A stretch of 64,000 bases of DNA from Bacteroidales bacterium (lineage in GTDB: Bacteria; Bacteroidota; Bacteroidia; Bacteroidales; UBA932). Of this stretch, positions 1-64,000 are shown one piece after another. The translations under genes and the position numbers were made by a program. The notes under the pieces were generated by a model. The model worked only from the letters and a program-made list of their open reading frames with translations, was not told the origin of the DNA and did no database searches. The number at the start of each line of letters is the position of its first letter. The stretch's first letter is position 1. Location of the stretch: contig JAFTMS010000019.1 in NCBI GenBank assembly GCA_017452265.1, forward strand, positions 62,001-126,000, read 5' to 3'.

Positions 1-364
1 GCAGATTGCAGTTCAGAATGAGGGAATATGCCTTGTTCCATGTCTCGTTCATCCTGGCACGCCAATACTCTGTGCCATATTCATATCCGGCAAGGTCGCT
101 GTAGTTTCCCCACACGGAATTGTCCGTGCCTATGACGTATGCGCCACCCATTATCTCTATCATCTCCACTGAGAGAGCACCACCGTAGAGCATATCGCTG
201 TTCAGTTCTATGTATATGCCGTTCAGGAGCTTGATGAAACCGTCCTCCGTGGAGAGCAGTTCATCCTGCGATATCTTGTCGTACGGCTTCACGTCCAGCC
301 ACCTGTCGCATGACACTGAGGCAAGCATGGCCAGAGCCAGAATATATATGGTAAACCTTCTCAT
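1..364 (-). CDS. SusD/RagB-like nutrient-binding lipoprotein, N-terminal part (runs off the window)
   Basis: About 121 N-terminal residues are visible, and the gene continues past base 1. It opens with MRRFTIYILALAMLASVSC, a lipoprotein signal with lipobox ASVSC, followed by DRWLDVKPYDKISQDELL. The CDxWLDVxP start and the following D-L-xxEDGF-LNGIY pattern are typical of the SusD/RagB family. SusD proteins sit on the cell surface and cap a SusC channel, delivering glycans or peptides to it. It starts 11 bases after the stop of the SusC gene, so the two form a standard susCD pair. The substrate cannot be told from the visible part. Family assignment is firm from the N-terminus and position. 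Confidence 0.88.
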   Translation of the reverse strand, partial: MRRFTIYILALAMLASVSCDRWLDVKPYDKISQDELLSTEDGFIKLLNGIYIELNSDMLYGGALSVEMIEIMGGAYVIGTDNSVWGNYSDLAGYEYGTEYWRARMNETWNKAYSLILNCNL

Positions 365-375
365 AAACCTGTCCT

Positions 376-3300
376 TTAGAATGTTATGCCGAGCGACATT
401 GTGACCGTCCTTGCAAACGGATAGTCGATGCCACGCTCCACCCTCACGGAAGTGGCACGGAAGACATCCGTCATCGTGAGCTGGAGATTCATTGCTCCGA
501 GCCTCATCCTGCGCACAATCCTGTCGGGAAATTCGTAACCTATATTGAAGGACTCGCCTGTGAGGGCGTTGTCATCCATTACGAAACGCGAGGACTTCTC
601 CGTCTTCTGCACCAGCGATATTCCCTTGAAGTATGCCTCACGGTTGTTCTCCGACCACCTGTCATACAGCGCACGCCTGTCCTGATTGTTGTAGACCTCC
701 TGCGTACCTATATTCTCGACCTTCTGAAAAAGGGAAGAATTGAACACCTGGCCGCCCCACCTGTAACGGAAGTAGCAGCCGACAGAAAGGCCCTTGAAGT
801 ACAGCATAGTTCCGAACACGCCTTCCACCTTAGGCTGGGTATCGCCTACGACGACCTCGTCATTGACATCGTACGTGAATGAACAGGTACCGTCCTTCTT
901 TATGAAGAGTTCCTTTCCGGTGGCCGGGTCTATTCCTGCCGAACGTACCGCCCATATTGCCGTCGGACTGCCTCCGTCATAATATCTCGTCGTTCCCACA
1001 AGGGATGCCCTGCCGTTTTCATTCAGAGCGCTGAACGAGTTGCCGATGCCGGCATATTCAGACTGCGAGCTTGTCGCATTGAAGCTGATGTTCCAGTTGA
1101 TGCCTTCAGAAGGGCGGTATACCGGAGATATCTTGAAAGTGGCCTCCCAACCTCGTGTCTTCTGGCTTCCTGCATTCATGGCAATGCTTGTCACACCCAT
1201 CGAGCCCGGAGTCGTTATCACCGCCAGAAGAGGATCGGTATATTTCCAGTAGTAGTCCAAGGTCATGTTTATCCGTTCTCCCCAGAAAGTCATGTCTGCA
1301 CCGACGTCGTAATTGACGGTCTCCTGCCATGCAAGTTCCGTATTACCCAATGCATTGAGTATTACACCTGTACCGAAGACATTTGTCATCCATCCGTTGA
1401 ACTTGTATGTAGAGAAAGCCTGATAAGCGGAGAAGTTCTGATTTCCGGGGTTTCCGACAGAGCCTCTGAGTTTCAGGAGCGAGAAGAACTTTCCGTCGCG
1501 CATGAACGGCTCCTTATGGATGTTCCAGCCGGTTCCTACCGACCATGTATTTCTGAAGCGGTTTCCGGTTCCGAACATGGACGCTCCGTCAAGTCGATAG
1601 TTGAAATCGAGCAGATAACGTTCGTCATAGACATATCCGCCGTTGATATAGAAACTGGCAGCACGCTTGAGGCTTTCGCTGTAGTCCGGAGAATCCCCCG
1701 AAGGATAGCCGTTGGCGAAGGACGGCGCATCGAAACGGTCGTCGGTGAAGCCGTTGGCCGAATAACCGTAGATCCTGCGGCTGGTGCTGCTGAAGTTGAA
1801 TCCACCCACGGCATTGACCGTATGCTTTCTGGCGAACACCTTTCCGAATGTCACGGCTGCATCTCCTTCATAGACAAGTTCCTTGATCTGTGTGTGTGTA
1901 TAGAGGCCCTTCTCTGTCTCACCCATATCATCGAACTGGGTATGGAGGGGCGAAATGCGCGTCTGCTCGTCATCGTCCTGCTTTGTGATTCCGAACTTTG
2001 CACGAAGGCGCAGCTCTTCGGTAATGAACCACTCGAATATGAAGTTGTTGGTGAATCCGAATCCGGAAGCCGTATCCCAATTGTTCAGATGAGCGTTCCA
2101 GAGCGGGTTAGCCACAGGATAGTCATCAACTCCTTCCTCAGGATAATAGAGATACCGGTCTATGCCTCCGTCCTCGTTGTACTTTCTATAATATGGGTTC
2201 GCATACGCGTATTCAGCAAAAGACACCGTAGGATTTGTCACATCCAGCCAGTTTATCGACAATTTGTTGCTGAACTGGAACTTGCCGGTACGATATATCA
2301 GGTCCACATTCCCTTCAAGAGTGCGTCTGTCAGAATCCTTCATCACACCGGCCACATTCCCGTAACTGAGGCCGATGCCGTAGCGGATCTTGTCTTCGCC
2401 GCCTTCAGCGTAGATGTTGTGCTTATGGGTGAAGCCGGGGCGTATAGGCTCGCTGAGCCAGTATGTGTCCACTCCCCTTTCTATTTCCTTCAGTCTCTCG
2501 TTGCGCAGATTGTCAAGACGGATCTGTGCGAACGGGTCGCCAATATTGTCCTTATAGACGCCGGCCAGAGTCTCGAATTCAAGTTTCTCTCTTGCATTCA
2601 TCAGGTTATAGTCGCTCAGATCTGCCATTGAAAGACCGAAATCGCCTTTGTATGACAACTGGAGACGTCCGCGCGCAGGTGCCTTGGTCTCTATCACCAC
2701 AACGCCGTTCGAGGCCTTTGAGCCATATATAGCAGTCGATGCAGCATCCTTGAGCACAGTTACGGAAGCGACACGGTTCATGTTAAGGTTCATGATTGTC
2801 TCAAGGGTGGTCTCGAAGCCGTCAAGGATGAAGAGCGGCTGATTCGGATCAGTACCGTATTCCTCCTTCAGACCGGCCACACTGGTCTTGCCTCGTATCT
2901 CGATGTCAGGCATCATGTTGGGGTTCGAACCGAACTGGGTACTCTCCATCATCTTGAATGAAGGGTCAAGCGTCTTGAGGCTCTGAAGCACATTGGATGT
3001 ACCTACGGACTTGAGTTCGTCGGTCCTGAAAGTCGCCGAAGCTCCCGTAAAGCTTTCCTTCTTCCTTTCATATACACCCGTAACGACCACATCGGCCAGC
3101 TGCTCTGCATTCATGTACATCACCACCTTTGCAAAGGCCGACTGATTCTTCATGGTGTAGAGCTTCACCTCATCGTCGTAGCCGACATATGAAAACGTCA
3201 CTTCACACTTCCGCTGAGGGATGCGAAGTTCGTAATTTCCGTCCACATCAGTCACCGCACCATACTTCGTGCCTTCCACCACGACCGACACACCGATGAG

Positions 3301-3417
3301 CGGATAACCGTCGGCCGAGTCGATGACCTTTCCCTTCAGTACAGCGACTTCCTCCTGCCCCCACGCCATAGACGCAGAAACCAGAGCGACAAGAATAAAC
3401 ATCAATAATCTCTTCAT
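376..3417 (-). CDS. SusC/RagA-family TonB-linked outer membrane receptor
   Basis: 1013 aa. I place the start at the ATG at 3417, which gives MKRLLMFILVALVSASMAWGQ, a clean signal peptide; the open frame continues 219 bases upstream into repeat-derived sequence that is not coding. After the signal come a carboxypeptidase-regulatory-like beta-sandwich (about residues 24-105, with GKVIDSADGYPLIGVSVVV), a plug domain (VVVTGVYERKKESFTGAS; DIEIRGKTS; PLFILDGFE; ASVTVLKDAASTAIYGSKASNGVVVI) and a beta-barrel ending in MSLGITF, a C-terminal aromatic as in outer membrane barrels. The family imports bound substrate through the outer membrane using TonB-ExbBD energy; ExbBD genes are at 44-46.5 kb. It is followed directly by susD. 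A TAnnTTTG-type -7 element (TAACTTTG) lies at 3442-3435, but no good -33 box was found. Confidence 0.95.
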   Translation of the reverse strand: MKRLLMFILVALVSASMAWGQEEVAVLKGKVIDSADGYPLIGVSVVVEGTKYGAVTDVDGNYELRIPQRKCEVTFSYVGYDDEVKLYTMKNQSAFAKVVMYMNAEQLADVVVTGVYERKKESFTGASATFRTDELKSVGTSNVLQSLKTLDPSFKMMESTQFGSNPNMMPDIEIRGKTSVAGLKEEYGTDPNQPLFILDGFETTLETIMNLNMNRVASVTVLKDAASTAIYGSKASNGVVVIETKAPARGRLQLSYKGDFGLSMADLSDYNLMNAREKLEFETLAGVYKDNIGDPFAQIRLDNLRNERLKEIERGVDTYWLSEPIRPGFTHKHNIYAEGGEDKIRYGIGLSYGNVAGVMKDSDRRTLEGNVDLIYRTGKFQFSNKLSINWLDVTNPTVSFAEYAYANPYYRKYNEDGGIDRYLYYPEEGVDDYPVANPLWNAHLNNWDTASGFGFTNNFIFEWFITEELRLRAKFGITKQDDDEQTRISPLHTQFDDMGETEKGLYTHTQIKELVYEGDAAVTFGKVFARKHTVNAVGGFNFSSTSRRIYGYSANGFTDDRFDAPSFANGYPSGDSPDYSESLKRAASFYINGGYVYDERYLLDFNYRLDGASMFGTGNRFRNTWSVGTGWNIHKEPFMRDGKFFSLLKLRGSVGNPGNQNFSAYQAFSTYKFNGWMTNVFGTGVILNALGNTELAWQETVNYDVGADMTFWGERINMTLDYYWKYTDPLLAVITTPGSMGVTSIAMNAGSQKTRGWEATFKISPVYRPSEGINWNISFNATSSQSEYAGIGNSFSALNENGRASLVGTTRYYDGGSPTAIWAVRSAGIDPATGKELFIKKDGTCSFTYDVNDEVVVGDTQPKVEGVFGTMLYFKGLSVGCYFRYRWGGQVFNSSLFQKVENIGTQEVYNNQDRRALYDRWSENNREAYFKGISLVQKTEKSSRFVMDDNALTGESFNIGYEFPDRIVRRMRLGAMNLQLTMTDVFRATSVRVERGIDYPFARTVTMSLGITF

Positions 3418-3434
3418 ACATTCAAGTTCTGATG

Positions 3435-3442
3435 CAAAGTTA
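3435..3442 (-). promoter_or_regulatory. possible -7 element for susC
   Basis: The minus strand reads TAACTTTG, matching the Bacteroidota -7 consensus TAnnTTTG, 18 bases before the chosen SusC start. No TTG was found at the right -33 distance, so this is tentative. Confidence 0.35.
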
Positions 3443-3473
3443 ACATCTTTTCGGTGATATCCCATAACAGCAT

Positions 3474-3508
3474 GAGATTGCCACGGCATTATTGCTTCGC
3501 AATGACGC
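3474..3508 (-). repeat. dispersed intergenic repeat, decayed copy (family A)
   Basis: Read on the minus strand this is CGTCATTGCGAAGCAATAA followed by TGCCGTGGCAATCTC. It resembles the family whose intact members have CGTCATTGCGAGGAGC then GAAGCGACGTGGCAA (23081-23110; 26070-26102). A possible further half-copy (CCCTCGCAATCACC) follows near 3551. The repeat forms much of the false N-terminal extension of the SusC open frame. The stretch 3418-3810 otherwise holds the possible -7 element, one family B repeat and a terminator; I see no gene in it. Confidence 0.55.
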
Positions 3509-3650
3509 AGATGCCAGTTGGAGGGCCCGGAGTCAGCAAAGCGAAAGGATCCCTCGCAATCACCGCCAGCCTTCCAAAGACAACATTCTAAACACGATGC
3601 CACAAATAGCGCAAAACACAACTCATTGAGTTCCAACGCCTTGCAACAAG

Positions 3651-3720
3651 TGCGTGCTTACTTTGGGGAGCACGCAGTTTTTGTAAAGCAGTGAGGGACA
3701 GGAGGTTGTATTTTACGGTA
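3651..3720. repeat. dispersed hairpin repeat, copy 1 of 2 (family B)
   Basis: TGCGTGCT (3651-3658) and AGCACGCA (3669-3676) form a perfect 8-bp stem around a 10-base loop. The next ~45 bases (AGTTTTTGTAAAGCAGTGAG, then GGACAGGAGGTTGTATTTTA) match the sequence after the hairpin at 25534-25567 with few changes. The same hairpin plus the same flank at two distant loci marks a mobile or structured repeat and not chance. Confidence 0.65.
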
Positions 3721-3732
3721 TCGATGAACGAA

Positions 3733-3763
3733 AGAAAGCCCGGCGGAATCTGCCGGGCTTTCT
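3733..3763 (-). terminator. strong hairpin terminator after the Omp28/lipoprotein operon
   Basis: A perfect 12-bp stem, AGAAAGCCCGGC (3733-3744) with GCCGGGCTTTCT (3752-3763), and a 7-base loop. It lies 48 bases past the stop of the 1048-aa lipoprotein gene and separates that operon from susC. The palindrome GTCTGATCAGAC follows at 3765-3776. There is no long T run, but stem strength and position support termination. Confidence 0.7.
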
Positions 3764-3810
3764 GGTCTGATCAGACGGTTTGTTGCCGCCTGATTATAGG
3801 GGCAGGGACA

Positions 3811-6800
3811 TTAAAGGGCGCCGCCTGCTGCTGACTCGATGTAAAGAGGAATAGTTTCAGTCGCCACTGTCATTGTCACGTCTGTGAGATAAAGCATATC
3901 GCAGTTGACAACGCATGTTGTACCATTCCAGTCTGTATATGTAGCCTCAGTTGTCTGAAGGTCACCGTACATATCGTAAGACTTAAGGGTGATTACACCT
4001 GAAGTTGCATCAGTAGCTTCAACTTCATACTCCCAAGCCATGTACTGCATGTATTTGCCAACCATTTCTGCAGGAAGGGCATCCTCGCCATATACAGCCG
4101 CTGCATCGTAGCATACTGCGAGCTGACCAGGAGTAGTAACTCCAAGATCAATACATGAAGGAGCATCTCCCATATCAGTCCATACGAATGTGAACTGCTT
4201 CCAGTCAACTGGAACATATCCATATATCTTTTCATGCATCAGATCATACAGTTTACGGAATTCAGATCCAAGTGCGTACTCCTTATAGTAGTAGTTTCCA
4301 TCTGCATCCTTCCAGCTTACTGCGAGGTAAACATCAGGAACTGAGTTGCCGGAATACTGATTGAAGCCACGGTTTGAAGACTCATAAGGCTCTGTTGTGA
4401 TGTAAGTATGCCATGAGCCGTATGACTTCTGCCAAACTCCAGCAGCTCTTGTCTTGGCATCGCCATTTGCAAATGCGCTGTAGTTGTTGGCGTCTACGAA
4501 TACTGCAGCGACTTCTGTTCCCTCGACAGGAGTGATAGTACAATTCACTTCATAGTAATATGTATAACTTCCCATAGACTCGTGGTAAGTGTAGCTGCAG
4601 ACTACGCCGTCACCATAAGCATCACCAGCATAGATATCGTTCTCTGTTGGAACATTCACCACAATTGTAGGCTCAGCAACGAATGAAGCGGAGTCAGTGA
4701 CAAGGTCATCAATAACGAATGCGCATGAGTAGTCGAAGATCTGAGCAGACTTACCTGGGTTTCCTGCCTCGTCGTAAGGGAGGACAGCAAGGTAGTAGCT
4801 GCTGCCATAGTAGTGGCCGGCAACGGTAATCTTTCCGTCAACGAGTTCCTCTGCAGAAACGGTCACAGGAGTATAGGATGATGTCTGGTTGAGGTGGATG
4901 GCTGTTGCCATTGCCGCATCATCCATGCCATCGAACGTATTGTAATATCCGGTCTCAATCCATACATACTTGTACTTGGATGCCTTGACATCTGTTGCTG
5001 GCGTAATCTCGAATGTATTGGTATTTTTGAGGACACCGTTTACAAGGTTGGTCTTGAGGTTAGCCTCATCCCAAGCGATGTCGCTCCACGAAACAGCCTT
5101 GGTTGTACCGTCAACCTTTGCAAGCTTGCCATACTTTCCGCTTTCATCGACAAACATTGCCACGAAGTGGAGGGTTGTCTCAGGAGTTGTGCTTTCAACT
5201 GCATAATAAGGGAATTCGGTCTCGTCAGGAGTGTTGCCATATCCCTTAAGGAGATAGTCGACAAGGAGTTCGTCATCTGAACCATACATTGCCCAAGTTT
5301 CATCATCAAGCCACTGATAATAGAATGAATACCATGCATCAGATGAAGGGTTCACCTTGACAGCAAGCTGTGAATATGGGTCAACTTCCTTTTCTACAGT
5401 CACAGTCTCATATGTAGTCCTGTCGAATTCCTCTGCAGTATACTTGTCCACAAGTTCTGCAGTTGCATCAACAGAACCACCTGCTGTAAGGTCAGCCGTC
5501 TTGAAATCGAACTGCCATACATCGGTCGGTGCATAGTCAAACCATGCACGGCCGTCCAGCGGAAGAACAAGGAGATAAATTTCCCTTGCAGGAGCATAGT
5601 TGCCTGACATTGAAGACTGTGTGCCTTCGGCGATGTCGAGAACTGAGCCTGTGTATGAATCTGTGTAAAGCTTACCCATCGGGCCAGACCAGTTGTCAGG
5701 ATCGAGAGAGCCGACCATGTTCTCCTTATACATAAGGAGATCTTCAGCTGTCTCTACATAGTTACCAGGAATAGCTACTGCATAATATGAATTAGCACCA
5801 GTCACCTCTACTGTAGCGGTAACGTTGTAAGCAGTCCTTTCAGCTTCATTCTCTACGGCGGTCACATTGACACGAGAATAATAATTTACGATGAAGTCCT
5901 CGATTGAATATGAAGTCTTAGTGTAGTCCTCCACGAGAGCGTAAACGACATACTCCTTGCCTTCCTCGATCTTTGCTCCGAGAAGCTCCTCGATAGAAGC
6001 CTCAACAGTCGGATAGTTGTCATAACCGTCACCGTTTGCGTTCCAATCAGCATAGCCGCGTGCATTCATCTGCTCAATGAGTGAAGCAACCTCAGTTTCG
6101 AATGATTCCTTAGGAGAAGCTCCATAGTAGAACAATGCAGGCCAGTCTCCGGCAGCATTGAAGTATGCTGTATCATTATAAGCCTTTACGCTTACTGGCT
6201 GTGCGCTTACCACAACAGGAACTTTACCTACCATGCATTTACCGTCAACGCCGCAAGCGTGAACCTTTACATAACCCTCTGCGGCAGCAGTAGCAGGAAC
6301 TTCAATGTACTCTGTCCAGTCATCATTCCAATAACCATCCTCAACGGTTGCCTGGAAATCAGGAGCAGTCACCTCAAGCATACCGTCTGAAGCGATCTCT
6401 GCATACCAGCCCTTAGGAGCAGCCATGACGGTAAGATCCGTAACACCTGAAGTCTTGATAGCGATCTTCTGTGTGCCCTCAGAAGCAAAGTAAACCTTTC
6501 CGGCGCGGATATCGAATACGATTTCCTCAGGTTTCTCAATAGTGAACGACTGATCACCTACAGTGATAGTCACGCTGTCACCGTTGTCAACGAGAGAAAC
6601 CTCCTTGCAGGTACATGGCTCAGGAACCTCGCAAGTGCACTCCTCAGCGAGAACGACACCTGTACTAACCCAGGTTGTTCCCCCATCGAATGAATACTGA
6701 AGTTCGTTCGAATCTGACACCTGGAACTCGAGAGTGTAGAGAGCGTCAACTCTTGCAGTCAGATCAGTGAGCTGACCCTTGAGTGCTTCGATAGCCTTCA

Positions 6801-6957
6801 CGCGCTCATCGAGGCTTGAAAGCTCGTCCTCAACCTCATCCAGCCTTGCATTCAGCGCGCTGTCATCGTAGCACGACGTGAAGCAGAAAGACGCTACACA
6901 GAAAGTCATCACTCCTGTGCACAGAGCCTTGAGGCTCTTCATGAAATGTCTTTTCAT
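3811..6957 (-). CDS. large modular surface lipoprotein, DUF4988-like N-terminus
   Basis: 1048 aa. The signal ends with lipobox FTSC (lipid Cys29), followed by YDDSALNARLDEVEDELSSL, a short coiled coil that together with the next residues resembles the DUF4988 N-terminal module of Bacteroidales surface lipoproteins. A cysteine cluster EECTCEVPEPCTCKE lies at residues 105-119 (Cys 107, 109, 115, 117). The rest looks like a string of beta-sandwich domains rich in Tyr, Thr and acidic residues; I see no enzyme motif. It is the last gene of the operon that begins with the TlpA-like gene; 41 bases separate it from the 763-aa lipoprotein gene. Acidic residues right after the lipid Cys (YDD) fit export to the cell surface. 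Function unknown; surface adhesion or binding is only a guess. Confidence 0.8.
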   Translation of the reverse strand: MKRHFMKSLKALCTGVMTFCVASFCFTSCYDDSALNARLDEVEDELSSLDERVKAIEALKGQLTDLTARVDALYTLEFQVSDSNELQYSFDGGTTWVSTGVVLAEECTCEVPEPCTCKEVSLVDNGDSVTITVGDQSFTIEKPEEIVFDIRAGKVYFASEGTQKIAIKTSGVTDLTVMAAPKGWYAEIASDGMLEVTAPDFQATVEDGYWNDDWTEYIEVPATAAAEGYVKVHACGVDGKCMVGKVPVVVSAQPVSVKAYNDTAYFNAAGDWPALFYYGASPKESFETEVASLIEQMNARGYADWNANGDGYDNYPTVEASIEELLGAKIEEGKEYVVYALVEDYTKTSYSIEDFIVNYYSRVNVTAVENEAERTAYNVTATVEVTGANSYYAVAIPGNYVETAEDLLMYKENMVGSLDPDNWSGPMGKLYTDSYTGSVLDIAEGTQSSMSGNYAPAREIYLLVLPLDGRAWFDYAPTDVWQFDFKTADLTAGGSVDATAELVDKYTAEEFDRTTYETVTVEKEVDPYSQLAVKVNPSSDAWYSFYYQWLDDETWAMYGSDDELLVDYLLKGYGNTPDETEFPYYAVESTTPETTLHFVAMFVDESGKYGKLAKVDGTTKAVSWSDIAWDEANLKTNLVNGVLKNTNTFEITPATDVKASKYKYVWIETGYYNTFDGMDDAAMATAIHLNQTSSYTPVTVSAEELVDGKITVAGHYYGSSYYLAVLPYDEAGNPGKSAQIFDYSCAFVIDDLVTDSASFVAEPTIVVNVPTENDIYAGDAYGDGVVCSYTYHESMGSYTYYYEVNCTITPVEGTEVAAVFVDANNYSAFANGDAKTRAAGVWQKSYGSWHTYITTEPYESSNRGFNQYSGNSVPDVYLAVSWKDADGNYYYKEYALGSEFRKLYDLMHEKIYGYVPVDWKQFTFVWTDMGDAPSCIDLGVTTPGQLAVCYDAAAVYGEDALPAEMVGKYMQYMAWEYEVEATDATSGVITLKSYDMYGDLQTTEATYTDWNGTTCVVNCDMLYLTDVTMTVATETIPLYIESAAGGAL

Positions 6958-6998
6958 AATAAAAAAGGATTTAGTTAATAAAAAGTATTGTGAATAAT

Positions 6999-9290
6999 TT
7001 ATTCCGTGATCCCGAAGATCTCCTCAAGAGTCTGAGCCTTTCCGCCCTGACATATGAGGTGATACATTCTGTATACAGGTTCGCCATCTGCGTCACGGCC
7101 CACCGCGATGCAGGCTGCAACGACAGTGTCGTCTCCTTTCCAATGCAGCGAGGTGTCGCTGTCGGCACGCATGCCGCCGCCAGTGTTCTCGAATCCGGCA
7201 TAGACCCAATTGTAGATTCCGTCACGCCATGTTTCGTAGCTTATTCCGGATTCCGCGATATTGTTCAGATGGCCCTGATTGAGTCCGCTTATGGTAAACA
7301 GGTCAGCTGGATTCGATGTCGTGCAATACAGGAAGTACTCGACGTCATGGCTGATGGAGAAATTCACGCACCAGTCGTTAGGGGACATCGACGACGGAGC
7401 AAGTGAAAGCAGCATCGTAGGATCCGGTCCCACCTGGATTTCATTAGTCTTTATGGAGTCGAAGAGCATCGGACTGATGTTTCCGTCGAAATCCTCGGCG
7501 CAGAGGAATATGGTGTACTCCGTGCCCGGAGTCATGCCTGTCCATGTGAACGGATCGCTTCCGCTTGAAAGGGTAGGCCATGCGTTCACATTGATATTTG
7601 CATATTCAACCACTCCGGTACCGTCTTCAGTCGGTGTGAAGATATACTGTACCCAATCCTCCCAAGGGCTGTCTGTCCAGAGGCCGGGGTTGGCATCCGC
7701 AGTCATATACTGCACGTATACCATAGACACTGTGGACGGATCGTATGTAATGTTTGCCTTGAACTGTGTACGGCCCGGATTGCTGAGCCATAGCTTGAGA
7801 TCCTTCACCTTGCAGTTGTCCGGCGACGTAAGGTTTCTCTCGTCAAGAGTAAACGGCTCCGAGAATGTGAGCGGACCAGGCGTGCCGTAGCCGTTACGTC
7901 CGGTAAAGCCTATATGATATGTTTCGCCGGGCTGAAGTCCGCCACAATATTCAAGCGTAACCTTTCCGGCAGAGCCTACAGCCTCATTGCCTTCTCCCGC
8001 ACTCTTGTCCCATGCGAAATTAGGGTTGTGGCAGCCGTAGCCCTCCTGCACAAGATTTATGGCCTCCTTCTTCTTATTGAGCGAAGATTCATTCTCCCAA
8101 ACCTCTTTCTCGGCTGCAGTGTACACGCGGTAGAAGATGGTGTTGCAGTCCTTCGGCATCTCAGCGGTGAACTCGAAATATGCCGCAGCCACCCTGTCCT
8201 CGATGATGTCCACCTTGCATTCTACTATTTCCTGTTCCTCAGGAATCTCAAGAAGGTGGAAGTCGCTGCGTGCATAGCCTTCCTGCGGGGTGAGGTTGGC
8301 GTCCACGGCAACTGCGCATGTCGTGCTGAGGATATTGTGGTCCGCCTCCTGTCCGTAGTTGACAGAATAGTAGCATGAGCCTTCTTCATTCGGATCGTAT
8401 ACCGATGGGGCGGTCACACGTGTACGGATGAAGTCACGGAAGAGCGTATCTCCGAATGTATCGATGTATGCGTCGATCTCTTCTGTGAGCCAGCCGAAGA
8501 AATATATTCCGGCTGCATCCGGATTAGGATAGTGCTGCACACCGAACATACGGTAACCGGCGTTCACCTCGATGTCCACCTGAGGGTCGCCGATGAGCTC
8601 CGCACTGGTCGTATGGACATAGCAGAGGGTGATGTCCTCCTGAGTCGCCGAGCTTGCTGTAGGCTCCGTGCTTGCCACTACCGCGATTATATAGCCGCAG
8701 TCCGGAATGGCAATTGCGGAAGCTGATGAGTACGGTGTGCTCATCCAGTCGTACTCGATCTGAAGGAAGTCGTCCGGATTGTCGAAGTCGTTGATGGTAA
8801 TCTCGTATCCGCCGCTTCCGGAAGTGTTGAAGAGATACGTACGGATGTGCTCAGCCATGTCGATCGCATCGCCGCCCGTAAGCACACCTGAAGCCTTGTC
8901 GTTCAGGAGATTGTTATACAGCTGAGCGAGCGGATACACGTCGAACTTGAAAGACTGCACTTTCGCACCCGGACGGAGTTCGAACACGAAATTCTGGTGC
9001 TCGACCTTTGTCACCTCGATGGTAACCCCCACATCAGAACCTTCTGCAAACATATTGCCCGGTTCAAGAGGAAAAGCAGCCACATAAGGGAACTCGACGA
9101 TATTACCGTCAGGAGTTCCTGTATTCCCGTCATTGTCGCCATTGTCGTCGTTGTCGTCATCCTTGTCGGCCGGCTGTCCGGCAGAAGGTCTCTTTCCGCC
9201 GACCTCATCAGGCTGTCCGCAAGACGAGATGCCCAATGCGAGGCCTGAAGAAATGAGAACCGCACATAAAAGTCTTAAGTAACGTTTCAT
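6999..9290 (-). CDS. modular surface lipoprotein of unknown function
   Basis: 763 aa. Signal MKRYLRLLCAVLISSGLALG ends in lipobox ISSC and is followed by a charged linker rich in Asp, Asn and Gly (roughly residues 42-60: DKDDDNDDNGDNDGN), a typical flexible spacer lifting a surface domain off the membrane. The remainder reads as repeated fibronectin III or Ig-like beta-sandwich domains (for example SVDIxVTAG..YYFGWL and TPGTEYTIFLCAEDFDG). No catalytic motif is evident. It starts 10 bases after the stop of an Omp28-like gene and is cotranscribed with it. Similar modular lipoproteins occur beside Omp28 genes in the second cluster (884 aa). The role is unknown. Confidence 0.8.
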   Translation of the reverse strand: MKRYLRLLCAVLISSGLALGISSCGQPDEVGGKRPSAGQPADKDDDNDDNGDNDGNTGTPDGNIVEFPYVAAFPLEPGNMFAEGSDVGVTIEVTKVEHQNFVFELRPGAKVQSFKFDVYPLAQLYNNLLNDKASGVLTGGDAIDMAEHIRTYLFNTSGSGGYEITINDFDNPDDFLQIEYDWMSTPYSSASAIAIPDCGYIIAVVASTEPTASSATQEDITLCYVHTTSAELIGDPQVDIEVNAGYRMFGVQHYPNPDAAGIYFFGWLTEEIDAYIDTFGDTLFRDFIRTRVTAPSVYDPNEEGSCYYSVNYGQEADHNILSTTCAVAVDANLTPQEGYARSDFHLLEIPEEQEIVECKVDIIEDRVAAAYFEFTAEMPKDCNTIFYRVYTAAEKEVWENESSLNKKKEAINLVQEGYGCHNPNFAWDKSAGEGNEAVGSAGKVTLEYCGGLQPGETYHIGFTGRNGYGTPGPLTFSEPFTLDERNLTSPDNCKVKDLKLWLSNPGRTQFKANITYDPSTVSMVYVQYMTADANPGLWTDSPWEDWVQYIFTPTEDGTGVVEYANINVNAWPTLSSGSDPFTWTGMTPGTEYTIFLCAEDFDGNISPMLFDSIKTNEIQVGPDPTMLLSLAPSSMSPNDWCVNFSISHDVEYFLYCTTSNPADLFTISGLNQGHLNNIAESGISYETWRDGIYNWVYAGFENTGGGMRADSDTSLHWKGDDTVVAACIAVGRDADGEPVYRMYHLICQGGKAQTLEEIFGITE

Positions 9291-9300
9291 ATACCTTAAA

Positions 9301-10404
9301 TCATTTTATATCATATCCTGAATCTCCGCCGTCGAGCGCACAGACATTCATATTATTCACAAACCCTTCTGAATCAAGCACAAGGGCATATATATAGGTG
9401 TTTTCAAGAACCCATTCCTGAGCCACATCCACTGTCCATGTCTTCGAGGCCTCTTCACCGGCGGCTATCCTTCCGTCCGTTGTGAGTTTCTCACCTGTGA
9501 ATGTGTCGGCATATGTGGTCACGACATTGCGTACGACGTGGCGATGGCTGTAGTCGTCTATGCCGTCCGGAGATGTAGTCGTCTTCTGCCAGCCTTTTAT
9601 CTTGTCCTGAACCACAAGAACGACCACTCTATACCCGGATGTCAGTTCCGATGCCACCTTTACCGTCACTTCCGCCGATGTCTTGTCTGCATCAGTGACT
9701 GAAGTCACGGCGACTCCGCAATGCGGAAGATGCTCTGTGAACGCAGCTTCAATGCTTGGGCGGAAATCTGATGCTCCTGCATCGGTAAGGACGCCTGCCA
9801 CACGAAGATCCGTCGCAAAAGCCGGATATGCAAGGCCGGGACAAAGGGAGCTGCATAATCTGAACACATCCTGCGTCACTGCAACCGCAAGATCGTCCCT
9901 GCCCTCAGCATCAGAATGGAAGGCGCAGACATGGATATTGTCCTTGTAGTCCGCGAGCTGCGGATGAGCAAGGATGGCCTTCATATTGTCGTATCCCTCC
10001 GGGCAGTTGCTGCACCAGCCTCCCGTGAACTCGATCACACATACATGACGGTCGTACTTCGACTCCACATCCGCCGGAGTGCTGTCGATGACATTCACCT
10101 GTACGCTGTTCGACTGTGCTCCATCGTATTCAGCCACAAAAGTATGTATTCCCGTCTTGTCGGGCGTAAACACATTGCCCTGAAGCTCCAGAGAGGACGT
10201 CGTGCTGTAGACTGAAGACGCTTCTGTCACATCCCTGCCGTTCAGCGTGACCGTGAAGACGGCCTGTGTCTCGACTGCGAGGTCTATCTCATTGTCATTG
10301 ACCGACAGAACAGGAAGAGCGGCATCGTCCTCCTGTCCACGGCATGAAAGCAGTGCCACGGCCGCAAGGGCCGCAATCATATATCTTGAAAACGTCATCT
10401 TCAT
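9301..10404 (-). CDS. Omp28-like lipoprotein with thioredoxin-type CxxC (third of three)
   Basis: 367 aa. Lipobox ALLSC with lipid Cys21, then RGQEDD, an acidic tag compatible with surface export. Residues about 30-107 form an Ig-like sandwich (VLSVNDNEIDL ... GIHTFVAEYDG). The second half carries VCVIEFTGGWCSNCPEG with CSNC at 131-134, the thioredoxin-fold Omp28 domain, followed by VHVCAFHSDAEGRDDLA. Omp28 was named for an outer membrane protein of Porphyromonas; the family's biochemical role is poorly known. The start ATG overlaps the previous stop as ATGA (10401-10404), indicating translational coupling. The three tandem genes are clear paralogs. A thiol oxidoreductase or disulfide function is inferred from the CxxC, not shown. 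Confidence 0.85.
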   Translation of the reverse strand: MKMTFSRYMIAALAAVALLSCRGQEDDAALPVLSVNDNEIDLAVETQAVFTVTLNGRDVTEASSVYSTTSSLELQGNVFTPDKTGIHTFVAEYDGAQSNSVQVNVIDSTPADVESKYDRHVCVIEFTGGWCSNCPEGYDNMKAILAHPQLADYKDNIHVCAFHSDAEGRDDLAVAVTQDVFRLCSSLCPGLAYPAFATDLRVAGVLTDAGASDFRPSIEAAFTEHLPHCGVAVTSVTDADKTSAEVTVKVASELTSGYRVVVLVVQDKIKGWQKTTTSPDGIDDYSHRHVVRNVVTTYADTFTGEKLTTDGRIAAGEEASKTWTVDVAQEWVLENTYIYALVLDSEGFVNNMNVCALDGGDSGYDIK

Positions 10405-11522
10405 TCTGAATAAATGTATGACACACTGTCACCCGCACGGCATTCGTTCACGTTGTTTACCGTCCAGTTGTAGCCTCCGTCTTCAGACGTAAGGGCTGCT
10501 GCGACCACACGCATGTTCTGAACGTTCCAACCATCGGGAATCGTCACGGTCTCCGATGCCTCCGCTTCAACGCCGACATTAAGCGGCAGGTTGTCGTTTA
10601 TCTTATCTCCGGTCGGCTTTGTCAGAACCGAGCGCACGACGTTGTCATGCACATAATCGGCATCACCGGTCTGATCCGCCACAATTCCGTCCTCCACAAG
10701 GAATACGATATATCTGTACACAGACGGGAGATTTGACGTAATCATCACATTTACATCCAAAGTCCGGCCGGCCTCATCAATTGACGTTTCCACAGCCACT
10801 CCGCAGTTCGGTTCATATGCCGCAAGCTCTTCCTGATAGCTTTCGGTAAACGTCGGACCGATGAGCGTAGTTCCCTTGCGCATGTTCCAGAACAGACGCG
10901 GAAGGCCGTCAAAACCACCGAGGGCGCTGTTGAATAGGGCAGTTTCGGGAATCGTCATCGGATCTGCAATCGAGCCGAGGTCCGAATGGAAAGCCACAAC
11001 GGAAATCTTGCCCGGATCAGCCTCCTGCAGCATCCTTATGCCGTTTGAGGCACTCGGACAGCTTGTACAGCCTGTCGATGTGAAGTACACTCCCAGCACT
11101 CTCTGCTCATAATTCCTTGCTTCGCCGCTGAAATACGGTGCAGCCACGATTTCCACAGAATTGTCGGAATACTTCTTTCCGGCATAATAATATTCTGCCG
11201 TGAAAGTGTACGTACCGGCTGTCGTAGTGGTGAATCCGTTAGCTCCGTATGCCATGTACCTGGAAGAACCGTCGAACTCCCTTTTCAGCTGGAGTGTCTT
11301 CTCTGTACTGACATCCTGACTTCCGTACATGACGGTGAAGGTCACTTTGTCGTTGCCGTCTGCGACGATTTCGGTCTTGTCGGCAAAGATTCTGAGCACT
11401 CCTTCCGGCACATCATTCACACCGTCGCTTCCGGTATCTCCGCCATCCGCCGTACCCTCGCAGGCACAGAGTCCGATAGCGGCCAGAGCAGCAGCGAAAT
11501 ATGTGTATATCCTTTTATTCAT
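10401..11522 (-). CDS. Omp28-like lipoprotein with CxxC (second of three)
   Basis: 373 aa from the ATG at 11522, chosen because it gives a direct signal MNKRIYTYFAAALAAIGLCAC with lipid Cys21; an upstream ATG would add eight non-signal residues. An acidic, Gly-rich spacer is followed by an Ig-like domain (LRIFADKTEIVADGNDKVTF ... GTYTFTAEYYYAG) and then the Omp28 thioredoxin-like domain with YFTSTGCTSCPSAS, CTSC at 152-155, and VVAFHSDLG. Its first 8 bases overlap the end of the gene before it (ATGAATAA), and its stop overlaps the next start. It shares its architecture with its two neighbours, so the trio arose by duplication. Biochemical function is not established. Confidence 0.85.
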   Translation of the reverse strand: MNKRIYTYFAAALAAIGLCACEGTADGGDTGSDGVNDVPEGVLRIFADKTEIVADGNDKVTFTVMYGSQDVSTEKTLQLKREFDGSSRYMAYGANGFTTTTAGTYTFTAEYYYAGKKYSDNSVEIVAAPYFSGEARNYEQRVLGVYFTSTGCTSCPSASNGIRMLQEADPGKISVVAFHSDLGSIADPMTIPETALFNSALGGFDGLPRLFWNMRKGTTLIGPTFTESYQEELAAYEPNCGVAVETSIDEAGRTLDVNVMITSNLPSVYRYIVFLVEDGIVADQTGDADYVHDNVVRSVLTKPTGDKINDNLPLNVGVEAEASETVTIPDGWNVQNMRVVAAALTSEDGGYNWTVNNVNECRAGDSVSYIYSE

Positions 11523-12651
11523 TGTACACGTAATCAACGCTTTCACCGTATGCGCATGTCACTATATTATCCATTACCGAAGAATCCTCAGTCTTGCGGT
11601 GGGCGTATACGGCTACATAATATCCCTTGAGAACGTCTTCCGACGGTACGTTTCCTTCACCGAAATCGAAAGAAAATTCTCTTTCAAATTCTTCGTCAGC
11701 ATTGAGTTCCTTTCCGCTGTCAGCACTGTAACGTATGAAATTAGAAGTTACATTCAATACCACATTGTCGTACACACCGTCATCATTGGCCGAATACACG
11801 CCGTTGGCATTGTAAACAAGTCCGTCACGGAGCACAGCACAAGCCAGATCATAGCTTCCGCCGGTACTTGACTTGACTGCCGCCCTGACTTTCAGAGAAG
11901 AGCCTTCGACTGAAACCGAAGAGACCTTGATTCCACATGTAGACGGCTCGGACACCCTGCGTTTCATTATGTTGTTTTCCAGATCTGATGTGCCTGCAGC
12001 ACCGACTTCTGCCGTTTCAAGGTCATAGATAAGCGTCGGCCATCCGTTTCCGCCGAATGCAGCCATCATGTATGTACCGAGGTCATAATCACCGACATAG
12101 AGTGAGAACGGATCAGTATAGTTGAAATTGCCATGACAGGCGAGTACAACTATGTGATTCTGAGTATTTTCCGCAAGTCCATGAAGCGCCTTATCCAGAC
12201 CCGGACATGCGACGCACCATACGCTGGTGCACTTGAAGAGGCCGATATTCCTATGGAACTTCTCATATTTTCCTCTGTTTACGGCCTTTATCTGAATCGT
12301 GTTTTCAGTTTTCTCGCCCTTGAAAGTCGCAGAGAAATTGTACGTGCCGTTTTCAATGAAGGTCGCAGTCATGGACATACGAGGCACGCGCACACCTTCC
12401 TCCGAGACGATGTTCACACTCTGGAGCGTCTTCTTGTCCGTAAGCATTTCACGGCCGTAGGCATCCTTGAGGGAGAATGTCACGAGGTCTGTGCCGCTGG
12501 CCTCCACTTCTTCCTTGTCGGCTGAAAGGGTGTACGGCGCTGTGAATTCCTCCGGAATATCTTCTCCGGGATTGCCTGCTTCAGGGTCTACTGTGCCGGA
12601 ACAGGCACAGAGGGCGGCGAGGGCGGCGGATATGTATAACGTTCGTTTCAT
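11515..12651 (-). CDS. Omp28-like lipoprotein with CxxC (first of three)
   Basis: 378 aa from the ATG at 12651, which yields MKRTLYISAALAALCACSG, a compact lipoprotein signal (lipid Cys17 most likely). The longer open frame upstream runs antisense-like into the DUF6029 gene and is rejected. Ig-like domain at about 40-125 (YTLSADKEEVEASGTDLVTF ... GTYNFSATFKGEK), then the Omp28 thioredoxin-like half with CTSVWCVACPG, CVAC at 146-149, and VVLACHGNFN. An additional Cys (141) sits five residues before the CxxC. The start overlaps the upstream stop by one base (TAATG). Family assignment comes from the motif and length; the function is unknown. Confidence 0.85.
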   Translation of the reverse strand: MKRTLYISAALAALCACSGTVDPEAGNPGEDIPEEFTAPYTLSADKEEVEASGTDLVTFSLKDAYGREMLTDKKTLQSVNIVSEEGVRVPRMSMTATFIENGTYNFSATFKGEKTENTIQIKAVNRGKYEKFHRNIGLFKCTSVWCVACPGLDKALHGLAENTQNHIVVLACHGNFNYTDPFSLYVGDYDLGTYMMAAFGGNGWPTLIYDLETAEVGAAGTSDLENNIMKRRVSEPSTCGIKVSSVSVEGSSLKVRAAVKSSTGGSYDLACAVLRDGLVYNANGVYSANDDGVYDNVVLNVTSNFIRYSADSGKELNADEEFEREFSFDFGEGNVPSEDVLKGYYVAVYAHRKTEDSSVMDNIVTCAYGESVDYVYNE

Positions 12652-14225
12652 TAGAATGATGTCGTGAGGGTGAAGTTTGCTCCTGTGTACTGCGGAATCT
12701 GACGACATACGCCTCCTGAGCATATGTAACCGTCCTTGTAGCGTCCGTATCCGAGGGCGAGACGTGTGCGGCCCTTGGTGTAGCTTACGCCGGCATTGTA
12801 GTAATGCATCTTTGTGGAGCCGTGGTTGTACATGTCGCTTCCGAAGATGCTCCAGTGCGGAGCGAAGTTCACTTCAAGGAGAGCAGCCATCCAGTCCTTC
12901 TTGTCCTCGTGGGTCGTGAGGTACTGGAGTTCGAGACGTGTCGAGAACTGCGGTGTCCACTTGTAGAGAAGATCCGCTACGACGATGTTTGAAAGCCATG
13001 TCGTCTTGTTCTGGCCGTATCCGGGATTGTATTCCTGAAGAGAGTACATAAGGAGCATCTTGAACTGCTTTGTCCACTGCTTCTCGACATCCACGCTGAA
13101 GTCCCTGAAAAGAAGATTTCCGGCCTGAGCCGTGCCTTCCTGTGCGAGGGTGTAATATGTGGAGAAGTTCGCATGGACTTTCATTCCCCTCTTTCCTCCG
13201 ATGGCAGTTCCGCGGCGGAAGTTGTAGAATGCATCGATCTGTCCCCCGATCTCTCCGCTGTTGAATGTGAATGTGCTTTCATCTCCCACCTGCGGATTAT
13301 ACGGATGCAGGGTAGTAAGCATGTATGTGTACTGGGTACTCATGGCCGGGACATAGGAGATGAGGTTTGCGGACGAGATGGAACTTGAGGTGATGTTCTG
13401 GCCCATCCACTCGAGACGGCGGCCTGTCAGGGTGACACCGAGTCCCCTGCCGTTGTACCCGAACTCCACCAGCTGGGCGTTGCCCCTCTTCGGTGTGAAA
13501 GCGACAAGCTTCTTGCCGAGGTCGACATATTCCCCTTTCACGAAGAAGCCGTTCCAGTCGAAATTGAGCCTTCCGGACCAGCCGTACGTGTTCGGCTTTC
13601 CGCCTGCCTCTTCAGCGTCGATGCTTATCCTTGAATACTTGTTGAGAACCGAGCCTTCAAGCGAAAGAACGATGTCGTCAAGACCGATGATGTCAGCGAG
13701 CGAAATGCTCAGGTCGGCCCCACGCACCTGTGTATCAGAGAAATCCATTCCAAGACGAGGCATTCCCCAAAGGGCCTTGAAAGCAATCTTGTCCTCGAAG
13801 TTGTATGCGAAACGTGCTCCCATTATGGCGTTGTTCAGTCCGAGGACCCTGTCCTCCCAGCTGCGGAAAAGCAGACCGCTTCCGAACTGGTCGTAGAACG
13901 TTCCCGCCGTAACCTGGAAATCCTCATCCTTCCAGTTCACATATATGTTGCTGAGGGCATATTTCGTGAGATCATCAGGATAGCCGATCAGAGCAGGGAC
14001 GTAAGCCTCCATCTGGAGACCGGCGGAGAAGTTTCCGTTGTAGTAGTCCAGCTTGAGATAGTTGTTCGAACCGAACCTGTCGGCATCCGGAGTGAATCTG
14101 TTCACCTCATCGGCCACATAGAAATGGTCATTCGACTCGAAGCTTCCTGTGAGATACCCGTTCTCCTGCGCAAAAAGCGCCACAGAGCACACTACAAGGC
14201 ACAATATGGATATGATTCTTTTCAT
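12651..14225 (-). CDS. DUF6029-like outer membrane beta-barrel protein
   Basis: 524 aa. Start at the ATG at 14225 giving MKRIISILCLVVCSVALFAQ, a type I signal peptide; a TTG two codons upstream is less likely. The mature part alternates polar and aromatic residues as in a porin-like barrel (ENGYLTGSFESNDHFY, YLKLDYYNGNFSAGLQMEAY) and ends in ANFTLTTSF, with a terminal Phe as in outer membrane proteins recognised by BamA. The pattern recalls the Bacteroidales DUF6029 family, which I recall near Omp28 genes; that family name is from memory. It lies between the TlpA-like gene (27-base gap) and the first Omp28 gene (1-base overlap), so it may be the membrane partner of these lipoproteins. Confidence 0.75.
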   Translation of the reverse strand: MKRIISILCLVVCSVALFAQENGYLTGSFESNDHFYVADEVNRFTPDADRFGSNNYLKLDYYNGNFSAGLQMEAYVPALIGYPDDLTKYALSNIYVNWKDEDFQVTAGTFYDQFGSGLLFRSWEDRVLGLNNAIMGARFAYNFEDKIAFKALWGMPRLGMDFSDTQVRGADLSISLADIIGLDDIVLSLEGSVLNKYSRISIDAEEAGGKPNTYGWSGRLNFDWNGFFVKGEYVDLGKKLVAFTPKRGNAQLVEFGYNGRGLGVTLTGRRLEWMGQNITSSSISSANLISYVPAMSTQYTYMLTTLHPYNPQVGDESTFTFNSGEIGGQIDAFYNFRRGTAIGGKRGMKVHANFSTYYTLAQEGTAQAGNLLFRDFSVDVEKQWTKQFKMLLMYSLQEYNPGYGQNKTTWLSNIVVADLLYKWTPQFSTRLELQYLTTHEDKKDWMAALLEVNFAPHWSIFGSDMYNHGSTKMHYYNAGVSYTKGRTRLALGYGRYKDGYICSGGVCRQIPQYTGANFTLTTSF

Positions 14226-14252
14226 CTGCAAGGTCAGTTTAGTCGTCCGGGG

Positions 14253-14738
14253 TTACTTAGAGCATTTCTTCACGGCCTCGAAAAGTTCGAGTTCGTTGCC
14301 CGGCACATACGACGTGTGCGAGTACACGATCTTTCCCTTTCCGTCAATCACGAACACATGCGGCACGACAGATACGTTCATCGCCCTCATGAAATCCTGG
14401 TTCTTGTCGAAGAGAAGGACGAAATCCTCGCCCCAGCCACGGCCCTGAGTGAACGACTTCGCCTTTGCGAGAAGACGGCTGTCGTCGGTAGAAACGGCCA
14501 CGACACGGAAATCCGCCTCTTCAAGCCAGTCCGGAAGAGCTTCGTATACGGCATCGAGCTCACGGATGCAAGGCTTGCATGACGTCGACCAGAACGAAAC
14601 GATCATCGGCGTACCTTCGTCAAGAAGCGTCTTTGTGTTCACAGCCTCTCCTTTGGCATTCTCTACAGTTACTGACGGCACCTGTGCATAGGCAAGAGCC
14701 GACACGAAAAGTGCAAGAGTCAAAAGGAATGTTCTCAT
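14253..14738 (-). CDS. TlpA/ResA-like periplasmic thioredoxin-fold protein
   Basis: 161 aa. Signal peptide MRTFLLTLALFVSALAYAQ, then a single thioredoxin domain: IVSFWSTSCKPCIREL with active-site CKPC at 54-57, VVAVSTDDSR, and the cis-proline loop VSVVPHVFVID. Such proteins reduce or shuffle disulfides in the periplasm. A short signal without a lipobox Cys suggests a soluble periplasmic form. It is the first gene of a seven-gene operon with an outer membrane protein and three CxxC lipoproteins, so those are its likely substrates or partners (inference). A well-formed promoter precedes it. The family call is secure; the partner is not known. Confidence 0.92.
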   Translation of the reverse strand: MRTFLLTLALFVSALAYAQVPSVTVENAKGEAVNTKTLLDEGTPMIVSFWSTSCKPCIRELDAVYEALPDWLEEADFRVVAVSTDDSRLLAKAKSFTQGRGWGEDFVLLFDKNQDFMRAMNVSVVPHVFVIDGKGKIVYSHTSYVPGNELELFEAVKKCSK

Positions 14739-14794
14739 AAATTTCTTCTGTTATTTACATAAATATCCTTACCCGCGAAAGGGTATATAATTTA

Positions 14795-14824
14795 CAAAGG
14801 TACTAATAATATTTTTTACATCAA
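14795..14824 (-). promoter_or_regulatory. promoter of the TlpA-DUF6029-Omp28 operon
   Basis: The minus strand carries TTG (14824-14822), 19 bases, then TACCTTTG (14802-14795). This is a full match to the Bacteroidota housekeeping promoter (TTG, 19-20 bases, TAnnTTTG). The expected transcript starts about 50 bases before the TlpA-like gene. Confidence 0.72.
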
Positions 14825-14868
14825 TGATTTTTTACGAAAATTGCAGTAAGCCAGGCAGAAAGAGCCCT

Positions 14869-15711
14869 CTAAAAGAGCCTTCGGTACAGCTCCACGGTGC
14901 GTGCAGCTTCCGAAATGTCATGTACACGCAGAATGTCCGCACCATTCTGCAGAGCGGCGAGATGGAGCACCTGAGTAGCCGGAAGGGATTCTTCAGGAGT
15001 GATATCGAACAACTTGTAAATCATGCTTTTGCGCGAGACGCCTATTAGAATTTTCCGAGGGTTTCCGGATGCATCCCGCAGCTTGCGGAATTCGGACAGT
15101 CCGCGAAGAAGCTGATAATTCTGGCCGATTGTCTTTGCGAATCCGAAACCTGGATCCAAAATCCAATCCGAAATGCCGTAAAATGACGCTTTTTGGGCAA
15201 ATTCTGTAAAGAATTCATACACTTCTGCGGTCACTTGGTTATAATCTGTAAGCGACTGCATGTTCTTCGGAGTTCCGCGCATGTGCATGGCGACGTACGG
15301 GAGGCCGAGACGGCCGACGGTCGGGAGCATCTGCGTGTCGGCAGCGCCTGCCGAGATGTCGTTCACGATGAAGCTGCCGATGAGGTCGAAAGCCTGCCGC
15401 ACGACGGAAGCCCAGTATGTGTCTATGGAAATCCGGGTCTGAGGAAGCTCCCTGCGGATCAGGCTGAGTGCCGGCTGCAGACGTTTCCATTCCTCCGCTT
15501 CTCCGACCGGTTCAGAGCCGGGACGTGTGGAGCATGCTCCTATGTCAATGATGTCTGCGCCTTCGGAAACAAGGGTACGGGCCCGCTCCAGAGCATTCCG
15601 CGCAGCTTGATCGCAGTCGGACGCCGAGGGGAGGCAGCGGCTCTGCGCGAAATAGGAATCGTCGGTGAGGTTGACGATGCCCATTATGTCTATGTGTCTT
15701 TTGCTGTTCAT
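14869..15711 (-). CDS. folP: dihydropteroate synthase
   Basis: 280 aa. It condenses 6-hydroxymethyl-dihydropterin pyrophosphate with p-aminobenzoate in cytoplasmic folate synthesis and is the target of sulfonamides. It shows the signature MGIVNLTDDSYF near the start, EGADIIDIGACSTRPGSEPV, RISIDTY, VNDISAG, HMRGTPKNMQ, DPGFGFAKT, GVSRKSM and a closing ILRVHD, all in family order. Length is normal. I chose the ATG at 15711; the open frame extends to 16041, but that would overlap tmk and lacks family residues. A -7 element TATCTTTG (15727-15720) lies only 9 bases before the start, suggesting a very short or absent leader. It is divergent from tmk. Confidence 0.96.
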   Translation of the reverse strand: MNSKRHIDIMGIVNLTDDSYFAQSRCLPSASDCDQAARNALERARTLVSEGADIIDIGACSTRPGSEPVGEAEEWKRLQPALSLIRRELPQTRISIDTYWASVVRQAFDLIGSFIVNDISAGAADTQMLPTVGRLGLPYVAMHMRGTPKNMQSLTDYNQVTAEVYEFFTEFAQKASFYGISDWILDPGFGFAKTIGQNYQLLRGLSEFRKLRDASGNPRKILIGVSRKSMIYKLFDITPEESLPATQVLHLAALQNGADILRVHDISEAARTVELYRRLF

Positions 15712-15719
15712 TCCGGGGG

Positions 15720-15727
15720 CAAAGATA
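15720..15727 (-). promoter_or_regulatory. possible -7 element for folP
   Basis: TATCTTTG on the minus strand, 8 bases from the folP start codon. No TTG at the -33 distance was found. If used, the mRNA would be almost leaderless. Confidence 0.35.
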
Positions 15728-15740
15728 GGAAAAGATTTAT

Positions 15741-15748
15741 TATATTTG
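15741..15748 (+). promoter_or_regulatory. possible -7 element for tmk
   Basis: TATATTTG matches TAnnTTTG, 20 bases before the tmk ATG and back to back with the folP element. No clear -33 TTG. Confidence 0.35.
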
Positions 15749-15768
15749 TCGGCTAAAACCACGACAAT

Positions 15769-16458
15769 ATGCTTATAGTCCTTGAAGGCCTTGACGGAGC
15801 AGGAAAATCCACACAGGTCCGCAAACTCAGAACATATCTTGAAGAAAGGCTCGGATGCCTTGAATACATCCATTTCCCGCGTTACGATGCGCCGGTGTAC
15901 GGAGACCTGATCAGCCGTTTCCTTCGTGGAGACTTCGGCTCGAACGAGGCTGTGCATCCGCAGCTTGTGGCCCTGCTCTTTGCCGAGGACAGGCACGGAG
16001 CGGCACCGGAAATGAAGAAGGTGCTGAAGGAAGGGGGACATATCCTGCTGGACAGATACGTATATTCAAACATCGCCTATCAGTGCGCCAAGCTTTCGGA
16101 CGAGACGGAGGAGAAGGCTCTGAGGGAATGGATTTTCAATACGGAATATGGCCCGTTCGGTCTGCCTAAGCCGGATCTGAACATATTTCTGGACGTGCCG
16201 ATCGCATTTGTGGAGTCGAAGCTGAAGGAAAGCAGAGGCGGAGCAGACAGGGAGTATCTCGACGGAGCACAGGACATCCACGAGGCCGACATCGAGTTTC
16301 AGAAGCGCGTGAGGGCCATTTACAGGGAGCAGTGCGAAGCAGATTCCAAGTTCATAAGGATCGACTGCTCGGACGAATACGGAGAAATGCTGCCTCCGGG
16401 AGCGATATTTGCCAAGGTAAAGGAGGTCACGGACAAAGCAATCGAAAAGGCATTATGA
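15769..16458 (+). CDS. tmk: thymidylate kinase
   Basis: 229 aa. It phosphorylates dTMP to dTDP for DNA synthesis. P-loop GLDGAGKST at residues 7-15; the DRY-type motif occurs as ILLDRYVYSNIAYQ; LNIFLDVP precedes the lid region (SKLKESRGGADREYLDGAQD). Length matches eukaryote-like and Bacteroidota thymidylate kinases (about 200-230 aa). The stop overlaps the start of the following membrane-protein gene as ATGA at 16455-16458, so the two are translationally coupled. Assignment is firm. Confidence 0.95.
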   Translation: MLIVLEGLDGAGKSTQVRKLRTYLEERLGCLEYIHFPRYDAPVYGDLISRFLRGDFGSNEAVHPQLVALLFAEDRHGAAPEMKKVLKEGGHILLDRYVYSNIAYQCAKLSDETEEKALREWIFNTEYGPFGLPKPDLNIFLDVPIAFVESKLKESRGGADREYLDGAQDIHEADIEFQKRVRAIYREQCEADSKFIRIDCSDEYGEMLPPGAIFAKVKEVTDKAIEKAL

Positions 16459-17675
16459 CATTCAAATACATACTTCTGCGCCTGAAGCGCTTCTGCGGAT
16501 TCATCACGGGATTCGTATTCTTCCTTTCAGGCATATTCAAGTTGCTGGATCCTGTCGGAGCAGGACTTGTGATGAAAGAGTATTTCGCGTTCCTGCACAT
16601 ATCGTTTCTGGACTTCGCGGCCAAGCCTCTCGCCGGAGGGACCGCCTTTCTTGAGACCGTCATCGGAACAGCGCTCATCACCGGAATATGGCGCAGGATG
16701 ACCGCTTTCGCAGGACTCGCCATGCAGGGCTTCTTCACCTTCCTGAGCATCCTGCTGGTCATCTTCAACCCAAGCATGGACTGCGGCTGCTTCGGCGAAG
16801 TGATACATCTGACGCACATGCAGACCTTCCTCAAGAACATCGTCCTCTGCCTGCTGCTCATATGCTATACCTTCCCTGTGAAAGCTCTGGGAGGCCCTAA
16901 GCGCAAGAAGTTCGTATCGTTCGGAATCGTGACGATATCCGTCATGGTGTTCACCGCATATTCATGGATGTTCATCCCGATGGTGGATTTCACAGGCTAC
17001 AAGCCTGCCACAGCACTTCAGGCCAGCGACATATTTCCGACCTCGGAGGAAGACCTCTACGAAGCTGTGTTCACATATGAAAAGGACGGCAGGAAGGAGC
17101 AGTTCACGCTCGACTGTCTTCCTGATTCCACATGGACATACCTGAGCACCGAGACCAGATTACGCAAGGAATACAGCGGTTCGATCATCGGCCTGTCCTT
17201 CTACGACAGCAACGGAGACTATTACGACAGGCTTGCCGCCGACGGAAAAGTGATGGTCATATCTGTATTTGATCCCGATATTAGGAACCAGAGATGGGTG
17301 GGCATATCGGCATTCATCACAAGAGCCAGCAAGGCCGGCTTCAGGCCTCTTGTGCTCGTGGCCGGCTCGGAAAATGAGCTGCAGGCACGTCTGGACAGGC
17401 TCGACGAGCCAATCAGAAAGCAGTTGGAGCGCCATATATATTTCGCTGACTACAAGACACTCATCACGATGAACCGTTCGAACGGCGGCGTCACCTATTT
17501 CAGCGACGGCTATCTCATCCGCAAATGGTCTTCAAAGACGAGGCCGAACGTGCGTGAGCTGGCGGAGCTGTACAACGGGGACGATACGGAGAGCATGATA
17601 GAAAACAGCACAGAAGGAAGCCTTGGCTTCCAAGGCTTCCTTCTGTACGTATTCGCTGTCATGCTTTTGCTTTGA
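16455..17675 (+). CDS. MauE/DoxX-like membrane protein (BT_3928-type)
   Basis: 406 aa from the ATG overlapping the tmk stop; a longer frame from 16332 runs inside tmk and is rejected. Residues 1-180 hold four or five membrane helices (FCGFITGFVFFLSGIFKLLD; LETVIGTALITGIW; FFTFLSILLVIF; FVSFGIVTISVMVFTAY) with NPSMDCGCFGE at about 106-114, the Cys pair seen in MauE/DoxX-type proteins that pass electrons to periplasmic thiols. The C-terminal 200 residues look like a thioredoxin-type fold without CxxC (VMVISVFDPDI ... GFRPLVLVAGS). Similar Bacteroidota proteins are called BT_3928 family. The last about 22 residues are encoded by and beyond a perfect hairpin (17611-17645), so the natural C-terminus may have been replaced. 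Electron transfer is inferred. Confidence 0.8.
   Translation: MTFKYILLRLKRFCGFITGFVFFLSGIFKLLDPVGAGLVMKEYFAFLHISFLDFAAKPLAGGTAFLETVIGTALITGIWRRMTAFAGLAMQGFFTFLSILLVIFNPSMDCGCFGEVIHLTHMQTFLKNIVLCLLLICYTFPVKALGGPKRKKFVSFGIVTISVMVFTAYSWMFIPMVDFTGYKPATALQASDIFPTSEEDLYEAVFTYEKDGRKEQFTLDCLPDSTWTYLSTETRLRKEYSGSIIGLSFYDSNGDYYDRLAADGKVMVISVFDPDIRNQRWVGISAFITRASKAGFRPLVLVAGSENELQARLDRLDEPIRKQLERHIYFADYKTLITMNRSNGGVTYFSDGYLIRKWSSKTRPNVRELAELYNGDDTESMIENSTEGSLGFQGFLLYVFAVMLLL
17611..17645 (+). terminator. perfect 16-bp hairpin inside the end of the BT_3928-type gene
   Basis: CAGAAGGAAGCCTTGG (17611-17626) pairs perfectly with CCAAGGCTTCCTTCTG (17630-17645) around a 3-base loop. It lies 30 bases before the stop codon and is the last strong structure before the convergent Omp28 gene. 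No T run follows directly, so it may be a bidirectional terminator, or a repeat captured by the reading frame. Confidence 0.55.
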
Positions 17676-17707
17676 CGTCATTGCAAGAGCTGTGACAATG
17701 TCAATCT
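17676..17707 (+). repeat. dispersed intergenic repeat, decayed copy (family A)
   Basis: CGTCATTGCAAGAGC then TGTGACAATGTCAATCTC keeps the start and end of the family A element (CGTCATTGCGAGGAGC ... GTGGCAATCTC) with substitutions. It fills the gap between two convergent genes and ends where the Omp28 stop codon begins. Confidence 0.5.
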
Positions 17708-18889
17708 CTACCTGTATTCGTAAGGCGTCTGACCGTTGACCGGGCAGTCGATCACGTTGTTCACGTAATAATACTGATTACCCTTCTTATCCTCACCGAC
17801 TGTGCTCACAAAGACTGCAAGGTGGAGATTGTCCTCGTTGAATGGGCTCCAAGCGACACCTCCGCTCACTTCTCCATTCCTCGAGCCCTCAGCCCAGATT
17901 TCGTCCATCATCCACACGAACATATAGTCAGCTGTATCACCGGACTTGAGGTTTCCGAGAGAATGTCCGTAATACTTGTCGCCGTTAGAATAATACTGAG
18001 AGTCGATATAACGTACGACACCGTCATGAGTATCCATCCATTCCTCGGCCAGTCCTCCGAGCTGTTTGCCATATATTCCATCTTCGAGAAGGAAAGCACC
18101 TACACGGTAGGCACCTTCCTGAGCCGCCTTCACAGTGACCTTAGCAACAAGCTGTCCGTTCTCATAGCACGAATTCACGGCTATGCCTGCCGCAGCATCT
18201 TCCTTGGCATCATAGAGCTGTCCTACAAGCGAATTGAATGAAGAAGCTCCCAAAGTATAGTTCGAGAATGTGCTGTACATATCCAGATTTACTGTCGGAT
18301 AACCTGTGATGGCACAGAACTCATCAAAACCGGTCTGAATATAGCATGGATCCGCCACATTATTGACAAGTCCTGAGTGGCACTCAACAGCCACGACCTT
18401 ATCTGAAATGGATTCCATCGCGTCGTGAAGCACCAGCTTCATGTTCGGACATGCCGTACATCCGACAGTCGTAAACTCTGAAAGCAGCACCCTCACCTTG
18501 AAGTCTGTGCTTGACGGCTTAGGGTCGGCCGGCGTCTCAGGGATCTCAGTAGATATGGCCTTGATAGTGATCGTCTCAGAATTATAGGTGCCATAATTTG
18601 CCCATATCTGATATTCTCCCACCTCATCTGCCGCAAACTTGAAATCCGGAATGCTGATGACCTTGTTCTTTCCGTCAAAGAAGGTCACGCCTTCGGTAAC
18701 GACCTCATCATCAAGCTTTACCGTAATATTTGCATAATCCCCACCGAAAGTCTGTATCAGGTTCTTGTCGCTGGTGACCGTAAGCGTCCTGCTGCCTGTC
18801 GATCCGCCTTCCTCACCGCCCTGTCCTTGGCATGATGCAAGCATCACCGCTGCCATGAGCAGTGATGCATATTTGATAAATCCTTTCAT
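17708..18889 (-). CDS. Omp28-like lipoprotein with CxxC (fourth copy)
   Basis: 393 aa. Lipobox MLASC with lipid Cys20, then a Gly/Glu linker (QGQGGEEGGSTGS). Ig-like domain at about 36-112 (LTVTSDKNLIQTFGGDYANI ... GEYQIWANYGTY), a Pro-rich hinge, then the Omp28 thioredoxin-like domain: VRVLLSEFTTVGCTACPNMK, CTAC at 144-147, and VVAVECHSGLV. Same architecture as the three tandem copies at 9.3-12.7 kb but in a separate two-gene operon behind the 884-aa lipoprotein, whose stop its start overlaps by one base (TAATG). The function of the family is not established; thiol chemistry is inferred from the motif. Confidence 0.85.
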   Translation of the reverse strand: MKGFIKYASLLMAAVMLASCQGQGGEEGGSTGSRTLTVTSDKNLIQTFGGDYANITVKLDDEVVTEGVTFFDGKNKVISIPDFKFAADEVGEYQIWANYGTYNSETITIKAISTEIPETPADPKPSSTDFKVRVLLSEFTTVGCTACPNMKLVLHDAMESISDKVVAVECHSGLVNNVADPCYIQTGFDEFCAITGYPTVNLDMYSTFSNYTLGASSFNSLVGQLYDAKEDAAAGIAVNSCYENGQLVAKVTVKAAQEGAYRVGAFLLEDGIYGKQLGGLAEEWMDTHDGVVRYIDSQYYSNGDKYYGHSLGNLKSGDTADYMFVWMMDEIWAEGSRNGEVSGGVAWSPFNEDNLHLAVFVSTVGEDKKGNQYYYVNNVIDCPVNGQTPYEYR

Positions 18890-21543
18890 TATTCTACGTT
18901 AAAATATTTAAGAATCTTAGCAGATGTCCTATCTACCATCTCCTTTGTGACCACGTTAGGAGTCTCATCCTCCACATAGCTGTGCGCCGGCTGCGGCTCA
19001 AGCTTGGTCATGGACTTGTAGATGCGCGCCTTAGGGAGCTCCGTAACGGCAGAACCGTCGATATTCATAAGGCGTACGCTCGCAGTCTCCGGCATCACTT
19101 CCGGCTGCTCCTCCTCAACCTCGGTCCATCCTCTTGTAAGCACGAGCTCCGAAATCACGGTAGCCACGATCTCATACTCTCCCGTCGAGCTCACCGACAC
19201 ACCGTTCATATAATATGAATAGCTGTTTGTGCCATCTGTAAGGACAATCGGCTTGACTGTAATTGTATTGCGGTCTGATGAAATCTCTACAGGGAATCCA
19301 GGGTAGTCTTCATTCGAATCCACGAAAGCAGTTCCTTCGCCCACAGCTCCTATATAATAGGTATAGCCCGGCCAGTTGTGCATAGGAGGGAGATACATCG
19401 AATCGAAAGGCACAATCACGCTGCCGTCCTCACGGATCTCAAGGAACCACTTCGGTCCGAAATCGTAGATGAGCTGAGGCACATCGACAGAACTGTAGTC
19501 TTGGGCAGTGAAGAGCTCGTAAGGAGTCCTGTATGTCATACGTCCCGGATTCGAGTAATAGTCGAAATCAACGAATCCGTTGCAGAGCAGCATATTGCGA
19601 CCCTTGAGACGGTATTCGGTGAACAGTTCGGTAAGTTCTCCAAGCTCTTCAAACATACCGTCGACGTCTGCCCTTGTCTTATTAGGATAGAGGCTGTACA
19701 CAGAAGGATCAAGAGCATCAGGAAGTGCCGGAGCACTCTGCGAAATCGTCACCTTCGACTTGTAAGGAAGGTTGTATTCGACTACGCTGTCATCCTCAAG
19801 CTTCTCCTTTGCAACTACTGTCGCAGAAAGAGTCCAGTCACCTTCAAGCTCCTCGAAGAGAGGCGAACTTACCTGTGCGACAGGGTCTGCAAGAGGTGCA
19901 TGATAATCCGCCCAGCCCTTCGCCAGCTTTGAGACGGTAGGGTCCGGATCCACGACATTGAAGTTGAATTCATCGTTGCATCCGTAAGCGGCGAAACGGG
20001 TCACCTCACCATCAAGTGTAGGGAAGGAAACGGTAAGGCCTTCCTCCGAATTGATTGCATTGAGTTCGTCCGATGTAAAGGTATAGTTGCCTTTGAGGAT
20101 GTCCTCATATGTGTATTTCGCATTGAACATGAGTTCGAACTCCCTTGCGTAGTTGCAGGCCCAGTATGCGCCGGCAATCGGCTGTATGTTGCCGTCTGAA
20201 TCGACACCCGCCTTGATGTTGAACGAAGCCTCATACGGATTTGTCTCAGGAAGCGCGGTCACCTCGATTACAGGTGCCACCTTCGTCCTCGGCTTCGCCT
20301 GGAATGTCTTGTGGATGAAGTTCTGCGTCGTGCCGGCATCGTCTCCCATCACCGTGCAGAGGACATGATATGTATCTCCTCCGATAAGGGCTCCGTCATT
20401 GAAGCTTGCCGCAGCATTGATGGTTACATCTTCCGTATCCGGATATACGCCCCATTCATAGAATGCGATATAAGACGTCAGGAACCACTGCCACCATTCC
20501 TCATGGCCATCAAGATAGGTCGAAAGAACCTGATTGTATGTGTTATTGTCGAGGACAATGTAGAAATATCTTGAAACGCCCTCACCGACCTTGAAATATA
20601 CCATTGCGTCAGTCACCGTGATTTCATCCTCCGGTATTTCCACTTCAACCGTAGCATCGCAAAGTACAGGTTCCTCGGAAAAGAAGGTTATCTTCTGGAA
20701 CGCTCCAGTCCAGCCGTCATCCCAGTTGAAGAGAGGAATCGAATATGAATTCCGCTCAGGAGCATGGAAGCCCATGATGGCAGCGTATTCTTCCGGTGTG
20801 CCCCAGCGGCATTCTCCCGCGAGGAAAATAGTAGGCTCGCCCGGCGCAATCGGATCGTGGATATCGATCTGCTGGCCGTCTGAATCAAGAACCGGCGTTC
20901 CGTTCTCATCGAGCTCAATGACATTTCTGTCGTCTACAACGATGGTAGAGTCGTTCTTCACATAGTTTCCGTACGGATTTCCGTTTGCCACCACAGCATT
21001 GAGGTCCACACCGAACTCATCACCCTTCGAGCTCTTGAGCAGGTTGTACCATGCAAGGCTTGTGGAACCGTATCTGATGACGTTGCCATTCTTCTTGGTG
21101 GACTCAGGTACAGTGATATGTACCTTGTAGCCTGAAGGATATGTATCCACAAGGGTCACGAGGTCAGTGAAGCCATACTTCTCCGACGTGAACTCAAGGG
21201 TAATCTTCTCAGAGAAGTTGGATTCGTCAAGCTTAGCGACGGCATAAAGATAATAATGCGTGTCCTGCTCGATGCCTGTGTCGATTCTGAGCACTTGTGC
21301 AGGGCTTAGGTTGACCACTGTACCTGTCGCGAAAAGAACTGCAGGAGTAACAAGCTGACGCTCTGAGGAAACAACATATGCAACCTCCAGATTTGACGGC
21401 GCAGTCACGAAAATGTCGACGTAATCCGCACCTATCTTCTTGACGGAAAGGGCGAAATCGCCGTGACCTTCCTTCACACATCCCGAAAGCGCCATGACGG
21501 CAACAGAGAGGCAGAGGAAGATTCTGTTAAACATGTTTTTCAT
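18889..21543 (-). CDS. large modular surface lipoprotein
   Basis: 884 aa. Signal MKNMFNRIFLCLSVAVMAL with lipobox LSGC (lipid Cys22) and then VKEGHGDF. The mature protein reads as successive beta-sandwich (Fn3/Ig-like) modules: FALSVKKIGADYVDIFVTAP ... DTHYYLYAVAKLDE, and later VIEVTALPETNPYEASFNIK. The second half has a WTLSATVVAKE-type beta-rich region. I see no catalytic motif. It has a strong promoter (21609-21638) and is followed with a 1-base overlap by an Omp28-like gene, mirroring the lipoprotein-Omp28 association of the first cluster. This suggests a working partnership. Function unknown. Confidence 0.8.
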   Translation of the reverse strand: MKNMFNRIFLCLSVAVMALSGCVKEGHGDFALSVKKIGADYVDIFVTAPSNLEVAYVVSSERQLVTPAVLFATGTVVNLSPAQVLRIDTGIEQDTHYYLYAVAKLDESNFSEKITLEFTSEKYGFTDLVTLVDTYPSGYKVHITVPESTKKNGNVIRYGSTSLAWYNLLKSSKGDEFGVDLNAVVANGNPYGNYVKNDSTIVVDDRNVIELDENGTPVLDSDGQQIDIHDPIAPGEPTIFLAGECRWGTPEEYAAIMGFHAPERNSYSIPLFNWDDGWTGAFQKITFFSEEPVLCDATVEVEIPEDEITVTDAMVYFKVGEGVSRYFYIVLDNNTYNQVLSTYLDGHEEWWQWFLTSYIAFYEWGVYPDTEDVTINAAASFNDGALIGGDTYHVLCTVMGDDAGTTQNFIHKTFQAKPRTKVAPVIEVTALPETNPYEASFNIKAGVDSDGNIQPIAGAYWACNYAREFELMFNAKYTYEDILKGNYTFTSDELNAINSEEGLTVSFPTLDGEVTRFAAYGCNDEFNFNVVDPDPTVSKLAKGWADYHAPLADPVAQVSSPLFEELEGDWTLSATVVAKEKLEDDSVVEYNLPYKSKVTISQSAPALPDALDPSVYSLYPNKTRADVDGMFEELGELTELFTEYRLKGRNMLLCNGFVDFDYYSNPGRMTYRTPYELFTAQDYSSVDVPQLIYDFGPKWFLEIREDGSVIVPFDSMYLPPMHNWPGYTYYIGAVGEGTAFVDSNEDYPGFPVEISSDRNTITVKPIVLTDGTNSYSYYMNGVSVSSTGEYEIVATVISELVLTRGWTEVEEEQPEVMPETASVRLMNIDGSAVTELPKARIYKSMTKLEPQPAHSYVEDETPNVVTKEMVDRTSAKILKYFNVE

Positions 21544-21608
21544 TTAATTGTTCTTGTATTAATAGTTATAAATATTGTCAAACGCTGACTCCAAAGCATA
21601 GTCGGGCG

Positions 21609-21638
21609 CAAAGATAAACTTTTTTTGCAAGTTTACAA
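21609..21638 (-). promoter_or_regulatory. promoter of the 884-aa lipoprotein-Omp28 operon
   Basis: Minus strand TTG (21638-21636), 19 bases, TATCTTTG (21616-21609): a full Bacteroidota promoter match, 66 bases before the start codon. It is back to back with the purB promoter. Confidence 0.72.
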
Positions 21639-21656
21639 TCAAACGTTACATGAAGA

Positions 21657-21686
21657 TTGCCCTTTCCCTCTTTTTTGCTATCTTTG
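21657..21686 (+). promoter_or_regulatory. promoter of purB
   Basis: TTG (21657-21659), 19 bases, TATCTTTG (21679-21686). Full match to the Bacteroidota consensus, 25 bases upstream of the purB ATG. Its -33 box is 18 bases from that of the divergent lipoprotein promoter. Confidence 0.72.
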
Positions 21687-21711
21687 CACCTCATTAATCA
21701 ACTTCAGGATA

Positions 21712-23052
21712 ATGGAAAACAATTCACTTTTGGCGGTTTCGCCTGTTGACGGACGTTATTCACGTCAGACAGAACCTCTTAGGGAGTATTTCAGCGAATA
21801 TGCACTCATCAGATACCGTGTACGCGTGGAAATCGAGTATTTCATCGCACTCTGCAGGATCCCTCTGCCTCAGCTTGCGGATTTCGACAGTTCGAAATTC
21901 GAGGCTCTCAGGGACATCTACAGGAACATGACTCCGGAGGATGCCGCGAAGGTGAAGGGCATCGAGAAGGTGACCAACCACGACGTGAAGGCCGTGGAGT
22001 ACTTCATCAAGGACCGCTTCAAGGAGATGGACATAATGAAGTGGGGCGAGTTCGTGCATTTCGGCCTCACGTCGCAGGACATCAACAACACATCGGTGCC
22101 GCTTTCATTCAAGGAGGCCGTCGAGGAGTGCTATATGCCGCTCCTTCAGGAGGTGCTTTCCATAATCAAAGGCATGGCTTCGGAATGGAAGGACATCCCT
22201 ATGCTTGCAAAAACTCACGGCCAGCCGGCGTCTCCGACTCGTGTGGGCAAGGAGTTCTACGTGTTCGCCGTCCGTCTTGAGGAGCAGATCAGGCAGTTCT
22301 CGCAGCTGACATATCCTGCGAAGTTCGGCGGTGCGACAGGAAACATGAATGCGCACAAGGTGGCATATCCCGGCATCGACTGGATTGCCTTCGGCAACGA
22401 TTTCGTGGCTTCGCTCGGTCTCAAGAGGTCTTTCCCGACCACGCAGATCGAGCATTACGACAATCTCGCTTCGCTCTTCGACTGCCTTCGCCGCATCAAT
22501 ACCATACTCATAGACTTCTCGCGCGACATATGGACGTATATTTCAATGGAATATTTCCGTCAGAAGGTGAAGGCCGGCGAGGTGGGTTCTTCGGCGATGC
22601 CGCATAAGGTGAACCCTATCGACTTCGAGAATGCCGAAGGCAATTTCGGTATTGCGGATGCCCTGTACACGCATCTTTCCATGAAGCTTCCGATTTCACG
22701 TCTGCAGCGTGACCTGACGGATTCGACCGTACTCAGGAACATCGGCATGCCGCTTGCGCACTCGATGATTTCACTCAATTCCCTGAAGAAGGGCCTTGGA
22801 AAGCTGATTCTGAACGAGGAGGCCATACGGGCGGATCTTGAAAGGAACTGGGCCGTGGTGGCAGAAGCGATACAGACAATCCTGCGCCGCGAGAACTATC
22901 CTAATCCGTACGAGACACTCAAGGCGCTGACACGCACGGGAGCGGGAATCAACCATGAAGTGATTGCAGACTTCATAGAGACGCTGGAAGTGGGAGAATC
23001 CGTAAAGGAGGAACTCAGAGCCATCACCCCGTGGACCTATACCGGTTTCTAA
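21712..23052 (+). CDS. purB: adenylosuccinate lyase
   Basis: 446 aa from the ATG at 21712 (MENNSLLAVSPVDGRYSRQ). It cleaves SAICAR and adenylosuccinate in purine synthesis. Family marks: SPVDGRY at the N-terminus, VKAVEYFIKDRF, HFGLTSQDINNTS, KTHGQPASPT, NMNAHKVAYP, and the fumarase/lyase signature SSAMPHKVNPIDFENAEGN with the catalytic Ser loop. Length agrees with the long E. coli-type PurB. An upstream in-frame ATG adds 29 residues that lie over the promoter, so it is rejected. Single gene, followed by a perfect hairpin repeat and a convergent gene. Confidence 0.97.
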   Translation: MENNSLLAVSPVDGRYSRQTEPLREYFSEYALIRYRVRVEIEYFIALCRIPLPQLADFDSSKFEALRDIYRNMTPEDAAKVKGIEKVTNHDVKAVEYFIKDRFKEMDIMKWGEFVHFGLTSQDINNTSVPLSFKEAVEECYMPLLQEVLSIIKGMASEWKDIPMLAKTHGQPASPTRVGKEFYVFAVRLEEQIRQFSQLTYPAKFGGATGNMNAHKVAYPGIDWIAFGNDFVASLGLKRSFPTTQIEHYDNLASLFDCLRRINTILIDFSRDIWTYISMEYFRQKVKAGEVGSSAMPHKVNPIDFENAEGNFGIADALYTHLSMKLPISRLQRDLTDSTVLRNIGMPLAHSMISLNSLKKGLGKLILNEEAIRADLERNWAVVAEAIQTILRRENYPNPYETLKALTRTGAGINHEVIADFIETLEVGESVKEELRAITPWTYTGF

Positions 23053-23063
23053 AGACAGATTCT

Positions 23064-23107
23064 CACGTCGCTTCGCTCCACGTCATTGCGAGGAGCGAAG
23101 CGACGTG
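23064..23107. repeat. intact family A repeat forming a 16-bp hairpin
   Basis: CACGTCGCTTCGCTCC (23064-23079) pairs perfectly with GGAGCGAAGCGACGTG (23092-23107) around a 12-base loop containing CGTCATTGCG. It sits between the convergent purB and FtsB-like genes, where it can act as a two-way terminator. It is the best preserved copy of the family in this window. Confidence 0.7.
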
Positions 23108-23113
23108 GCAAAC

Positions 23114-23419
23114 TCATTCCTCTATTATATAGACATCATCGCCAGGCTCAGCAAAATTGAACTGCTCCCTGGCGAATTTTTCAAGCGTATCCTTGTCATG
23201 CTTCAGGAGTTCTATGCGCCTGTCCATCTCGGCATTCTGCCTCTCATAGTCCTCCATAAGCTTTTCCTGACGCGCAATCTCACGTCCGGCCTTTATCCAA
23301 TGTATGAACGTATTGCCCGGGCCCACAAGCCAAAGTATCAGAAAGAGGGCAGTGCTTCCTGCCACAAACCACGCGAACTTGCGATGTTCGCCCTTGAATA
23401 TGTCTTTAATGCGTCCCAA
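23114..23419 (-). CDS. FtsB/DivIC-like septum formation initiator protein
   Basis: 101 aa. One membrane helix near the N-terminus (FAWFVAGSTALFLILWLVG, about 15-33), then a periplasmic coiled coil (REIARQEKLMEDYERQNAEM ... ELLKHDKDTLEKFAREQF), then the short conserved end NFAEPGDDVYIIEE. This layout is that of FtsB/DivIC, which forms a complex with FtsL and FtsQ at the division site. The start appears to be TTG (23419): the frame closes with a stop 18 bases upstream and has no ATG before residue 55. Single gene, convergent with purB. Family call is good. Confidence 0.85.
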   Translation of the reverse strand: MGRIKDIFKGEHRKFAWFVAGSTALFLILWLVGPGNTFIHWIKAGREIARQEKLMEDYERQNAEMDRRIELLKHDKDTLEKFAREQFNFAEPGDDVYIIEE

Positions 23420-23551
23420 AACCGTAAAGTTTATTTAAGTGAATGAAAAGTTCTGACCGTCTTTATAGCAAGTGTCGACAAAAATAACTATTTTTGGAAG
23501 ATTTTTAACAACAACACCGACAATTATTGACCAATCATAAATCTTTTAATC

Positions 23552-24487
23552 ATGAAACCTACACTTTTGGTACTTGCTGCCGGCATGGGCAGCCGTTATG
23601 GCGGACTCAAGCAGATGGACGGCCTCGGCCCCAACGGAGAAACAATCATCGACTATTCAATCTATGACGCCGTGCAGGCCGGCTTCGGCAAAGTCGTATA
23701 CATCGTACGCGAATATTTCAAGGAGCAGATGGAGCAGGTGGTGAAGGAGAAGTACAGCAACGTGAAATGCGTTGACGGCGAGCCGCTTGAATTCCAGTTC
23801 GTGACTCAGGAGCTCGATAAGATTCCGTCACAGTTCAGCCTGAACCCGGAGCGTCAGAAGCCTTGGGGTACGGCTCATGCGGTACTCATGGGAAAGGGCG
23901 TCGTGAAGGAGCCTTTCGCTGTGATCAACGGCGACGACTACTATGGGAAGGAGTCTTTCAGAATCCTCGGAGACTGGCTCAGGGCACATGAGAACAGCAA
24001 GGGAGAATATGCCCTCGTAGGCTTCGAGCTCGACAACACGCTTTCAGAGAGCGGCGGAGTATCACGCGGAATCGGAACTGCCGACGAGACGGGATTCCTC
24101 ACAGATGTGGTCGAGCATCACAAGATTGCGATGAACGAAGACGGCAAGATATATGGTGAGAACAATGTCACCGGCGAGACTGTGGAGCTTGCACCTAAGG
24201 CTCTCTGCTCTATGAACATGTGGGGCTTCACACCTGACTATTTCGAGAAGAGCGAAGAAATCTTCACGAAGTTCCTCGAGCAGAATGCGAACGAGCTGAA
24301 GGCCGAGTTCTACATCCCGTATGCAATCGACTGCATCATCAAGGAAGGCGCGGGAAAATGCGAGCTGCTCTCCACTCCGTCCCGTTGGTTCGGTGTGACA
24401 TTCAAGGAGGACAGACCGGGTGTCGTGGCGAAGTTCCAGGAGTTCGCGGATCAGGGCGTCTACCCTACACCATTGTATAAAAAATAG
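23552..24487 (+). CDS. sugar-phosphate nucleotidyltransferase family protein
   Basis: 311 aa. It begins LLVLAAGMGSRYGGLKQMDGLGPNGETIIDYSI, the GxGxRxGGxKQ signature of nucleotidyltransferases that make NDP-sugars. VINGDDYYG carries the metal-binding Asp pair, and PWGTAHAVLMGK is the usual nucleotide contact. The exact sugar is unclear: it is not a standard RmlA or GalU, and the long middle insert (DVVEHHKIAMNEDGKIYGEN) is typical of a Bacteroidota family annotated only as nucleotidyltransferase. TATTTTTG at 23489-23496 is a possible -7 element. Monocistronic; followed by a family A repeat. Confidence 0.88.
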   Translation: MKPTLLVLAAGMGSRYGGLKQMDGLGPNGETIIDYSIYDAVQAGFGKVVYIVREYFKEQMEQVVKEKYSNVKCVDGEPLEFQFVTQELDKIPSQFSLNPERQKPWGTAHAVLMGKGVVKEPFAVINGDDYYGKESFRILGDWLRAHENSKGEYALVGFELDNTLSESGGVSRGIGTADETGFLTDVVEHHKIAMNEDGKIYGENNVTGETVELAPKALCSMNMWGFTPDYFEKSEEIFTKFLEQNANELKAEFYIPYAIDCIIKEGAGKCELLSTPSRWFGVTFKEDRPGVVAKFQEFADQGVYPTPLYKK

Positions 24488-24549
24488 ATTCCCACACTTC
24501 GTTCGGAATGACGTAAGTACGTCATTCTGAGCTAAAGCGAGAGAATCTC
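24486..24549. repeat. imperfect palindromic repeat (related to family A)
   Basis: AGATTCCCACACTTCG then TTCGGAATGACGTA is followed by TACGTCATTCTGAGC then TAAAGCGAGAGAATCTCA. The two halves are imperfect inverted copies centred near 24516. It has the same outer and inner motifs (GATTC ... GAATGACG) as the block at 57133-57154. Confidence 0.55.
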
Positions 24550-24562
24550 ACATAATACCAAT

Positions 24563-25501
24563 ATGGCATTTTTCAAGAGACACACGGGAAGAGGTTCATA
24601 CGACCTCTTCTCTAATTACAGCCACTACCTGCCGGGGTTCGGCGGCATGATGATGCTTCTGCTGATGTTCATGATTGGTTCTATGCTAGGCAGTCTGATT
24701 ATATATTTCCTCGGATTCATGTATACCCCAGAAGATTTGGCCACGTATGGAACAATCATCACATATCCTGTCATGTTCATCCCGCCGCTGCTCTATGCTT
24801 CCGTCATGAGCCGCAGCAATGAGTATTCCAGAACGGGATATGCACTGGACAGCAATCACTTCGGAAGTTTCGGCGGCTTCAGCATGGCACTGGCCGTTTC
24901 CGTTGCAACCATTGCGACCGCCTTTGTGGTCGAGCCTATAGGCCTTCTGCTTCCGGACATGCCGGAATGGTTTGAACAGGTGATGGAGCAGATGCTGGAC
25001 GGCAAGCTTTGGGTGTCGCTGCTGTGCGTGTCCGTATTTGCACCGCTCTTTGAGGAATGGCTCTGCCGCGGTCTGGTGCTGCGCGGCCTGCTCGCACACA
25101 TGAAGCCGGCAGCCGCCATCGCAGTTTCAGCCGCATTCTTTGCCGTCCTGCACATGAATCCATGGCAGGCGATTCCGGCTTTCCTGCTCGGAATGCTCTT
25201 CGGATATGTATATTACAAGACAGGTTCGCTCAAGCTCACGATGCTGATGCACTGTGTCAACAACACGTTCTCGATACTCATGAGCCGTATTCCTGCGCTT
25301 GAAGAGGCAGACACTTTCATGGATGTCATGAGTCCGTGGGCATATGCGTGCCTGTTCGCTTCATGCATGTTATTCCTTGCAGCCGCCCTCTTCACGCTGA
25401 AGGCTGTGCCGATGCCCGCTTCAGAAGCCGCAGAAGCTTCAACCGATGTCCTTAGACGACCAGACATGGGCAACTGCGACAAAATCCCGCCTATCATGTA
25501 A
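24563..25501 (+). CDS. CPBP family intramembrane metalloprotease
   Basis: 312 aa with about eight membrane helices. The CPBP (Abi/Rce1-like) motifs are present: APLFEEWLCRGLVLRGL with EE at 164-165 and Arg169, AFFAVLHMNPWQ with a His near 197, and LKLTMLMHCVNNTFSI with the last His. These residues form the metal site of Rce1-type proteases. The N-terminus GFGGMMMLLLMFMIGSMLG and the topology fit the Bacteroidota branch. Bacterial members act in protein maturation or bacteriocin immunity; the substrate cannot be predicted. The gene stands alone between two repeats. Confidence 0.88.
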   Translation: MAFFKRHTGRGSYDLFSNYSHYLPGFGGMMMLLLMFMIGSMLGSLIIYFLGFMYTPEDLATYGTIITYPVMFIPPLLYASVMSRSNEYSRTGYALDSNHFGSFGGFSMALAVSVATIATAFVVEPIGLLLPDMPEWFEQVMEQMLDGKLWVSLLCVSVFAPLFEEWLCRGLVLRGLLAHMKPAAAIAVSAAFFAVLHMNPWQAIPAFLLGMLFGYVYYKTGSLKLTMLMHCVNNTFSILMSRIPALEEADTFMDVMSPWAYACLFASCMLFLAAALFTLKAVPMPASEAAEASTDVLRRPDMGNCDKIPPIM

Positions 25502-25533
25502 AACACAAACACTTGCAAATCACCACTTTACGG

Positions 25534-25602
25534 AAACTGCGTGCTCCCCTTTGGCGGCACGCAGTTTCTGTAAAACACTGATAGACAACGGGATACATTT
25601 TA
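25534..25602. repeat. dispersed hairpin repeat, copy 2 of 2 (family B)
   Basis: AAACTGCGTGC (25534-25544) and GCACGCAGTTT (25557-25567) form a perfect 11-bp stem with a 12-base loop. The following CTGTAAAACACTGATAGACA and GGGATACATTTTATACATC align with the flank of copy 1 at 3676-3720. It lies between convergent genes (CPBP and yccF) and could also terminate both. Confidence 0.65.
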
Positions 25603-25610
25603 TACATCTA

Positions 25611-25982
25611 TTACTGTCCGACCTTCTTGCCGAACGGAATCAGGGCAAGGAGGGCCATCTTGAAGTGCTGGATGCCGAACGGGATTCCCACAATCGTGAT
25701 GCAGCAGAAAAGGCCGAACGTCATATGAATCGAGGCGATTTCTATTCCGCCGACCAGTATCCAGATCACATTCATCAGTATGGAGAGGCAGCCGCCGTCG
25801 TTATCGCCCGGCTGGATGTCTCTTCCAAACGGCCACAGGGCAAACTGTGCCATCTTCATGAGCTGGATGCCGAAAGGGATGCCAACAATCGTGATGCAGA
25901 ATACAAGGCCTACGATGAAGTAGTAGAGGCTGACCAGAAGGCCGCCCAGAATAAGCCATAATAAATTTCCTAAAAATCTCAT
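25611..25982 (-). CDS. yccF: YccF-family inner membrane protein
   Basis: 123 aa, nearly all membrane. It consists of two internal copies of the YccF module: LVFCITIVGIPFGIQLMKMAQFAL WPFG and LFCCITIVGIPFGIQHFKMALLAL IPFG, each preceded by two hydrophobic helices. This duplication and the repeated CITIVGIPFGIQ are diagnostic of the family. The function is unknown in any organism, although it resembles inner membrane components of uncharacterised type. Monocistronic. Confidence 0.9.
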   Translation of the reverse strand: MRFLGNLLWLILGGLLVSLYYFIVGLVFCITIVGIPFGIQLMKMAQFALWPFGRDIQPGDNDGGCLSILMNVIWILVGGIEIASIHMTFGLFCCITIVGIPFGIQHFKMALLALIPFGKKVGQ

Positions 25983-26003
25983 ATCTACAAGTTTTAATGT
26001 TTT

Positions 26004-26062
26004 CAGATCCTCACATCGCTCCGCTCCTCAGGATGACGTGCGGGTACGTCATTCCGGATAAT
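26004..26062. repeat. repeat related to family A, imperfect palindrome
   Basis: AGATCCTCACATCGCTCCGC, then TCCTCAGGATGACGTG, then GTACGTCATTCCGGATAATG. Contains the CGCTCCGCTCC and GATGACGTG elements of the family and abuts the better conserved copy at 26070-26104. Confidence 0.5.
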
Positions 26063-26069
26063 GATGATA

Positions 26070-26104
26070 CGTCATTGCGAGGAACGAAGTGACGTGGCAA
26101 TCTT
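26070..26104 (+). repeat. family A repeat overlapping the end of the MurU-like gene
   Basis: CGTCATTGCGAGGAACGAAG then TGACGTGGCAATCTTC: close to the intact copy at 23081-23110. Read on the minus strand it supplies the last codons of the nucleotidyltransferase gene (KIATSLRSSQ and stop at 26072). Confidence 0.7.
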
Positions 26105-26908
26105 CTCTGCCTGTTCCAACGTATCAAGTTTGCCGACATCTATCAGCTTCAATTCCTTTACCGCCACTCCGTATATGTTACAGGTGCCGCAGACCGAAAG
26201 GTAAAAGTCCATTATCGGAAAGCGCGGGGCGGAATCCGTGCCTTTTCCTTCCGGAAACTCAGGCCGGATTCCAGCCATGTGCACATACTCCTGCATCACA
26301 TCGAACACCTTGTCCGACAGAATGTGTATTCCGGAAAAGGCCAGTCGCAGGCAGCGGGACGGTTCGAAGGCCCCGTCACTGCCGGCAAGCGTTTCGGGAA
26401 CATGCTCCGCCTCAAGATATGGTGAGCGGACTTCGCCCGTGCTCACATTCGTCCATCCGGCCAGACGCATGGTCTGCGGATCGAAGAGCAGATAGCGTGA
26501 AGACTTGCGCTCGCTGACAAGCAGCGTCGCGAGTGCGTCCGGACGTACCTGTGACTCAAACCATCTGATATCCAGATCCGACAGTATATCCACATTGTGC
26601 ACAAGAAAACTGCCGCATCCTTCGAGATAAGGCCGGGCATGGAGAATGCCGCCGCCTGTCTCCAGAAGCATCGCCCGCTCGTCAGACACGTTCATCTGCA
26701 TGATGTCCTGACCTGCAATCCAGTCCTCTACCTTGTCGGCAAAATGGTGCACATTCACCACGGCTTCATTCACGCCGGCAGCCTTCAGCTTCATGGCTAC
26801 ATGCTCGATGAGAGGCCTTCCGCAGACCGGTACAAGGGCCTTGGGAAGGGTGTCGGTGATGGGTTTGAGACGGGTGCCCAGACCGGCTGCAAATATCAAG
26901 GTCTTCAT
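26072..26908 (-). CDS. MurU-like nucleotidyltransferase (probable MurNAc-1-phosphate uridylyltransferase)
   Basis: 278 aa. N-terminal FAAGLGTRLKPITDTLPKAL (residues about 6-25) is the GxGTRLxPxTxxxPKAL signature of NTP-sugar transferases, and VHNVDILSDLD holds the metal-binding Asp. The PKALVPVCGRPLIEHV form is typical of MurU/RmlA-like enzymes. Its start overlaps the stop of a sugar kinase gene (ATGA, 26905-26908). In Pseudomonas, AmgK and MurU together convert MurNAc to UDP-MurNAc and bypass MurA; the same pairing here suggests cell-wall sugar recycling. Substrate is inferred from context. The C-terminal ten residues come from a dispersed repeat. Confidence 0.8.
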   Translation of the reverse strand: MKTLIFAAGLGTRLKPITDTLPKALVPVCGRPLIEHVAMKLKAAGVNEAVVNVHHFADKVEDWIAGQDIMQMNVSDERAMLLETGGGILHARPYLEGCGSFLVHNVDILSDLDIRWFESQVRPDALATLLVSERKSSRYLLFDPQTMRLAGWTNVSTGEVRSPYLEAEHVPETLAGSDGAFEPSRCLRLAFSGIHILSDKVFDVMQEYVHMAGIRPEFPEGKGTDSAPRFPIMDFYLSVCGTCNIYGVAVKELKLIDVGKLDTLEQAEKIATSLRSSQ

Positions 26909-28389
26909 GGATGTTCTCTATGGATAAGACGTACATGGATGGACGGGTATTTTTCGGTGAGGTGGGCGGCGAGATGTTCGGCGCAGTAGACCGAACGGTG
27001 CTGGCCTCCCGTGCAGCCGAAGCTGACCGAAAGATGCGTGAAGCCTCGTCCGGCGTATGTCTCCACATGCTGATCCACCACTCCATAGACATGCTCCATG
27101 AAGCCGAGTACCTCACCGTCATCTTCAAGAAAACGTATCACCGGCTCGTCTCTGCCCGTCAGTTTCCTATATGGTTCGTATCTGCCCGGATTGTGCAGCG
27201 AGCGGCAGTCGAAGACATATCCTCCGCCGTTTCCCGACAAGTCCTCCGGTATTCCCTTCTTGAATGAAAAACTATACACCTTCACCTCCAGTCTTCCGTC
27301 CTCGACCTCAGCGGCAAAGCGAGGCAAGGTCGTCAGACGCCTGAGTGTCTGTACGAGATACGGATAACGTGCCTCAAGTTCAGCGGCATCCAACCCTCTG
27401 AACGGCTTGTCCAGAAGCTCAGCAAGGCTCGCCAGCGCAGGAGGTATGCTCGTCACGAACTGGGCCTTATGCTCGACCAGTCCGCGGAATCCATAGGCGC
27501 CAAGTACCTGCAGCAGCCTGAACAGCAAGAAGATCCGCAGTCTGCCATTAAATACGGAAGACTCCACCGACACATATTCCGAAAGCGCTTCAACATAGCT
27601 CTCCACCATCATATTCTTCAGTTCCTGAGGATACTTCGCGCGGGCCTGCCACACGAACGAGGCCACGTCATAGTATATCGGCCCACGCCGTCCTCCTTGG
27701 AAATCAATGAAGTACGGCTGCCCGTCCCGAATCATCACATTGCGTGCGTTGAAATCCCTATACAGAAAGGTCGGAGGCACAGGCTGCCCTGGTCTATGAG
27801 AACCTACGCATCCTTCGCCCCCATCCAGCAGGTCGTCAGCCAGCCTTTCCAGATCATCCTGCAGGCGGACTTCATTGAATTCCAGCCCGGAAGGCTTCAG
27901 AAAACAGTATTTGAAATAATTAAGATCGAACAGAGCCATGCGCCTGTCGAAAGAGGGCTGCGGATAGCAGACCGAAAAGTCCAGACCGTCCGCTCCTTCA
28001 AACTGAATCTTCGGAAGCAGCGCCATCGTCCTGCACAGAAGGCCTGAAACGGCATCCCACGAGTTGTCCTTGCGCGCCTTCTCCACCATATCGTACAGCA
28101 GCGTATCCCCCAGATCCTCCTGCAGATAGGAAAGGCCGTCCGCGCTGACCGCATATATTTCCGGAACCGGTATCCCCTTGCTTCTGAAATGCCCTGCAAT
28201 AGTCAGAAATGCCTTGTTCTCATTCACATCCGTGCCCGTCACGCCCATGCAGGACTCCCCTGCCGACGATGCGAGGCGGACGTAGCGGCGGTTGCTTCCG
28301 GAGCCGTAAAGAGGCGAGGCGTCGGAAGGGGCATGGCCATATATGCCCGTATATAATTGATATAATGCCTTCTGATGTATTGTATCCAT
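26905..28389 (-). CDS. AmgK-like sugar kinase fused to a RapZ C-terminal domain
   Basis: 494 aa from the ATG at 28389 (MDTIHQKALYQLYTGIYG); the longer frame upstream overlaps pncB and lacks homologous features. Residues about 1-340 are an APH-type kinase: LYRDFNARNVM contains the catalytic Asp and Asn, FIDFQGGRRGPIYYDVASFV the second metal Asp. Residues about 358-494 are a RapZ C-terminal domain: VYSFSFKKGIP, FDCRSLHNPGR, and VSFGCTGGQHRSVYCAEHLA (GCTGGQHRSV at about 458-467). In E. coli that domain binds small RNAs and senses glucosamine-6-phosphate. The RapZ N-terminal P-loop kinase is absent. The partner is the overlapping MurU-like gene. Kinase substrate (MurNAc/GlcNAc) is inferred. Confidence 0.85.
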   Translation of the reverse strand: MDTIHQKALYQLYTGIYGHAPSDASPLYGSGSNRRYVRLASSAGESCMGVTGTDVNENKAFLTIAGHFRSKGIPVPEIYAVSADGLSYLQEDLGDTLLYDMVEKARKDNSWDAVSGLLCRTMALLPKIQFEGADGLDFSVCYPQPSFDRRMALFDLNYFKYCFLKPSGLEFNEVRLQDDLERLADDLLDGGEGCVGSHRPGQPVPPTFLYRDFNARNVMIRDGQPYFIDFQGGRRGPIYYDVASFVWQARAKYPQELKNMMVESYVEALSEYVSVESSVFNGRLRIFLLFRLLQVLGAYGFRGLVEHKAQFVTSIPPALASLAELLDKPFRGLDAAELEARYPYLVQTLRRLTTLPRFAAEVEDGRLEVKVYSFSFKKGIPEDLSGNGGGYVFDCRSLHNPGRYEPYRKLTGRDEPVIRFLEDDGEVLGFMEHVYGVVDQHVETYAGRGFTHLSVSFGCTGGQHRSVYCAEHLAAHLTEKYPSIHVRLIHREHP

Positions 28390-28428
28390 AAATATTGCGA
28401 AAATACAAAATAATTCTGACAAAAATAT

Positions 28429-28436
28429 TACATTTG
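28429..28436 (+). promoter_or_regulatory. possible -7 element for pncB-pncA
   Basis: TACATTTG, 10 bases before the pncB start. No TTG at 19-20 bases upstream; weak evidence. Confidence 0.35.
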
Positions 28437-28445
28437 TAAGTTTAA

Positions 28446-29945
28446 ATGAAAACGCAACCAATGTTGAATTACGCTTACTGCTCGGACAAGTACCAGTACA
28501 CCATGGGAAAGTCCTTCTACGACAGCGGAATGAAAGACCAGACCGCCGTCTTCAACATGTTCTACAGAAAGGCTCCGGAGAACAACAACTGGGCTGTTGT
28601 CAGCGGCACGGACGAAGTCATCGAGATGATCCAGAATCTCGGAAACATGGAGCCTGAATTCTTCGAGAAGTTCCTTCCGGGCGACGAATACAAGGAATTC
28701 CGCGGCTACCTGTCCGCGATGAAGTTCACAGGAACCGTCTACGCGATGCGTGAAGGCGAAATCGTATTCCCGAACCAGCCTGTCATCATCGTCGAAGGCC
28801 CCCTCATCGAGGCACAGGTGCTCGAGACCCCGATGCTCTGCATAATGAACCACCAGATGGCTGTGGCCACTAAGGCATCAAGGGTGTGCAGGGCCACGAA
28901 CCGTCCCGTCAGCGAATTCGGTTCCAGAAGGGCGCACGGCCCGTGGGCTGCCATTTACGGAGCCAAGGCCGCAATAATCGCCGGATGCAGCAACACATCG
29001 AACATAATGACGGGAGTGATGAACGACTACGGCTCCACAGGAACGATGGCCCACAGCTATGTGACCTCGTTCGGATGTACCGTCGAAGGTGAGCACAAGG
29101 CCTTCGACACATACATAAAGACGCACAGGGACGAGTCCATAATCCTGCTCATAGACACATACGACACCCTCCGCTGCGGTATCCTCAACGCGATGAGGGC
29201 CTTCCGCGAGAACGGAATCGACGACGAATACAAGAAGGGATACGGAGTGCGTCTGGACAGCGGAGACCTCGCATATCTTTCCGCAGAATGCCGATGCATC
29301 CTCGACGAGAACGGCTTCAAGGGCTGCAAGATATTCGCCACCAACTCATTGGACGAGTATCTCATCACAGACCTCGAGCGTCAGGGAGCCTGCATCGACT
29401 CATACGGAGTGGGTGACGCCATCGCGACGAGCAAGGCCAATCCGTGCTTCGGCAACGTATACAAGCTCGTGCAGATCGACGGCGAGGCAGTGCTCAAGCG
29501 TTCCGAAGACAAGGTGAAGCTCATAAATCCGGGATTCCAGATCACATACAGAATCATGGTCAACGACCCGTCGAAGGGGGAAATCTTCAAGGTGGACGTG
29601 ACATGCCTGCGCGGAGACGGACTCAGCAAGCTCATCGAGGCCGGCAAGGAATTCACCGTATGCGACGAGTACGACCGTTACAGATACAAGACGTTCGAGG
29701 CCGGAAGCTACAAGGCTACAATCCTGCAGCACAAGGTGATAGAGAACGGAAAGAGATGCGTTCCGATGCATTCGCTCGTGGAGAAGAAGGCATATTACAA
29801 CGATACGCTGGCGCACTTCAGCCCAAGCGAGAGGCGCCTCATCAATCCGCATTATTATAAGGTGGACATCTCTGACGACCTGTACAACCTCAAGATGGGA
29901 ATCATCAACAGGCTGGTGAAAGAGATTAATGATTTTAAATTATGA
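28446..29945 (+). CDS. pncB: nicotinate phosphoribosyltransferase
   Basis: 499 aa. It converts nicotinate and PRPP to nicotinate mononucleotide for NAD salvage. Family marks: YKYQYTMGKSFYDSGMKD-like N-terminus (SDKYQYTMGK), VSGTDEVIEMI, FGSRRAHGPWAAI, GTMAHSYVTSF with the catalytic His region, LIDTYDT, and VRLDSGDLA. Length is typical. It overlaps the nicotinamidase gene by 4 bases (ATGA, 29942-29945), so the two form a coupled salvage operon. Confidence 0.94.
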   Translation: MKTQPMLNYAYCSDKYQYTMGKSFYDSGMKDQTAVFNMFYRKAPENNNWAVVSGTDEVIEMIQNLGNMEPEFFEKFLPGDEYKEFRGYLSAMKFTGTVYAMREGEIVFPNQPVIIVEGPLIEAQVLETPMLCIMNHQMAVATKASRVCRATNRPVSEFGSRRAHGPWAAIYGAKAAIIAGCSNTSNIMTGVMNDYGSTGTMAHSYVTSFGCTVEGEHKAFDTYIKTHRDESIILLIDTYDTLRCGILNAMRAFRENGIDDEYKKGYGVRLDSGDLAYLSAECRCILDENGFKGCKIFATNSLDEYLITDLERQGACIDSYGVGDAIATSKANPCFGNVYKLVQIDGEAVLKRSEDKVKLINPGFQITYRIMVNDPSKGEIFKVDVTCLRGDGLSKLIEAGKEFTVCDEYDRYRYKTFEAGSYKATILQHKVIENGKRCVPMHSLVEKKAYYNDTLAHFSPSERRLINPHYYKVDISDDLYNLKMGIINRLVKEINDFKL

Positions 29946-30529
29946 CAAACAGCGCATTAGTAGTGGTGGACATGCTCTACGACTTCATCGACGGAAGCCT
30001 TGCATGCCAGAATGCCGACGAAGCAGTCGCGCAGACATTGAAATTCATAGATTCGCAGACCGAAGGCCGTAAAGGAGAGGAACACGAAATCATTGACACG
30101 TTCCCTATCCTCTTCATCCGAGACCATCATCCTGCAGACCACTCTTCATTCAAGGAGCAGGGAGGCATCTGGCCGTCACACTGCGTCGCAGGCACAAGAG
30201 GCGGAGAAATCCACAAGAGCCTGCAGCCGTATGCAGTGGAGGAACTGACATTCGACAAGGGTTGCGACAAGGCGGTGGAGCAGTATTCCGGATTCGAAGG
30301 GGTGAACAACGCAGGCCAGTCGCTCGGCGAGATTCTCGAGCTTTTAGACACGACAGACGTATACGTCTGCGGAATAGCCACTGAATATTGTGTCAGAAAC
30401 ACATGTGAGGACCTGTTGAAGGCAGGTTTCAAGGTGCATCTTCTCAAGGACTGCATCGCATATGTAGACCATGAAGGCCACCTCAAGGCCCTCGAAGAAA
30501 TGGCAGCGGAGGGCGTAAGTATTGAATAA
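29942..30529 (+). CDS. pncA: nicotinamidase (isochorismatase family)
   Basis: 195 aa. It deamidates nicotinamide to nicotinate, the substrate of the overlapping pncB product. Motifs in order: VVVDMLYDF with catalytic Asp9 region, RDHHPADHSSF with the metal-binding Asp/His cluster, GIWPSHCVAGTRGGEIH, FDKGCDKAVEQYSGF with the catalytic Lys region, and VYVCGIATEYCVRNTCEDLL with the nucleophilic Cys in EYC. Slightly shorter than E. coli PncA (213 aa). The pairing with pncB makes the assignment firm. Confidence 0.93.
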   Translation: MTNSALVVVDMLYDFIDGSLACQNADEAVAQTLKFIDSQTEGRKGEEHEIIDTFPILFIRDHHPADHSSFKEQGGIWPSHCVAGTRGGEIHKSLQPYAVEELTFDKGCDKAVEQYSGFEGVNNAGQSLGEILELLDTTDVYVCGIATEYCVRNTCEDLLKAGFKVHLLKDCIAYVDHEGHLKALEEMAAEGVSIE

Positions 30530-30551
30530 TCAATAATTATTCGTACCTTTG
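30522..30551 (+). promoter_or_regulatory. promoter of the putative porin-MltF operon
   Basis: TTG (30522-30524), 19 bases, TACCTTTG (30544-30551), 10 bases before the ATG at 30562. Full match to the Bacteroidota consensus; its -33 box overlaps the pncA stop region. Confidence 0.7.
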
Positions 30552-30561
30552 CCGTCTTGTT

Positions 30562-33327
30562 ATGAAGAATTTTTGGGGTAAAATATGGATTCCCGCCCTG
30601 CTCGTGCTCGTGGCTGCTGCGCAGTCGTCCGGCATCGATGCAGGCAGGGCAGCCGGTCTTGCAAGGCTGGCTGATTCGCTCATACTCAACCGCTTGGACG
30701 ATTCTTCCGACATTATTCTGCAGGACAGCTCGGCTGCAGTTCTTCCGGACAGCACGGCAGTCGCAGACACTCTCGCAGCCATAGACAGCCTCGCCCCGGA
30801 GGACTCCATCGAAGTGGAGCAGCTCTTCCTCTCGGCACGCGACACGATAAAGATTCCAGATTCACTCAAGGATACGGATCCGTTCTTCTACAAATATTAC
30901 ATAGCCGTAAAGGATTCTGCCACAAGGGTTCAGGTGCGCGATTCGCTTATTCTTGCAGGCGACACGACGGAACTGTTCAAGCTCGACTCCTTATATATAA
31001 AGGACTCGACGGAAGTGGCAAAGGCGAAATTTGACGCATGGTATGCATCTCTGACAAGGAGGGAGCGCAAGAAGTACGACGCAGAGCAGGCCCTTCCGGG
31101 ACTTATCGCAGCCGCAAACCGCAAGCTTGAGATAAAGGACAGCATAAAGGCATACAAGGACAGCGTCCTTCAGGCCACTCCGCGTATCCTCGAGACATTC
31201 GCCGTACCTGATTCAATGCACTACAAGAGGCTGATAATGTGGAAGCACGACAGATATTTCCAGAACATCGCCCTGGAGAAGCAGGACACGACATACAACT
31301 ATCATTTCAACGACAACCCGCTCTTCAAGGAAGACCTCAACGCCACATGGCTCGGAGTGAGCGGTTCACCTGTGCAGCTCTATGACTTCTTCAAGCGCAG
31401 GGAAGCGGAGAACATGATATTCTACACACCTTACGAAATCTACAGCTTCACGCCTGAAACGCTTCCGCAGTACAACACGAAGACCCCATACACGGAGCTG
31501 GCATACTGGGGAACACTCTTCGCGAATCAGGAAAAGGAGGAATCATGCGTAAGGGTGCTCACCACACAGAACATAACCCCGGCTCTTAACCTCACCCTCG
31601 AATACGAGCAGTATGGAGGAAACGGTATGCTCAAGAGGGAGGACACCGACAACAGGACGGCCCTGATCTCGACGAACTACCTCGGCAAGAAATACATGAT
31701 GCACGCAGGTTACATCTACAACAAGGTGGAGCGCAGCGAAAACGGCGGAATCATCGACTACAAGATGATCAGGGACACGACCGTGGACGCACGTGAAATA
31801 GACGTACATCTGAGAGATGCCAGCAACCTTCTGAAAAAGAACACGATATACCTCGACCAGACGCTGAGGATACCGTTCACATTCCTCGACAAGGACGTGA
31901 GGATGCAGAAGAAGGCAGAGAAGCTGAAGGCGGCACGCAGAGACAGCATCATGGCAAGCGGAGACTCGATAGCGATAGCGGCGCTTCAGGCAGAGGAAGC
32001 GGCAGCAAAGTCGCTCGCGGCGGAGACTCCGGACACTGCAGGCATAAATACAGACATCACGACGGCATTCATAGGCCACAGCAGCGAGTACAGCGTTGTG
32101 CGCAAGACCTACGAGGATGTCATTTCAGACGATGCCGGCAGGGATTTCTACCACGACAGGTTCTATCTGAACCCGACGACGAGCCACGACTCGCTCAGGG
32201 TGATGAAGCTGGAGAACCGCGTGTTCATACGACTGCAGCCGTGGAAGAGCGACGGCATCGTATCCAAACTTGACGTCGGACTGGGCGACAAGCTCCTGAG
32301 CCACTACAGCTTCAGGCCGACAGACTACCTCGAGGGAAGCACAAACGTAGTGCAGAACTCCCTCTACCTCTACGCAGGCGCGAACGGACAGTACAGGAAG
32401 TACTTCAAATGGGACGCCTTCGGACGATACACTTTCGCAGGAAGCGAAGTCAACGACTTCAACATCAATGCGAACATGTCGTTCAGCGCATATCCGTTCC
32501 GCAGAGACAGGAACAGCCCGCTCACGCTCAAAGCCCACTTCGAGACAAGCCTCAGGGAGCCGGACTACTATGAGCAGTTCCTGTGCACAAACCATTTCAA
32601 ATGGGACAACAGCTTCGGCAAGATATCCACGACCAAGCTTGAAGGCTCGCTCTCAATCCCCAAGTGGAAGCTTGAGGCGAAGGTCGGATATGCCCTGCTG
32701 AGCAACAACATCTATTACGATACGCTTGGAATCGTAAGACAGAACACCAAACCTATGAGCGTCCTGACGGCTTCGCTCAGGAAGGACTTCACGCTCTGGA
32801 AGTTCCATCTGGACCATCAGGCTCTGCTGCAGTTCTCGTCGAATCAGGACGTGCTGCCGCTGCCGACACTGGCCCTGAACTTCAGGTACTACTTCCAGTT
32901 CGACGTCGTGAAGAACGTCATGCAGATGCAGGTGGGTGCGAACGGAACATTCACAACAAAATGGTATGCACAGTCATACAACCCGGTATTGGGAGTGTTC
33001 TACAATCAGAAAGACGAGAAATTCGGCAACAGTCCTCTCATAGACGTTTTTGTAAACATACAGTGGAAGAGGGCAAGCATATTCGTGAAGGTCGTCAACA
33101 TGAACATGGGTTGGCCGACCAGACATGCGGATTACTTTACGGCGAACGGATACATCGCAAGCCAAAGGGCGTTGAAGTTCGGAATTTCATGGCCTTTCTA
33201 CGTATTGCCGGGTAGAAGTGGAACAAGCGCGGCAGCCGCCGGAGCCACGGGAAGTGGCAGGGGCGGAGCAGGAATGTCAGCCGGCAGATCCGGAAGCGGA
33301 CGTTCAGGCGCTGTAAACAGAAGATAA
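30562..33327 (+). CDS. putative outer membrane porin (Porin_10-like)
   Basis: 921 aa. A hydrophobic N-terminus (IWIPALLVLVAAAQS) acts as signal. Residues about 30-330 are acidic and Asp/Ser-rich (ADSLILNRLDDSSDI ... ERKKYDAEQ). A long beta-barrel follows, with repeated alternating strands (YAGANGQYRKYFKWDAFGRY; FRYYFQFDVVKNVMQMQVGA; LKFGISWPFYVLPG), characteristic of the Bacteroidota putative porin family. Beyond the expected last strand (KFGISWPFYV) there is a low-complexity tail of about 40 residues rich in Gly, Ser, Ala and Arg, unusual for an outer membrane barrel, whose last strand normally ends the protein. The stop overlaps the next start (TAATG). Substrate unknown. Confidence 0.82.
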   Translation: MKNFWGKIWIPALLVLVAAAQSSGIDAGRAAGLARLADSLILNRLDDSSDIILQDSSAAVLPDSTAVADTLAAIDSLAPEDSIEVEQLFLSARDTIKIPDSLKDTDPFFYKYYIAVKDSATRVQVRDSLILAGDTTELFKLDSLYIKDSTEVAKAKFDAWYASLTRRERKKYDAEQALPGLIAAANRKLEIKDSIKAYKDSVLQATPRILETFAVPDSMHYKRLIMWKHDRYFQNIALEKQDTTYNYHFNDNPLFKEDLNATWLGVSGSPVQLYDFFKRREAENMIFYTPYEIYSFTPETLPQYNTKTPYTELAYWGTLFANQEKEESCVRVLTTQNITPALNLTLEYEQYGGNGMLKREDTDNRTALISTNYLGKKYMMHAGYIYNKVERSENGGIIDYKMIRDTTVDAREIDVHLRDASNLLKKNTIYLDQTLRIPFTFLDKDVRMQKKAEKLKAARRDSIMASGDSIAIAALQAEEAAAKSLAAETPDTAGINTDITTAFIGHSSEYSVVRKTYEDVISDDAGRDFYHDRFYLNPTTSHDSLRVMKLENRVFIRLQPWKSDGIVSKLDVGLGDKLLSHYSFRPTDYLEGSTNVVQNSLYLYAGANGQYRKYFKWDAFGRYTFAGSEVNDFNINANMSFSAYPFRRDRNSPLTLKAHFETSLREPDYYEQFLCTNHFKWDNSFGKISTTKLEGSLSIPKWKLEAKVGYALLSNNIYYDTLGIVRQNTKPMSVLTASLRKDFTLWKFHLDHQALLQFSSNQDVLPLPTLALNFRYYFQFDVVKNVMQMQVGANGTFTTKWYAQSYNPVLGVFYNQKDEKFGNSPLIDVFVNIQWKRASIFVKVVNMNMGWPTRHADYFTANGYIASQRALKFGISWPFYVLPGRSGTSAAAAGATGSGRGGAGMSAGRSGSGRSGAVNRR

Positions 33328-34397
33328 TGAAGATCAAGACACAAAGAAGACTGAGAAACGTGCTCATCTCATTGGCTGTGATATGCATCACACCACTCGC
33401 GGAAAAAGGAAGAATGCTAAGTGGAGCACGTTCGACCGATGCCTTTGCAGGAAAGGACATCGTATGCGCCATAGACCTCGGAGACGACATGTATGGCGGA
33501 CATGGTCTGGAGACAGGCCTCAACTACGAGCTTCTCAGCACTTTCGCTGAGGACAACCACTGCAACATAAGCATTGTTGCAGCAGGCAAGGAAGACAACT
33601 ACATCGACTCCCTCCGCATGGGAACGGTTGACATCGTCATCACTCATGACAAGGACTCTCTCGAAGGCCACGGCATAGACGTTCTCAGACAGGTTCACGA
33701 CTGTTCTGTATGGGCTGTGAACAGCTCTGATGAAAACGAGGTAAGACAGCTCAACAGCTGGCTCAGCTATGTCACATCATCACCGGAATATGCCGGAATG
33801 CAGAAGCGCTTCCACAATGTGTACAATCCGCAGAAGCGCGCGGAAAAAGGCGTAACAAGCAGGACAATAAGCCCTTATGACGAGCTTATAAAGGACTATG
33901 CCGCAGAGCTCGGCTGGGACTGGAGGATGCTTGCCGCCGTCGTATATCAGGAATCCAAGTTCTCGATAAGCTCACGCTCTTTCCGCGGAGCCGTCGGACT
34001 GATGCAGGTGATGCCGCAGACAGGCCGTCACTATGGCGTGGACAATCTTCTCGACCCCGAAGAGAACATAAAGGCCGGCACAAGCCACCTGAAGAGGCTG
34101 CAGAACATATTCCGCAAGTACAACCTTGAGCATGAAGAACTTATAAAGTTCACACTGGCAGCATACAACGCAGGTGAAGGCCGCATCATGGACTGCCGCA
34201 ACTTCGCGGCGGCACAGCAGGCGGACAGCACTAAATGGGATTCTATCGTTGAAATCATTCCGCTCATGCGTGAGGATTCGATTCTTGAAGACGAGTCCGT
34301 AAGGTTAGGAAAGTTCCAGGGACACGAGACAATCGCATATGTGGACAGCGTGTTGGCGCACTACGATGCATTCTGCACCATCTGCCCTGCTATCTGA
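33327..34397 (+). CDS. MltF-like membrane-bound lytic transglycosylase
   Basis: 356 aa. A signal anchor is followed by a partial solute-binding-like domain (residues about 45-185: IVCAIDLGDDMYGG ... MGTVDIVITHDKDS), then an SLT transglycosylase domain: WDWRMLAAVVYQESKFSISSRS with the catalytic Glu in YQESKF, FRGAVGLMQVMPQTGRHYG, LDPEENIKAGTSHLKRL, and FTLAAYNAGEGRIMD. This two-domain order is that of MltF, which cleaves peptidoglycan between MurNAc and GlcNAc at the outer membrane. The solute-binding part is shorter than in E. coli MltF. Coupled to the porin gene; its end overlaps the convergent permease gene by 8 bases. Confidence 0.9.
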   Translation: MKIKTQRRLRNVLISLAVICITPLAEKGRMLSGARSTDAFAGKDIVCAIDLGDDMYGGHGLETGLNYELLSTFAEDNHCNISIVAAGKEDNYIDSLRMGTVDIVITHDKDSLEGHGIDVLRQVHDCSVWAVNSSDENEVRQLNSWLSYVTSSPEYAGMQKRFHNVYNPQKRAEKGVTSRTISPYDELIKDYAAELGWDWRMLAAVVYQESKFSISSRSFRGAVGLMQVMPQTGRHYGVDNLLDPEENIKAGTSHLKRLQNIFRKYNLEHEELIKFTLAAYNAGEGRIMDCRNFAAAQQADSTKWDSIVEIIPLMREDSILEDESVRLGKFQGHETIAYVDSVLAHYDAFCTICPAI

Positions 34398-35565
34398 CCC
34401 TGACCGTATCCGCAGGATCCACCTTCGCGATGAAGAGGCACGGGATCAGAAGAAGAATCATGATGACTGCAAAGGCAGCGGCATCCGCAATAAGCACGTA
34501 TCCCAGATCCAGATGAACAGGCACGAATGAAACAAAGTAATTCTCAGGATTGAGCTTGAGAAGATGTGTCGTACCCTGTATCAGGCAGAAAAGGCCTGCC
34601 ACAGCATTTCCTATGAGCATTCCCTTCAGCACAAGACCGGCCGCGCTGGAAAGGAAGACCTTTGCGATGGAGCGGTCCGTCATGCCGAGGGATTTGAGAA
34701 GCCCTATCGTGGAAATGTTTTCAAAAAGCATTATCAGAAGGCCGGATATCATGTTGAAACCCGCCACAACTGTCATGAGCAGCAGGATGAAGAGGACATT
34801 GAAATCTATGAGGGAGAGCCAGTCGAAAAGCTGCGGATATCTGGACACGGAGGAAACAGCAATGACAGACGCCTCGTCATCATCCGAATATGCATTCACA
34901 AGCGTGCCTATCTCCTGAGCCGCATCATTTATCCGGGCTTCGTCCTTATGCTCCTTACCGAGAACAATTTCGACGGCCGACACCTGATTTTCCTGCCAGC
35001 CTTCAATCCTCTGAAGGTCAGCCATATCTGCATACACCACCAGCCTGTCGTCCGTCTCCACCATCGCATCGTGGACTGAAACTATGTTGAAGCGGCGAGC
35101 CTTCACCCTGTCGGAAACGAAATATGCCGTCATCCTGTCGCCTTCCTTCAGGCCGGTCACACGGGAAAGACGGCGAGGTATCGAGACTGCGAGCGACACC
35201 GAATCGGGAGCCTGCACTCCCCCTTCCGTACCTTTGAAAAGCACGCCGTGGATATTGTCAGAAGCCTTCACTATGCCTGCACGATAGACGGCAGGGACGA
35301 CTTCATCCACAGCCTCAAGTTTCCGGACATAAGGCATATAGGATGCATCCGCCTCTATCGGCGCAGCATCCTCCAGCACGTTCATTCCGGGAGGCATGAG
35401 GCATACGTCACCGCTCATCCGCGACAGGGCCGAACGTATCTCATGACGAAAGCCTCCCGAGACAGCCACCGCGACAATCATCACAAGAAAGCTTATCGCA
35501 ATCGACGTGACCGCGACATTCCCCTTGAACCTGAGGCGGCGTGCTATGAAGAGCGATGCATCCAT
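34390..35565 (-). CDS. ABC transporter permease, FtsX/LolCE-like
   Basis: 391 aa. Topology of one N-terminal helix (VAVTSIAISFLVMIVAVAVSG), a large periplasmic domain, and three C-terminal helices (FNVLFILLLMTVVAGFNMIS; VFLSSAAGLVLKGMLIGNAVA; YVLIADAAAFAVIMILLLIP), the MacB-like fold plus FtsX domain. N-terminal SLFIARRL is typical of LolC/E-like permeases. No ATPase gene lies beside it, so the partner is elsewhere. Lipoprotein release is a reasonable guess from family similarity. It follows the TPR gene by 3 bases, so they are cotranscribed. Confidence 0.82.
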   Translation of the reverse strand: MDASLFIARRLRFKGNVAVTSIAISFLVMIVAVAVSGGFRHEIRSALSRMSGDVCLMPPGMNVLEDAAPIEADASYMPYVRKLEAVDEVVPAVYRAGIVKASDNIHGVLFKGTEGGVQAPDSVSLAVSIPRRLSRVTGLKEGDRMTAYFVSDRVKARRFNIVSVHDAMVETDDRLVVYADMADLQRIEGWQENQVSAVEIVLGKEHKDEARINDAAQEIGTLVNAYSDDDEASVIAVSSVSRYPQLFDWLSLIDFNVLFILLLMTVVAGFNMISGLLIMLFENISTIGLLKSLGMTDRSIAKVFLSSAAGLVLKGMLIGNAVAGLFCLIQGTTHLLKLNPENYFVSFVPVHLDLGYVLIADAAAFAVIMILLLIPCLFIAKVDPADTVRVR

Positions 35566-35568
35566 GTC

Positions 35569-36483
35569 CTATTTTGAAAGAGCCGTCAGACGTCCCTTCG
35601 CAAGCATTGCGTCCTTTTCAGGGCCGTATTTCTCCATCATCTGGAGATACTTCTTCTCAAGCTTCACATTGCCCTGCTTCCTTGCCAGAGTGATGCAGTT
35701 CTTTATGGCCGTATACTCGTCGGGCTGCTTCTTCAGCACCTTGTTGTACCATTTGAGGGCATTCTTGTAGTCCTTTTTGGCGATGAGATAATACGAACCG
35801 ATGTTGTTCATGCAGCCGATGTTCTCAGGGAAATACGTCAGCATGCATTCTGAAAGTTCGCGGAAAGCTTCATACGATGCAGGAGAGCCGATCGTCCAGA
35901 AGCTGTAGCAGTATTCCTGCATTGCGTCTTCGAAGAATCCTTCATCCGTATTCTCCCCGTCATACTGCCATACAGGCTTGCGTGAGGCGTTTTCCTTCAC
36001 CAGCTCCATAAGATACGCAAGGGCCATATCCGGACTTTCCTTCTCGTATGCGATGTAGGCGTTTGCCTTTGCAAAACGGAAGTCCAGCCTTTGCGGCCAT
36101 GCCTCTATGGCCTTGTCCGCAGCCTTCACAGCCTGTCCGTAGATATCATCGTCGAAGACATTCTCCTGATAATAATACACGTCGTTTCCTGTGCTGTCCT
36201 TGAGGGTGAGAACAGGTTCCATTCCGAGATACTTCTTCGTGGGCTTCGACACGACGGAAGCCGTCTGAGCCTTAGTGAAATAGTAGATGAAACGTCCAAA
36301 GAGCATCTTTGCGTTTGTGGAATCCTCCTTCTCCCAATTGTCGAGAAGCGTCTCTATGCCCACACCGGCAGGGCCCAACTTTGCCACAAGCAGGTCGTAG
36401 CGCTGCTCGTAACGGTCGGACTGCTGCGCCCAGAGGGGCGCGGACAGGATGATGGTAAGAATTACTGATATTGTCTTCTTCAT
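35569..36483 (-). CDS. exported TPR-like protein
   Basis: 304 aa. Signal MKKTISVILTIILSAPLWAQ followed by helical repeats: LDFRFAKANAYIAYEKESPDMA, GCMNNIGSYYLIAKKDYKNA, LKWYNKVLKKQPDEYTAIK, typical tetratricopeptide units in the C-terminal half. Such proteins act as scaffolds. Position between an rsmF-like gene and the permease gene, all in one direction with very short gaps, suggests an operon, but no specific role follows. Function unknown. Confidence 0.8.
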   Translation of the reverse strand: MKKTISVILTIILSAPLWAQQSDRYEQRYDLLVAKLGPAGVGIETLLDNWEKEDSTNAKMLFGRFIYYFTKAQTASVVSKPTKKYLGMEPVLTLKDSTGNDVYYYQENVFDDDIYGQAVKAADKAIEAWPQRLDFRFAKANAYIAYEKESPDMALAYLMELVKENASRKPVWQYDGENTDEGFFEDAMQEYCYSFWTIGSPASYEAFRELSECMLTYFPENIGCMNNIGSYYLIAKKDYKNALKWYNKVLKKQPDEYTAIKNCITLARKQGNVKLEKKYLQMMEKYGPEKDAMLAKGRLTALSK

Positions 36484-36488
36484 AACGT

Positions 36489-37862
36489 TTAAATATTCAT
36501 ACGTATTCTTCTGCTTTGCGGATGCAGGCTGTTGCAGCGGTTTCCGAGATTCTTCACGAAGCCGAGCGGAAGACCTTCATAACGGACGAGCAGATAGCCT
36601 TTCGGCGCATCAGGAAAAACTACATTGTCGCGATGCAGATATGCCAGAGCCGTATTCCTGTCCATATCGACCGTCTGATAAGCGTACGGAGCAAGGGCAA
36701 TCGAAAGGGCGAGGTCGGCATCCGGAACAAGCGTCTGTCCCTTGAACTCACCCACCGCACATCCCGCTGCGAGGACATGAAGCTTCTGCTCCAGCGACGC
36801 CACGTCTGAAACTATCCGCTCAGGCACAGCCACAACGGTCGTCCCTTTCTGCCGCATGGACATATCCACGGTAAACAAGCCTTTCACATCCTCCGGCAAT
36901 GCAGCCTTCTGCTGCGGCTTCACTTCCCTGCGTCTGCCCGACGGAACATCTTCCCAACGTACTGCCGAAGTCTTCCTCAACGCGCTGCAGTACTGGCCCT
37001 CCCCTTCCACGAATCCGGGCACGAGGCTGTATCCGCATCCCGTCTTCAGCACTCCGGGACAGCCCTGCAGCACATCCTCACGCAGCAGGCATTCAGCTCC
37101 AAGCTCCTTCGCTATCCATTCCACATTCCCGTCATTCTCATATCTGTTGAACGTGCATGTCGAGTATATGAACATGCCGTCCTGCGCCAATGCAGGCCAT
37201 ACATCCGCCACTATGCGCCTCTGCCTTGCCTCGCACAACGCCACGTTGTCCTCCGACCACTGCATGCAGGCTTCCTCGTCCTTGCGGAACATTCCTTCCC
37301 CCGAGCACGGCACGTCTGCCACTATGATGTCAAAGAATCCGGGCAGGGCTGCAAAAGCACGCGGATCGTCGGAGGTGACGACCACATTCGGATCTCCCCA
37401 CAGAGCCACATTCTCCGCCAGTATCCCGGCCCTCTGCTTCATCACTTCGTTGGCAACGAGCAGGAATCCGTCACCGAGCCTCTCTCTGAGCGACGCAGCC
37501 AGATCCGTCGTCTTTCCTCCCGGAGCCGCACACAGATCCAGCACACGCAAAGGCCGTGACGAAGGCATCTGCACCAGATCCAGCATATTCCTGAAGACGT
37601 GGCCGACAAACATCGATGACGAGTCCTGGACGTAATATGCACCACCGTGAAAGGCCGGATCGAGCGTGAACACAGGGCGTTCGGCGAGCAGTATGCCGTG
37701 ACTGCTCCATGCCACCGGACGGCCCTCAAGGGAACATCCGGGCTTGAACGGATTGCGTCTTACGGCGACCGATGCTGGCGCTTCAAAAGCAGAAAAAGCG
37801 ACAAGGGCATTGCCGCTCCCTATCGCCTCTTCCAGATATTTCCTGAATGATTCCTTTATCAT
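36489..37862 (-). CDS. RsmF/NOL1-type rRNA or tRNA cytosine-C5 methyltransferase
   Basis: 457 aa. SAM-dependent m5C methyltransferase of the NOL1/NOP2/sun family. Motifs: VLDLCAAPGGKTTDLA (SAM binding, about residue 108), IIVADVPCSGEGMFRKD with the PCSGxGM catalytic Cys motif, YSTCTFNRYEND with the second Cys (TC), and a C-terminal RsmF-like domain ending GYLLVRYEGLPLGFVKNLGN. Length matches E. coli RsmF (479 aa), which methylates 16S rRNA C1407. Overlaps the next gene by 4 bases (ATGA). Confidence 0.9.
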   Translation of the reverse strand: MIKESFRKYLEEAIGSGNALVAFSAFEAPASVAVRRNPFKPGCSLEGRPVAWSSHGILLAERPVFTLDPAFHGGAYYVQDSSSMFVGHVFRNMLDLVQMPSSRPLRVLDLCAAPGGKTTDLAASLRERLGDGFLLVANEVMKQRAGILAENVALWGDPNVVVTSDDPRAFAALPGFFDIIVADVPCSGEGMFRKDEEACMQWSEDNVALCEARQRRIVADVWPALAQDGMFIYSTCTFNRYENDGNVEWIAKELGAECLLREDVLQGCPGVLKTGCGYSLVPGFVEGEGQYCSALRKTSAVRWEDVPSGRRREVKPQQKAALPEDVKGLFTVDMSMRQKGTTVVAVPERIVSDVASLEQKLHVLAAGCAVGEFKGQTLVPDADLALSIALAPYAYQTVDMDRNTALAYLHRDNVVFPDAPKGYLLVRYEGLPLGFVKNLGNRCNSLHPQSRRIRMNI

Positions 37863-38332
37863 GATTTCAATTTGGACGGATCGAAGCCTTCCGGATACAT
37901 CGACGGATCGATTCCCTCCGGCACACGGCCCTCAGACATCGCCACAAGCCCGTCCACCACCTTGTCGAGAGCATCCTTTATCTTGCCTCCGAGAAGAGTC
38001 TTCATCATGAAGTTCAGTTCCGCATCCAGCTCCACATGGAAATCCGTCTTGTACGGATCCTGTGCGGCATCGAAATGCATCTTCACACGGAACTGGAACG
38101 GCGCTCCGTCATCTGCAAACTCGATCTTCGAATACGGTGTCCTGTCCACGACCTTCACCCCGACATTGAAGCCCTGGACCATCGCATGAAGCGAATCGAA
38201 ATCCGCCGTCACATCCGCCTTCTTGTCCTCAGGAAGGAACTGCACGAAGTTACGCATGTCCACAAAGGCCATGTAAAGCTCATACGGAGCCTTCGACACC
38301 ACTCCCCTCTTGCTCTTTATCTCCACTGCCAT
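37859..38332 (-). CDS. SRPBCC-like (START superfamily) protein
   Basis: 157 aa. It begins MAVEIKSKRGVVSKAPYELY and continues with MAFVDMRNFVQFLPEDKKAD, a pattern seen in Bacteroidota START/SRPBCC proteins, whose fold holds a hydrophobic ligand cavity. C-terminal SMYPEGFDPSKLKS. No catalytic residues. Its stop overlaps the start of the methyltransferase gene, and its own start lies just after pyrE, so pyrE, this gene and the methyltransferase are probably cotranscribed. Ligand and role unknown. Confidence 0.75.
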   Translation of the reverse strand: MAVEIKSKRGVVSKAPYELYMAFVDMRNFVQFLPEDKKADVTADFDSLHAMVQGFNVGVKVVDRTPYSKIEFADDGAPFQFRVKMHFDAAQDPYKTDFHVELDAELNFMMKTLLGGKIKDALDKVVDGLVAMSEGRVPEGIDPSMYPEGFDPSKLKS

Positions 38333-38334
38333 GG

Positions 38335-38973
38335 CTACTCGCGTTTACCCCATGTAGACGGAGAGAAGCGCCACTCCTTGAGCACCTCTATGTCCGAATC
38401 CTTCACGTATCCTGTCTCTCCGGCCACCTCGATGAGGGTGTCGTAGTTCGAAAGTGTCGTAAGTTCCACATTGGCATCCTCGAACGCCTTGCGTGACTGA
38501 GGGAAGTTGTACGAGAAGATGGCCACCATGCCCATCACATCCGCACCGGCATTCACAAGGGCGTTCTTTGCAGCAAGGCTGCTCATTCCTGTCGAGATGA
38601 GGTCCTCGACAATCACCACCTTTGCGCCCGGCTCAAGGATTCCCTCGATCTGCGAACCTGTGCCGTGGTCCTTCGGCTTCGGCCTTACGTAGCAGAACGG
38701 CTTTCCGAGGATGTGTGCAACGAGATATCCGTGCGCAATCGCTCCTGTGGCCACGCCTGCAATCACCTCCACATCAGGATACTGCTTCCTTATTATATCC
38801 GCCATCCAGTTGCAGATGTTCTCTCTGATTTCCGGGTATGAAAGTACCCTTCTGTTGTCGCAATAGATTGGTGACAACCAGCCTGAAGCCCATGTGAAAG
38901 GCTTGTCAGGTCTCAACATGACTGCCTTGATGTCCATAAGGGACTTGGCAACTGCTTTCTCTACTGATTCCAT
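38335..38973 (-). CDS. pyrE: orotate phosphoribosyltransferase
   Basis: 212 aa. It makes orotidine monophosphate from orotate and PRPP in pyrimidine synthesis. Visible: FTWASGWLSPIYCDNRRVLS (orotate contacts), VIAGVATGAIAHGYLVA, FCYVRPKPKDHGTGSQIEG, and the PRPP-binding VVIVEDLISTGMSS. Family length is about 210. First gene of a run with an SRPBCC gene, an RsmF-like gene, a TPR gene and a permease. A -7 element TAACTTTG lies at 39065-39058 upstream, with CAA (TTG) spacing longer than usual. Confidence 0.95.
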   Translation of the reverse strand: MESVEKAVAKSLMDIKAVMLRPDKPFTWASGWLSPIYCDNRRVLSYPEIRENICNWMADIIRKQYPDVEVIAGVATGAIAHGYLVAHILGKPFCYVRPKPKDHGTGSQIEGILEPGAKVVIVEDLISTGMSSLAAKNALVNAGADVMGMVAIFSYNFPQSRKAFEDANVELTTLSNYDTLIEVAGETGYVKDSDIEVLKEWRFSPSTWGKRE

Positions 38974-38990
38974 TGTCGTTATATATTTGA

Positions 38991-39019
38991 TTGTTTTTTC
39001 ATCCTATTAGCTAAATTTG
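38991..39019 (+). promoter_or_regulatory. probable promoter of the Nudix gene
   Basis: TTG (38991-38993), 18 bases, TAAATTTG (39012-39019), 64 bases upstream of the ATG. Spacing is one base short of the usual 19-20. Confidence 0.5.
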
Positions 39020-39082
39020 CAGGCGCAAAGACTTTGCTTGCGCAAGCAGACATCGTGCAAAGTTAATAAAATTAAAGGTTAA

Positions 39083-39694
39083 ATGTACAAAATATACTTT
39101 GAAAAGAGATGCATAGTCATCTGTCCGCCCGACGAACAGTCGCTTTCCGATCCCAACACAATACTTTTCAGGCCGGGAGACAGCATAGACATACACACTC
39201 TTGTGGGCATGGTGGAGACATCGGAATCGCTGCACAGGATCTGCATTCCGACGTCCGACGTGGAGGGAATGTACAGGAAGATATGCGCTGAATTCGTGGA
39301 GGTGAATGCAGGCGGCGGACTCGTCTCGAACCGTCGCGGCGATTATCTGCTCATATGCAGAAACGGCCTCTGGGACCTCCCTAAGGGGCATCAGGAGCCG
39401 GGAGAGGACATCAGCGTGACGGCTTTGCGCGAAGTCCAGGAGGAAACCGGCATCGACGATCTTGAGCTGCGGGATCTCATATGCATCACTGACCACTGCT
39501 ACCGCCGCAACGGGATGTGGCACCTCAAGCACACATGGTGGTACGACATGCTGTACACGGACCCGAGCGACCTTACGCCTCAACGCGAGGAAGACATCGC
39601 AAAGGCGGCATGGGTGGCGAAATCGAGTCTTCCGCCATATCTGCTGAACACATATCCGTCTATCGTAGAGGTCTTTAGAGAGGCAAAAGCATAA
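39083..39694 (+). CDS. Nudix hydrolase
   Basis: 203 aa. Residues about 80-200 carry the Nudix box: GHQEPGEDISVTALREVQEE TGI, matching GX5EX7REUXEEXGU. The N-terminal 80 residues (CIVICPPDEQSLSDP ...) are a less conserved extension. Nudix enzymes hydrolyse nucleoside diphosphates linked to another moiety; the substrate cannot be told here. WHLKHTWWYDMLYTDPS and a final PYLLNTYPSIVEVF are typical of a Bacteroidota branch. Monocistronic. Confidence 0.9.
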   Translation: MYKIYFEKRCIVICPPDEQSLSDPNTILFRPGDSIDIHTLVGMVETSESLHRICIPTSDVEGMYRKICAEFVEVNAGGGLVSNRRGDYLLICRNGLWDLPKGHQEPGEDISVTALREVQEETGIDDLELRDLICITDHCYRRNGMWHLKHTWWYDMLYTDPSDLTPQREEDIAKAAWVAKSSLPPYLLNTYPSIVEVFREAKA

Positions 39695-39803
39695 ATCTTC
39701 AACTTTTTTCACGCATTACTGAAACAAAAGTCGCAAAAAATCGTATAAAGGAACGTATACTGCACACGCAAAGTAACGTAGATAGAGAAAGTGCGGTGGG
39801 GAA

Positions 39804-39857
39804 GTTTCGCAAGCACCACCAACTTTCAAATAAGCATAAACATAGAACTTGCGAAAC
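39804..39857 (+). promoter_or_regulatory. inverted repeat in the queA leader, next to the start codon
   Basis: GTTTCGCAAG (39804-39813) and CTTGCGAAAC (39848-39857) are perfect 10-base inverted copies 34 bases apart; the right arm ends 6 bases before the queA ATG. Pairing would bury the translation start. The 169-base leader holds no other gene. No preQ1 aptamer motif was recognised. Confidence 0.5.
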
Positions 39858-39863
39858 CAGCGT

Positions 39864-40913
39864 ATGAAACTTTCACAATTCCAGTTCAATCTTCCTGCGG
39901 ACAAGATTGCCACAGAGCCGCCGAGATGGCGTGACGAATGCAAGCTCATGGTTCTCCACAAGGATACCGGAGAAATCGAGCACAAGCTTTTCAAGGACAT
40001 AATCAACTATTTCGGCAAAGGCGACACGTTCGTCCTCAACGACACCAAGGTATTCCCTGCAAGACTCTACGGAAACAAGGAGAAGACAGGAGCCGACATC
40101 GAAGTATTCCTTCTGAGGGAGCTCAACCGTGAGCAGAGGCTTTGGGACGTGATAGTGGATCCGGCGAGAAAGATCCGTATCGGCAACAAGCTCTACTTCG
40201 GAGAAGACGAAAGCCTTGTGGCAGAGGTGATTGACAACACGACATCCAGAGGAAGAACCCTCCGCTTCCTCTATGACGGCAGCTATGAAGACTTCAAATC
40301 TACACTCTTCGGCCTCGGACAGACTCCTGTTCCGGCATGGGTGAAGAAGGAGGTGACACCTGAAGACGCCGAGAATTTCCAGACCATCTTCGCTCAGCAC
40401 GAGGGAGCCGTTTCAGCACCAGCAGCGGGCCTCCACTTCAGCCGTGAGCTCTTCAACAGGATGATTCTCAAGGACATAAACAAGGCGTTCATCACCCTGC
40501 ACATGGGTATCGGCCATTTCAGGGAAGTGGATGTCGAAGACCTTTCGAAGCACAAGATGGATTCGGAGAGGCTCATCATCACAGAGGAGGCCGCACAGAT
40601 CATCAACAAGACAAAGAGGGAAGGCCACAAGGTGCTCGCTGTCGGAATAACGACCATCAGAGGCCTTGAGACATATGTGACAACAAATGACGAGGTGAAC
40701 GCATACGACGGATGGACCAACAAGTTCATCTTCCCGCCGTACAGGTTCGCCATCCCGAATGCGATCGTATCGAATTTCCATCGTCCGGGCTCGACAATGC
40801 TCATGTCGGTCGCTGCGTTCGGAGGATACGAGAAGGTGATGAAGGCATACAAGACGGCTCTCGAGCAGGACTATAAGTTCGGCCCTTACGGCGACGCGCT
40901 TCTGATCGTCTGA
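39864..40913 (+). CDS. queA: S-adenosylmethionine:tRNA ribosyltransferase-isomerase
   Basis: 349 aa from the ATG at 39864 ([20 protein letters not shown]); a TTG 15 bases upstream is less likely. It converts preQ1 at tRNA position 34 to epoxyqueuosine. Marks: [95 protein letters not shown]. Length is standard (about 350 aa). Monocistronic, ending in a clear terminator. Its leader has a start-site-proximal inverted repeat. Confidence 0.96.
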
Positions 40914-40996
40914 TTATTGTCTGAATTTCCGACCGTCCGGATGATAAAAAAAACGACATTTCTTAAAGAAAAAGAAAAATTTTCGATAAAAAAGAG

Positions 40997-41036
40997 AAAA
41001 ATCGGCTTTCCGGGTGCTCCGGGAGGCCGATTTTCA
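40997..41036 (+). terminator. rho-independent terminator after queA
   Basis: AAAATCGGCTTTCCGG pairs with CCGGGAGGCCGATTTT (9 bp plus GC-rich upper stem with one mismatch), followed by TTTTCATTTTAC. 84 bases past the queA stop, just before dprA. Confidence 0.75.
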
Positions 41037-41050
41037 TTTTACTTTGAGGC

Positions 41051-42223
41051 ATGGATATTTTTGAAGAAAAGGCATGCCTCTGCGCACTGAACCGCACATT
41101 CGGATTCGAGCCGAGACTTGCCGCAGCACTTATCAACGACCTCGGAAGTGCGGCCGAGGTGTTCAGACTGGACGGAAAGGAGGCAGACCTCCTGCTCGGC
41201 CCGTATTCGAGACACAGGGGAAAAATCTGCAGGCAGGCTGTCGATGAGGCGGCCCGCGAGCTGGAGGGACTGGCCTTTCAGGGCATTCAGTTCACCGGAT
41301 GGACGCTTGAGGACTACCCTGCCCTGCTGAAGGAATGCGAAGACCCTCCTGTGGGTCTGTATATAAGGAGCGGAACATCATTGCAGGAACTATGGAAACC
41401 GCGCAGGAGGATTGCGGTCGTTGGGACGCGCGACATCTCGCCATACGGAAGGGAATGGTGCAGGAAGATCGTGCTCGCCCTCGCATCATGTCCGGAACAG
41501 CCGGTGATAGTGAGCGGACTGGCCCTCGGAACAGACATATGTGCCCATACGACCGCTCTGGAATGCGGCCTACCGACAGTCGGCGTGATGGCGACAGGCC
41601 CAGAAAGCGTGTATCCGTACAGGCATCAGGCCGCGGCAGACCGCATGGCTTCCACAGACGGATGCGCCCTCGTGACGGATTATCCGCCCGGAACCGCTCC
41701 ACTGCCCATCCACTTTCTGCGTCGGAACAGGATAATTGCAGGACTCTGCGAGGCTACCATACTGGTCGAGTCCAAGATCAAGGGCGGAGGCATGATGACG
41801 GCGAGACTCGCAAACTCCTACTGCAGAGACGTCTACGCACTTCCCGGACGGGCGGACGACATCCGTTCCGCAGGATGCAACTATCTGTTGAAGAGCAAGA
41901 TAGCCGAGCCCATCATATCTACGGAAGATCTTTTGGACAGCCTCGGCCTGCCAGTCGTCAGGCAGAAGAAGGCCCTTCCGGACGGCGAGCGCCTGATGCA
42001 GAAGTACGGGAGGGGATTTCCTGCAGAGACGGTCGGCAGGATGACGCGCCTGCTGTCCGCAATAAGGAAGGAGAGAGGCATCACGCTGGAAGACCTCGCC
42101 GCCGTGACCGGTCTCGGATATGCCAGGACAGCGGAACTCGCAGGAATACTTGAAAGCGACGGTGAAATCACAATAGACCTGCTGCAAAGATGCCATGTGA
42201 ACTTCATGAAGAAGAAACCATGA
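41051..42223 (+). CDS. dprA: DNA-processing protein DprA
   Basis: 390 aa. Binds incoming single-stranded DNA and loads RecA during transformation. The Rossmann-like DprA core is evident: RIAVVGTRDISPYGREWCRK (about residue 118), IVSGLALGTDICAHTTALEC, GVMATGPESVYPYRHQAA, ALVTDYPPGTAPLPIHFLRRNRI, ESKIKGGGMMTARLA, YALPGRADDIRSAGCNYLL. An N-terminal SAM-like region and a C-terminal winged helix (ITLEDLAAVTGLGYARTAEL) complete the family order. Suggests competence potential, although other com genes are not in the window. Confidence 0.95.
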   Translation: MDIFEEKACLCALNRTFGFEPRLAAALINDLGSAAEVFRLDGKEADLLLGPYSRHRGKICRQAVDEAARELEGLAFQGIQFTGWTLEDYPALLKECEDPPVGLYIRSGTSLQELWKPRRRIAVVGTRDISPYGREWCRKIVLALASCPEQPVIVSGLALGTDICAHTTALECGLPTVGVMATGPESVYPYRHQAAADRMASTDGCALVTDYPPGTAPLPIHFLRRNRIIAGLCEATILVESKIKGGGMMTARLANSYCRDVYALPGRADDIRSAGCNYLLKSKIAEPIISTEDLLDSLGLPVVRQKKALPDGERLMQKYGRGFPAETVGRMTRLLSAIRKERGITLEDLAAVTGLGYARTAELAGILESDGEITIDLLQRCHVNFMKKKP

Positions 42224-42243
42224 GGAAAATTCAGGAAAATGCG

Positions 42244-42251
42244 TAAATTTG
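42244..42251 (+). promoter_or_regulatory. possible -7 element for tatD-ansA
   Basis: TAAATTTG, 20 bases before the TatD start and 21 after the dprA stop. No clear -33 TTG. Confidence 0.35.
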
Positions 42252-42270
42252 CAGGATTCATGCAATATAT

Positions 42271-43038
42271 ATGGAATTTACAGACACCCATGCACATCTT
42301 TACGACGAGGCCTTCGCACAGGAGGAAGACAAAGCTATAGAAAGGGCGGTGCAGGCCGGCGTGACGAAGATTGTGTTCCCTGACATCGACTCGCAGAGCA
42401 GAGATGCGATGTTCGCCCTTGCAGACCGCCACGAAGGGACCGTTTTCCCGTGCCTCGGCCTGCATCCGACGTCGATAGATGCCGGATGGGAGAAGGAACT
42501 CGAAAGACTGGAAGACTACAGGCACCGCAGGATATGGGCGATCGGAGAAATCGGCATGGACTGCTACTGGTCGCGCGAATTCGTGAAGGAACAGCAGGAG
42601 GCCCTCCGTCTGCAGCTGGAGCTGGCGCACAGGATGTCGCTCCCGGTCATCATCCATTCACGGGAATCCACCGAATTGATAATCAACGTACTGAAAGAGT
42701 GCAGACATCTGGATCTGCACGGAGTGTTCCATGCCTACAGCGGAAGCGTCGAGACATACAGGGAGCTGCAGAAGCTCGGCGACTGGTACATAGGCATAGG
42801 CGGCGTGCTCACGTACAAAAAAGCATCTATAGCGGAAACCGTGAAGCAGATTCCTCTCGAACGGATTCTGCTGGAGACCGATTCACCCTACCTCACTCCT
42901 GTTCCGTTCCGAGGAAAGAGAAACGAAAGCAGCTACGTTCCGCACACCGCCGCCAAGCTGGCGGAACTGACAGGAAAGGACATTGTCGAAGTGGCTGCCA
43001 CAACAACGGATAACGCGAAAAAACTGTTTAAGATATGA
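42271..43038 (+). CDS. TatD-family metal-dependent hydrolase
   Basis: 255 aa. Begins EFTDTHAHLYDEAF with the two metal-binding His residues. Then LGLHPTSID, AIGEIGMDCYWS with the metal Glu, QQEALRLQLELAHRMSLPVIIHSRES (metal His), VFHAYSG, and LLETDSPYLTPVPFRGKRNE with the catalytic Asp. Family members are 3'-5' exonucleases or deoxyribonucleases acting on DNA or D-amino-acyl-tRNA-like substrates; the specific one is not known. Overlaps the asparaginase gene (ATGA, 43035-43038). Confidence 0.92.
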   Translation: MEFTDTHAHLYDEAFAQEEDKAIERAVQAGVTKIVFPDIDSQSRDAMFALADRHEGTVFPCLGLHPTSIDAGWEKELERLEDYRHRRIWAIGEIGMDCYWSREFVKEQQEALRLQLELAHRMSLPVIIHSRESTELIINVLKECRHLDLHGVFHAYSGSVETYRELQKLGDWYIGIGGVLTYKKASIAETVKQIPLERILLETDSPYLTPVPFRGKRNESSYVPHTAAKLAELTGKDIVEVAATTTDNAKKLFKI

Positions 43039-44090
43039 CAGCTGAAAACGTCAGAAACGACAAGTCGTCCATCCTTCTGATATACACAGGAGGCACGATC
43101 GGCATGAAGGAGGATCCGGAAGTCCAGGCGCTCAGGCCCTTCGACTTCAGCCAGATTCTTGAGGAGGTGCCCGAACTGAAGAAGTTCGCATACAGGATAG
43201 ACTCATACACATTCAACCCGCTCATAGACTCATCGGACGTGGAACCTTCGCACTGGGTGCGTTTAGTCAGCCTGATAGAGGAGCAGTACGACGCATACGA
43301 CGGCTTCGTGATCCTGCACGGGACGGACACCATGGCATATTCCGCATCAGCCCTGAGCTTCATGACGGAAGGACTGACCAAGCCGGTCATATTCACCGGA
43401 AGCCAGCTTCCGATCGGAGCGCCGAGGACAGACGGAAAGGAGAACCTCATATCAGCCGTGGAAATCGCCGCCGCCAAGGACGCGGAAGGCCACGCCATAG
43501 TCCCGGAAGTGTGCATATGCTTCGACAACGTGCTCATCAGGGGGAACCGCGCCACGAAGGTGAATTCAGACAATTTCAGAGCGTTCAGGAGCGAAAACCT
43601 GCCTCCGCTTGCTGAAGCCGGAATAAACATCCGGTACAACAGGGACATCATACGCCTTCCATCCTCTTGGAGCGCAAGACCAAAGTTCCATAAGGCATTG
43701 GATACCAGAGTATCCATACTCAAGCTGCATCCGGGCATCACACTCCAGACCGTAAGGGACATCCTATGCGGCCCGGACACCAGGGCTGTCATAATCGAAA
43801 CATACGGAGCCGGGAACGCCCCGTCGAAGGAATGGTTCCTTTCGGCAGTCAAGGAGGCTTCGGTAAAGGGGAAGATACTGCTGAATGTCACCCAATGCCG
43901 TGCAGGAAGCGTCAACATGGACATCTATGCCACCGGCAAGAGCCTGAAGGAGGCCGGAGTTCTGAACGGCTATGACAGCACGACCGAGAGCGCGCTCGCC
44001 AAGCTGTTCTACCTTCTTGGCAGAGAAGGTGGGAATGCCGCTGTAGCCAATGGTCTGGAAATGGATTTAAGAGGCGAAATATCAAAATAA
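43035..44090 (+). CDS. ansA: type I L-asparaginase
   Basis: 351 aa. Hydrolyses asparagine to aspartate and ammonia. TGGTIGMKEDPEVQALRPFD holds the first catalytic Thr (TGGTIG at about 18-23), HGTDTMAYSASALSF the second site (GTDT), and SQLPIGAPRTDGKENL is the type I marker. Length matches E. coli AnsA (338 aa). No signal peptide, so cytoplasmic. Coupled to the TatD gene; asnS lies 3.9 kb downstream but is not in the same operon. Confidence 0.93.
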   Translation: MTAENVRNDKSSILLIYTGGTIGMKEDPEVQALRPFDFSQILEEVPELKKFAYRIDSYTFNPLIDSSDVEPSHWVRLVSLIEEQYDAYDGFVILHGTDTMAYSASALSFMTEGLTKPVIFTGSQLPIGAPRTDGKENLISAVEIAAAKDAEGHAIVPEVCICFDNVLIRGNRATKVNSDNFRAFRSENLPPLAEAGINIRYNRDIIRLPSSWSARPKFHKALDTRVSILKLHPGITLQTVRDILCGPDTRAVIIETYGAGNAPSKEWFLSAVKEASVKGKILLNVTQCRAGSVNMDIYATGKSLKEAGVLNGYDSTTESALAKLFYLLGREGGNAAVANGLEMDLRGEISK

Positions 44091-44093
44091 TTA

Positions 44094-44122
44094 TTGCCGT
44101 TTGGAAATTAATTGCTAAATTG
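44094..44122 (+). promoter_or_regulatory. possible promoter of the exbB operon
   Basis: TTG (44094-44096), 19 bases, TAAATTGC (44116-44123), which misses the last two -7 positions. About 100 bases of A/T-rich leader precede exbB. Confidence 0.35.
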
Positions 44123-44224
44123 CACCGCATTTTTGGGGAGGGTGTATATTTTCCTCAATGAAAAGGGATATTTAACTAATAACAATTCAATAACTTTTAA
44201 ATTATTAAACACACAAAAACAATT

Positions 44225-45016
44225 ATGAAAAAAATTTTCATGTTTTTGGCAGTAATGGGCGTTATGGCCTTTTCTGCACAGAATGCGGTAGCTCAGGACG
44301 AGCAGGCTGCTGAACCTACAGCAACAGAGGCTGCAGCTCCAGCTGCTGACGAAGCACTTGACGGACCGCAGGAAACTCCTGCTCATCAGGCCCTCAAGAC
44401 AAAGTTCATCGAAGGTGGTCCTGGCTTCATGGCCCTCGTTATCGCCTGTCTTATCCTCGGTCTCGCTCTCTGTATCGAGCGTATCCTTTACCTCTCTCTC
44501 TCAAAGACCAACACAAAGAGCCTTCTTGCAAAGATTGAGGAAGCTCTCGCAAACGGTGGTGTAGCAGCAGCAACTGATGTATGCCGCAACACTCGTGGCC
44601 CTATCGCATCAATCTTCACTCAGGCGCTCATCCGCCTCGCTGACGGCCAGTCACTTGAGGAAGTCGAGAAGTCAGTAGTTTCATACGGCGGAGTAGAGGC
44701 AAGCAAGATGGAGCAGAACCTCTCTTGGATCTCACTCTTCATCGCCATCGGTCCTTCACTCGGATTCTTGGGAACAGTCGTTGGTATGATCCAGGCATTC
44801 GACGCCATCATGGTTGCAGGTGACATGTCTCCGGCAGTCGTTGCAGGTGGTATGAAGGTCGCTTTGATCACGACTGTCGGCGGTTTGATCGTTGCCGTTA
44901 TCCTTCAGATTTTCTACAACTATATCCTTTCACAGGTTGAGTCCCTCACTATCGACATGGAGGATGCTTCAATCTCCCTCATGGATATTTTGGTAAAGTA
45001 TCAGGAAAACAAATAA
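44225..45016 (+). CDS. exbB: MotA/TolQ/ExbB proton channel protein with cleavable-like N-terminus
   Basis: 263 aa. N-terminal MKKIFMFLAVMGVMAFSAQNAVAQ looks like a signal peptide, followed by an Ala/Glu/Pro-rich segment to about residue 58, as in Bacteroidota ExbB proteins. Then three helices: GPGFMALVIACLILGLALCI; SLFIAIGPSLGFLGTVVGMIQAF; ALITTVGGLIVAVILQIFYNYI, with the conserved GxxGTVxGMI motif of the ExbB/TolQ family. It forms the proton-conducting pentamer that powers TonB-dependent receptors such as the SusC at 0.4 kb. First of four genes ending at 46565. Confidence 0.94.
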   Translation: MKKIFMFLAVMGVMAFSAQNAVAQDEQAAEPTATEAAAPAADEALDGPQETPAHQALKTKFIEGGPGFMALVIACLILGLALCIERILYLSLSKTNTKSLLAKIEEALANGGVAAATDVCRNTRGPIASIFTQALIRLADGQSLEEVEKSVVSYGGVEASKMEQNLSWISLFIAIGPSLGFLGTVVGMIQAFDAIMVAGDMSPAVVAGGMKVALITTVGGLIVAVILQIFYNYILSQVESLTIDMEDASISLMDILVKYQENK

Positions 45017-45032
45017 TTGACTTTTCTTAAAA

Positions 45033-45494
45033 ATGAAATACGATAAAATAATCAAATGGCTTCTTGCTATATTGTTCGTAGTGGGAGTAATACTCTCAGT
45101 ATACGGCTTTATCGTAGGATGGCCTAAAAATGGCAACGGAATGCCACCTCTCTCTGAACAGAACTGTGTTCCGGTTGACGTGATTCTGTGGGGTGCATAT
45201 ATTTTCACAGTCGTCACAATCCTCGCAGTGGCATTCGGAGTGGTTGTCATAGGTGGAATCAACAATCCTAAGAGCCTTATCAAGCTCCTTATCGGACTTG
45301 TGGCTATCGTCGTCCTCGTCGGAGGCGCATGGATGCTTGCTCCAGGTACTCCTGCTATCGGATACACGGGAGAACCGAAATCAGACTTCATGCTTAAGCT
45401 GACAGACGCGACCCTTATTCTTACTTATCTCATGTGTGGAGCTTCAATTCTTGCTCTCGTAGCCGGATGGATCATCTCTGCAACACGTAAATAA
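45033..45494 (+). CDS. small membrane protein embedded in the ExbBD operon
   Basis: 153 aa with four predicted helices (WLLAILFVVGVILSVYGFIVG; VILWGAYIFTVVTILAVAFGVVVIG; LIKLLIGLVAIVVLVGGAWMLA; LTYLMCGASILALVAGWIISAT). Between helices 1 and 2 lies WPKNGNGMPPLSEQNCVPVD. It sits between exbB and the first exbD with short gaps, the usual place of this protein in Bacteroidota TonB-energising operons. No domain with known function. Probably an accessory subunit of the motor (inference from position). Confidence 0.82.
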   Translation: MKYDKIIKWLLAILFVVGVILSVYGFIVGWPKNGNGMPPLSEQNCVPVDVILWGAYIFTVVTILAVAFGVVVIGGINNPKSLIKLLIGLVAIVVLVGGAWMLAPGTPAIGYTGEPKSDFMLKLTDATLILTYLMCGASILALVAGWIISATRK

Positions 45495-45503
45495 ACTGAC
45501 ACC

Positions 45504-46079
45504 ATGGGTAAAAAAACACCAGAAATCAATTCAAGTTCAACGGCGGATATGGCGTTCCTCCTGCTCTGCTTCTTCATGATGACCACCACCATGGATCAGG
45601 ACAAGGGTCTTCAGCGCCGTCTGCCTCCTATGCCGGACCCTAACCAGAAGGCAGAGGACCAGAAGGTTAATCGTCGTAACATCATCATTGTGAAGATTAA
45701 CTCTGCGGACAGACTTCTTGCTGGTTCCGAGCCTATGCATGTCAGCCAACTTAAGGATAAGATCAAAGAGTTCCTCACAAACCCATACAACGACCCGAAT
45801 CTTCCTGAAAAGGAGGAAATCGAAATCGAAGGATACGGCCCTTGCATGGTATCAAAGGGAGTCATCTCTCTCCAGAATGACCGTGGTACCAGCTATCAGG
45901 CTTATATCGCAGTCCAGAACGAGCTTGTAAAGGCTGTGAATGAGTTGCGAGATGAGTTTTCGGTAGCAAACTTCGGTAAGCCGTATTTCAAACTCAAAGA
46001 GGATGAGATGGCGGTTGTGAGAAAGGCAGTGCCTCAGAACATTTCAGAGGCTGAGCCTAAGGACATTTCTAAAAAATAA
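45504..46079 (+). CDS. exbD: ExbD/TolR-like biopolymer transport protein (first)
   Basis: 191 aa. One N-terminal helix STADMAFLLLCFFMMTTTMD, with the conserved Asp (ADMAF) that takes part in proton transfer, then a periplasmic domain with a Bacteroidota-type insert (MHVSQLKDKIKEFLTNPYN ... VISLQNDRGTSYQAYIAVQN). It works with ExbB to couple the proton gradient to TonB. Followed after 15 bases by a second exbD. Confidence 0.93.
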   Translation: MGKKTPEINSSSTADMAFLLLCFFMMTTTMDQDKGLQRRLPPMPDPNQKAEDQKVNRRNIIIVKINSADRLLAGSEPMHVSQLKDKIKEFLTNPYNDPNLPEKEEIEIEGYGPCMVSKGVISLQNDRGTSYQAYIAVQNELVKAVNELRDEFSVANFGKPYFKLKEDEMAVVRKAVPQNISEAEPKDISKK

Positions 46080-46094
46080 AAGGAGAATAACAAT

Positions 46095-46565
46095 ATGTCA
46101 AGATTCAAACAGAAAGAGAAAAGGACAGTGCCACAGCCACCTTCTGGCTCACTTTCCGACATCGTGTTCATGCTGTTGTTCTTCTTCATGGTGACAACCA
46201 CAATGCGTGAATCGGATAGCAAGGTACAGGTAAGGCTTCCGGAGGCATCAGAAGTTGCTAAGCTTGAGAGAAAGGACCTCGCTGCCTACATCAACATAGG
46301 TACTCCTATGAGAAGTCTGCAGGCACAGTACGGTACCGACTCACGTATCCAGCTGAACGACTCGTTCAAGACCGTAGACGAAATCCGTGACTTCATCGCC
46401 GCAGAGCGTGATGCCATGTCGGAGGCAGACAGGTCTTACATGAACGTCGTGATCAAGGCAGATGAGAACACCCGTATGGGTATCATCACAGACGTGAAGC
46501 AGGAGCTCCGTAAATGTTCGGCCCTCAAGATCATGTACACAGCAAGAAAAGGCGGAGACCAATAA
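46095..46565 (+). CDS. exbD: ExbD/TolR-like biopolymer transport protein (second)
   Basis: 156 aa. The helix SDIVFMLLFFFMVTTTM again carries the conserved Asp (SDIVF). The periplasmic part is shorter than in its paralog and closes ITDVKQELRKCSALKIMYTA, like the ordinary ExbD C-terminus (KxxxLxxxKI). Two ExbD proteins with one ExbB suggest a mixed dimer in the motor. Last gene before a strong terminator. Confidence 0.92.
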   Translation: MSRFKQKEKRTVPQPPSGSLSDIVFMLLFFFMVTTTMRESDSKVQVRLPEASEVAKLERKDLAAYINIGTPMRSLQAQYGTDSRIQLNDSFKTVDEIRDFIAAERDAMSEADRSYMNVVIKADENTRMGIITDVKQELRKCSALKIMYTARKGGDQ

Positions 46566-46587
46566 TCTCAGCCAAACAATAGAAAAG

Positions 46588-46618
46588 AGCAGTTTCCTTA
46601 TCGGAGACTGCTTTTTTT
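46588..46618 (+). terminator. rho-independent terminator of the exbBD operon
   Basis: AGCAGTTTCC (46588-46597) pairs with GGAGACTGCT (46603-46612) with one G-U pair and a 5-base loop, followed by seven T. Twenty-two bases after the exbD stop. Confidence 0.85.
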
Positions 46619-46632
46619 ATGCAATTATTTGA

Positions 46633-46661
46633 TTGTCATTGGATAATTTTAGGTAAATTTG
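46633..46661 (+). promoter_or_regulatory. promoter of the alkaline phosphatase gene
   Basis: TTG (46633-46635), 18 bases, TAAATTTG (46654-46661), 24 bases before the start codon. A TTTG also occurs at 46628-46631. Confidence 0.55.
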
Positions 46662-46684
46662 TAAGTTTTTTAAACACGACTGAC

Positions 46685-47902
46685 ATGAAAAAGATATTCT
46701 GCATGATTGCCATGGCCGCGACCGTTCTGACCGCCTTCACAGGATGTACGGAAACGAAAAAAGATGACGGAAAGGCAAAATATATTTTCCTCTTCATCGG
46801 AGACGGAATGGGTGCATCTCATGTGGCGGTTACCGAATCATACCTGTCATACAAGGCAGGAAAACTCGGAGGCGAGCAGCTCTCATTCACGAAATTTCCG
46901 TACTACGGAAACTGCACGACACATTCCGCAAACCGTATGATAACATGCTCTTCGGCGGCAGCAACGGCGATTGCATGCGGAATCAAGACCAATAACGAGA
47001 ATATCGGTGTGGATGCAGAAGGAAATCCTGTCAGCAATATAGCTGAAGAACTGCATGAAATGGGCTACAAAGTCGGCATCATGACGACAGTGCCGATCAA
47101 CCATGCGACTCCGGCAGGATTCTATGCGCATAACAACAGCAGATACGGATATTACGACATCAGCTGCACGATACCGGAAACAGGCTTCGAGTTCTTCGGA
47201 GGCTCCGGATTCTACAATTATAGAGGCAGCGAGGGGGACAAGGAGCCTGTGGATGCCTATATCGAGAGCAAAGGATATGAGGTATGCTACGGCCCTGAGG
47301 AATTCAAGGCGGCCGCAGACACGGCGGAGCATGTCGTGTTCATCCAGGAGAGCGGAAGAGAGACGGATCCGGAATACTATGTCAGCAACGGAATGGAGAC
47401 CGAAGACGTGCGTCTGGCCGAAATGCTCGGTATGAGCCTTGACTTCCTTGGAGACGCAGAACCATTCTTCATAATGTGCGAAGGAGGAAACATCGACTGG
47501 TCAGCACATGCAAACAAGACAATGGCTGTGATAGATGACATTCTGGAATTCGACGAAGCAATAGCAAAGGCTGTCGGATTCTACAACGCGCATCCGGACG
47601 AGACGCTCATCATCGTGACGGCAGACCATGAGACCGGAGGCGTTTCAATAGGAGAAGGCAAGGAGTGGAGGACAGAATTAGTTGACTGGAAGCTGCTGGA
47701 AGACCATTGGATCGCTTCAGGCGAGAAGAATGTGCTCAGCTACGAGGAAAACATGGAAATGAACAGGAAGGCCCTCATAGGCTGGACGTCAAGCCACCAT
47801 ACCGGAGGCCCTGTCCCGGTATATGCAATCGGAAAGGGTGCAGAGAAGTTCAGCGGAAGAATCGACAATGCCGAGATTAAGGGCAAAATTTTAGGCGAAT
47901 AG
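46685..47902 (+). CDS. alkaline phosphatase family lipoprotein
   Basis: 405 aa from the ATG at 46685; the longer frame to 46619 overlaps the promoter. Lipobox TGC ([12 protein letters not shown]) is followed by TETKKDD, which matches the K-(D/E)(D/E) surface-export tag of Bacteroidota. FLFIGDGMG holds the first metal Asp, [18 protein letters not shown] the nucleophile region (Ser where E. coli has TDSAASAT, but Asp changed to Cys), [17 protein letters not shown] and SSHHTGG the other metal ligands. It hydrolyses phosphate esters outside the cell or in the periplasm. Monocistronic; phosphate-box not recognised. Confidence 0.9.
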
Positions 47903-47914
47903 CTGCAAAAGGCT

Positions 47915-47922
47915 TATCTTTG
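47915..47922 (+). promoter_or_regulatory. possible -7 element for asnS
   Basis: TATCTTTG, 27 bases before the asnS start. No good -33 TTG (TTTTA at 47889-47893 is nearest). Confidence 0.4.
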
Positions 47923-47948
47923 CAAAGTTTGAAAAATCATCATACAGA

Positions 47949-49343
47949 ATGGAAACAGTTATCAGAACCAAAGTGAAGGACCTGCTCAAGAGCGAGCCGG
48001 GCAGAGAGGTTCTTGCCAAAGGATGGGTAAGGACCAAGAGAGGAAACAAGAATGTGGCGTTCATCGCCCTCAATGACGGTTCTACAATCAATAATATACA
48101 GATCGTCGTGGACAAGACACCTGAGAACGAAGCAGTTCTTGCAAAGGTGACAACAGGAGCCTGCATCGGCGTGACAGGAATGCTTGTAGAGTCGGTCGGC
48201 GGCGGCCAGAGCACAGAGATTCAGGCAAGCGCGATTGAAATCTACGGTGAGTGCGACCCGATGCGCTATCCGCTCCAGAAGAAGGACACATCTTTCGAAT
48301 TCCTCAGGACAGTGGCACATCTCCGCCCAAGGACAAACACTTTCGGAGCAATCTACAGGCTAAGGAGCAAGATGGCTTACGCAATCCACCAGTTCTTCAA
48401 CGAGAAGGGCTTCGTGTACATGCATACGCCGCTCATCACGGCTTCGGACTGTGAGGGTGCGGGCCAGATGTTCCGTGTGACCACTCTCGATATGGACAAT
48501 CTGCCAAAGAACAAGAAGGGTGGAATCGACTATTCAAAGGACTTCTTCGGAAGGGAGACAAGCCTTACGGTGAGCGGACAGCTCGAAGGAGAGCTTGGAG
48601 CGACGGCTCTCGGCGAGATCTACACCTTCGGACCGACATTCCGCGCAGAGAATTCAAACACACCGCGCCACCTTGCGGAATTCTGGATGATCGAGCCGGA
48701 AATGGCATTCTACGACATCAAGGACAATATGGACCTTGCCGAAGAGTTCATCAAGTATCTCGTGAAATATGCGCTTGACAACTGCCGTGAGGATATCCAG
48801 TTCCTCAACGACAGATACGACAACGAGCTTATCGAGCGCCTTGAGAGCGTAGCGGACACAGAGTTTGTACGTCTCACATATACTGAGGGAGTGAAGATTC
48901 TTGAGGCTGCCGATGTGGAGTGGGAGTATCCTGTAAGCTGGGGTACAGACCTTCAGAGCGAGCACGAGCGCTATCTCGTGGAGAAGCATTTCAAGAGGCC
49001 TGTGATCCTTACGGACTATCCTAAGGACATCAAGGCATTCTATATGAAGCAGAACGAGGACGGAAAGACCGTACGCGCCATGGATGTGCTCTTCCCTAAG
49101 ATCGGAGAGATTATCGGAGGTTCGGAGCGCGAGGCTTCGCTTGAGAAGCTGGAGGCACGCATCACGGAGACAGGCATGAGCCGCAAGGGCCTCGAGTGGT
49201 ATCTCGACACACGCCGCTTCGGTTCTGCGCCTCACAGCGGATTCGGCCTCGGTTTCGAGCGTCTTCTCCTGTTCGTGACGGGAATGACGAACATCCGCGA
49301 CGTGATTCCGTTCCCTCGTACCCCTAAAAACGCCGAATATTAA
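47949..49343 (+). CDS. asnS: asparagine-tRNA ligase
   Basis: 464 aa, class II. An N-terminal OB-fold binds the anticodon ([20 protein letters not shown]). Catalytic core motif 2 is [20 protein letters not shown], and motif 3 is [21 protein letters not shown], which ends in [27 protein letters not shown] is typical of AsnRS. Length matches E. coli (466 aa). Followed after one base by udk and then a TonB-like gene; likely cotranscribed. Confidence 0.96.
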
Positions 49344-49344
49344 T

Positions 49345-49971
49345 ATGCTGATAATAGGAATTGCCGGAGGATCAGGTTCCGGAAAGACAACAGTCGTAAA
49401 GGCGATAACAGAACAGCTCAAGGAGAATGTGGTCGTGATTCCGCAGGATTCATACTACAAGGACCTGAGCCATTACACCGAGGAACAGAAGAGGGTCCAC
49501 AACTTCGACCATCCCGATTCCATCGACTTCGAGCTGCTCAGAACGCAGCTCAAGGAACTGCGCGACGGCAAGGTCGTGGAGCAGCCGGTATATTCCTACA
49601 TCACATGCGGACGCTCGAAGAACGAGACCGTGACAGTGAGGCCGGCAGACGTCATCATCGTTGAAGGCATACTCATATTCACGGATCCGAAGCTCCGCAA
49701 GCTTCTGGACATCAAGATCTTCGTGGATGCGGACGATGACGACAGGCTCATGCGCGTGATGGCACGTGACATCGTCGAAAGAGGCAAGACAGTGGAATGG
49801 GTAATAGAACGATACTCTAACACAGTGAAGCCTATGTATCTCCAGTTCATCGAGCCGAGCAAGAGATATGCAGACATAATCATTCCTCAGGGCGGACATA
49901 ACAAGGTGGCCATCGACGTCATTTCAGCTACGATAGAGAAGTCGCTGGCCGGCTGCAGAAAGAACAGATGA
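49345..49971 (+). CDS. udk: uridine kinase
   Basis: 208 aa. Phosphorylates uridine and cytidine for salvage. P-loop GIAGGSGSGKTTVV (about 5-18), HNFDHPDSIDFELL with the substrate-binding FDHPxxFD, PVYSYITCGRSKNET, VEGILIF, FVDADDDDRLMRVMARDIVERGK. All in order and of standard length. The stop is followed by a single base before the next start codon (TTG). Confidence 0.95.
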   Translation: MLIIGIAGGSGSGKTTVVKAITEQLKENVVVIPQDSYYKDLSHYTEEQKRVHNFDHPDSIDFELLRTQLKELRDGKVVEQPVYSYITCGRSKNETVTVRPADVIIVEGILIFTDPKLRKLLDIKIFVDADDDDRLMRVMARDIVERGKTVEWVIERYSNTVKPMYLQFIEPSKRYADIIIPQGGHNKVAIDVISATIEKSLAGCRKNR

Positions 49972-49972
49972 T

Positions 49973-50698
49973 TTGAGCAAAGGCAGGGAAAATAAGGCCG
50001 GATTGTATATCACCGTGATATTTCATCTCACGGTGATTATTGTCTTGCTGCTCTATCAGGTGGACTCCACAATAAGACGAGAAGAGAGCTTTGTGCTGGA
50101 CTTCTCGAAGCAGGAGGAAATTGAGAAGCAGGAAGAGGAAAGGGAGTTCAGGGAGGAAGTCAGCAGACGGCTTGACGACCTCATTGCAGCAGCTCAAAAC
50201 TCCGGTAAACCCATCAGGAACATCGCTGTGGATGCCGGTTCAAGCCAGCTGAAGGACGACAGGGGAACTGATGCGGAACAGCTTTACAGGGATGCCGCAA
50301 AACTCGCAGCAGACCTGAAGAACGGTCAGAAGGACGCCATCGAAGAGGATGCGCGCGAAGAGACGGTGGAAATGCAGCATCAGCGCAGACCGACCAAGGA
50401 GGAGCAGAAGGAATACAGCGGCCCGTCTGTGGTGTCGTATTCACTGGACGGCCGCAAGGCAAGCCATCTGAAGATTCCTGCATACCGATGCTACGGAGCA
50501 GGTGACGTGACGGTGATAATAACCGTGAACAATGCCGGTCAGGTGGTCGATGCCCGCATCATGGACGACATTTCGTCTGCCGACAAATGCCTCCGCGACT
50601 TTGCAAAACGTGCAGCCCGCCTGTCCCGTTTCTCCGCCTCACAGACAGCCCCACCGAACCAGAAAGGCGAAATCGTCTACAGATTCATAGCGCAGTAA
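49973..50698 (+). CDS. TonB-like energy transducer (TTG start)
   Basis: 241 aa. One N-terminal helix (LYITVIFHLTVIIVLLLYQV, about 11-30), a charged periplasmic coiled region (KQEEIEKQEEEREFREEVSR), then a C-terminal TonB-type domain (KIPAYRCYGAGDVTVIITVN NAGQVVDARI ... IVYRFIAQ). The pattern resembles TonB/TolA-like transducers that link ExbBD to outer membrane receptors. There is no in-frame ATG; the frame opens with TTG (49973), one base after the udk stop. The ExbBD genes are 3.4 kb upstream in another operon. A TonB function is inferred from topology and C-terminal fold. Confidence 0.75.
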   Translation: MSKGRENKAGLYITVIFHLTVIIVLLLYQVDSTIRREESFVLDFSKQEEIEKQEEEREFREEVSRRLDDLIAAAQNSGKPIRNIAVDAGSSQLKDDRGTDAEQLYRDAAKLAADLKNGQKDAIEEDAREETVEMQHQRRPTKEEQKEYSGPSVVSYSLDGRKASHLKIPAYRCYGAGDVTVIITVNNAGQVVDARIMDDISSADKCLRDFAKRAARLSRFSASQTAPPNQKGEIVYRFIAQ

Positions 50699-50708
50699 TC
50701 AATTCACA

Positions 50709-52292
50709 TCATTCCACTCGGCCGGGATTGGAAAGGGCGGCCTGGATTGTGTCGTCAATCGGCAGGTAGAAGCGGTAGAAGGCTTCCTCGCCCACTTGCG
50801 AGAATCGGCCGACAAGGCCCTTGATCTGCGGCATCATATATGGCTTCGTCTCTTCCCATTCGCCTTCTTTCGGTTTGAGTCCGTCCACGCGGGATGCATA
50901 GTCGAGGAACTGTGCCTCAAGGTCTATGTCATCAAGATATGCAGACAGGCTGCCGAAATCCGAAATCTGCGAAAGCGTGCCGCGATACTTGTCGGACATC
51001 GTCGAAGCAAAGCGCATCGCTGTCGCCTTCTTGTTGGCATTGATGTAGAACTTCGTCGCCTTTGTGGTGTCCATAGGGACGAATATGTCCGGAATGATTC
51101 CTCCACCGCCATATACGCGACGGCCCTTCACGGTATAATATACGGCGTTTGTGTCCACCTTGATGCTGTCCGCAGACGTCATTTCACCGTGGGCATAGCG
51201 CTCATAGATGTCGTATGCGTAATCCTTGTCGTACGGCTTCTGGATGCAGCGGCCGGAAGGGGTGTAGAAACGGGCCACGGTCAGGCGTATTCCCGAACCG
51301 TCCGTAAAATTCACAGGCTCCTGCACAAGGCCCTTTCCGAACGAGCGGCGGCCTACGATCACTCCCCTGTCGTTGTCCTGGATGGCTCCGGCGAAGATTT
51401 CGCTCGACGATGCCGTACCGTCGTCTATGAGTACGGACAGTTCGATATCCTTGAGCGAGCCTCTTCCGTCGGCATCATATTCCTGACGGTCTCTGTGAAG
51501 GCCTTCCATGTACACGATGTCGTCACCTTTGGCGAGGAACTCGTTCGAGAGCATGAGGGATTGGTCGAAATAGCCTCCGGTATTGTTTCTGAGGTCGAAC
51601 ACCAGCCTTGTCATGCCCTGCTCCATGAGCTTTTCTGAAGCTTCACGGAACTCCTTGTATGTGGTCCTTGTGAACTTTGTGAGCTTTATGTAGCCTGTCG
51701 TTCCGTCTATCATGAAGGCTGCATCGATGCAGTGTACGGGTATCTTGTCGCGGACTATGTCGAAAGGTATCAGCGTACCGCCCCTGTTGACCGTGATCTT
51801 CACCTTTGTGCCTGCAGGGCCCTTCATAAGCCTTATCATGCTGTCCTGCGGCGTCTTTGTGCCGGCTATCGTCCTCTCGCCCACACGGACGATTCTGTCG
51901 CCCTGCATCAGGCCTGCCTTCTCGGACGGGCCGCCGGGAATCGTGCTCAGGACTATCGCGGTATCCTCCGGCACATTGAAAGTGATGCCTATGCCCTCGA
52001 AATTGCCGGCAAGCTCTGTCTCGGATTCGGTGAGTTCCACTGGGGGAAGATACACAGAATGCGGATCCAGTTCCGCCAGAGCTGCCGTCACCGCTGCATC
52101 GGTCATGCTTTCCATGTCGATGGTATCGACATAGTTCTTCTGCACTTCCTGCAGGATAAGGTTCAGCTTGCGCCAGCGGTTGTAATCGCCGTCGAATTTG
52201 CGTTTCGGTTCAAGGGCCTTGGACACTACCAAGGTGACGAGCACTCCTACGACTATGCCCAGGAGTGCGGTGAGGATGTTGTTTTGTTTCAT
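50709..52292 (-). CDS. S41 family C-terminal processing protease
   Basis: 527 aa. An N-terminal helix (LTALLGIVVGVLVTLVVS) anchors it at the inner membrane. PDZ domain at about 85-170 (GNFEGIGITFNVPEDTAIVL, GGPSEKAGLMQGDRIVRVGE). Catalytic dyad: Ser in DDGTASSSEIFAGA and Lys in GRRSFGKGLVQEP, the marks of CtpA/Prc. These proteases cut C-termini or peptidoglycan hydrolases in the periplasm. Last of a minus-strand run (ridA, unknown, ligase, dCMP deaminase, protease) with gaps of 1-40 bases. Confidence 0.92.
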   Translation of the reverse strand: MKQNNILTALLGIVVGVLVTLVVSKALEPKRKFDGDYNRWRKLNLILQEVQKNYVDTIDMESMTDAAVTAALAELDPHSVYLPPVELTESETELAGNFEGIGITFNVPEDTAIVLSTIPGGPSEKAGLMQGDRIVRVGERTIAGTKTPQDSMIRLMKGPAGTKVKITVNRGGTLIPFDIVRDKIPVHCIDAAFMIDGTTGYIKLTKFTRTTYKEFREASEKLMEQGMTRLVFDLRNNTGGYFDQSLMLSNEFLAKGDDIVYMEGLHRDRQEYDADGRGSLKDIELSVLIDDGTASSSEIFAGAIQDNDRGVIVGRRSFGKGLVQEPVNFTDGSGIRLTVARFYTPSGRCIQKPYDKDYAYDIYERYAHGEMTSADSIKVDTNAVYYTVKGRRVYGGGGIIPDIFVPMDTTKATKFYINANKKATAMRFASTMSDKYRGTLSQISDFGSLSAYLDDIDLEAQFLDYASRVDGLKPKEGEWEETKPYMMPQIKGLVGRFSQVGEEAFYRFYLPIDDTIQAALSNPGRVE

Positions 52293-52293
52293 T

Positions 52294-52698
52294 TCAGTCC
52301 ACTTTCTCCACTTCTATTCCGGCTTTACGGAGCAGGTCGATTCCGTCCGTGAGGCGATATTCGTCACGGTAGACGACGCGCCTGATTCCGGACTGGATGA
52401 TGAGTTTCGCGCATTCCATGCACGGCGAGGCAGTCACGTAAAGTGTGGCTCCCTTGCTGCTGTTGCCGGACTGCGCCACTTTGGTTATGGCATTGGCCTC
52501 GGCATGCAGGACATAGGGCTTTGTGGCGCCGCTCTCATCCTCGCAGATGTTTTCAAACCCGGACGGCGTACCGTTGTAGCCGTCCGAGATTATCATTCTG
52601 TCCTTAACAAGCAGGGCGCCCACCTGTCGGCGCTTGCAGTATGAGTTGCGGGCCCATACTCCTGCCATTTCAATGTAGCTTTGGTCAAATTTTTCCAT
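52294..52698 (-). CDS. dCMP deaminase family protein
   Basis: 134 aa. Zinc-dependent deaminase: VLHAEANAITKVAQS gives the HAE motif, and LYVTASPCMECAKLII gives PCxxC, both binding zinc. ARNSYCKRRQVGALLVKDR is typical of ComEB/dCMP deaminases, which make dUMP for thymidylate synthesis. The length is short but full for the family. One base from the S41 gene and 11 from the ligase gene. Confidence 0.92.
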   Translation of the reverse strand: MEKFDQSYIEMAGVWARNSYCKRRQVGALLVKDRMIISDGYNGTPSGFENICEDESGATKPYVLHAEANAITKVAQSGNSSKGATLYVTASPCMECAKLIIQSGIRRVVYRDEYRLTDGIDLLRKAGIEVEKVD

Positions 52699-52709
52699 AA
52701 GATTCCTTA

Positions 52710-54368
52710 TCAGCTGCGCTGGTAGAGATAACGCTTGACGCTCTTCTTAGGAGTCCTCTCGAAGTCCTCGGACATCACCTCTATCTTCTTGAGTTTCGCG
52801 TAATTAGGCAGTTCCTTATTAAGTTCCGGAAGTGTTCCCTCCATATACTTGACGAACGCCTCCTGCGACATTCCGTCCTTTGCACCAGCCGCGAAGTCCG
52901 GATAGATGAGGGCAGTAAGTCCTCCGTTGTCCTCAATCACCAGCGACTCTACCACATAAGGCTGACTGTTGATTGTGGTCTCGATTTCTTCCGGATATAT
53001 GTTCTGACCGCTCGGGCCGAGAATCATGCACTTCGTACGTCCCTTGATGAAGAGCGAGCCGTCTGCGTCCATGACACCCATGTCTCCGGTACGGAACCAG
53101 CCGTCCTCCGTAAATACTTCAGCCGTTGCCTCCTCATTCTTGTAGTATCCAAGGAATACGTTTGCACCTTTCACCTGTATCTCTCCAGGCTTGTTTGCCG
53201 GATCATTCGAATCGATCCTTATCTCCATGTTCGGAACGGTCTTTCCACATGAATAGAGCTTCTCAACCTTCCAGTCGTCATATGCAATGATAGGGGCGCA
53301 TTCCGTCATGCCGTAACCCACGGTGAAAGGGAAGCCCATCTTCTTGAAGAAGGCCTCCACCTCCCTGTTGAATGCCGCTCCGCCGATGATAACCTCGATG
53401 AATTCGCCTCCGAAAGCGTTCACAAGCTCCGTCTTCACCTTGTTCAGCACCACCTGATCCAGTCCCGGAATCTTCATGGCGAACTTGATTCCCGACTTCT
53501 CCAGCACCGGTTTCACCTTGCTCTTGTATATCTTCTCGATCACGAGCGGAACTGCGATGACGATGGTCGGCTTCACCTCCGCGAGGGCCTGCATGATGAT
53601 CTTAGGGCTCGGGAGACGCGAAAGGAAATGCACGTGGCAGCCGACACTCAACTCATAGAGCACCTCGAACATGAGACCGTACATATGGGCGCACGGAAGC
53701 ATTGAAACCACCTTGGAGGTCTCATTGAGCTGAGGAAGCACGGCCTTTCCGAACTCAATGTTGGACCAGATTGCACGATAAGGAATCATAACACCCTTGG
53801 AGAAGCCCGAAGTACCGGACGTATAATTGATTACAGCAAGCTCGTCGGCAGTGTCCCTATAATAGTTCAGGTCTGATGCATTGAACGACTCCGGATACTT
53901 CTTTCCGAAAAGTTCATTGAGATGGCCTCTTGCCTCTACGATCTTCTCATCTGCCGCATAGAGCAGTTTGAATGTATTCACCTGTATGATGGCCTGAAGA
54001 TCCGGCATCTCCGTTTCTGAAAGTCCTTCCCAGATCACGTCGTCCACGAAGAGGATCTTTGCCTCCGAATGGTTCACGAGATGGTGTATGTTAGCAGACT
54101 TGAATTCGTGAAGAAGCGGAACCGGAACAGCTCCGTAAGTCATTGTGGCAAGGAAGGATACCGCCCAGTTGGCCTGATTCCTCGAACAGATGGCCACCTT
54201 GTCGCCCTTAGAAAGGCCGCACTCCTCGAACATGATGTGCAGCTTTTCCATACGCTCTGCCACTTCCCTGAAATGAAGTGTCGAACCCTGATAATTGGAA
54301 ATCGCCGGGCGATCCCAGTTCTTCCTGAAAGATTCCTCGAAAATCTTGTTTACTGATGTGAATTCCAT
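52710..54368 (-). CDS. AMP-binding long-chain acyl-CoA ligase-like protein
   Basis: 552 aa. Adenylate-forming enzyme: INYTSGTSGFSKGVMIPYRA is the ATP-binding signature, VGYGMTECAPIIAYDD the acyl/AMP site, and FRTGDMGVMDADGSLFIKGR the hinge. C-terminal end GKLKKIEVMSEDFERTPKKS holds the catalytic Lys region (TPKKSVKR). It activates fatty acids to acyl-CoA or acyl-AMP. Chain length not deducible. Part of the ridA to protease run. Confidence 0.9.
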   Translation of the reverse strand: MEFTSVNKIFEESFRKNWDRPAISNYQGSTLHFREVAERMEKLHIMFEECGLSKGDKVAICSRNQANWAVSFLATMTYGAVPVPLLHEFKSANIHHLVNHSEAKILFVDDVIWEGLSETEMPDLQAIIQVNTFKLLYAADEKIVEARGHLNELFGKKYPESFNASDLNYYRDTADELAVINYTSGTSGFSKGVMIPYRAIWSNIEFGKAVLPQLNETSKVVSMLPCAHMYGLMFEVLYELSVGCHVHFLSRLPSPKIIMQALAEVKPTIVIAVPLVIEKIYKSKVKPVLEKSGIKFAMKIPGLDQVVLNKVKTELVNAFGGEFIEVIIGGAAFNREVEAFFKKMGFPFTVGYGMTECAPIIAYDDWKVEKLYSCGKTVPNMEIRIDSNDPANKPGEIQVKGANVFLGYYKNEEATAEVFTEDGWFRTGDMGVMDADGSLFIKGRTKCMILGPSGQNIYPEEIETTINSQPYVVESLVIEDNGGLTALIYPDFAAGAKDGMSQEAFVKYMEGTLPELNKELPNYAKLKKIEVMSEDFERTPKKSVKRYLYQRS

Positions 54369-54408
54369 AATATATCTAAGTTAAAGTAATTTCCTGTTTC
54401 CGCAGATG

Positions 54409-56661
54409 CTACCTGAGCTTTACGCTTCTGCGCTTGCCGTCATAACATGCGACCTCCACGCTCGCGGCGTCAACGGCTGTGACATCGCTGTCCGGTCTTA
54501 TCATGCTGTCTCCCTCGAATGTCGTGAGCGGTTGTCCGCCGTAGAACGGGAAGATAAGCGTCTGAATCGATGTCCTGACCACCCAGAACGAGCTTCCTCC
54601 CACTTCGATACGCTCCGGCAGGGCCTTGATGGTCTCCTTGGCTGTTATCGTCTTCCATGAGGCAGGCTTCTGCCCCTTGAGGTTGTACATCTCTATAGTG
54701 TTGTCCTTATGAAGGACCATGATGTTGTATTTTCTCGAGCCGCTGAAATCATATACGTCAGGGCCGACGAGTATCTCCTTGCCGAGCTCTATCGGGAAGC
54801 CGTTCACATAGCGTCCCAGCCTGTCGATGAGGTACACCTGGCTGCCGGCGCCGAAGATGATCTGCAGCTTGCCGTTTGCGAAATAGTCCACAGTCGTCGC
54901 CTTGCCGCAGAGAGGCTTCTTGAACGGTATTCCCCAAAGGTCTTTGCCGTCTTCCTGAAGGCAGAGGCTCAGGTGGCTGTTCTGGTAGAAAAGATTGTCC
55001 TTTCCTGTTCCGGAATTGCGTACCGAGAACGGGCCCTCGGGAACAACGACTGTCGTGTCACGCTCAAATGCAGGCGCCTTGGTCCTTTGAGGTTCGAGCC
55101 GGTAAATTCCAGCATTCACGGACGTTCCCTTCTTGCCGGTGGAAACCGAGAAAAGGAGAGAGGCATTGTCACATCCTTCTGTAAAAGGGCTCATCGCAGC
55201 GATAAATTCCGGTCGGAACATGCTGACTGATGGTCTGGATGCCTCGGTCAGCGATATGTACGAGAGCACTGCGACCGGTTCGCGTGAAAGCAGTCCGGGC
55301 TGACCTGAGTCGGTCATGTAATCCTGCAGGCTGTATTCAAGAGCCTTGTCATCCACATATTCCTGAACACCCGCAAGGCTTCCCGTGACGAGCCATCCGT
55401 TGATGTACGTAAAGCAGGATTCGTCCGGAAGCTCGAAGAGGGCGCCGAATACCGAGGCTGCGAACGATGCATAAGGCCATGCGTGCACGTCAGGGCTGTA
55501 TCCCTTCATGGACGTGATGTCAGTACCTTTGAAGACAAGGCCGATGTCCACACTTCCGGGCTTGAGCAGATTGACCTTCTCAATCTTGCCTGCGACCAGA
55601 AATGAAGCTGTTGCGACCTCCTGAATATCAAGCCTCCGCATGAATTCGGAAGGACTGACACCTGTCTTCTTCTGCAGTTCCTTCTGACGGTTCAGATACA
55701 TCTGAAGCGACTGTTTCGAGTCCTTGTATTCCTTATACGCAGACACATACGATTGAATTTCCTTTATCGGGAAAGTCGTCGCGGCAATGGTGTATGACGG
55801 AAGCGCCTCCGCAGCCGATGGCTTCGACGGGACAGTATTCTCAAGAACCGCCATGAAGTTCTCAGCTCCGTCTTCACATAAGACCGCCCCGGTAAGCATG
55901 AGCGGACCGCCGGACGTACGGCCTATGCCTGCAGCTGTCCAGTCTGCGAAATCCGCCACAAATGCATGCTTTCGTGAATATGCTTTTTCGAGGAAAGACG
56001 GGAGAAGCTTAGAACTGTATGCATTAGAGAAGAAGATGACATCGTTGCCTGCGACCCGGGAGGATGTGCTGACGAATCCGTTTGCATCCATGAGGGAAAT
56101 TCCCTGCCTGAGATGTCTGAGAGAAGATTTCACAAGGGCGTCAGACTTGGAGGCGACGACGGCTGTGGTCTTGGATAAGAGGCCTGAAGCGCCTTCAAGA
56201 GAGGTACAGTCGACGTACTCCGCAACATATCCTTCTGCTGACAGATAGTCGAGGAGGGCCGCGGCAGTTTCCGGCATGGCCCCGGTCTCTCTGTCCGGTC
56301 TGCCCGTCTCAAAGACATAGAGCGGGAGCAGAGCACCTGAATAGTGAAGCGACACTGCCATATGGGATCCGGCCAGACCTGCAAGCTGACCTTCTTCCAT
56401 CTTATCCGACAGTCCCTTTATGAAGGGGAAGCCGGAAAGATAGTTCCGGCAGGCTTCCCCGGCTTCTGAAAAGCAGCCTGCAAGAATGGCGTCTGACGGC
56501 ACAGCCGGAAGAAGCAGGTAGCGGTCCTGAGACACCACCTGCTCCGTCTTACCCTTCTTTCCTCCACCGATTCCGGAATACAGGAAAGCGACCGCCACTC
56601 CTGTTCCGAGCGCCATCACGGCCAGAACCGCAAGGCAAAGTATGAGCGACTTTCTGCTCAT
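54409..56661 (-). CDS. large membrane-anchored protein of unknown function
   Basis: 750 aa from the ATG at 56661 (MSRKSLILCLAVLAVMALGTG), giving a signal anchor; the longer frame upstream is within ridA. The mature region has no motif I recognise through about residue 520. The last 180 residues look like a partial beta-propeller or PQQ-like module (LWGIPFKKPLCGKATTVDYF; QVYLIDRLGRYVNGFPIELG; YNIMVLHKDNTIEMYNLKG). The start overlaps the ridA stop by one base. Its end is 40 bases from the ligase gene. Comparable proteins occur beside ridA in Bacteroidales, from memory. Function unknown. Confidence 0.75.
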   Translation of the reverse strand: MSRKSLILCLAVLAVMALGTGVAVAFLYSGIGGGKKGKTEQVVSQDRYLLLPAVPSDAILAGCFSEAGEACRNYLSGFPFIKGLSDKMEEGQLAGLAGSHMAVSLHYSGALLPLYVFETGRPDRETGAMPETAAALLDYLSAEGYVAEYVDCTSLEGASGLLSKTTAVVASKSDALVKSSLRHLRQGISLMDANGFVSTSSRVAGNDVIFFSNAYSSKLLPSFLEKAYSRKHAFVADFADWTAAGIGRTSGGPLMLTGAVLCEDGAENFMAVLENTVPSKPSAAEALPSYTIAATTFPIKEIQSYVSAYKEYKDSKQSLQMYLNRQKELQKKTGVSPSEFMRRLDIQEVATASFLVAGKIEKVNLLKPGSVDIGLVFKGTDITSMKGYSPDVHAWPYASFAASVFGALFELPDESCFTYINGWLVTGSLAGVQEYVDDKALEYSLQDYMTDSGQPGLLSREPVAVLSYISLTEASRPSVSMFRPEFIAAMSPFTEGCDNASLLFSVSTGKKGTSVNAGIYRLEPQRTKAPAFERDTTVVVPEGPFSVRNSGTGKDNLFYQNSHLSLCLQEDGKDLWGIPFKKPLCGKATTVDYFANGKLQIIFGAGSQVYLIDRLGRYVNGFPIELGKEILVGPDVYDFSGSRKYNIMVLHKDNTIEMYNLKGQKPASWKTITAKETIKALPERIEVGGSSFWVVRTSIQTLIFPFYGGQPLTTFEGDSMIRPDSDVTAVDAASVEVACYDGKRRSVKLR

Positions 56662-57035
56662 CACTTCACTGCGATGGCCTCGATCTCCACCTTCACGCCG
56701 AGCGGAAGAGCAGCTGCCTGATAGCATGCACGGGCCGGCTTGTCACCGGTGAAATACTCGGCATACACTTCGTTTACAGCCTTGAAGTCTGCGATGTCGG
56801 CAAGAAGCACAGTCGTCTTCACGACATTGTCGTATGTCATTCCTGCCTCCTTGAGGATGGCTCCGATATTCTTGAGCGACTGATGAGCGGCTGCCACAAT
56901 ATCCTCCTGCACCTTTCCGTCTGCAGGATTCACAGGAATCTGGCCTGAAATATAGAGAGTTCCGTTCACTTCAATGGCCTGTGAATATGGGCCCACCGCC
57001 TTCGGTGCATCTGGAGTTGCAATTACCCTTTTCAT
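56661..57035 (-). CDS. ridA: RidA-family reactive intermediate deaminase
   Basis: 124 aa from the ATG at 57035 (MKRVIATPDAPKAVGPYSQA); two upstream starts add residues not found in the family. It hydrolyses reactive enamines/imines such as 2-aminoacrylate. Family marks: AVGPYSQAIEVNGTLYISGQ, DGKVQEDIVAAAHQSLKNIG, DFKAVNEVYAEYF and PARACYQAAALPLGVKVEIEAIAV, with the substrate-binding Arg in PARAC. Length is normal. A -7 element TATATTTG lies at 57072-57065. First gene of the five-gene run down to 50709. Confidence 0.95.
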   Translation of the reverse strand: MKRVIATPDAPKAVGPYSQAIEVNGTLYISGQIPVNPADGKVQEDIVAAAHQSLKNIGAILKEAGMTYDNVVKTTVLLADIADFKAVNEVYAEYFTGDKPARACYQAAALPLGVKVEIEAIAVK

Positions 57036-57064
57036 AAATATTTTCATTTTAACGCATAAACGTA

Positions 57065-57072
57065 CAAATATA
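57065..57072 (-). promoter_or_regulatory. possible -7 element for the ridA operon
   Basis: TATATTTG on the minus strand, 29 bases before the ridA start. No -33 TTG in register. Confidence 0.35.
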
Positions 57073-57091
57073 GGCAAAATATTCTGATAAT

Positions 57092-57250
57092 TCGGAAAAA
57101 GGAGGTATTTTACAGATGGAGCGAGGAGATTCCCACGCTTCGCTCGGAATGACGCATGGGTGATCCGGGAAAAGGGGCGATTTTACGGAGCAGAGGAGCT
57201 TTTTGCATGGGTGCTCCGGAAAAAAGAGCGATTTTACGGAGCGGTGGGGG
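57092..57250. repeat. 51-base tandem repeat with a diverged third unit, plus a family A-like element
   Basis: Two clear units begin at 57154 (GCATGGGTGATCCGGG then AAAAGGGGCGATTTTACGG) and at 57205 (GCATGGGTGCTCCGG then AAAAAAGAGCGATTTTACGG), period 51 bases. A diverged unit at 57092-57116 has CGGAAAAAGGAGGTATTTTA. Between the first and second lies GAGATTCCCACGCTTCGC and TCGGAATGACG (57126-57154), related to family A. The block separates tRNA-Arg from ridA; no gene is visible in it. Confidence 0.65.
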
Positions 57251-57259
57251 GATAACACA

Positions 57260-57295
57260 AAAGTGGAATCCTGAAAATATTCAGAATTCCACTTT
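57260..57295 (-). terminator. terminator after tRNA-Arg
   Basis: The minus strand forms AAAGTGGAATTCTGAA paired with TTCAGGATTCCACTTT (one C-A mismatch) around a 4-base loop, followed by TGTG. It begins two bases after the tRNA end. Confidence 0.75.
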
Positions 57296-57296
57296 G

Positions 57297-57368
57297 TAGC
57301 CCCGAGCAGAATCGAACTGCTATCTAAAGTTTAGGAAACTTCCATTCTATCCGTTGAACTACAGGGCC
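57297..57368 (-). tRNA. tRNA-Arg (anticodon CCU)
   Basis: 72 nt on the minus strand. Acceptor stem GGCCCTG pairs with CGGGGCT (G-U at 1-72 and 6-67) with discriminator A. D arm GTTC/GAAT, anticodon stem GAAGT/ACTTT with loop TTCCTAA giving anticodon CCT, T arm AGCAG-TTCGATT-CTGCT. All arms fold in standard form. CCA is not encoded. Reads AGG, a codon often used here. It lies 15 bases past the rpmF stop and is probably processed from that transcript. Confidence 0.93.
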
Positions 57369-57383
57369 ATTAGGAAGAGGCGA

Positions 57384-57566
57384 TTACTCAGCCTTCTTCT
57401 CGATGATCTGACGGCCTCTGTAGTAGCCGCACTCTGGGCAAACTCTGTGGTACATGATTGTAGCACCGCAGTTTGAACATGTAGCGAGTGTAGGAACTAC
57501 AGCCACGTCATGTGTTCTTCTTTTGTCACGTCTCTGCTTCGAGACCTTGTGTTTCGGATGTGCCAT
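57384..57566 (-). CDS. rpmF: 50S ribosomal protein L32
   Basis: 60 aa. MAHPKHKVSKQRRDKRRTHD is the standard N-terminus and CSNCGATIMYHRVCPECGYY carries the zinc-ribbon CxxC pair twice. Follows the DUF177 gene by 26 bases, the arrangement found across bacteria. tRNA-Arg follows. In many bacteria fab/plsX genes follow rpmF; they are absent here. Confidence 0.97.
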   Translation of the reverse strand: MAHPKHKVSKQRRDKRRTHDVAVVPTLATCSNCGATIMYHRVCPECGYYRGRQIIEKKAE

Positions 57567-57592
57567 TGTTCTATATTTTTAATTATTAATAA

Positions 57593-58117
57593 TCATTTAA
57601 ACATGTCCTTCAAGGCGGCGAACGGATTCAGCTGACCTTCCTCGTCGAAATAGTCATGCCCTTTCGGAGCGCTGAAATACTTCATCGCATCGGGATTGCA
57701 TCCTCCCGGCTCATGCATTCTCTGCATCGGAAGCGACAGGCAGACATAATCATATATGATCTGACTCAGATCCAGCTCCGCATTATCCTCCGGAACGAAA
57801 ATCACTTCCCTCTCCCCTTCCTGATGCTCTTCCTGGCTTTCAGCCTCTCCATACTTGACACTCAATGCGACATGCGTATCAATCGGCATGTCAAGCATGT
57901 CCAGACATCTGTCGCACTCCACGGTCACGCTTCCCCTCACATCGCAATCGATTCCGATATATCGTCCCGACTTCTCCACCGTCACCTCTGCATCAAGGTC
58001 TGCATAAAGGATTTCGTCATTCTCAAAACCTTCGAAGAACTCCTTGCCGACATGCGAGGAAAAATGGCTTTCCCCGGATGCCAATCCATTTAAAGGTATG
58101 GTAAAATTATCGTTCAT
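57593..58117 (-). CDS. YceD/DUF177 family protein
   Basis: 174 aa from the ATG at 58117 (MNDNFTIPLNGLASGESHF), chosen to avoid a 13-residue extension over the promoter. The core VTVECDRCLDMLDMPIDTHV with CxxC is the DUF177 marker, followed by acidic EEHQEGEREVIFVPEDN and DLSQIIYDYVCLSLPMQRMH. In E. coli and plants the family is needed for 23S rRNA accumulation. The classic partner rpmF is directly downstream. Confidence 0.9.
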   Translation of the reverse strand: MNDNFTIPLNGLASGESHFSSHVGKEFFEGFENDEILYADLDAEVTVEKSGRYIGIDCDVRGSVTVECDRCLDMLDMPIDTHVALSVKYGEAESQEEHQEGEREVIFVPEDNAELDLSQIIYDYVCLSLPMQRMHEPGGCNPDAMKYFSAPKGHDYFDEEGQLNPFAALKDMFK

Positions 58118-58144
58118 CTCGACCCATAAATAGATTTGAGCCCG

Positions 58145-58175
58145 CAAAGGTAACAAAAACTTTTATGATTAACAA
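58145..58175 (-). promoter_or_regulatory. promoter of the DUF177-rpmF-tRNA operon
   Basis: Minus strand TTG (58175-58173), 20 bases, TACCTTTG (58152-58145). Good consensus match, 27 bases before the DUF177 start; the -33 box lies in the end of typA. Confidence 0.65.
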
Positions 58176-59977
58176 TCAAAATCGGAACTTTTTCTCTTAC
58201 GCTCAATTTCATCGAGAATTATCTTTCTGATTCTCATAGACTTAGGCGTAACTTCCACAAGTTCGTCCTCCTGAATATATTCAAGCGCTTCCTCAAGCGA
58301 GAATACCACCGGCGGCGGCAGCATCACCTTGTCGTCGCTTCCCGACGCACGCATGTTGGTAAGCTTCTTCGTCTTGCAGATGTTGATGTTCAGGTCACGC
58401 TCACGGGTGTGCTCTCCCACCACCTGGCCTGCATATATCTCCACGCCCGGCTCGATGAAGAAACGTCCCCTGTCCTGCAGCTTGTCCATCGAATAAGCCA
58501 CGGAAAGTCCCGTCTCGAGCGACACGAGAGAACCGTTCGTACGACGTTCTATATCACCCTTGTAAGGCTCATATCCCTTATATCTGTGCGCCACGACGGC
58601 CTCGCCCTGGCTGGCTGTCAGAAGGTTGCTCCTGAGGCCCATGAGTCCGCGTGACGGGATGTCGAACTCGAGATGCGTCCTGTCTCCGCGCGTCTCCATA
58701 TGGATGAGCGCTCCCTTCCTGCGCGTCGAAATCTCGATTGCCTTGCCGACAAATTCTTCAGGAACATCAATCGTAAGATTCTCTATCGGCTCGCAACGCT
58801 GTCCGTTAATGGTCTTGTCCAGCACCTTAGGCTGTCCCACCTGAAGCTCGAAGCCTTCACGGCGCATCGTTTCGATGAGCACGGAAAGATGCAGCACACC
58901 ACGACCGTACACGATGAACGAATCCGCATTAGGGCCAGGCTTCACACGAAGCGCAAGGTTCTTCTCAAGCTCCTTCTCAAGACGGTCCTTGAGGTGCCTT
59001 GAAGTCACGAACTTGCCCTCACGTCCGAAGAAAGGCGAATTGTTGATGCAGAAAAGCATGCTCATCGTCGGCTCGTCCACTTCGATAGGAGGCAGAGCCT
59101 CAGGATTCTCGAAGTCCGCAACCGTATCTCCGATTTCAAAGCCCTCGAGGCCCACAACCGCACATATGTCTCCGCACTGCACCTCTTCCACCTTTGCCTT
59201 TCCGAGACCGTCGAACACCATGAGTTCCTTGATCTTCTGCTTCTGCATTATGTCGTACCTCTTGCAGAGGGTTATGTTCATGCCTGCCTTGAGCGAGCCG
59301 CGAGTCACTCTTCCCACAGCGATACGGCCCACATAAGGAGAATACTCCAAAGACGAAATCAACATCTGAGGGGTTCCCTCCGCCATTTCCGGAGCCGGAA
59401 TCTCTTCAAGAATCACATCAAGAAGAGCAGTGATATCCGTGGCCGGCTTCCTCCAGTCGAGGGACATCCAGCCCTGCTTTGCACTTCCGTAGACAGTCCT
59501 GAAATCGAGCTGCTCCTCCGTTGCGCCGAGGGTGAACATGAGGTCGAACACCTCTTCCTGAACCTCGTCCGGACGGCAGTTCAGCTTGTCCACCTTATTA
59601 ATTACAAGTACCGGCTTCTTGCCCATCTCGATGGCCTTCTGAAGCACGAAACGCGTCTGCGGCATACAGCCCTCGAATGCGTCCACGAGAAGGATCACGC
59701 CATCCGCCATGTTGAGCACACGCTCCACCTCACCACCGAAATCGCTATGGCCCGGGGTGTCGATGACATTGATTTTCACTCCTTTATATGTTACCGATAC
59801 GTTCTTCGCAAGAATTGTGATACCTCTTTCCCTTTCAAGGTCGTTATTGTCAAGGATCAGCTCTCCCAGCTTCTCCTGCTCGCGTGCCTGACGAGCCTGA
59901 TAGATCATCCTGTCGACAAGGGTTGTCTTGCCGTGGTCGACGTGCGCGATGATCGCGATGTTTCTGATATCCTGCAT
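58169..59977 (-). CDS. typA: GTP-binding protein TypA/BipA
   Basis: 602 aa. Translational GTPase involved in 50S assembly and stress growth. G1 [16 protein letters not shown] (about 9-24), G2 RERGITI, G3 DTPGHSDF, G4 NKVDK, then domain II ([20 protein letters not shown]), EF-G-like domains and the BipA C-terminal domain ([20 protein letters not shown]). Length matches E. coli BipA (607 aa). Divergent from guaA. A 7-bp hairpin (60018-60036) lies in its leader, and TAATTTTG (60055-60048) is a possible -7 element. Confidence 0.96.
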
Positions 59978-60017
59978 AATCGCCTAATAATTAATCATTT
60001 GACAGCATAAAGCCATA

Positions 60018-60036
60018 CGACCGAATCCCTCGGTCG
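60018..60036. other. small hairpin in the typA-guaA divergent region
   Basis: CGACCGA (60018-60024) pairs with TCGGTCG (60030-60036) around ATCCC. In the typA leader, 41 bases upstream of its start. Role unknown; no riboswitch or operator family recognised. Confidence 0.4.
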
Positions 60037-60129
60037 AAAAAGATTTGCAAAATTAGATATTTTTGGAAAATAATTGAAACACTTTTTATATTTTTGCGCC
60101 CGAATTTAACAACGTAAAGATTTACTTTT

Positions 60130-61437
60130 ATGAAACAGGACATGATTGTGATCCTCGACCTGGGAAGCCACGAAAACACAGTAGTGGCAAGGGCCATCCG
60201 TGCATTGGGAGTCTACAGCGAGATCTACCCGCACGACATCACAGCAGCAGAGCTCAAGGCGCTGCCGAACGTTAAAGGCGTAATCATCAACGGAGGTCCG
60301 AACAATGTCATTGACGGAGTTGCAATCGACGTTCTCCCTGAGATCTACGAAGCAGGCTATCCTGTGATGGCTGCAGGCCACGACAAGGCCCTCTGCGCAG
60401 TGAAGCTTCCGCAGTTCGCAAACGACGAGGAAGCAATCAAGGAGGCAGTGAAGGGCTTCGTGTCCGACACCTGCAAGGCAGAGGCAAACTGGAACATGAA
60501 GAATTTTGTCGCAGACCAGATCGAGCTCGTACGCAGACAGGTAGGCGACCGCAAGGTGCTTCTCGCCCTTTCAGGCGGCGTGGACAGCTCGGTGGTGGCA
60601 GCCCTTCTCCTGAAGGCGATAGGTGACAACCTCGTATGCGTGCACGTGAACCACGGCCTCATGCGCAAGGGAGAGTCCGAGAACGTAATCGAAGTATTCA
60701 AGAACCAGCTCAACGCAAACCTTATATATGTAGACGCGACAGACCGTTTCCTCGACAAGCTTGCCTCAGTCGCAGACCCTGAGCAGAAGAGGAAGATCAT
60801 CGGCGGCGAATTCATCCGCGTATTCGAGGAAGAGGCACGCAAGCTTGACGGAATCGACTTCCTCGGCCAGGGCACAATCTACCCGGACATCGTGGAAAGC
60901 GGCACGAAGACAGCCAAGATGGTGAAGTCACACCACAACGTAGGCGGCCTTCCTGAGGATCTCCAGTTCGAACTCGTGGAGCCTCTGAAGCAGCTCTTCA
61001 AGGATGAGGTACGCGCATGCGGAGTGGAGCTCGGCCTTCCATACGAGATGGTATACCGCCAGCCGTTCCCTGGCCCGGGCCTCGGAGTACGCTGCCTCGG
61101 AGCCATCACACGCGACCGTCTGCACTCTCTTCGTGAGGCCGATGCAATCCTTCGCGAGGAATTCGCAAAGGCAGGACTCGACAAGAAGGTATGGCAGTAT
61201 TTCACTGTGGTTCCGGACTTCAAGTCTGTGGGAGTACGCAACAACGCACGTTCATACGACTGGCCTGTAATCATCCGTGCAGTCAATACTGTGGACGCGA
61301 TGACAGCGACAATCGAGCAGCTCGAGTGGCCGATCCTCATGAAGATCACGGACCGCATCCTCGCTGAGGTTCCGAACGTGAACCGCGTATGCTACGATCT
61401 TTCCCCTAAGCCATCCGCTACGATTGAATGGGAATAA
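60130..61437 (+). CDS. guaA: GMP synthase with a degenerate, truncated glutaminase domain
   Basis: 435 aa versus about 515-525 in normal GuaA. The C-terminal ATP-pyrophosphatase and dimerisation parts are complete: LLALSGGVDSSVVAALL (P-loop 148-154), VHVNHGLMRKGES, GQGTIYPD, KSHHNVGGLP, PGPGLGVRCLG, YDLSPKPSATIEWE. The N-terminal amidotransferase domain starts normally (IVILDLGSHENTVVARAIRA; GVIINGGPNNV) but where GICYG with the catalytic Cys belongs it has PVMAAGHDKAL, and then about 85 residues that would carry the His and Glu are missing. The frame is intact, so this is not a simple frameshift. It should still use ammonia; glutamine use is doubtful. Terminator follows. Confidence 0.93.
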   Translation: MKQDMIVILDLGSHENTVVARAIRALGVYSEIYPHDITAAELKALPNVKGVIINGGPNNVIDGVAIDVLPEIYEAGYPVMAAGHDKALCAVKLPQFANDEEAIKEAVKGFVSDTCKAEANWNMKNFVADQIELVRRQVGDRKVLLALSGGVDSSVVAALLLKAIGDNLVCVHVNHGLMRKGESENVIEVFKNQLNANLIYVDATDRFLDKLASVADPEQKRKIIGGEFIRVFEEEARKLDGIDFLGQGTIYPDIVESGTKTAKMVKSHHNVGGLPEDLQFELVEPLKQLFKDEVRACGVELGLPYEMVYRQPFPGPGLGVRCLGAITRDRLHSLREADAILREEFAKAGLDKKVWQYFTVVPDFKSVGVRNNARSYDWPVIIRAVNTVDAMTATIEQLEWPILMKITDRILAEVPNVNRVCYDLSPKPSATIEWE

Positions 61438-61460
61438 TCTGGCTGTCAACATATTAATAA

Positions 61461-61492
61461 AAATCCGACTCAAAGCGAGCCGGATTTTTTGT
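61461..61492 (+). terminator. terminator between guaA and the M23 gene
   Basis: AAATCCGACTC pairs with CGAGCCGGATTT (one A-C mismatch), followed by six T. Serves guaA and, read the other way, the convergent peptidase gene. Confidence 0.85.
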
Positions 61493-62538
61493 TATCGTAC
61501 GCGGATCTTTCTGCCGATCCGGAGGGTTGTGTTCGGAGAGATTCCGTTCAGACGGCAGAGGGCGTTGACCGTCGTGCCGTTGTTGCGGGCAATCTTGCTG
61601 AGCGTGTCGCCGGAGCGGATCGTATGCCATTTCATAGCAGCTCTCTCCGCATCCTCGGCCTTGTCTTCCTCCTCATTCCTGATCTCGTCCTCGAAATCCT
61701 GCTCGTAATTGCTGTAGATGTTGAAATACTTCTTCTTCAGCACGAACAGACGGTGGCGGAGCTCTCCTGTCTTGAAGTCGATGAGCCACTGCGGGTCGAA
61801 GGCGAAACCCTGATAACGGGTCTCGAAATGCAGATGAGGGCCGGTCGAACGGCCTGTCGAGCCGCCAAGTCCGATCACGTCACCGGCATTCACCCAATCC
61901 CCGGCCTCGAAATTGCGTTTGGAAAGATGGGCATAATATGTCTCAAGCCCGTTTTCGTGACGTATCACTATCAGGTTTCCGAAGGCTCCCCAGTATTTCG
62001 ATATGCGCACTCTTCCTGAGAACGCCGCATGGACAGGGTCTCCGACATGAAGCGGCAGATCCACGCCCTGATGCCTCCTGCCCCTGCGCGGGCCGAACTT
62101 GCCGCGGGGATGCACCTCGCCCTGGAACGGACAATGATACTGGTCCAGACTGTCCACCAGCCATATAGACCACGTGGCCGGCAGTTCCTCCAGCTTCGTC
62201 CCGTACGGATTCGTGGCACCGTTTTCATCCCACGCGACATCATACACACCCGAAGCCTGCATGAATTCCGGAGTCTTGTAGTACTGCCACGTATTGTCCC
62301 CGTATATTATCACCTTCACATGCTCATGAGCCGTGTCAAGCGTATCAATCGGATCGGACTCCGAATCAATCAGCGACTTCACGCTTTCAAGCGCCGGACG
62401 GCGTATTACAAGCTGAGTCTTGAGTGTATCTATGCGTGCCGGATTTATGACTCCCGCCATAGCCGGGCACATGGTTCCGAAAAGCAGTGCGATAACGCAG
62501 CCGAAAAGTCTCTTCATAGGGCCGTGCTCCATCATCAT
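61492..62538 (-). CDS. M23 peptidase with C-terminal LysM domain
   Basis: 348 aa (or 341 from a second ATG at 62517). The ATG at 62538 overlaps the previous stop as ATGA, a pattern used throughout this window; the ATG at 62517 starts directly on the signal peptide MKRLFGCVIALLFGTMCPAM. Peptidase M23 domain with HQGVDLPLHVGDPVHAAF (HxxxD), TGPHLHFE (HxH); LysM near the C-terminus (WHTIRSGDTLSKIARNNGTT). Cuts peptidoglycan cross-links in the periplasm. Cotranscribed with the phosphohexomutase gene upstream. Confidence 0.92.
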   Translation of the reverse strand: MMMEHGPMKRLFGCVIALLFGTMCPAMAGVINPARIDTLKTQLVIRRPALESVKSLIDSESDPIDTLDTAHEHVKVIIYGDNTWQYYKTPEFMQASGVYDVAWDENGATNPYGTKLEELPATWSIWLVDSLDQYHCPFQGEVHPRGKFGPRRGRRHQGVDLPLHVGDPVHAAFSGRVRISKYWGAFGNLIVIRHENGLETYYAHLSKRNFEAGDWVNAGDVIGLGGSTGRSTGPHLHFETRYQGFAFDPQWLIDFKTGELRHRLFVLKKKYFNIYSNYEQDFEDEIRNEEEDKAEDAERAAMKWHTIRSGDTLSKIARNNGTTVNALCRLNGISPNTTLRIGRKIRVR

Positions 62539-63890
62539 ACCGCTCCGAACTGCTTTGTGAGGATTTCACGGACCTTTGCGACCTTTTCATCCAGCAATTC
62601 CTGCGATGTCGCCTCGCAGAGGAATCTGAGATACGGTTCCGTATTCGAAGGCCTGATGTTGAACCACCAGTCGGAGAACTCCACACGGTAGCCGTCGAAG
62701 TCCATGTATGCCGTTGCCTTTTCCTCAGCCATGAAATGGTCACGGACAGCATCCATAGCGCCCTTCTTGTCCTCGAGGCGGAAGTTGATCTCACCTGAAT
62801 TCCGGTACTTCTCTATGCGTGCGATGAGCTGGCTGAGCGAAACGCCCTGAGCCTTCATCTTAGCGACCACATTGAGTATCAGGATGGAAGCAAGCAGTCC
62901 GCTGTCCGAGTAGAAGAAGTCACGGAAATAATAATGTCCGGCAAGCTCTCCGCCATACACACCGTCGATTTCACGAAGCTTGCGGGCTGCAAAGGCGCGT
63001 CCCACCTTCCATGTCTGCATCACTCCGCCCATCGGCGCAAGATATTCCCCGACAGCCTTGGAGCTGCGTATGTCCTGTATCACGATGCCCTTCACTCCCC
63101 TTTCCTCGAGGAAATAATGGCCGAGCACAGCTATCATCAGGTCCGGAGATATGAAGCGGCTGTTCTCGTCCACGAACATCACACGGTCTGCATCTCCGTC
63201 GTAAATCACTCCCACATCTGCCTTCGTCTGCGCCACGAGGGCCTTCAGGGCCTCGACGTTCTTCTGCACCAGAGGGTTAGGCTCATGATTAGGGAATGTT
63301 CCGTCCAATTCCTCATATATATATGAAGGCTGGTCTCCGAAGATGTCACGTACGAAAAGCGAAGCCATACCGTTGGATACGTCCATGGCAATGTTCAGTC
63401 CCGACCAGTCGCCTTTGTATCTGAGAAGGAAATCCAGATACTCCTTACGTATATCCATCTGATGCACAGAGCCTTTCACATCGGCCGGAGGACACGGGCG
63501 TCCTGCCTCGATCCACTCCTTTATCTGGCCGAGACCATTGTCCAGGCCCACAGGAAGGGCATTCTCGCGTGAAACCTTCATGCCGTTGTACTCCGCCGGA
63601 TTGTGCGATGCCGTGATCTGGACGGAAGCCTTGAATCCGAAATCCGCAGTGCCGAAATACACCATCGGAGTGGTGCTGAGGCCTATATCATATACATCCG
63701 CACCTGCATCCGTGATGCCTTTGAGCAGATAGTCGTGTATCTCGTCCGAAGACGTCCTGCAGTCCCTTCCCACAAGAACCTTGTCGGCGGAAAGCAGCTC
63801 CGGAAGGAAGTAGCCGACCTTGTAGGCCACGTCCTTGTCGAAGTCCACATTGTAGACTCCCCTTATGTCATATGCGTGGAATGCACCCAT
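62535..63890 (-). CDS. phosphomannomutase/phosphoglucomutase
   Basis: 451 aa. Alpha-D-phosphohexomutase: the catalytic serine lies in QITASHNPAEYNGMK (Ser95), DGDADRVMFVDENS binds Mg, GGELAGHYYF is the sugar-binding loop, and RPSNTEPYLRFLCEA the C-terminal phosphate-binding domain. Length is normal. It interconverts hexose 1- and 6-phosphates for nucleotide-sugar synthesis; mannose or glucose preference is not clear. Coupled to the M23 gene. Confidence 0.93.
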   Translation of the reverse strand: MGAFHAYDIRGVYNVDFDKDVAYKVGYFLPELLSADKVLVGRDCRTSSDEIHDYLLKGITDAGADVYDIGLSTTPMVYFGTADFGFKASVQITASHNPAEYNGMKVSRENALPVGLDNGLGQIKEWIEAGRPCPPADVKGSVHQMDIRKEYLDFLLRYKGDWSGLNIAMDVSNGMASLFVRDIFGDQPSYIYEELDGTFPNHEPNPLVQKNVEALKALVAQTKADVGVIYDGDADRVMFVDENSRFISPDLMIAVLGHYFLEERGVKGIVIQDIRSSKAVGEYLAPMGGVMQTWKVGRAFAARKLREIDGVYGGELAGHYYFRDFFYSDSGLLASILILNVVAKMKAQGVSLSQLIARIEKYRNSGEINFRLEDKKGAMDAVRDHFMAEEKATAYMDFDGYRVEFSDWWFNIRPSNTEPYLRFLCEATSQELLDEKVAKVREILTKQFGAV

Positions 63891-63896
63891 GATATA

Positions 63897-64000
63897 TTAA
63901 CGTTTGCTTTTGTATCTTGTCTGCACCGCCCCTTTCGTGATGGCCTGAAGCTTACGGGCAATCATCTTGCGGCGTATCGGCGAGATCTCGTCCACGAAAA
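63897..64000 (-). CDS. C-terminal fragment of an unidentified protein
   Basis: Only the last 34 or so codons are inside the window, ending PIRRKMIARKLQAITKGAVQ TRYKSKR and TAA at 63899-63897. The end is rich in Arg and Lys. Seven bases separate it from the phosphohexomutase start, so it is probably the upstream gene of that operon. The fragment is too short to assign a family. Confidence 0.55.
   Translation of the reverse strand, partial: FVDEISPIRRKMIARKLQAITKGAVQTRYKSKR

Follow-up and report, generated by a model that had tools for sequence, protein, structure and literature searches.

A GMP synthase (GMPS) that has lost half of its glutamine amidotransferase (GATase) domain, GuaA2, is encoded in the 64,000-nucleotide stretch of Bacteroidales DNA analyzed here (the window), and comparison with relatives and with whole genomes indicates that it is very probably an ammonia-dependent GMP synthase, i.e., an XMP aminase. 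By sequence, the residues of the synthetase half are intact, no GuaA glutaminase accompanies the protein, and IMP dehydrogenase (IMPDH) was found over cut-off in 25 of the 27 genomes of the genus that carry the truncated form. With distinctly less assurance, we lean toward a wider reading: a gut Bacteroidales lineage would have moved nucleotide synthesis off glutamine at GuaA, CarA and CTP synthase, making GMP and carbamoyl phosphate from free ammonia, with GuaA2, older than the lineage itself, retained alongside the glutamine enzyme in two phyla, and with the half-GATase now serving as a new module (a cap, interface or sensor) marked by the motifs GSHENT and GHDKALC. In what follows, the truncated form of GuaA to which GuaA2 of the window belongs is called type A, and the product of a normal guaA is called GuaA1.

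The gene guaA2 occupies positions 60130..61437 of the forward strand, including the stop codon, and its open reading frame and profile matches describe a protein of 435 aa. The first-pass annotation had claimed a complete ATP-pyrophosphatase (ATPPase) and dimerisation half, and the profiles bear this out: TIGR00884, for the C-terminal part of GuaA, matched residues 125–435 with 455.6 bits (cut-off 338.75), and PF00958 (GMP_synt_C) matched with 127.5 bits over positions 1–92 of 92. The ATPPase domain takes up residues 123–342 (60496..61155, + strand), with the PP-loop SGGVDS at 60571..60588 (+) in invariant alignment columns, and is followed by the dimerisation and XMP-binding C-terminal domain, residues 343–435 (61156..61434, +). 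In the GATase half, TIGR00888, the model for the N-terminal GATase of GuaA, scored 49.6 bits versus a cut-off of 172.15 and covered model positions 1–75 of 188, and the PF00117 match spans only positions 1–76 of 190. Alignment to E. coli GuaA (1gpm), whose chain is 90 residues longer, resolved into two blocks, pairing residues 5–93 with 9–96 and residues 83–435 with 170–525. In what we take to be the residue numbering of the E. coli catalytic triad (Cys86 and its partners), Gly83 of GuaA2 lies opposite Cys86; the His of the E. coli HPE stretch lies opposite a gap, and the Glu lies opposite Gln95. A complete class I GATase domain with a Cys-His-Glu triad is absent from GuaA2, as judged by TIGR00888 and the 1gpm alignment. 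The loss of the nucleophile motif, the loss of the segment with the catalytic His and Glu, and the absence of about 85 residues relative to the E. coli enzyme had all been proposed, and this alignment agrees with each. The GATase half had also been described as cut to about 110 residues, of which the truncation stands but the length does not: true GATase homology stops near residue 82, leaving a remnant (residues 1–82; 60130..60375, +) that takes in the opening half of the class I domain as far as the nucleophile strand by PF00117, TIGR00888 and the 1gpm alignment; after it, about 40 residues form a variable linker. This deletion junction and linker (residues 83–122; 60376..60495, +) places Gly83 where the catalytic Cys would be, followed by the family motif GHDKALC.

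The divergent neighbor of guaA2 is bipA/typA (58169..59977, – strand; TIGR01394, 893.8 bits), a neighbor common to 22 of 80 type A loci, the best 80 of at least 584. Upstream of guaA2, TATTTTTG at 60089..60096 (+) is a tentative candidate for a Bacteroidales-type –7 promoter box, spotted with the consensus that we take to be TAnnTTTG; in the 4.3-kb sequence L084 this box has three matches versus 0.94 expected, a number reached by 9 of 200 shuffles. Inspection by eye placed a hairpin with a T-run, a candidate intrinsic terminator, 3′ of the stop codon (61460..61491, +). The Rfam scan of the window returned only a tRNA and no known RNA element near guaA2.

A scan of species genomes gave at least 584 relatives of GuaA2, and all of the best 80, which were kept, match its residues 1–435 at 89–95% identity; many of the source records of these 80 loci name herbivore caecum, colon or rectum. 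With the window included, 74 sequences are 435 aa in length and seven are 436 aa, the latter being left out of column counts. Mean pairwise identity was 0.918 for the remnant, 0.793 for the linker, 0.926 for the ATPPase domain and 0.906 for the C-terminal part, and the median dN/dS was 0.031, 0.082, 0.041 and 0.049, respectively, from 1062, 715, 1276 and 1767 usable pairs of 2701, in which synonymous sites are largely saturated. The GATase remnant is about as conserved as the ATPPase domain, and these values indicate that type A is under strong purifying selection. The proposal that GuaA2 is a maintained form, not decay, is upheld by the recurrence of the same architecture at the 80 other loci (best 80 of at least 584) and by the purifying selection on the remnant. 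A pseudogene or an assembly artefact could be suspected, the genome being a draft and incomplete; the count of loci and the dN/dS values refute both, leaving them next to no probability.

Among the 74 equal-length type A sequences, D253, E256, K266, H268 and H269 in the ATPPase domain and R419, K427 and E433 in the C-terminal domain are invariant. By our own motif mapping, these correspond to D371, E374, K386, H388, H389, R539, K547 and E553 of Plasmodium falciparum GMPS (PfGMPS), residues whose roles are taken from the excerpted text of a 2023 review (PMC10526850). In the remnant, an N-terminal motif reads GSHENT in type A versus GSQTTQ in two full-length enzymes aligned, and at the junction Gly83 and Cys89 are present in 74/74 and His84 in 72/74. 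Despite its invariance, we judged Cys89 unlikely to be a replacement nucleophile, the Subdoligranulum copy having no Cys at this place and the His and Glu being missing.

To place GuaA2 among the GMPS genes of its relatives, we surveyed genomes of the genus and of the order; these sets overlap, and related genomes are not independent. In the window's genome, 84.5% complete at 2.56 Mb, there is a single PF00958 match, which extends to the assembly the earlier statement that no other GuaA lies in the window, and two PF00117 matches only, CarA (TIGR01368) and guaA2. A GMPS match was found in 278 of 300 genomes of the genus, with type A in 27, and in 24 of these 27 it is the single GMPS match (E up to 1e-25); in G007 and G218 the further match proved to be an N-terminal piece of type A at 88% identity, and that in G092 was read likewise. 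GuaA-type GATase (TIGR00888, E up to 1e-25) was detected in 205 of the 300 genomes and, over the cut-off, in none of the 27 with type A, a count that answers the earlier call for a search for a second full-length guaA or a free GATase and rules out a second guaA hidden in the missing part of the window's genome. Across the genus, genomes with GMPS but no GATase number at most 73 of 278, some presumably through fragmentation, since the 95 genomes without GATase include 22 without a GMPS match (20 named and two by elimination); the 118 high-quality genomes have GMPS in 115 and GATase in 104. In the order-wide sample of 392 genomes, GMPS was found in 376 and GATase in 370. GMPS without GATase occurred there in G000, G441, G583 and G584 (type A), in G497 (type B, an ATPPase-only form described below) and in G416 (type not resolved), and G441, G583 and G584, from other families, are 99, 99 and 96% complete. 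Type A occurs together with a second GMPS in four more genomes of this sample, G394, G409, G480 and G562. Twelve genomes reached through their loci, completeness not given, comprise four with normal GuaA plus type A and eight with type A only. As to the two genomes of the 27 without IMPDH over cut-off, G164 has a partial gene at a contig edge and G335 (74% complete) no real match. Since IMPDH is present, XMP is made in these lineages, and something must aminate it.

The first-pass annotation had left the nitrogen source as free ammonia or a separate glutaminase, and dependence on one or the other fits the sequence data. A glutaminase subunit supplied from elsewhere, either in a two-subunit arrangement as in archaea, where GMPS is split into two genes according to the review excerpt (PMC10526850), or borrowed from CarA or HisH, could use the conserved remnant as a docking surface, and G173, G239 and G221, all of them type A, have an intact HisH with GIC and FHPE motifs. 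Against this, no TIGR00888 match exceeds the cut-off in the 27 type A genomes or in G441, G583 and G584, and the sub-cut-off matches have other identities: those in G173, G239, G221 and G583 and one in G441 are HisH, a 64-bit match in G123 is a CarA fragment, and for a 592-aa frame in G441 the nearest assignment is gamma-glutamyl-GABA hydrolase. The only other class I GATase found in the window's genome, CarA (L002 1453-2565; TIGR01368, 337.5 bits), reads GIGLG versus the GIC-G motif and FDPQ versus FHPE, and has lost Cys, His and Glu. Linkage of type A with bipA is limited to the minority of loci given above, and the tandem guaA1 genes at six of the best 80 loci (of at least 584) are the only linked GMPS-related genes seen. 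On the class I enzymes covered, we regard a dedicated partner as unlikely because no GuaA-type GATase was found, CarA is dead where examined, and guaA2 has its own candidate promoter box and terminator.

The state of CarA extends beyond the window's genome. In all 11 other type A genomes fetched (L218-L228), Gly replaces the Cys, and Asn, Ser, Ala or Thr replaces the His, so that both residues are missing from the CarA glutaminase of all 12 type A genomes examined, out of 27; these 11 were chosen among genomes already matching in the profile search. CarA is also without its Cys in G208, which carries the ATPPase-only type C, and in G176, which carries type B. The CarA motifs are intact in 7/7 genomes with normal GuaA, comprising three of the same genus (G290, G265, G174) and four tandem genomes (G061, G062, G063, G065); against the pattern, CarA is intact in G123, a type C genome. 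For CTP synthase (PF06418), 184 of the genus's 300 genomes gave a match, 22 of the 118 high-quality ones did not, and the count among those with type A was 0/27; it is present in the type A genomes G441, G583 and G584. The window holds a uridine kinase gene (49345-49971; TIGR00235). The intact HisH of G173, G239 and G221 indicates that the loss concerns nucleotide enzymes and not all use of glutamine; total loss of glutamine use was rejected on this ground, and glutamine is probably still hydrolyzed somewhere in these lineages.

Normal guaA lies directly upstream of guaA2 at six of the 80 type A loci (L007, L037, L048, L053, L063, L075; best 80 of at least 584), a count affected by loci that end upstream at a contig edge, and Bacteroides clarus, B. 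fluxus and B. cutis are among the species concerned. The same tandem was found in Parabacteroides distasonis (NZ_OY725764.1; L216 3429-6308), the one annotated tandem looked at, where both copies carry the annotation 'glutamine-hydrolyzing' and the second is the truncated form. It was found also in Subdoligranulum variabile, of the class Clostridia, where an EF-Tu-like gene, recognized by eye, precedes it and the 214-kb record bears the label plasmid. This order, together with the conserved remnant and the finding that, among 36 pairs of tandem loci, the two GuaA2 proteins resemble each other more closely than the two GuaA1 proteins do in 33 (equally in one, less in two; L200, L135 and L136, whose GuaA1 was not extracted, were left out), could favor a truncated protein that serves normal GuaA as a regulator or heterodimer subunit and is itself no enzyme. 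We consider this quite improbable, given that lineages with GuaA2 alone, near-complete genomes included, have no GuaA1 yet keep IMPDH, and that the catalytic residues tested are conserved in 74/74.

ATPPase-only relatives of the window protein take two forms: type B, of 325–328 aa and 66–76% identical to it (14 sequences, two from other families), and type C, of 319 aa and 52–53% identical (six sequences). Type B adjoins guaB in 6/6 genomes tested (G176, G253, G093, G189, G230, G074) and lies away from it in two loci of other families (L205, L206) and where it stands behind guaA1; type C adjoins guaB in five of six genomes, the exception being G208. A split, two-gene GMPS in these types was rejected, with 10 of 11 genomes having no TIGR00888 match over the cut-off and the match in the eleventh, G253, coming from the opening portion of a guaA that a contig edge interrupts. 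The IMPDH beside the ATPPase-only GMPS of G123 (L195 4625-5752) comprises the catalytic domain and no CBS domains, its counterpart in G023 includes them, and in G230, G074 and G093 the IMPDH appears as similar split model matches. The association of ATPPase-only relatives with guaB bears on a further alternative, in which GuaA2 aminates another substrate and guanine comes by salvage. Paralogues can switch substrate, and nucleotide metabolism is unusual here, none of the genus's 27 type A genomes having yielded a CTP synthase; the alternative is nonetheless very improbable in view of this association, the occurrence of IMPDH, the TIGR00884 score above the equivalog cut-off and the conserved C-terminal residues.

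To trace the history of the family, we built a midpoint-rooted maximum-likelihood tree from the synthetase part, for which the full-length and type A sets were reduced by roughly half. The Subdoligranulum copy and types A and B grouped together (87), adjacent to a Lactobacillaceae GuaA (100), which is also the best full-length match of the remnant in the tree set (44.9%). Within this group, type B joined the Subdoligranulum copy (99), and support for a type A clade was weak, at 67 in this tree and 0.11 in FastTree; type C fell with Bacteroidales full-length enzymes (100). In that FastTree, which included no Firmicutes sequences, the full-length protein closest to type A was L139. This protein, from G673 of the Bacteroidales order, is a full-length GuaA that groups with S. 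variabile GuaA and not with those of other Bacteroidales. Plasmid-borne Firmicutes GuaA, among the matches listed, is 59–63% identical to the ATPPase part of GuaA2, and Bacteroidales full-length GuaA is 41–53% identical to the window protein over the aligned part. Two genomes of the same genus (L203, L204) have a full-length guaA next to bipA, at the place that guaA2 takes in the window; for L203, RidA and YceD are confirmed as in the window. GuaA2 does not look like a recent truncation of the lineage's own GuaA; it belongs to a separate GuaA lineage, found also in tandem behind normal guaA. We read these relationships as at least two glutaminase losses, one of them in a gene of Firmicutes-type descent, the direction of transfer being inferred. 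An origin in phages or plasmids was rejected: the plasmid matches listed, save H1-H3, align in two pieces over about 1.5 kb, like full-length guaA, and the phage matches listed are of the full-length-guaA kind or fragments. Integrase genes lie near guaA in S. variabile (L215 8413-9489, by eye) and L. curvatus (L217 4063-5277, annotated), and a table in PMC5704250 names the 3′ end of guaA among the integration sites of mobile elements.

For the preferred ammonia-dependent enzyme, we propose that the ATPPase domain would adenylate XMP with ATP and that free NH3 from solution would attack the adenyl-XMP intermediate, with no glutamine hydrolysis or channelling; the lineage would then supply both pyrimidine and guanine synthesis with free ammonia. 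GuaA2 would descend from a Firmicutes-type GuaA and would have arisen as a second, ammonia-using isozyme beside normal GuaA, the normal copy being lost later. Escherichia coli AsnA beside AsnB offers a parallel for an ammonia-using isozyme. The contents of the rumen and hindgut are rich in ammonia. In the excerpted kinetic data of the review (PMC10526850), the isolated ATPPase subunit of Methanocaldococcus jannaschii turns over NH4+ at 1.91 per second versus 1.94 for the complex with glutamine, with a Km for NH4+ of 4.1 mM at 70°C. The Km values given there for other GMPSs, 10.8 mM in P. falciparum, 26 mM in Mycobacterium tuberculosis, 103 mM in E. coli and 174 mM in human, are high and form the main argument against the ammonia reading. 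The conservation of the remnant, with its invariant Cys89, also counts against it, as do the intact HisH of G173, G239 and G221, the intact CarA of G123 and the lack of a real IMPDH match in G335. As a guess, the remnant might sit on the synthetase domain as a fixed cap or interface. The lid residue E374 of PfGMPS contacts His20 of the GATase domain, as a passage of the same review describes (PMC10526850), and His20 maps, by our own mapping, to the altered GSHENT motif, which makes such a role plausible.

Bacterial GMP synthase is regarded as glutamine-dependent and fused to its glutaminase, a picture from which type A departs. Table 1 of PMC3376133 records guaA with a fused glutaminase in 100% of cases and none without in 730 genomes; the excerpted review text recognizes two-domain and two-subunit GMPS and states that every GMPS studied prefers glutamine as its physiological substrate (PMC10526850). 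Among open PMC papers, judged by titles and abstract openings, we found no description of a bacterial GMPS without a glutaminase and no biochemistry of type A, most subscription journals being outside this scope. In an earlier study, mutants of B. thetaiotaomicron BT_4265, a 'GMP synthase' that may be either tandem copy, were under-represented in vitro and in vivo, according to an excerpt (PMC4380924). If the ammonia reading is correct, a sole GMPS without a glutaminase, together with a dead CarA, would tie nucleotide synthesis directly to gut ammonia, and GuaA2 should escape glutamine-site inhibitors. Type A is also a natural system for asking what the glutaminase half does for the synthetase half.

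Compared with the two-domain GuaA of E. coli (1gpm), GuaA2 shares full-length ATPPase and dimerisation domains in the same order, but is without half of the GATase domain and the Cys-His-Glu triad. Vertebrate carbamoyl phosphate synthetase I uses ammonia and has kept its glutaminase fold after loss of the nucleophile Cys. It parallels the CarA seen here; however, it is a different enzyme, and GuaA2 has suffered a deletion and not a point change. The archaeal two-subunit GMPS (6jp9, 2dpl) is, like GuaA2, a synthetase without a fused active glutaminase, and its ATPPase subunit uses NH4+ in vitro, according to the review excerpt (PMC10526850). Unlike that enzyme, GuaA2 keeps an attached GATase half-domain, and no stand-alone GuaA-type GATase gene was found in the 27 type A genomes or in G441, G583 and G584. 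The single-domain, ammonia-dependent NadE, as presented in the excerpt of PMC3376133, acts on a different substrate, but like GMPS it is an N-type ATP pyrophosphatase amidotransferase, and it is known in both a glutamine and an ammonia form.
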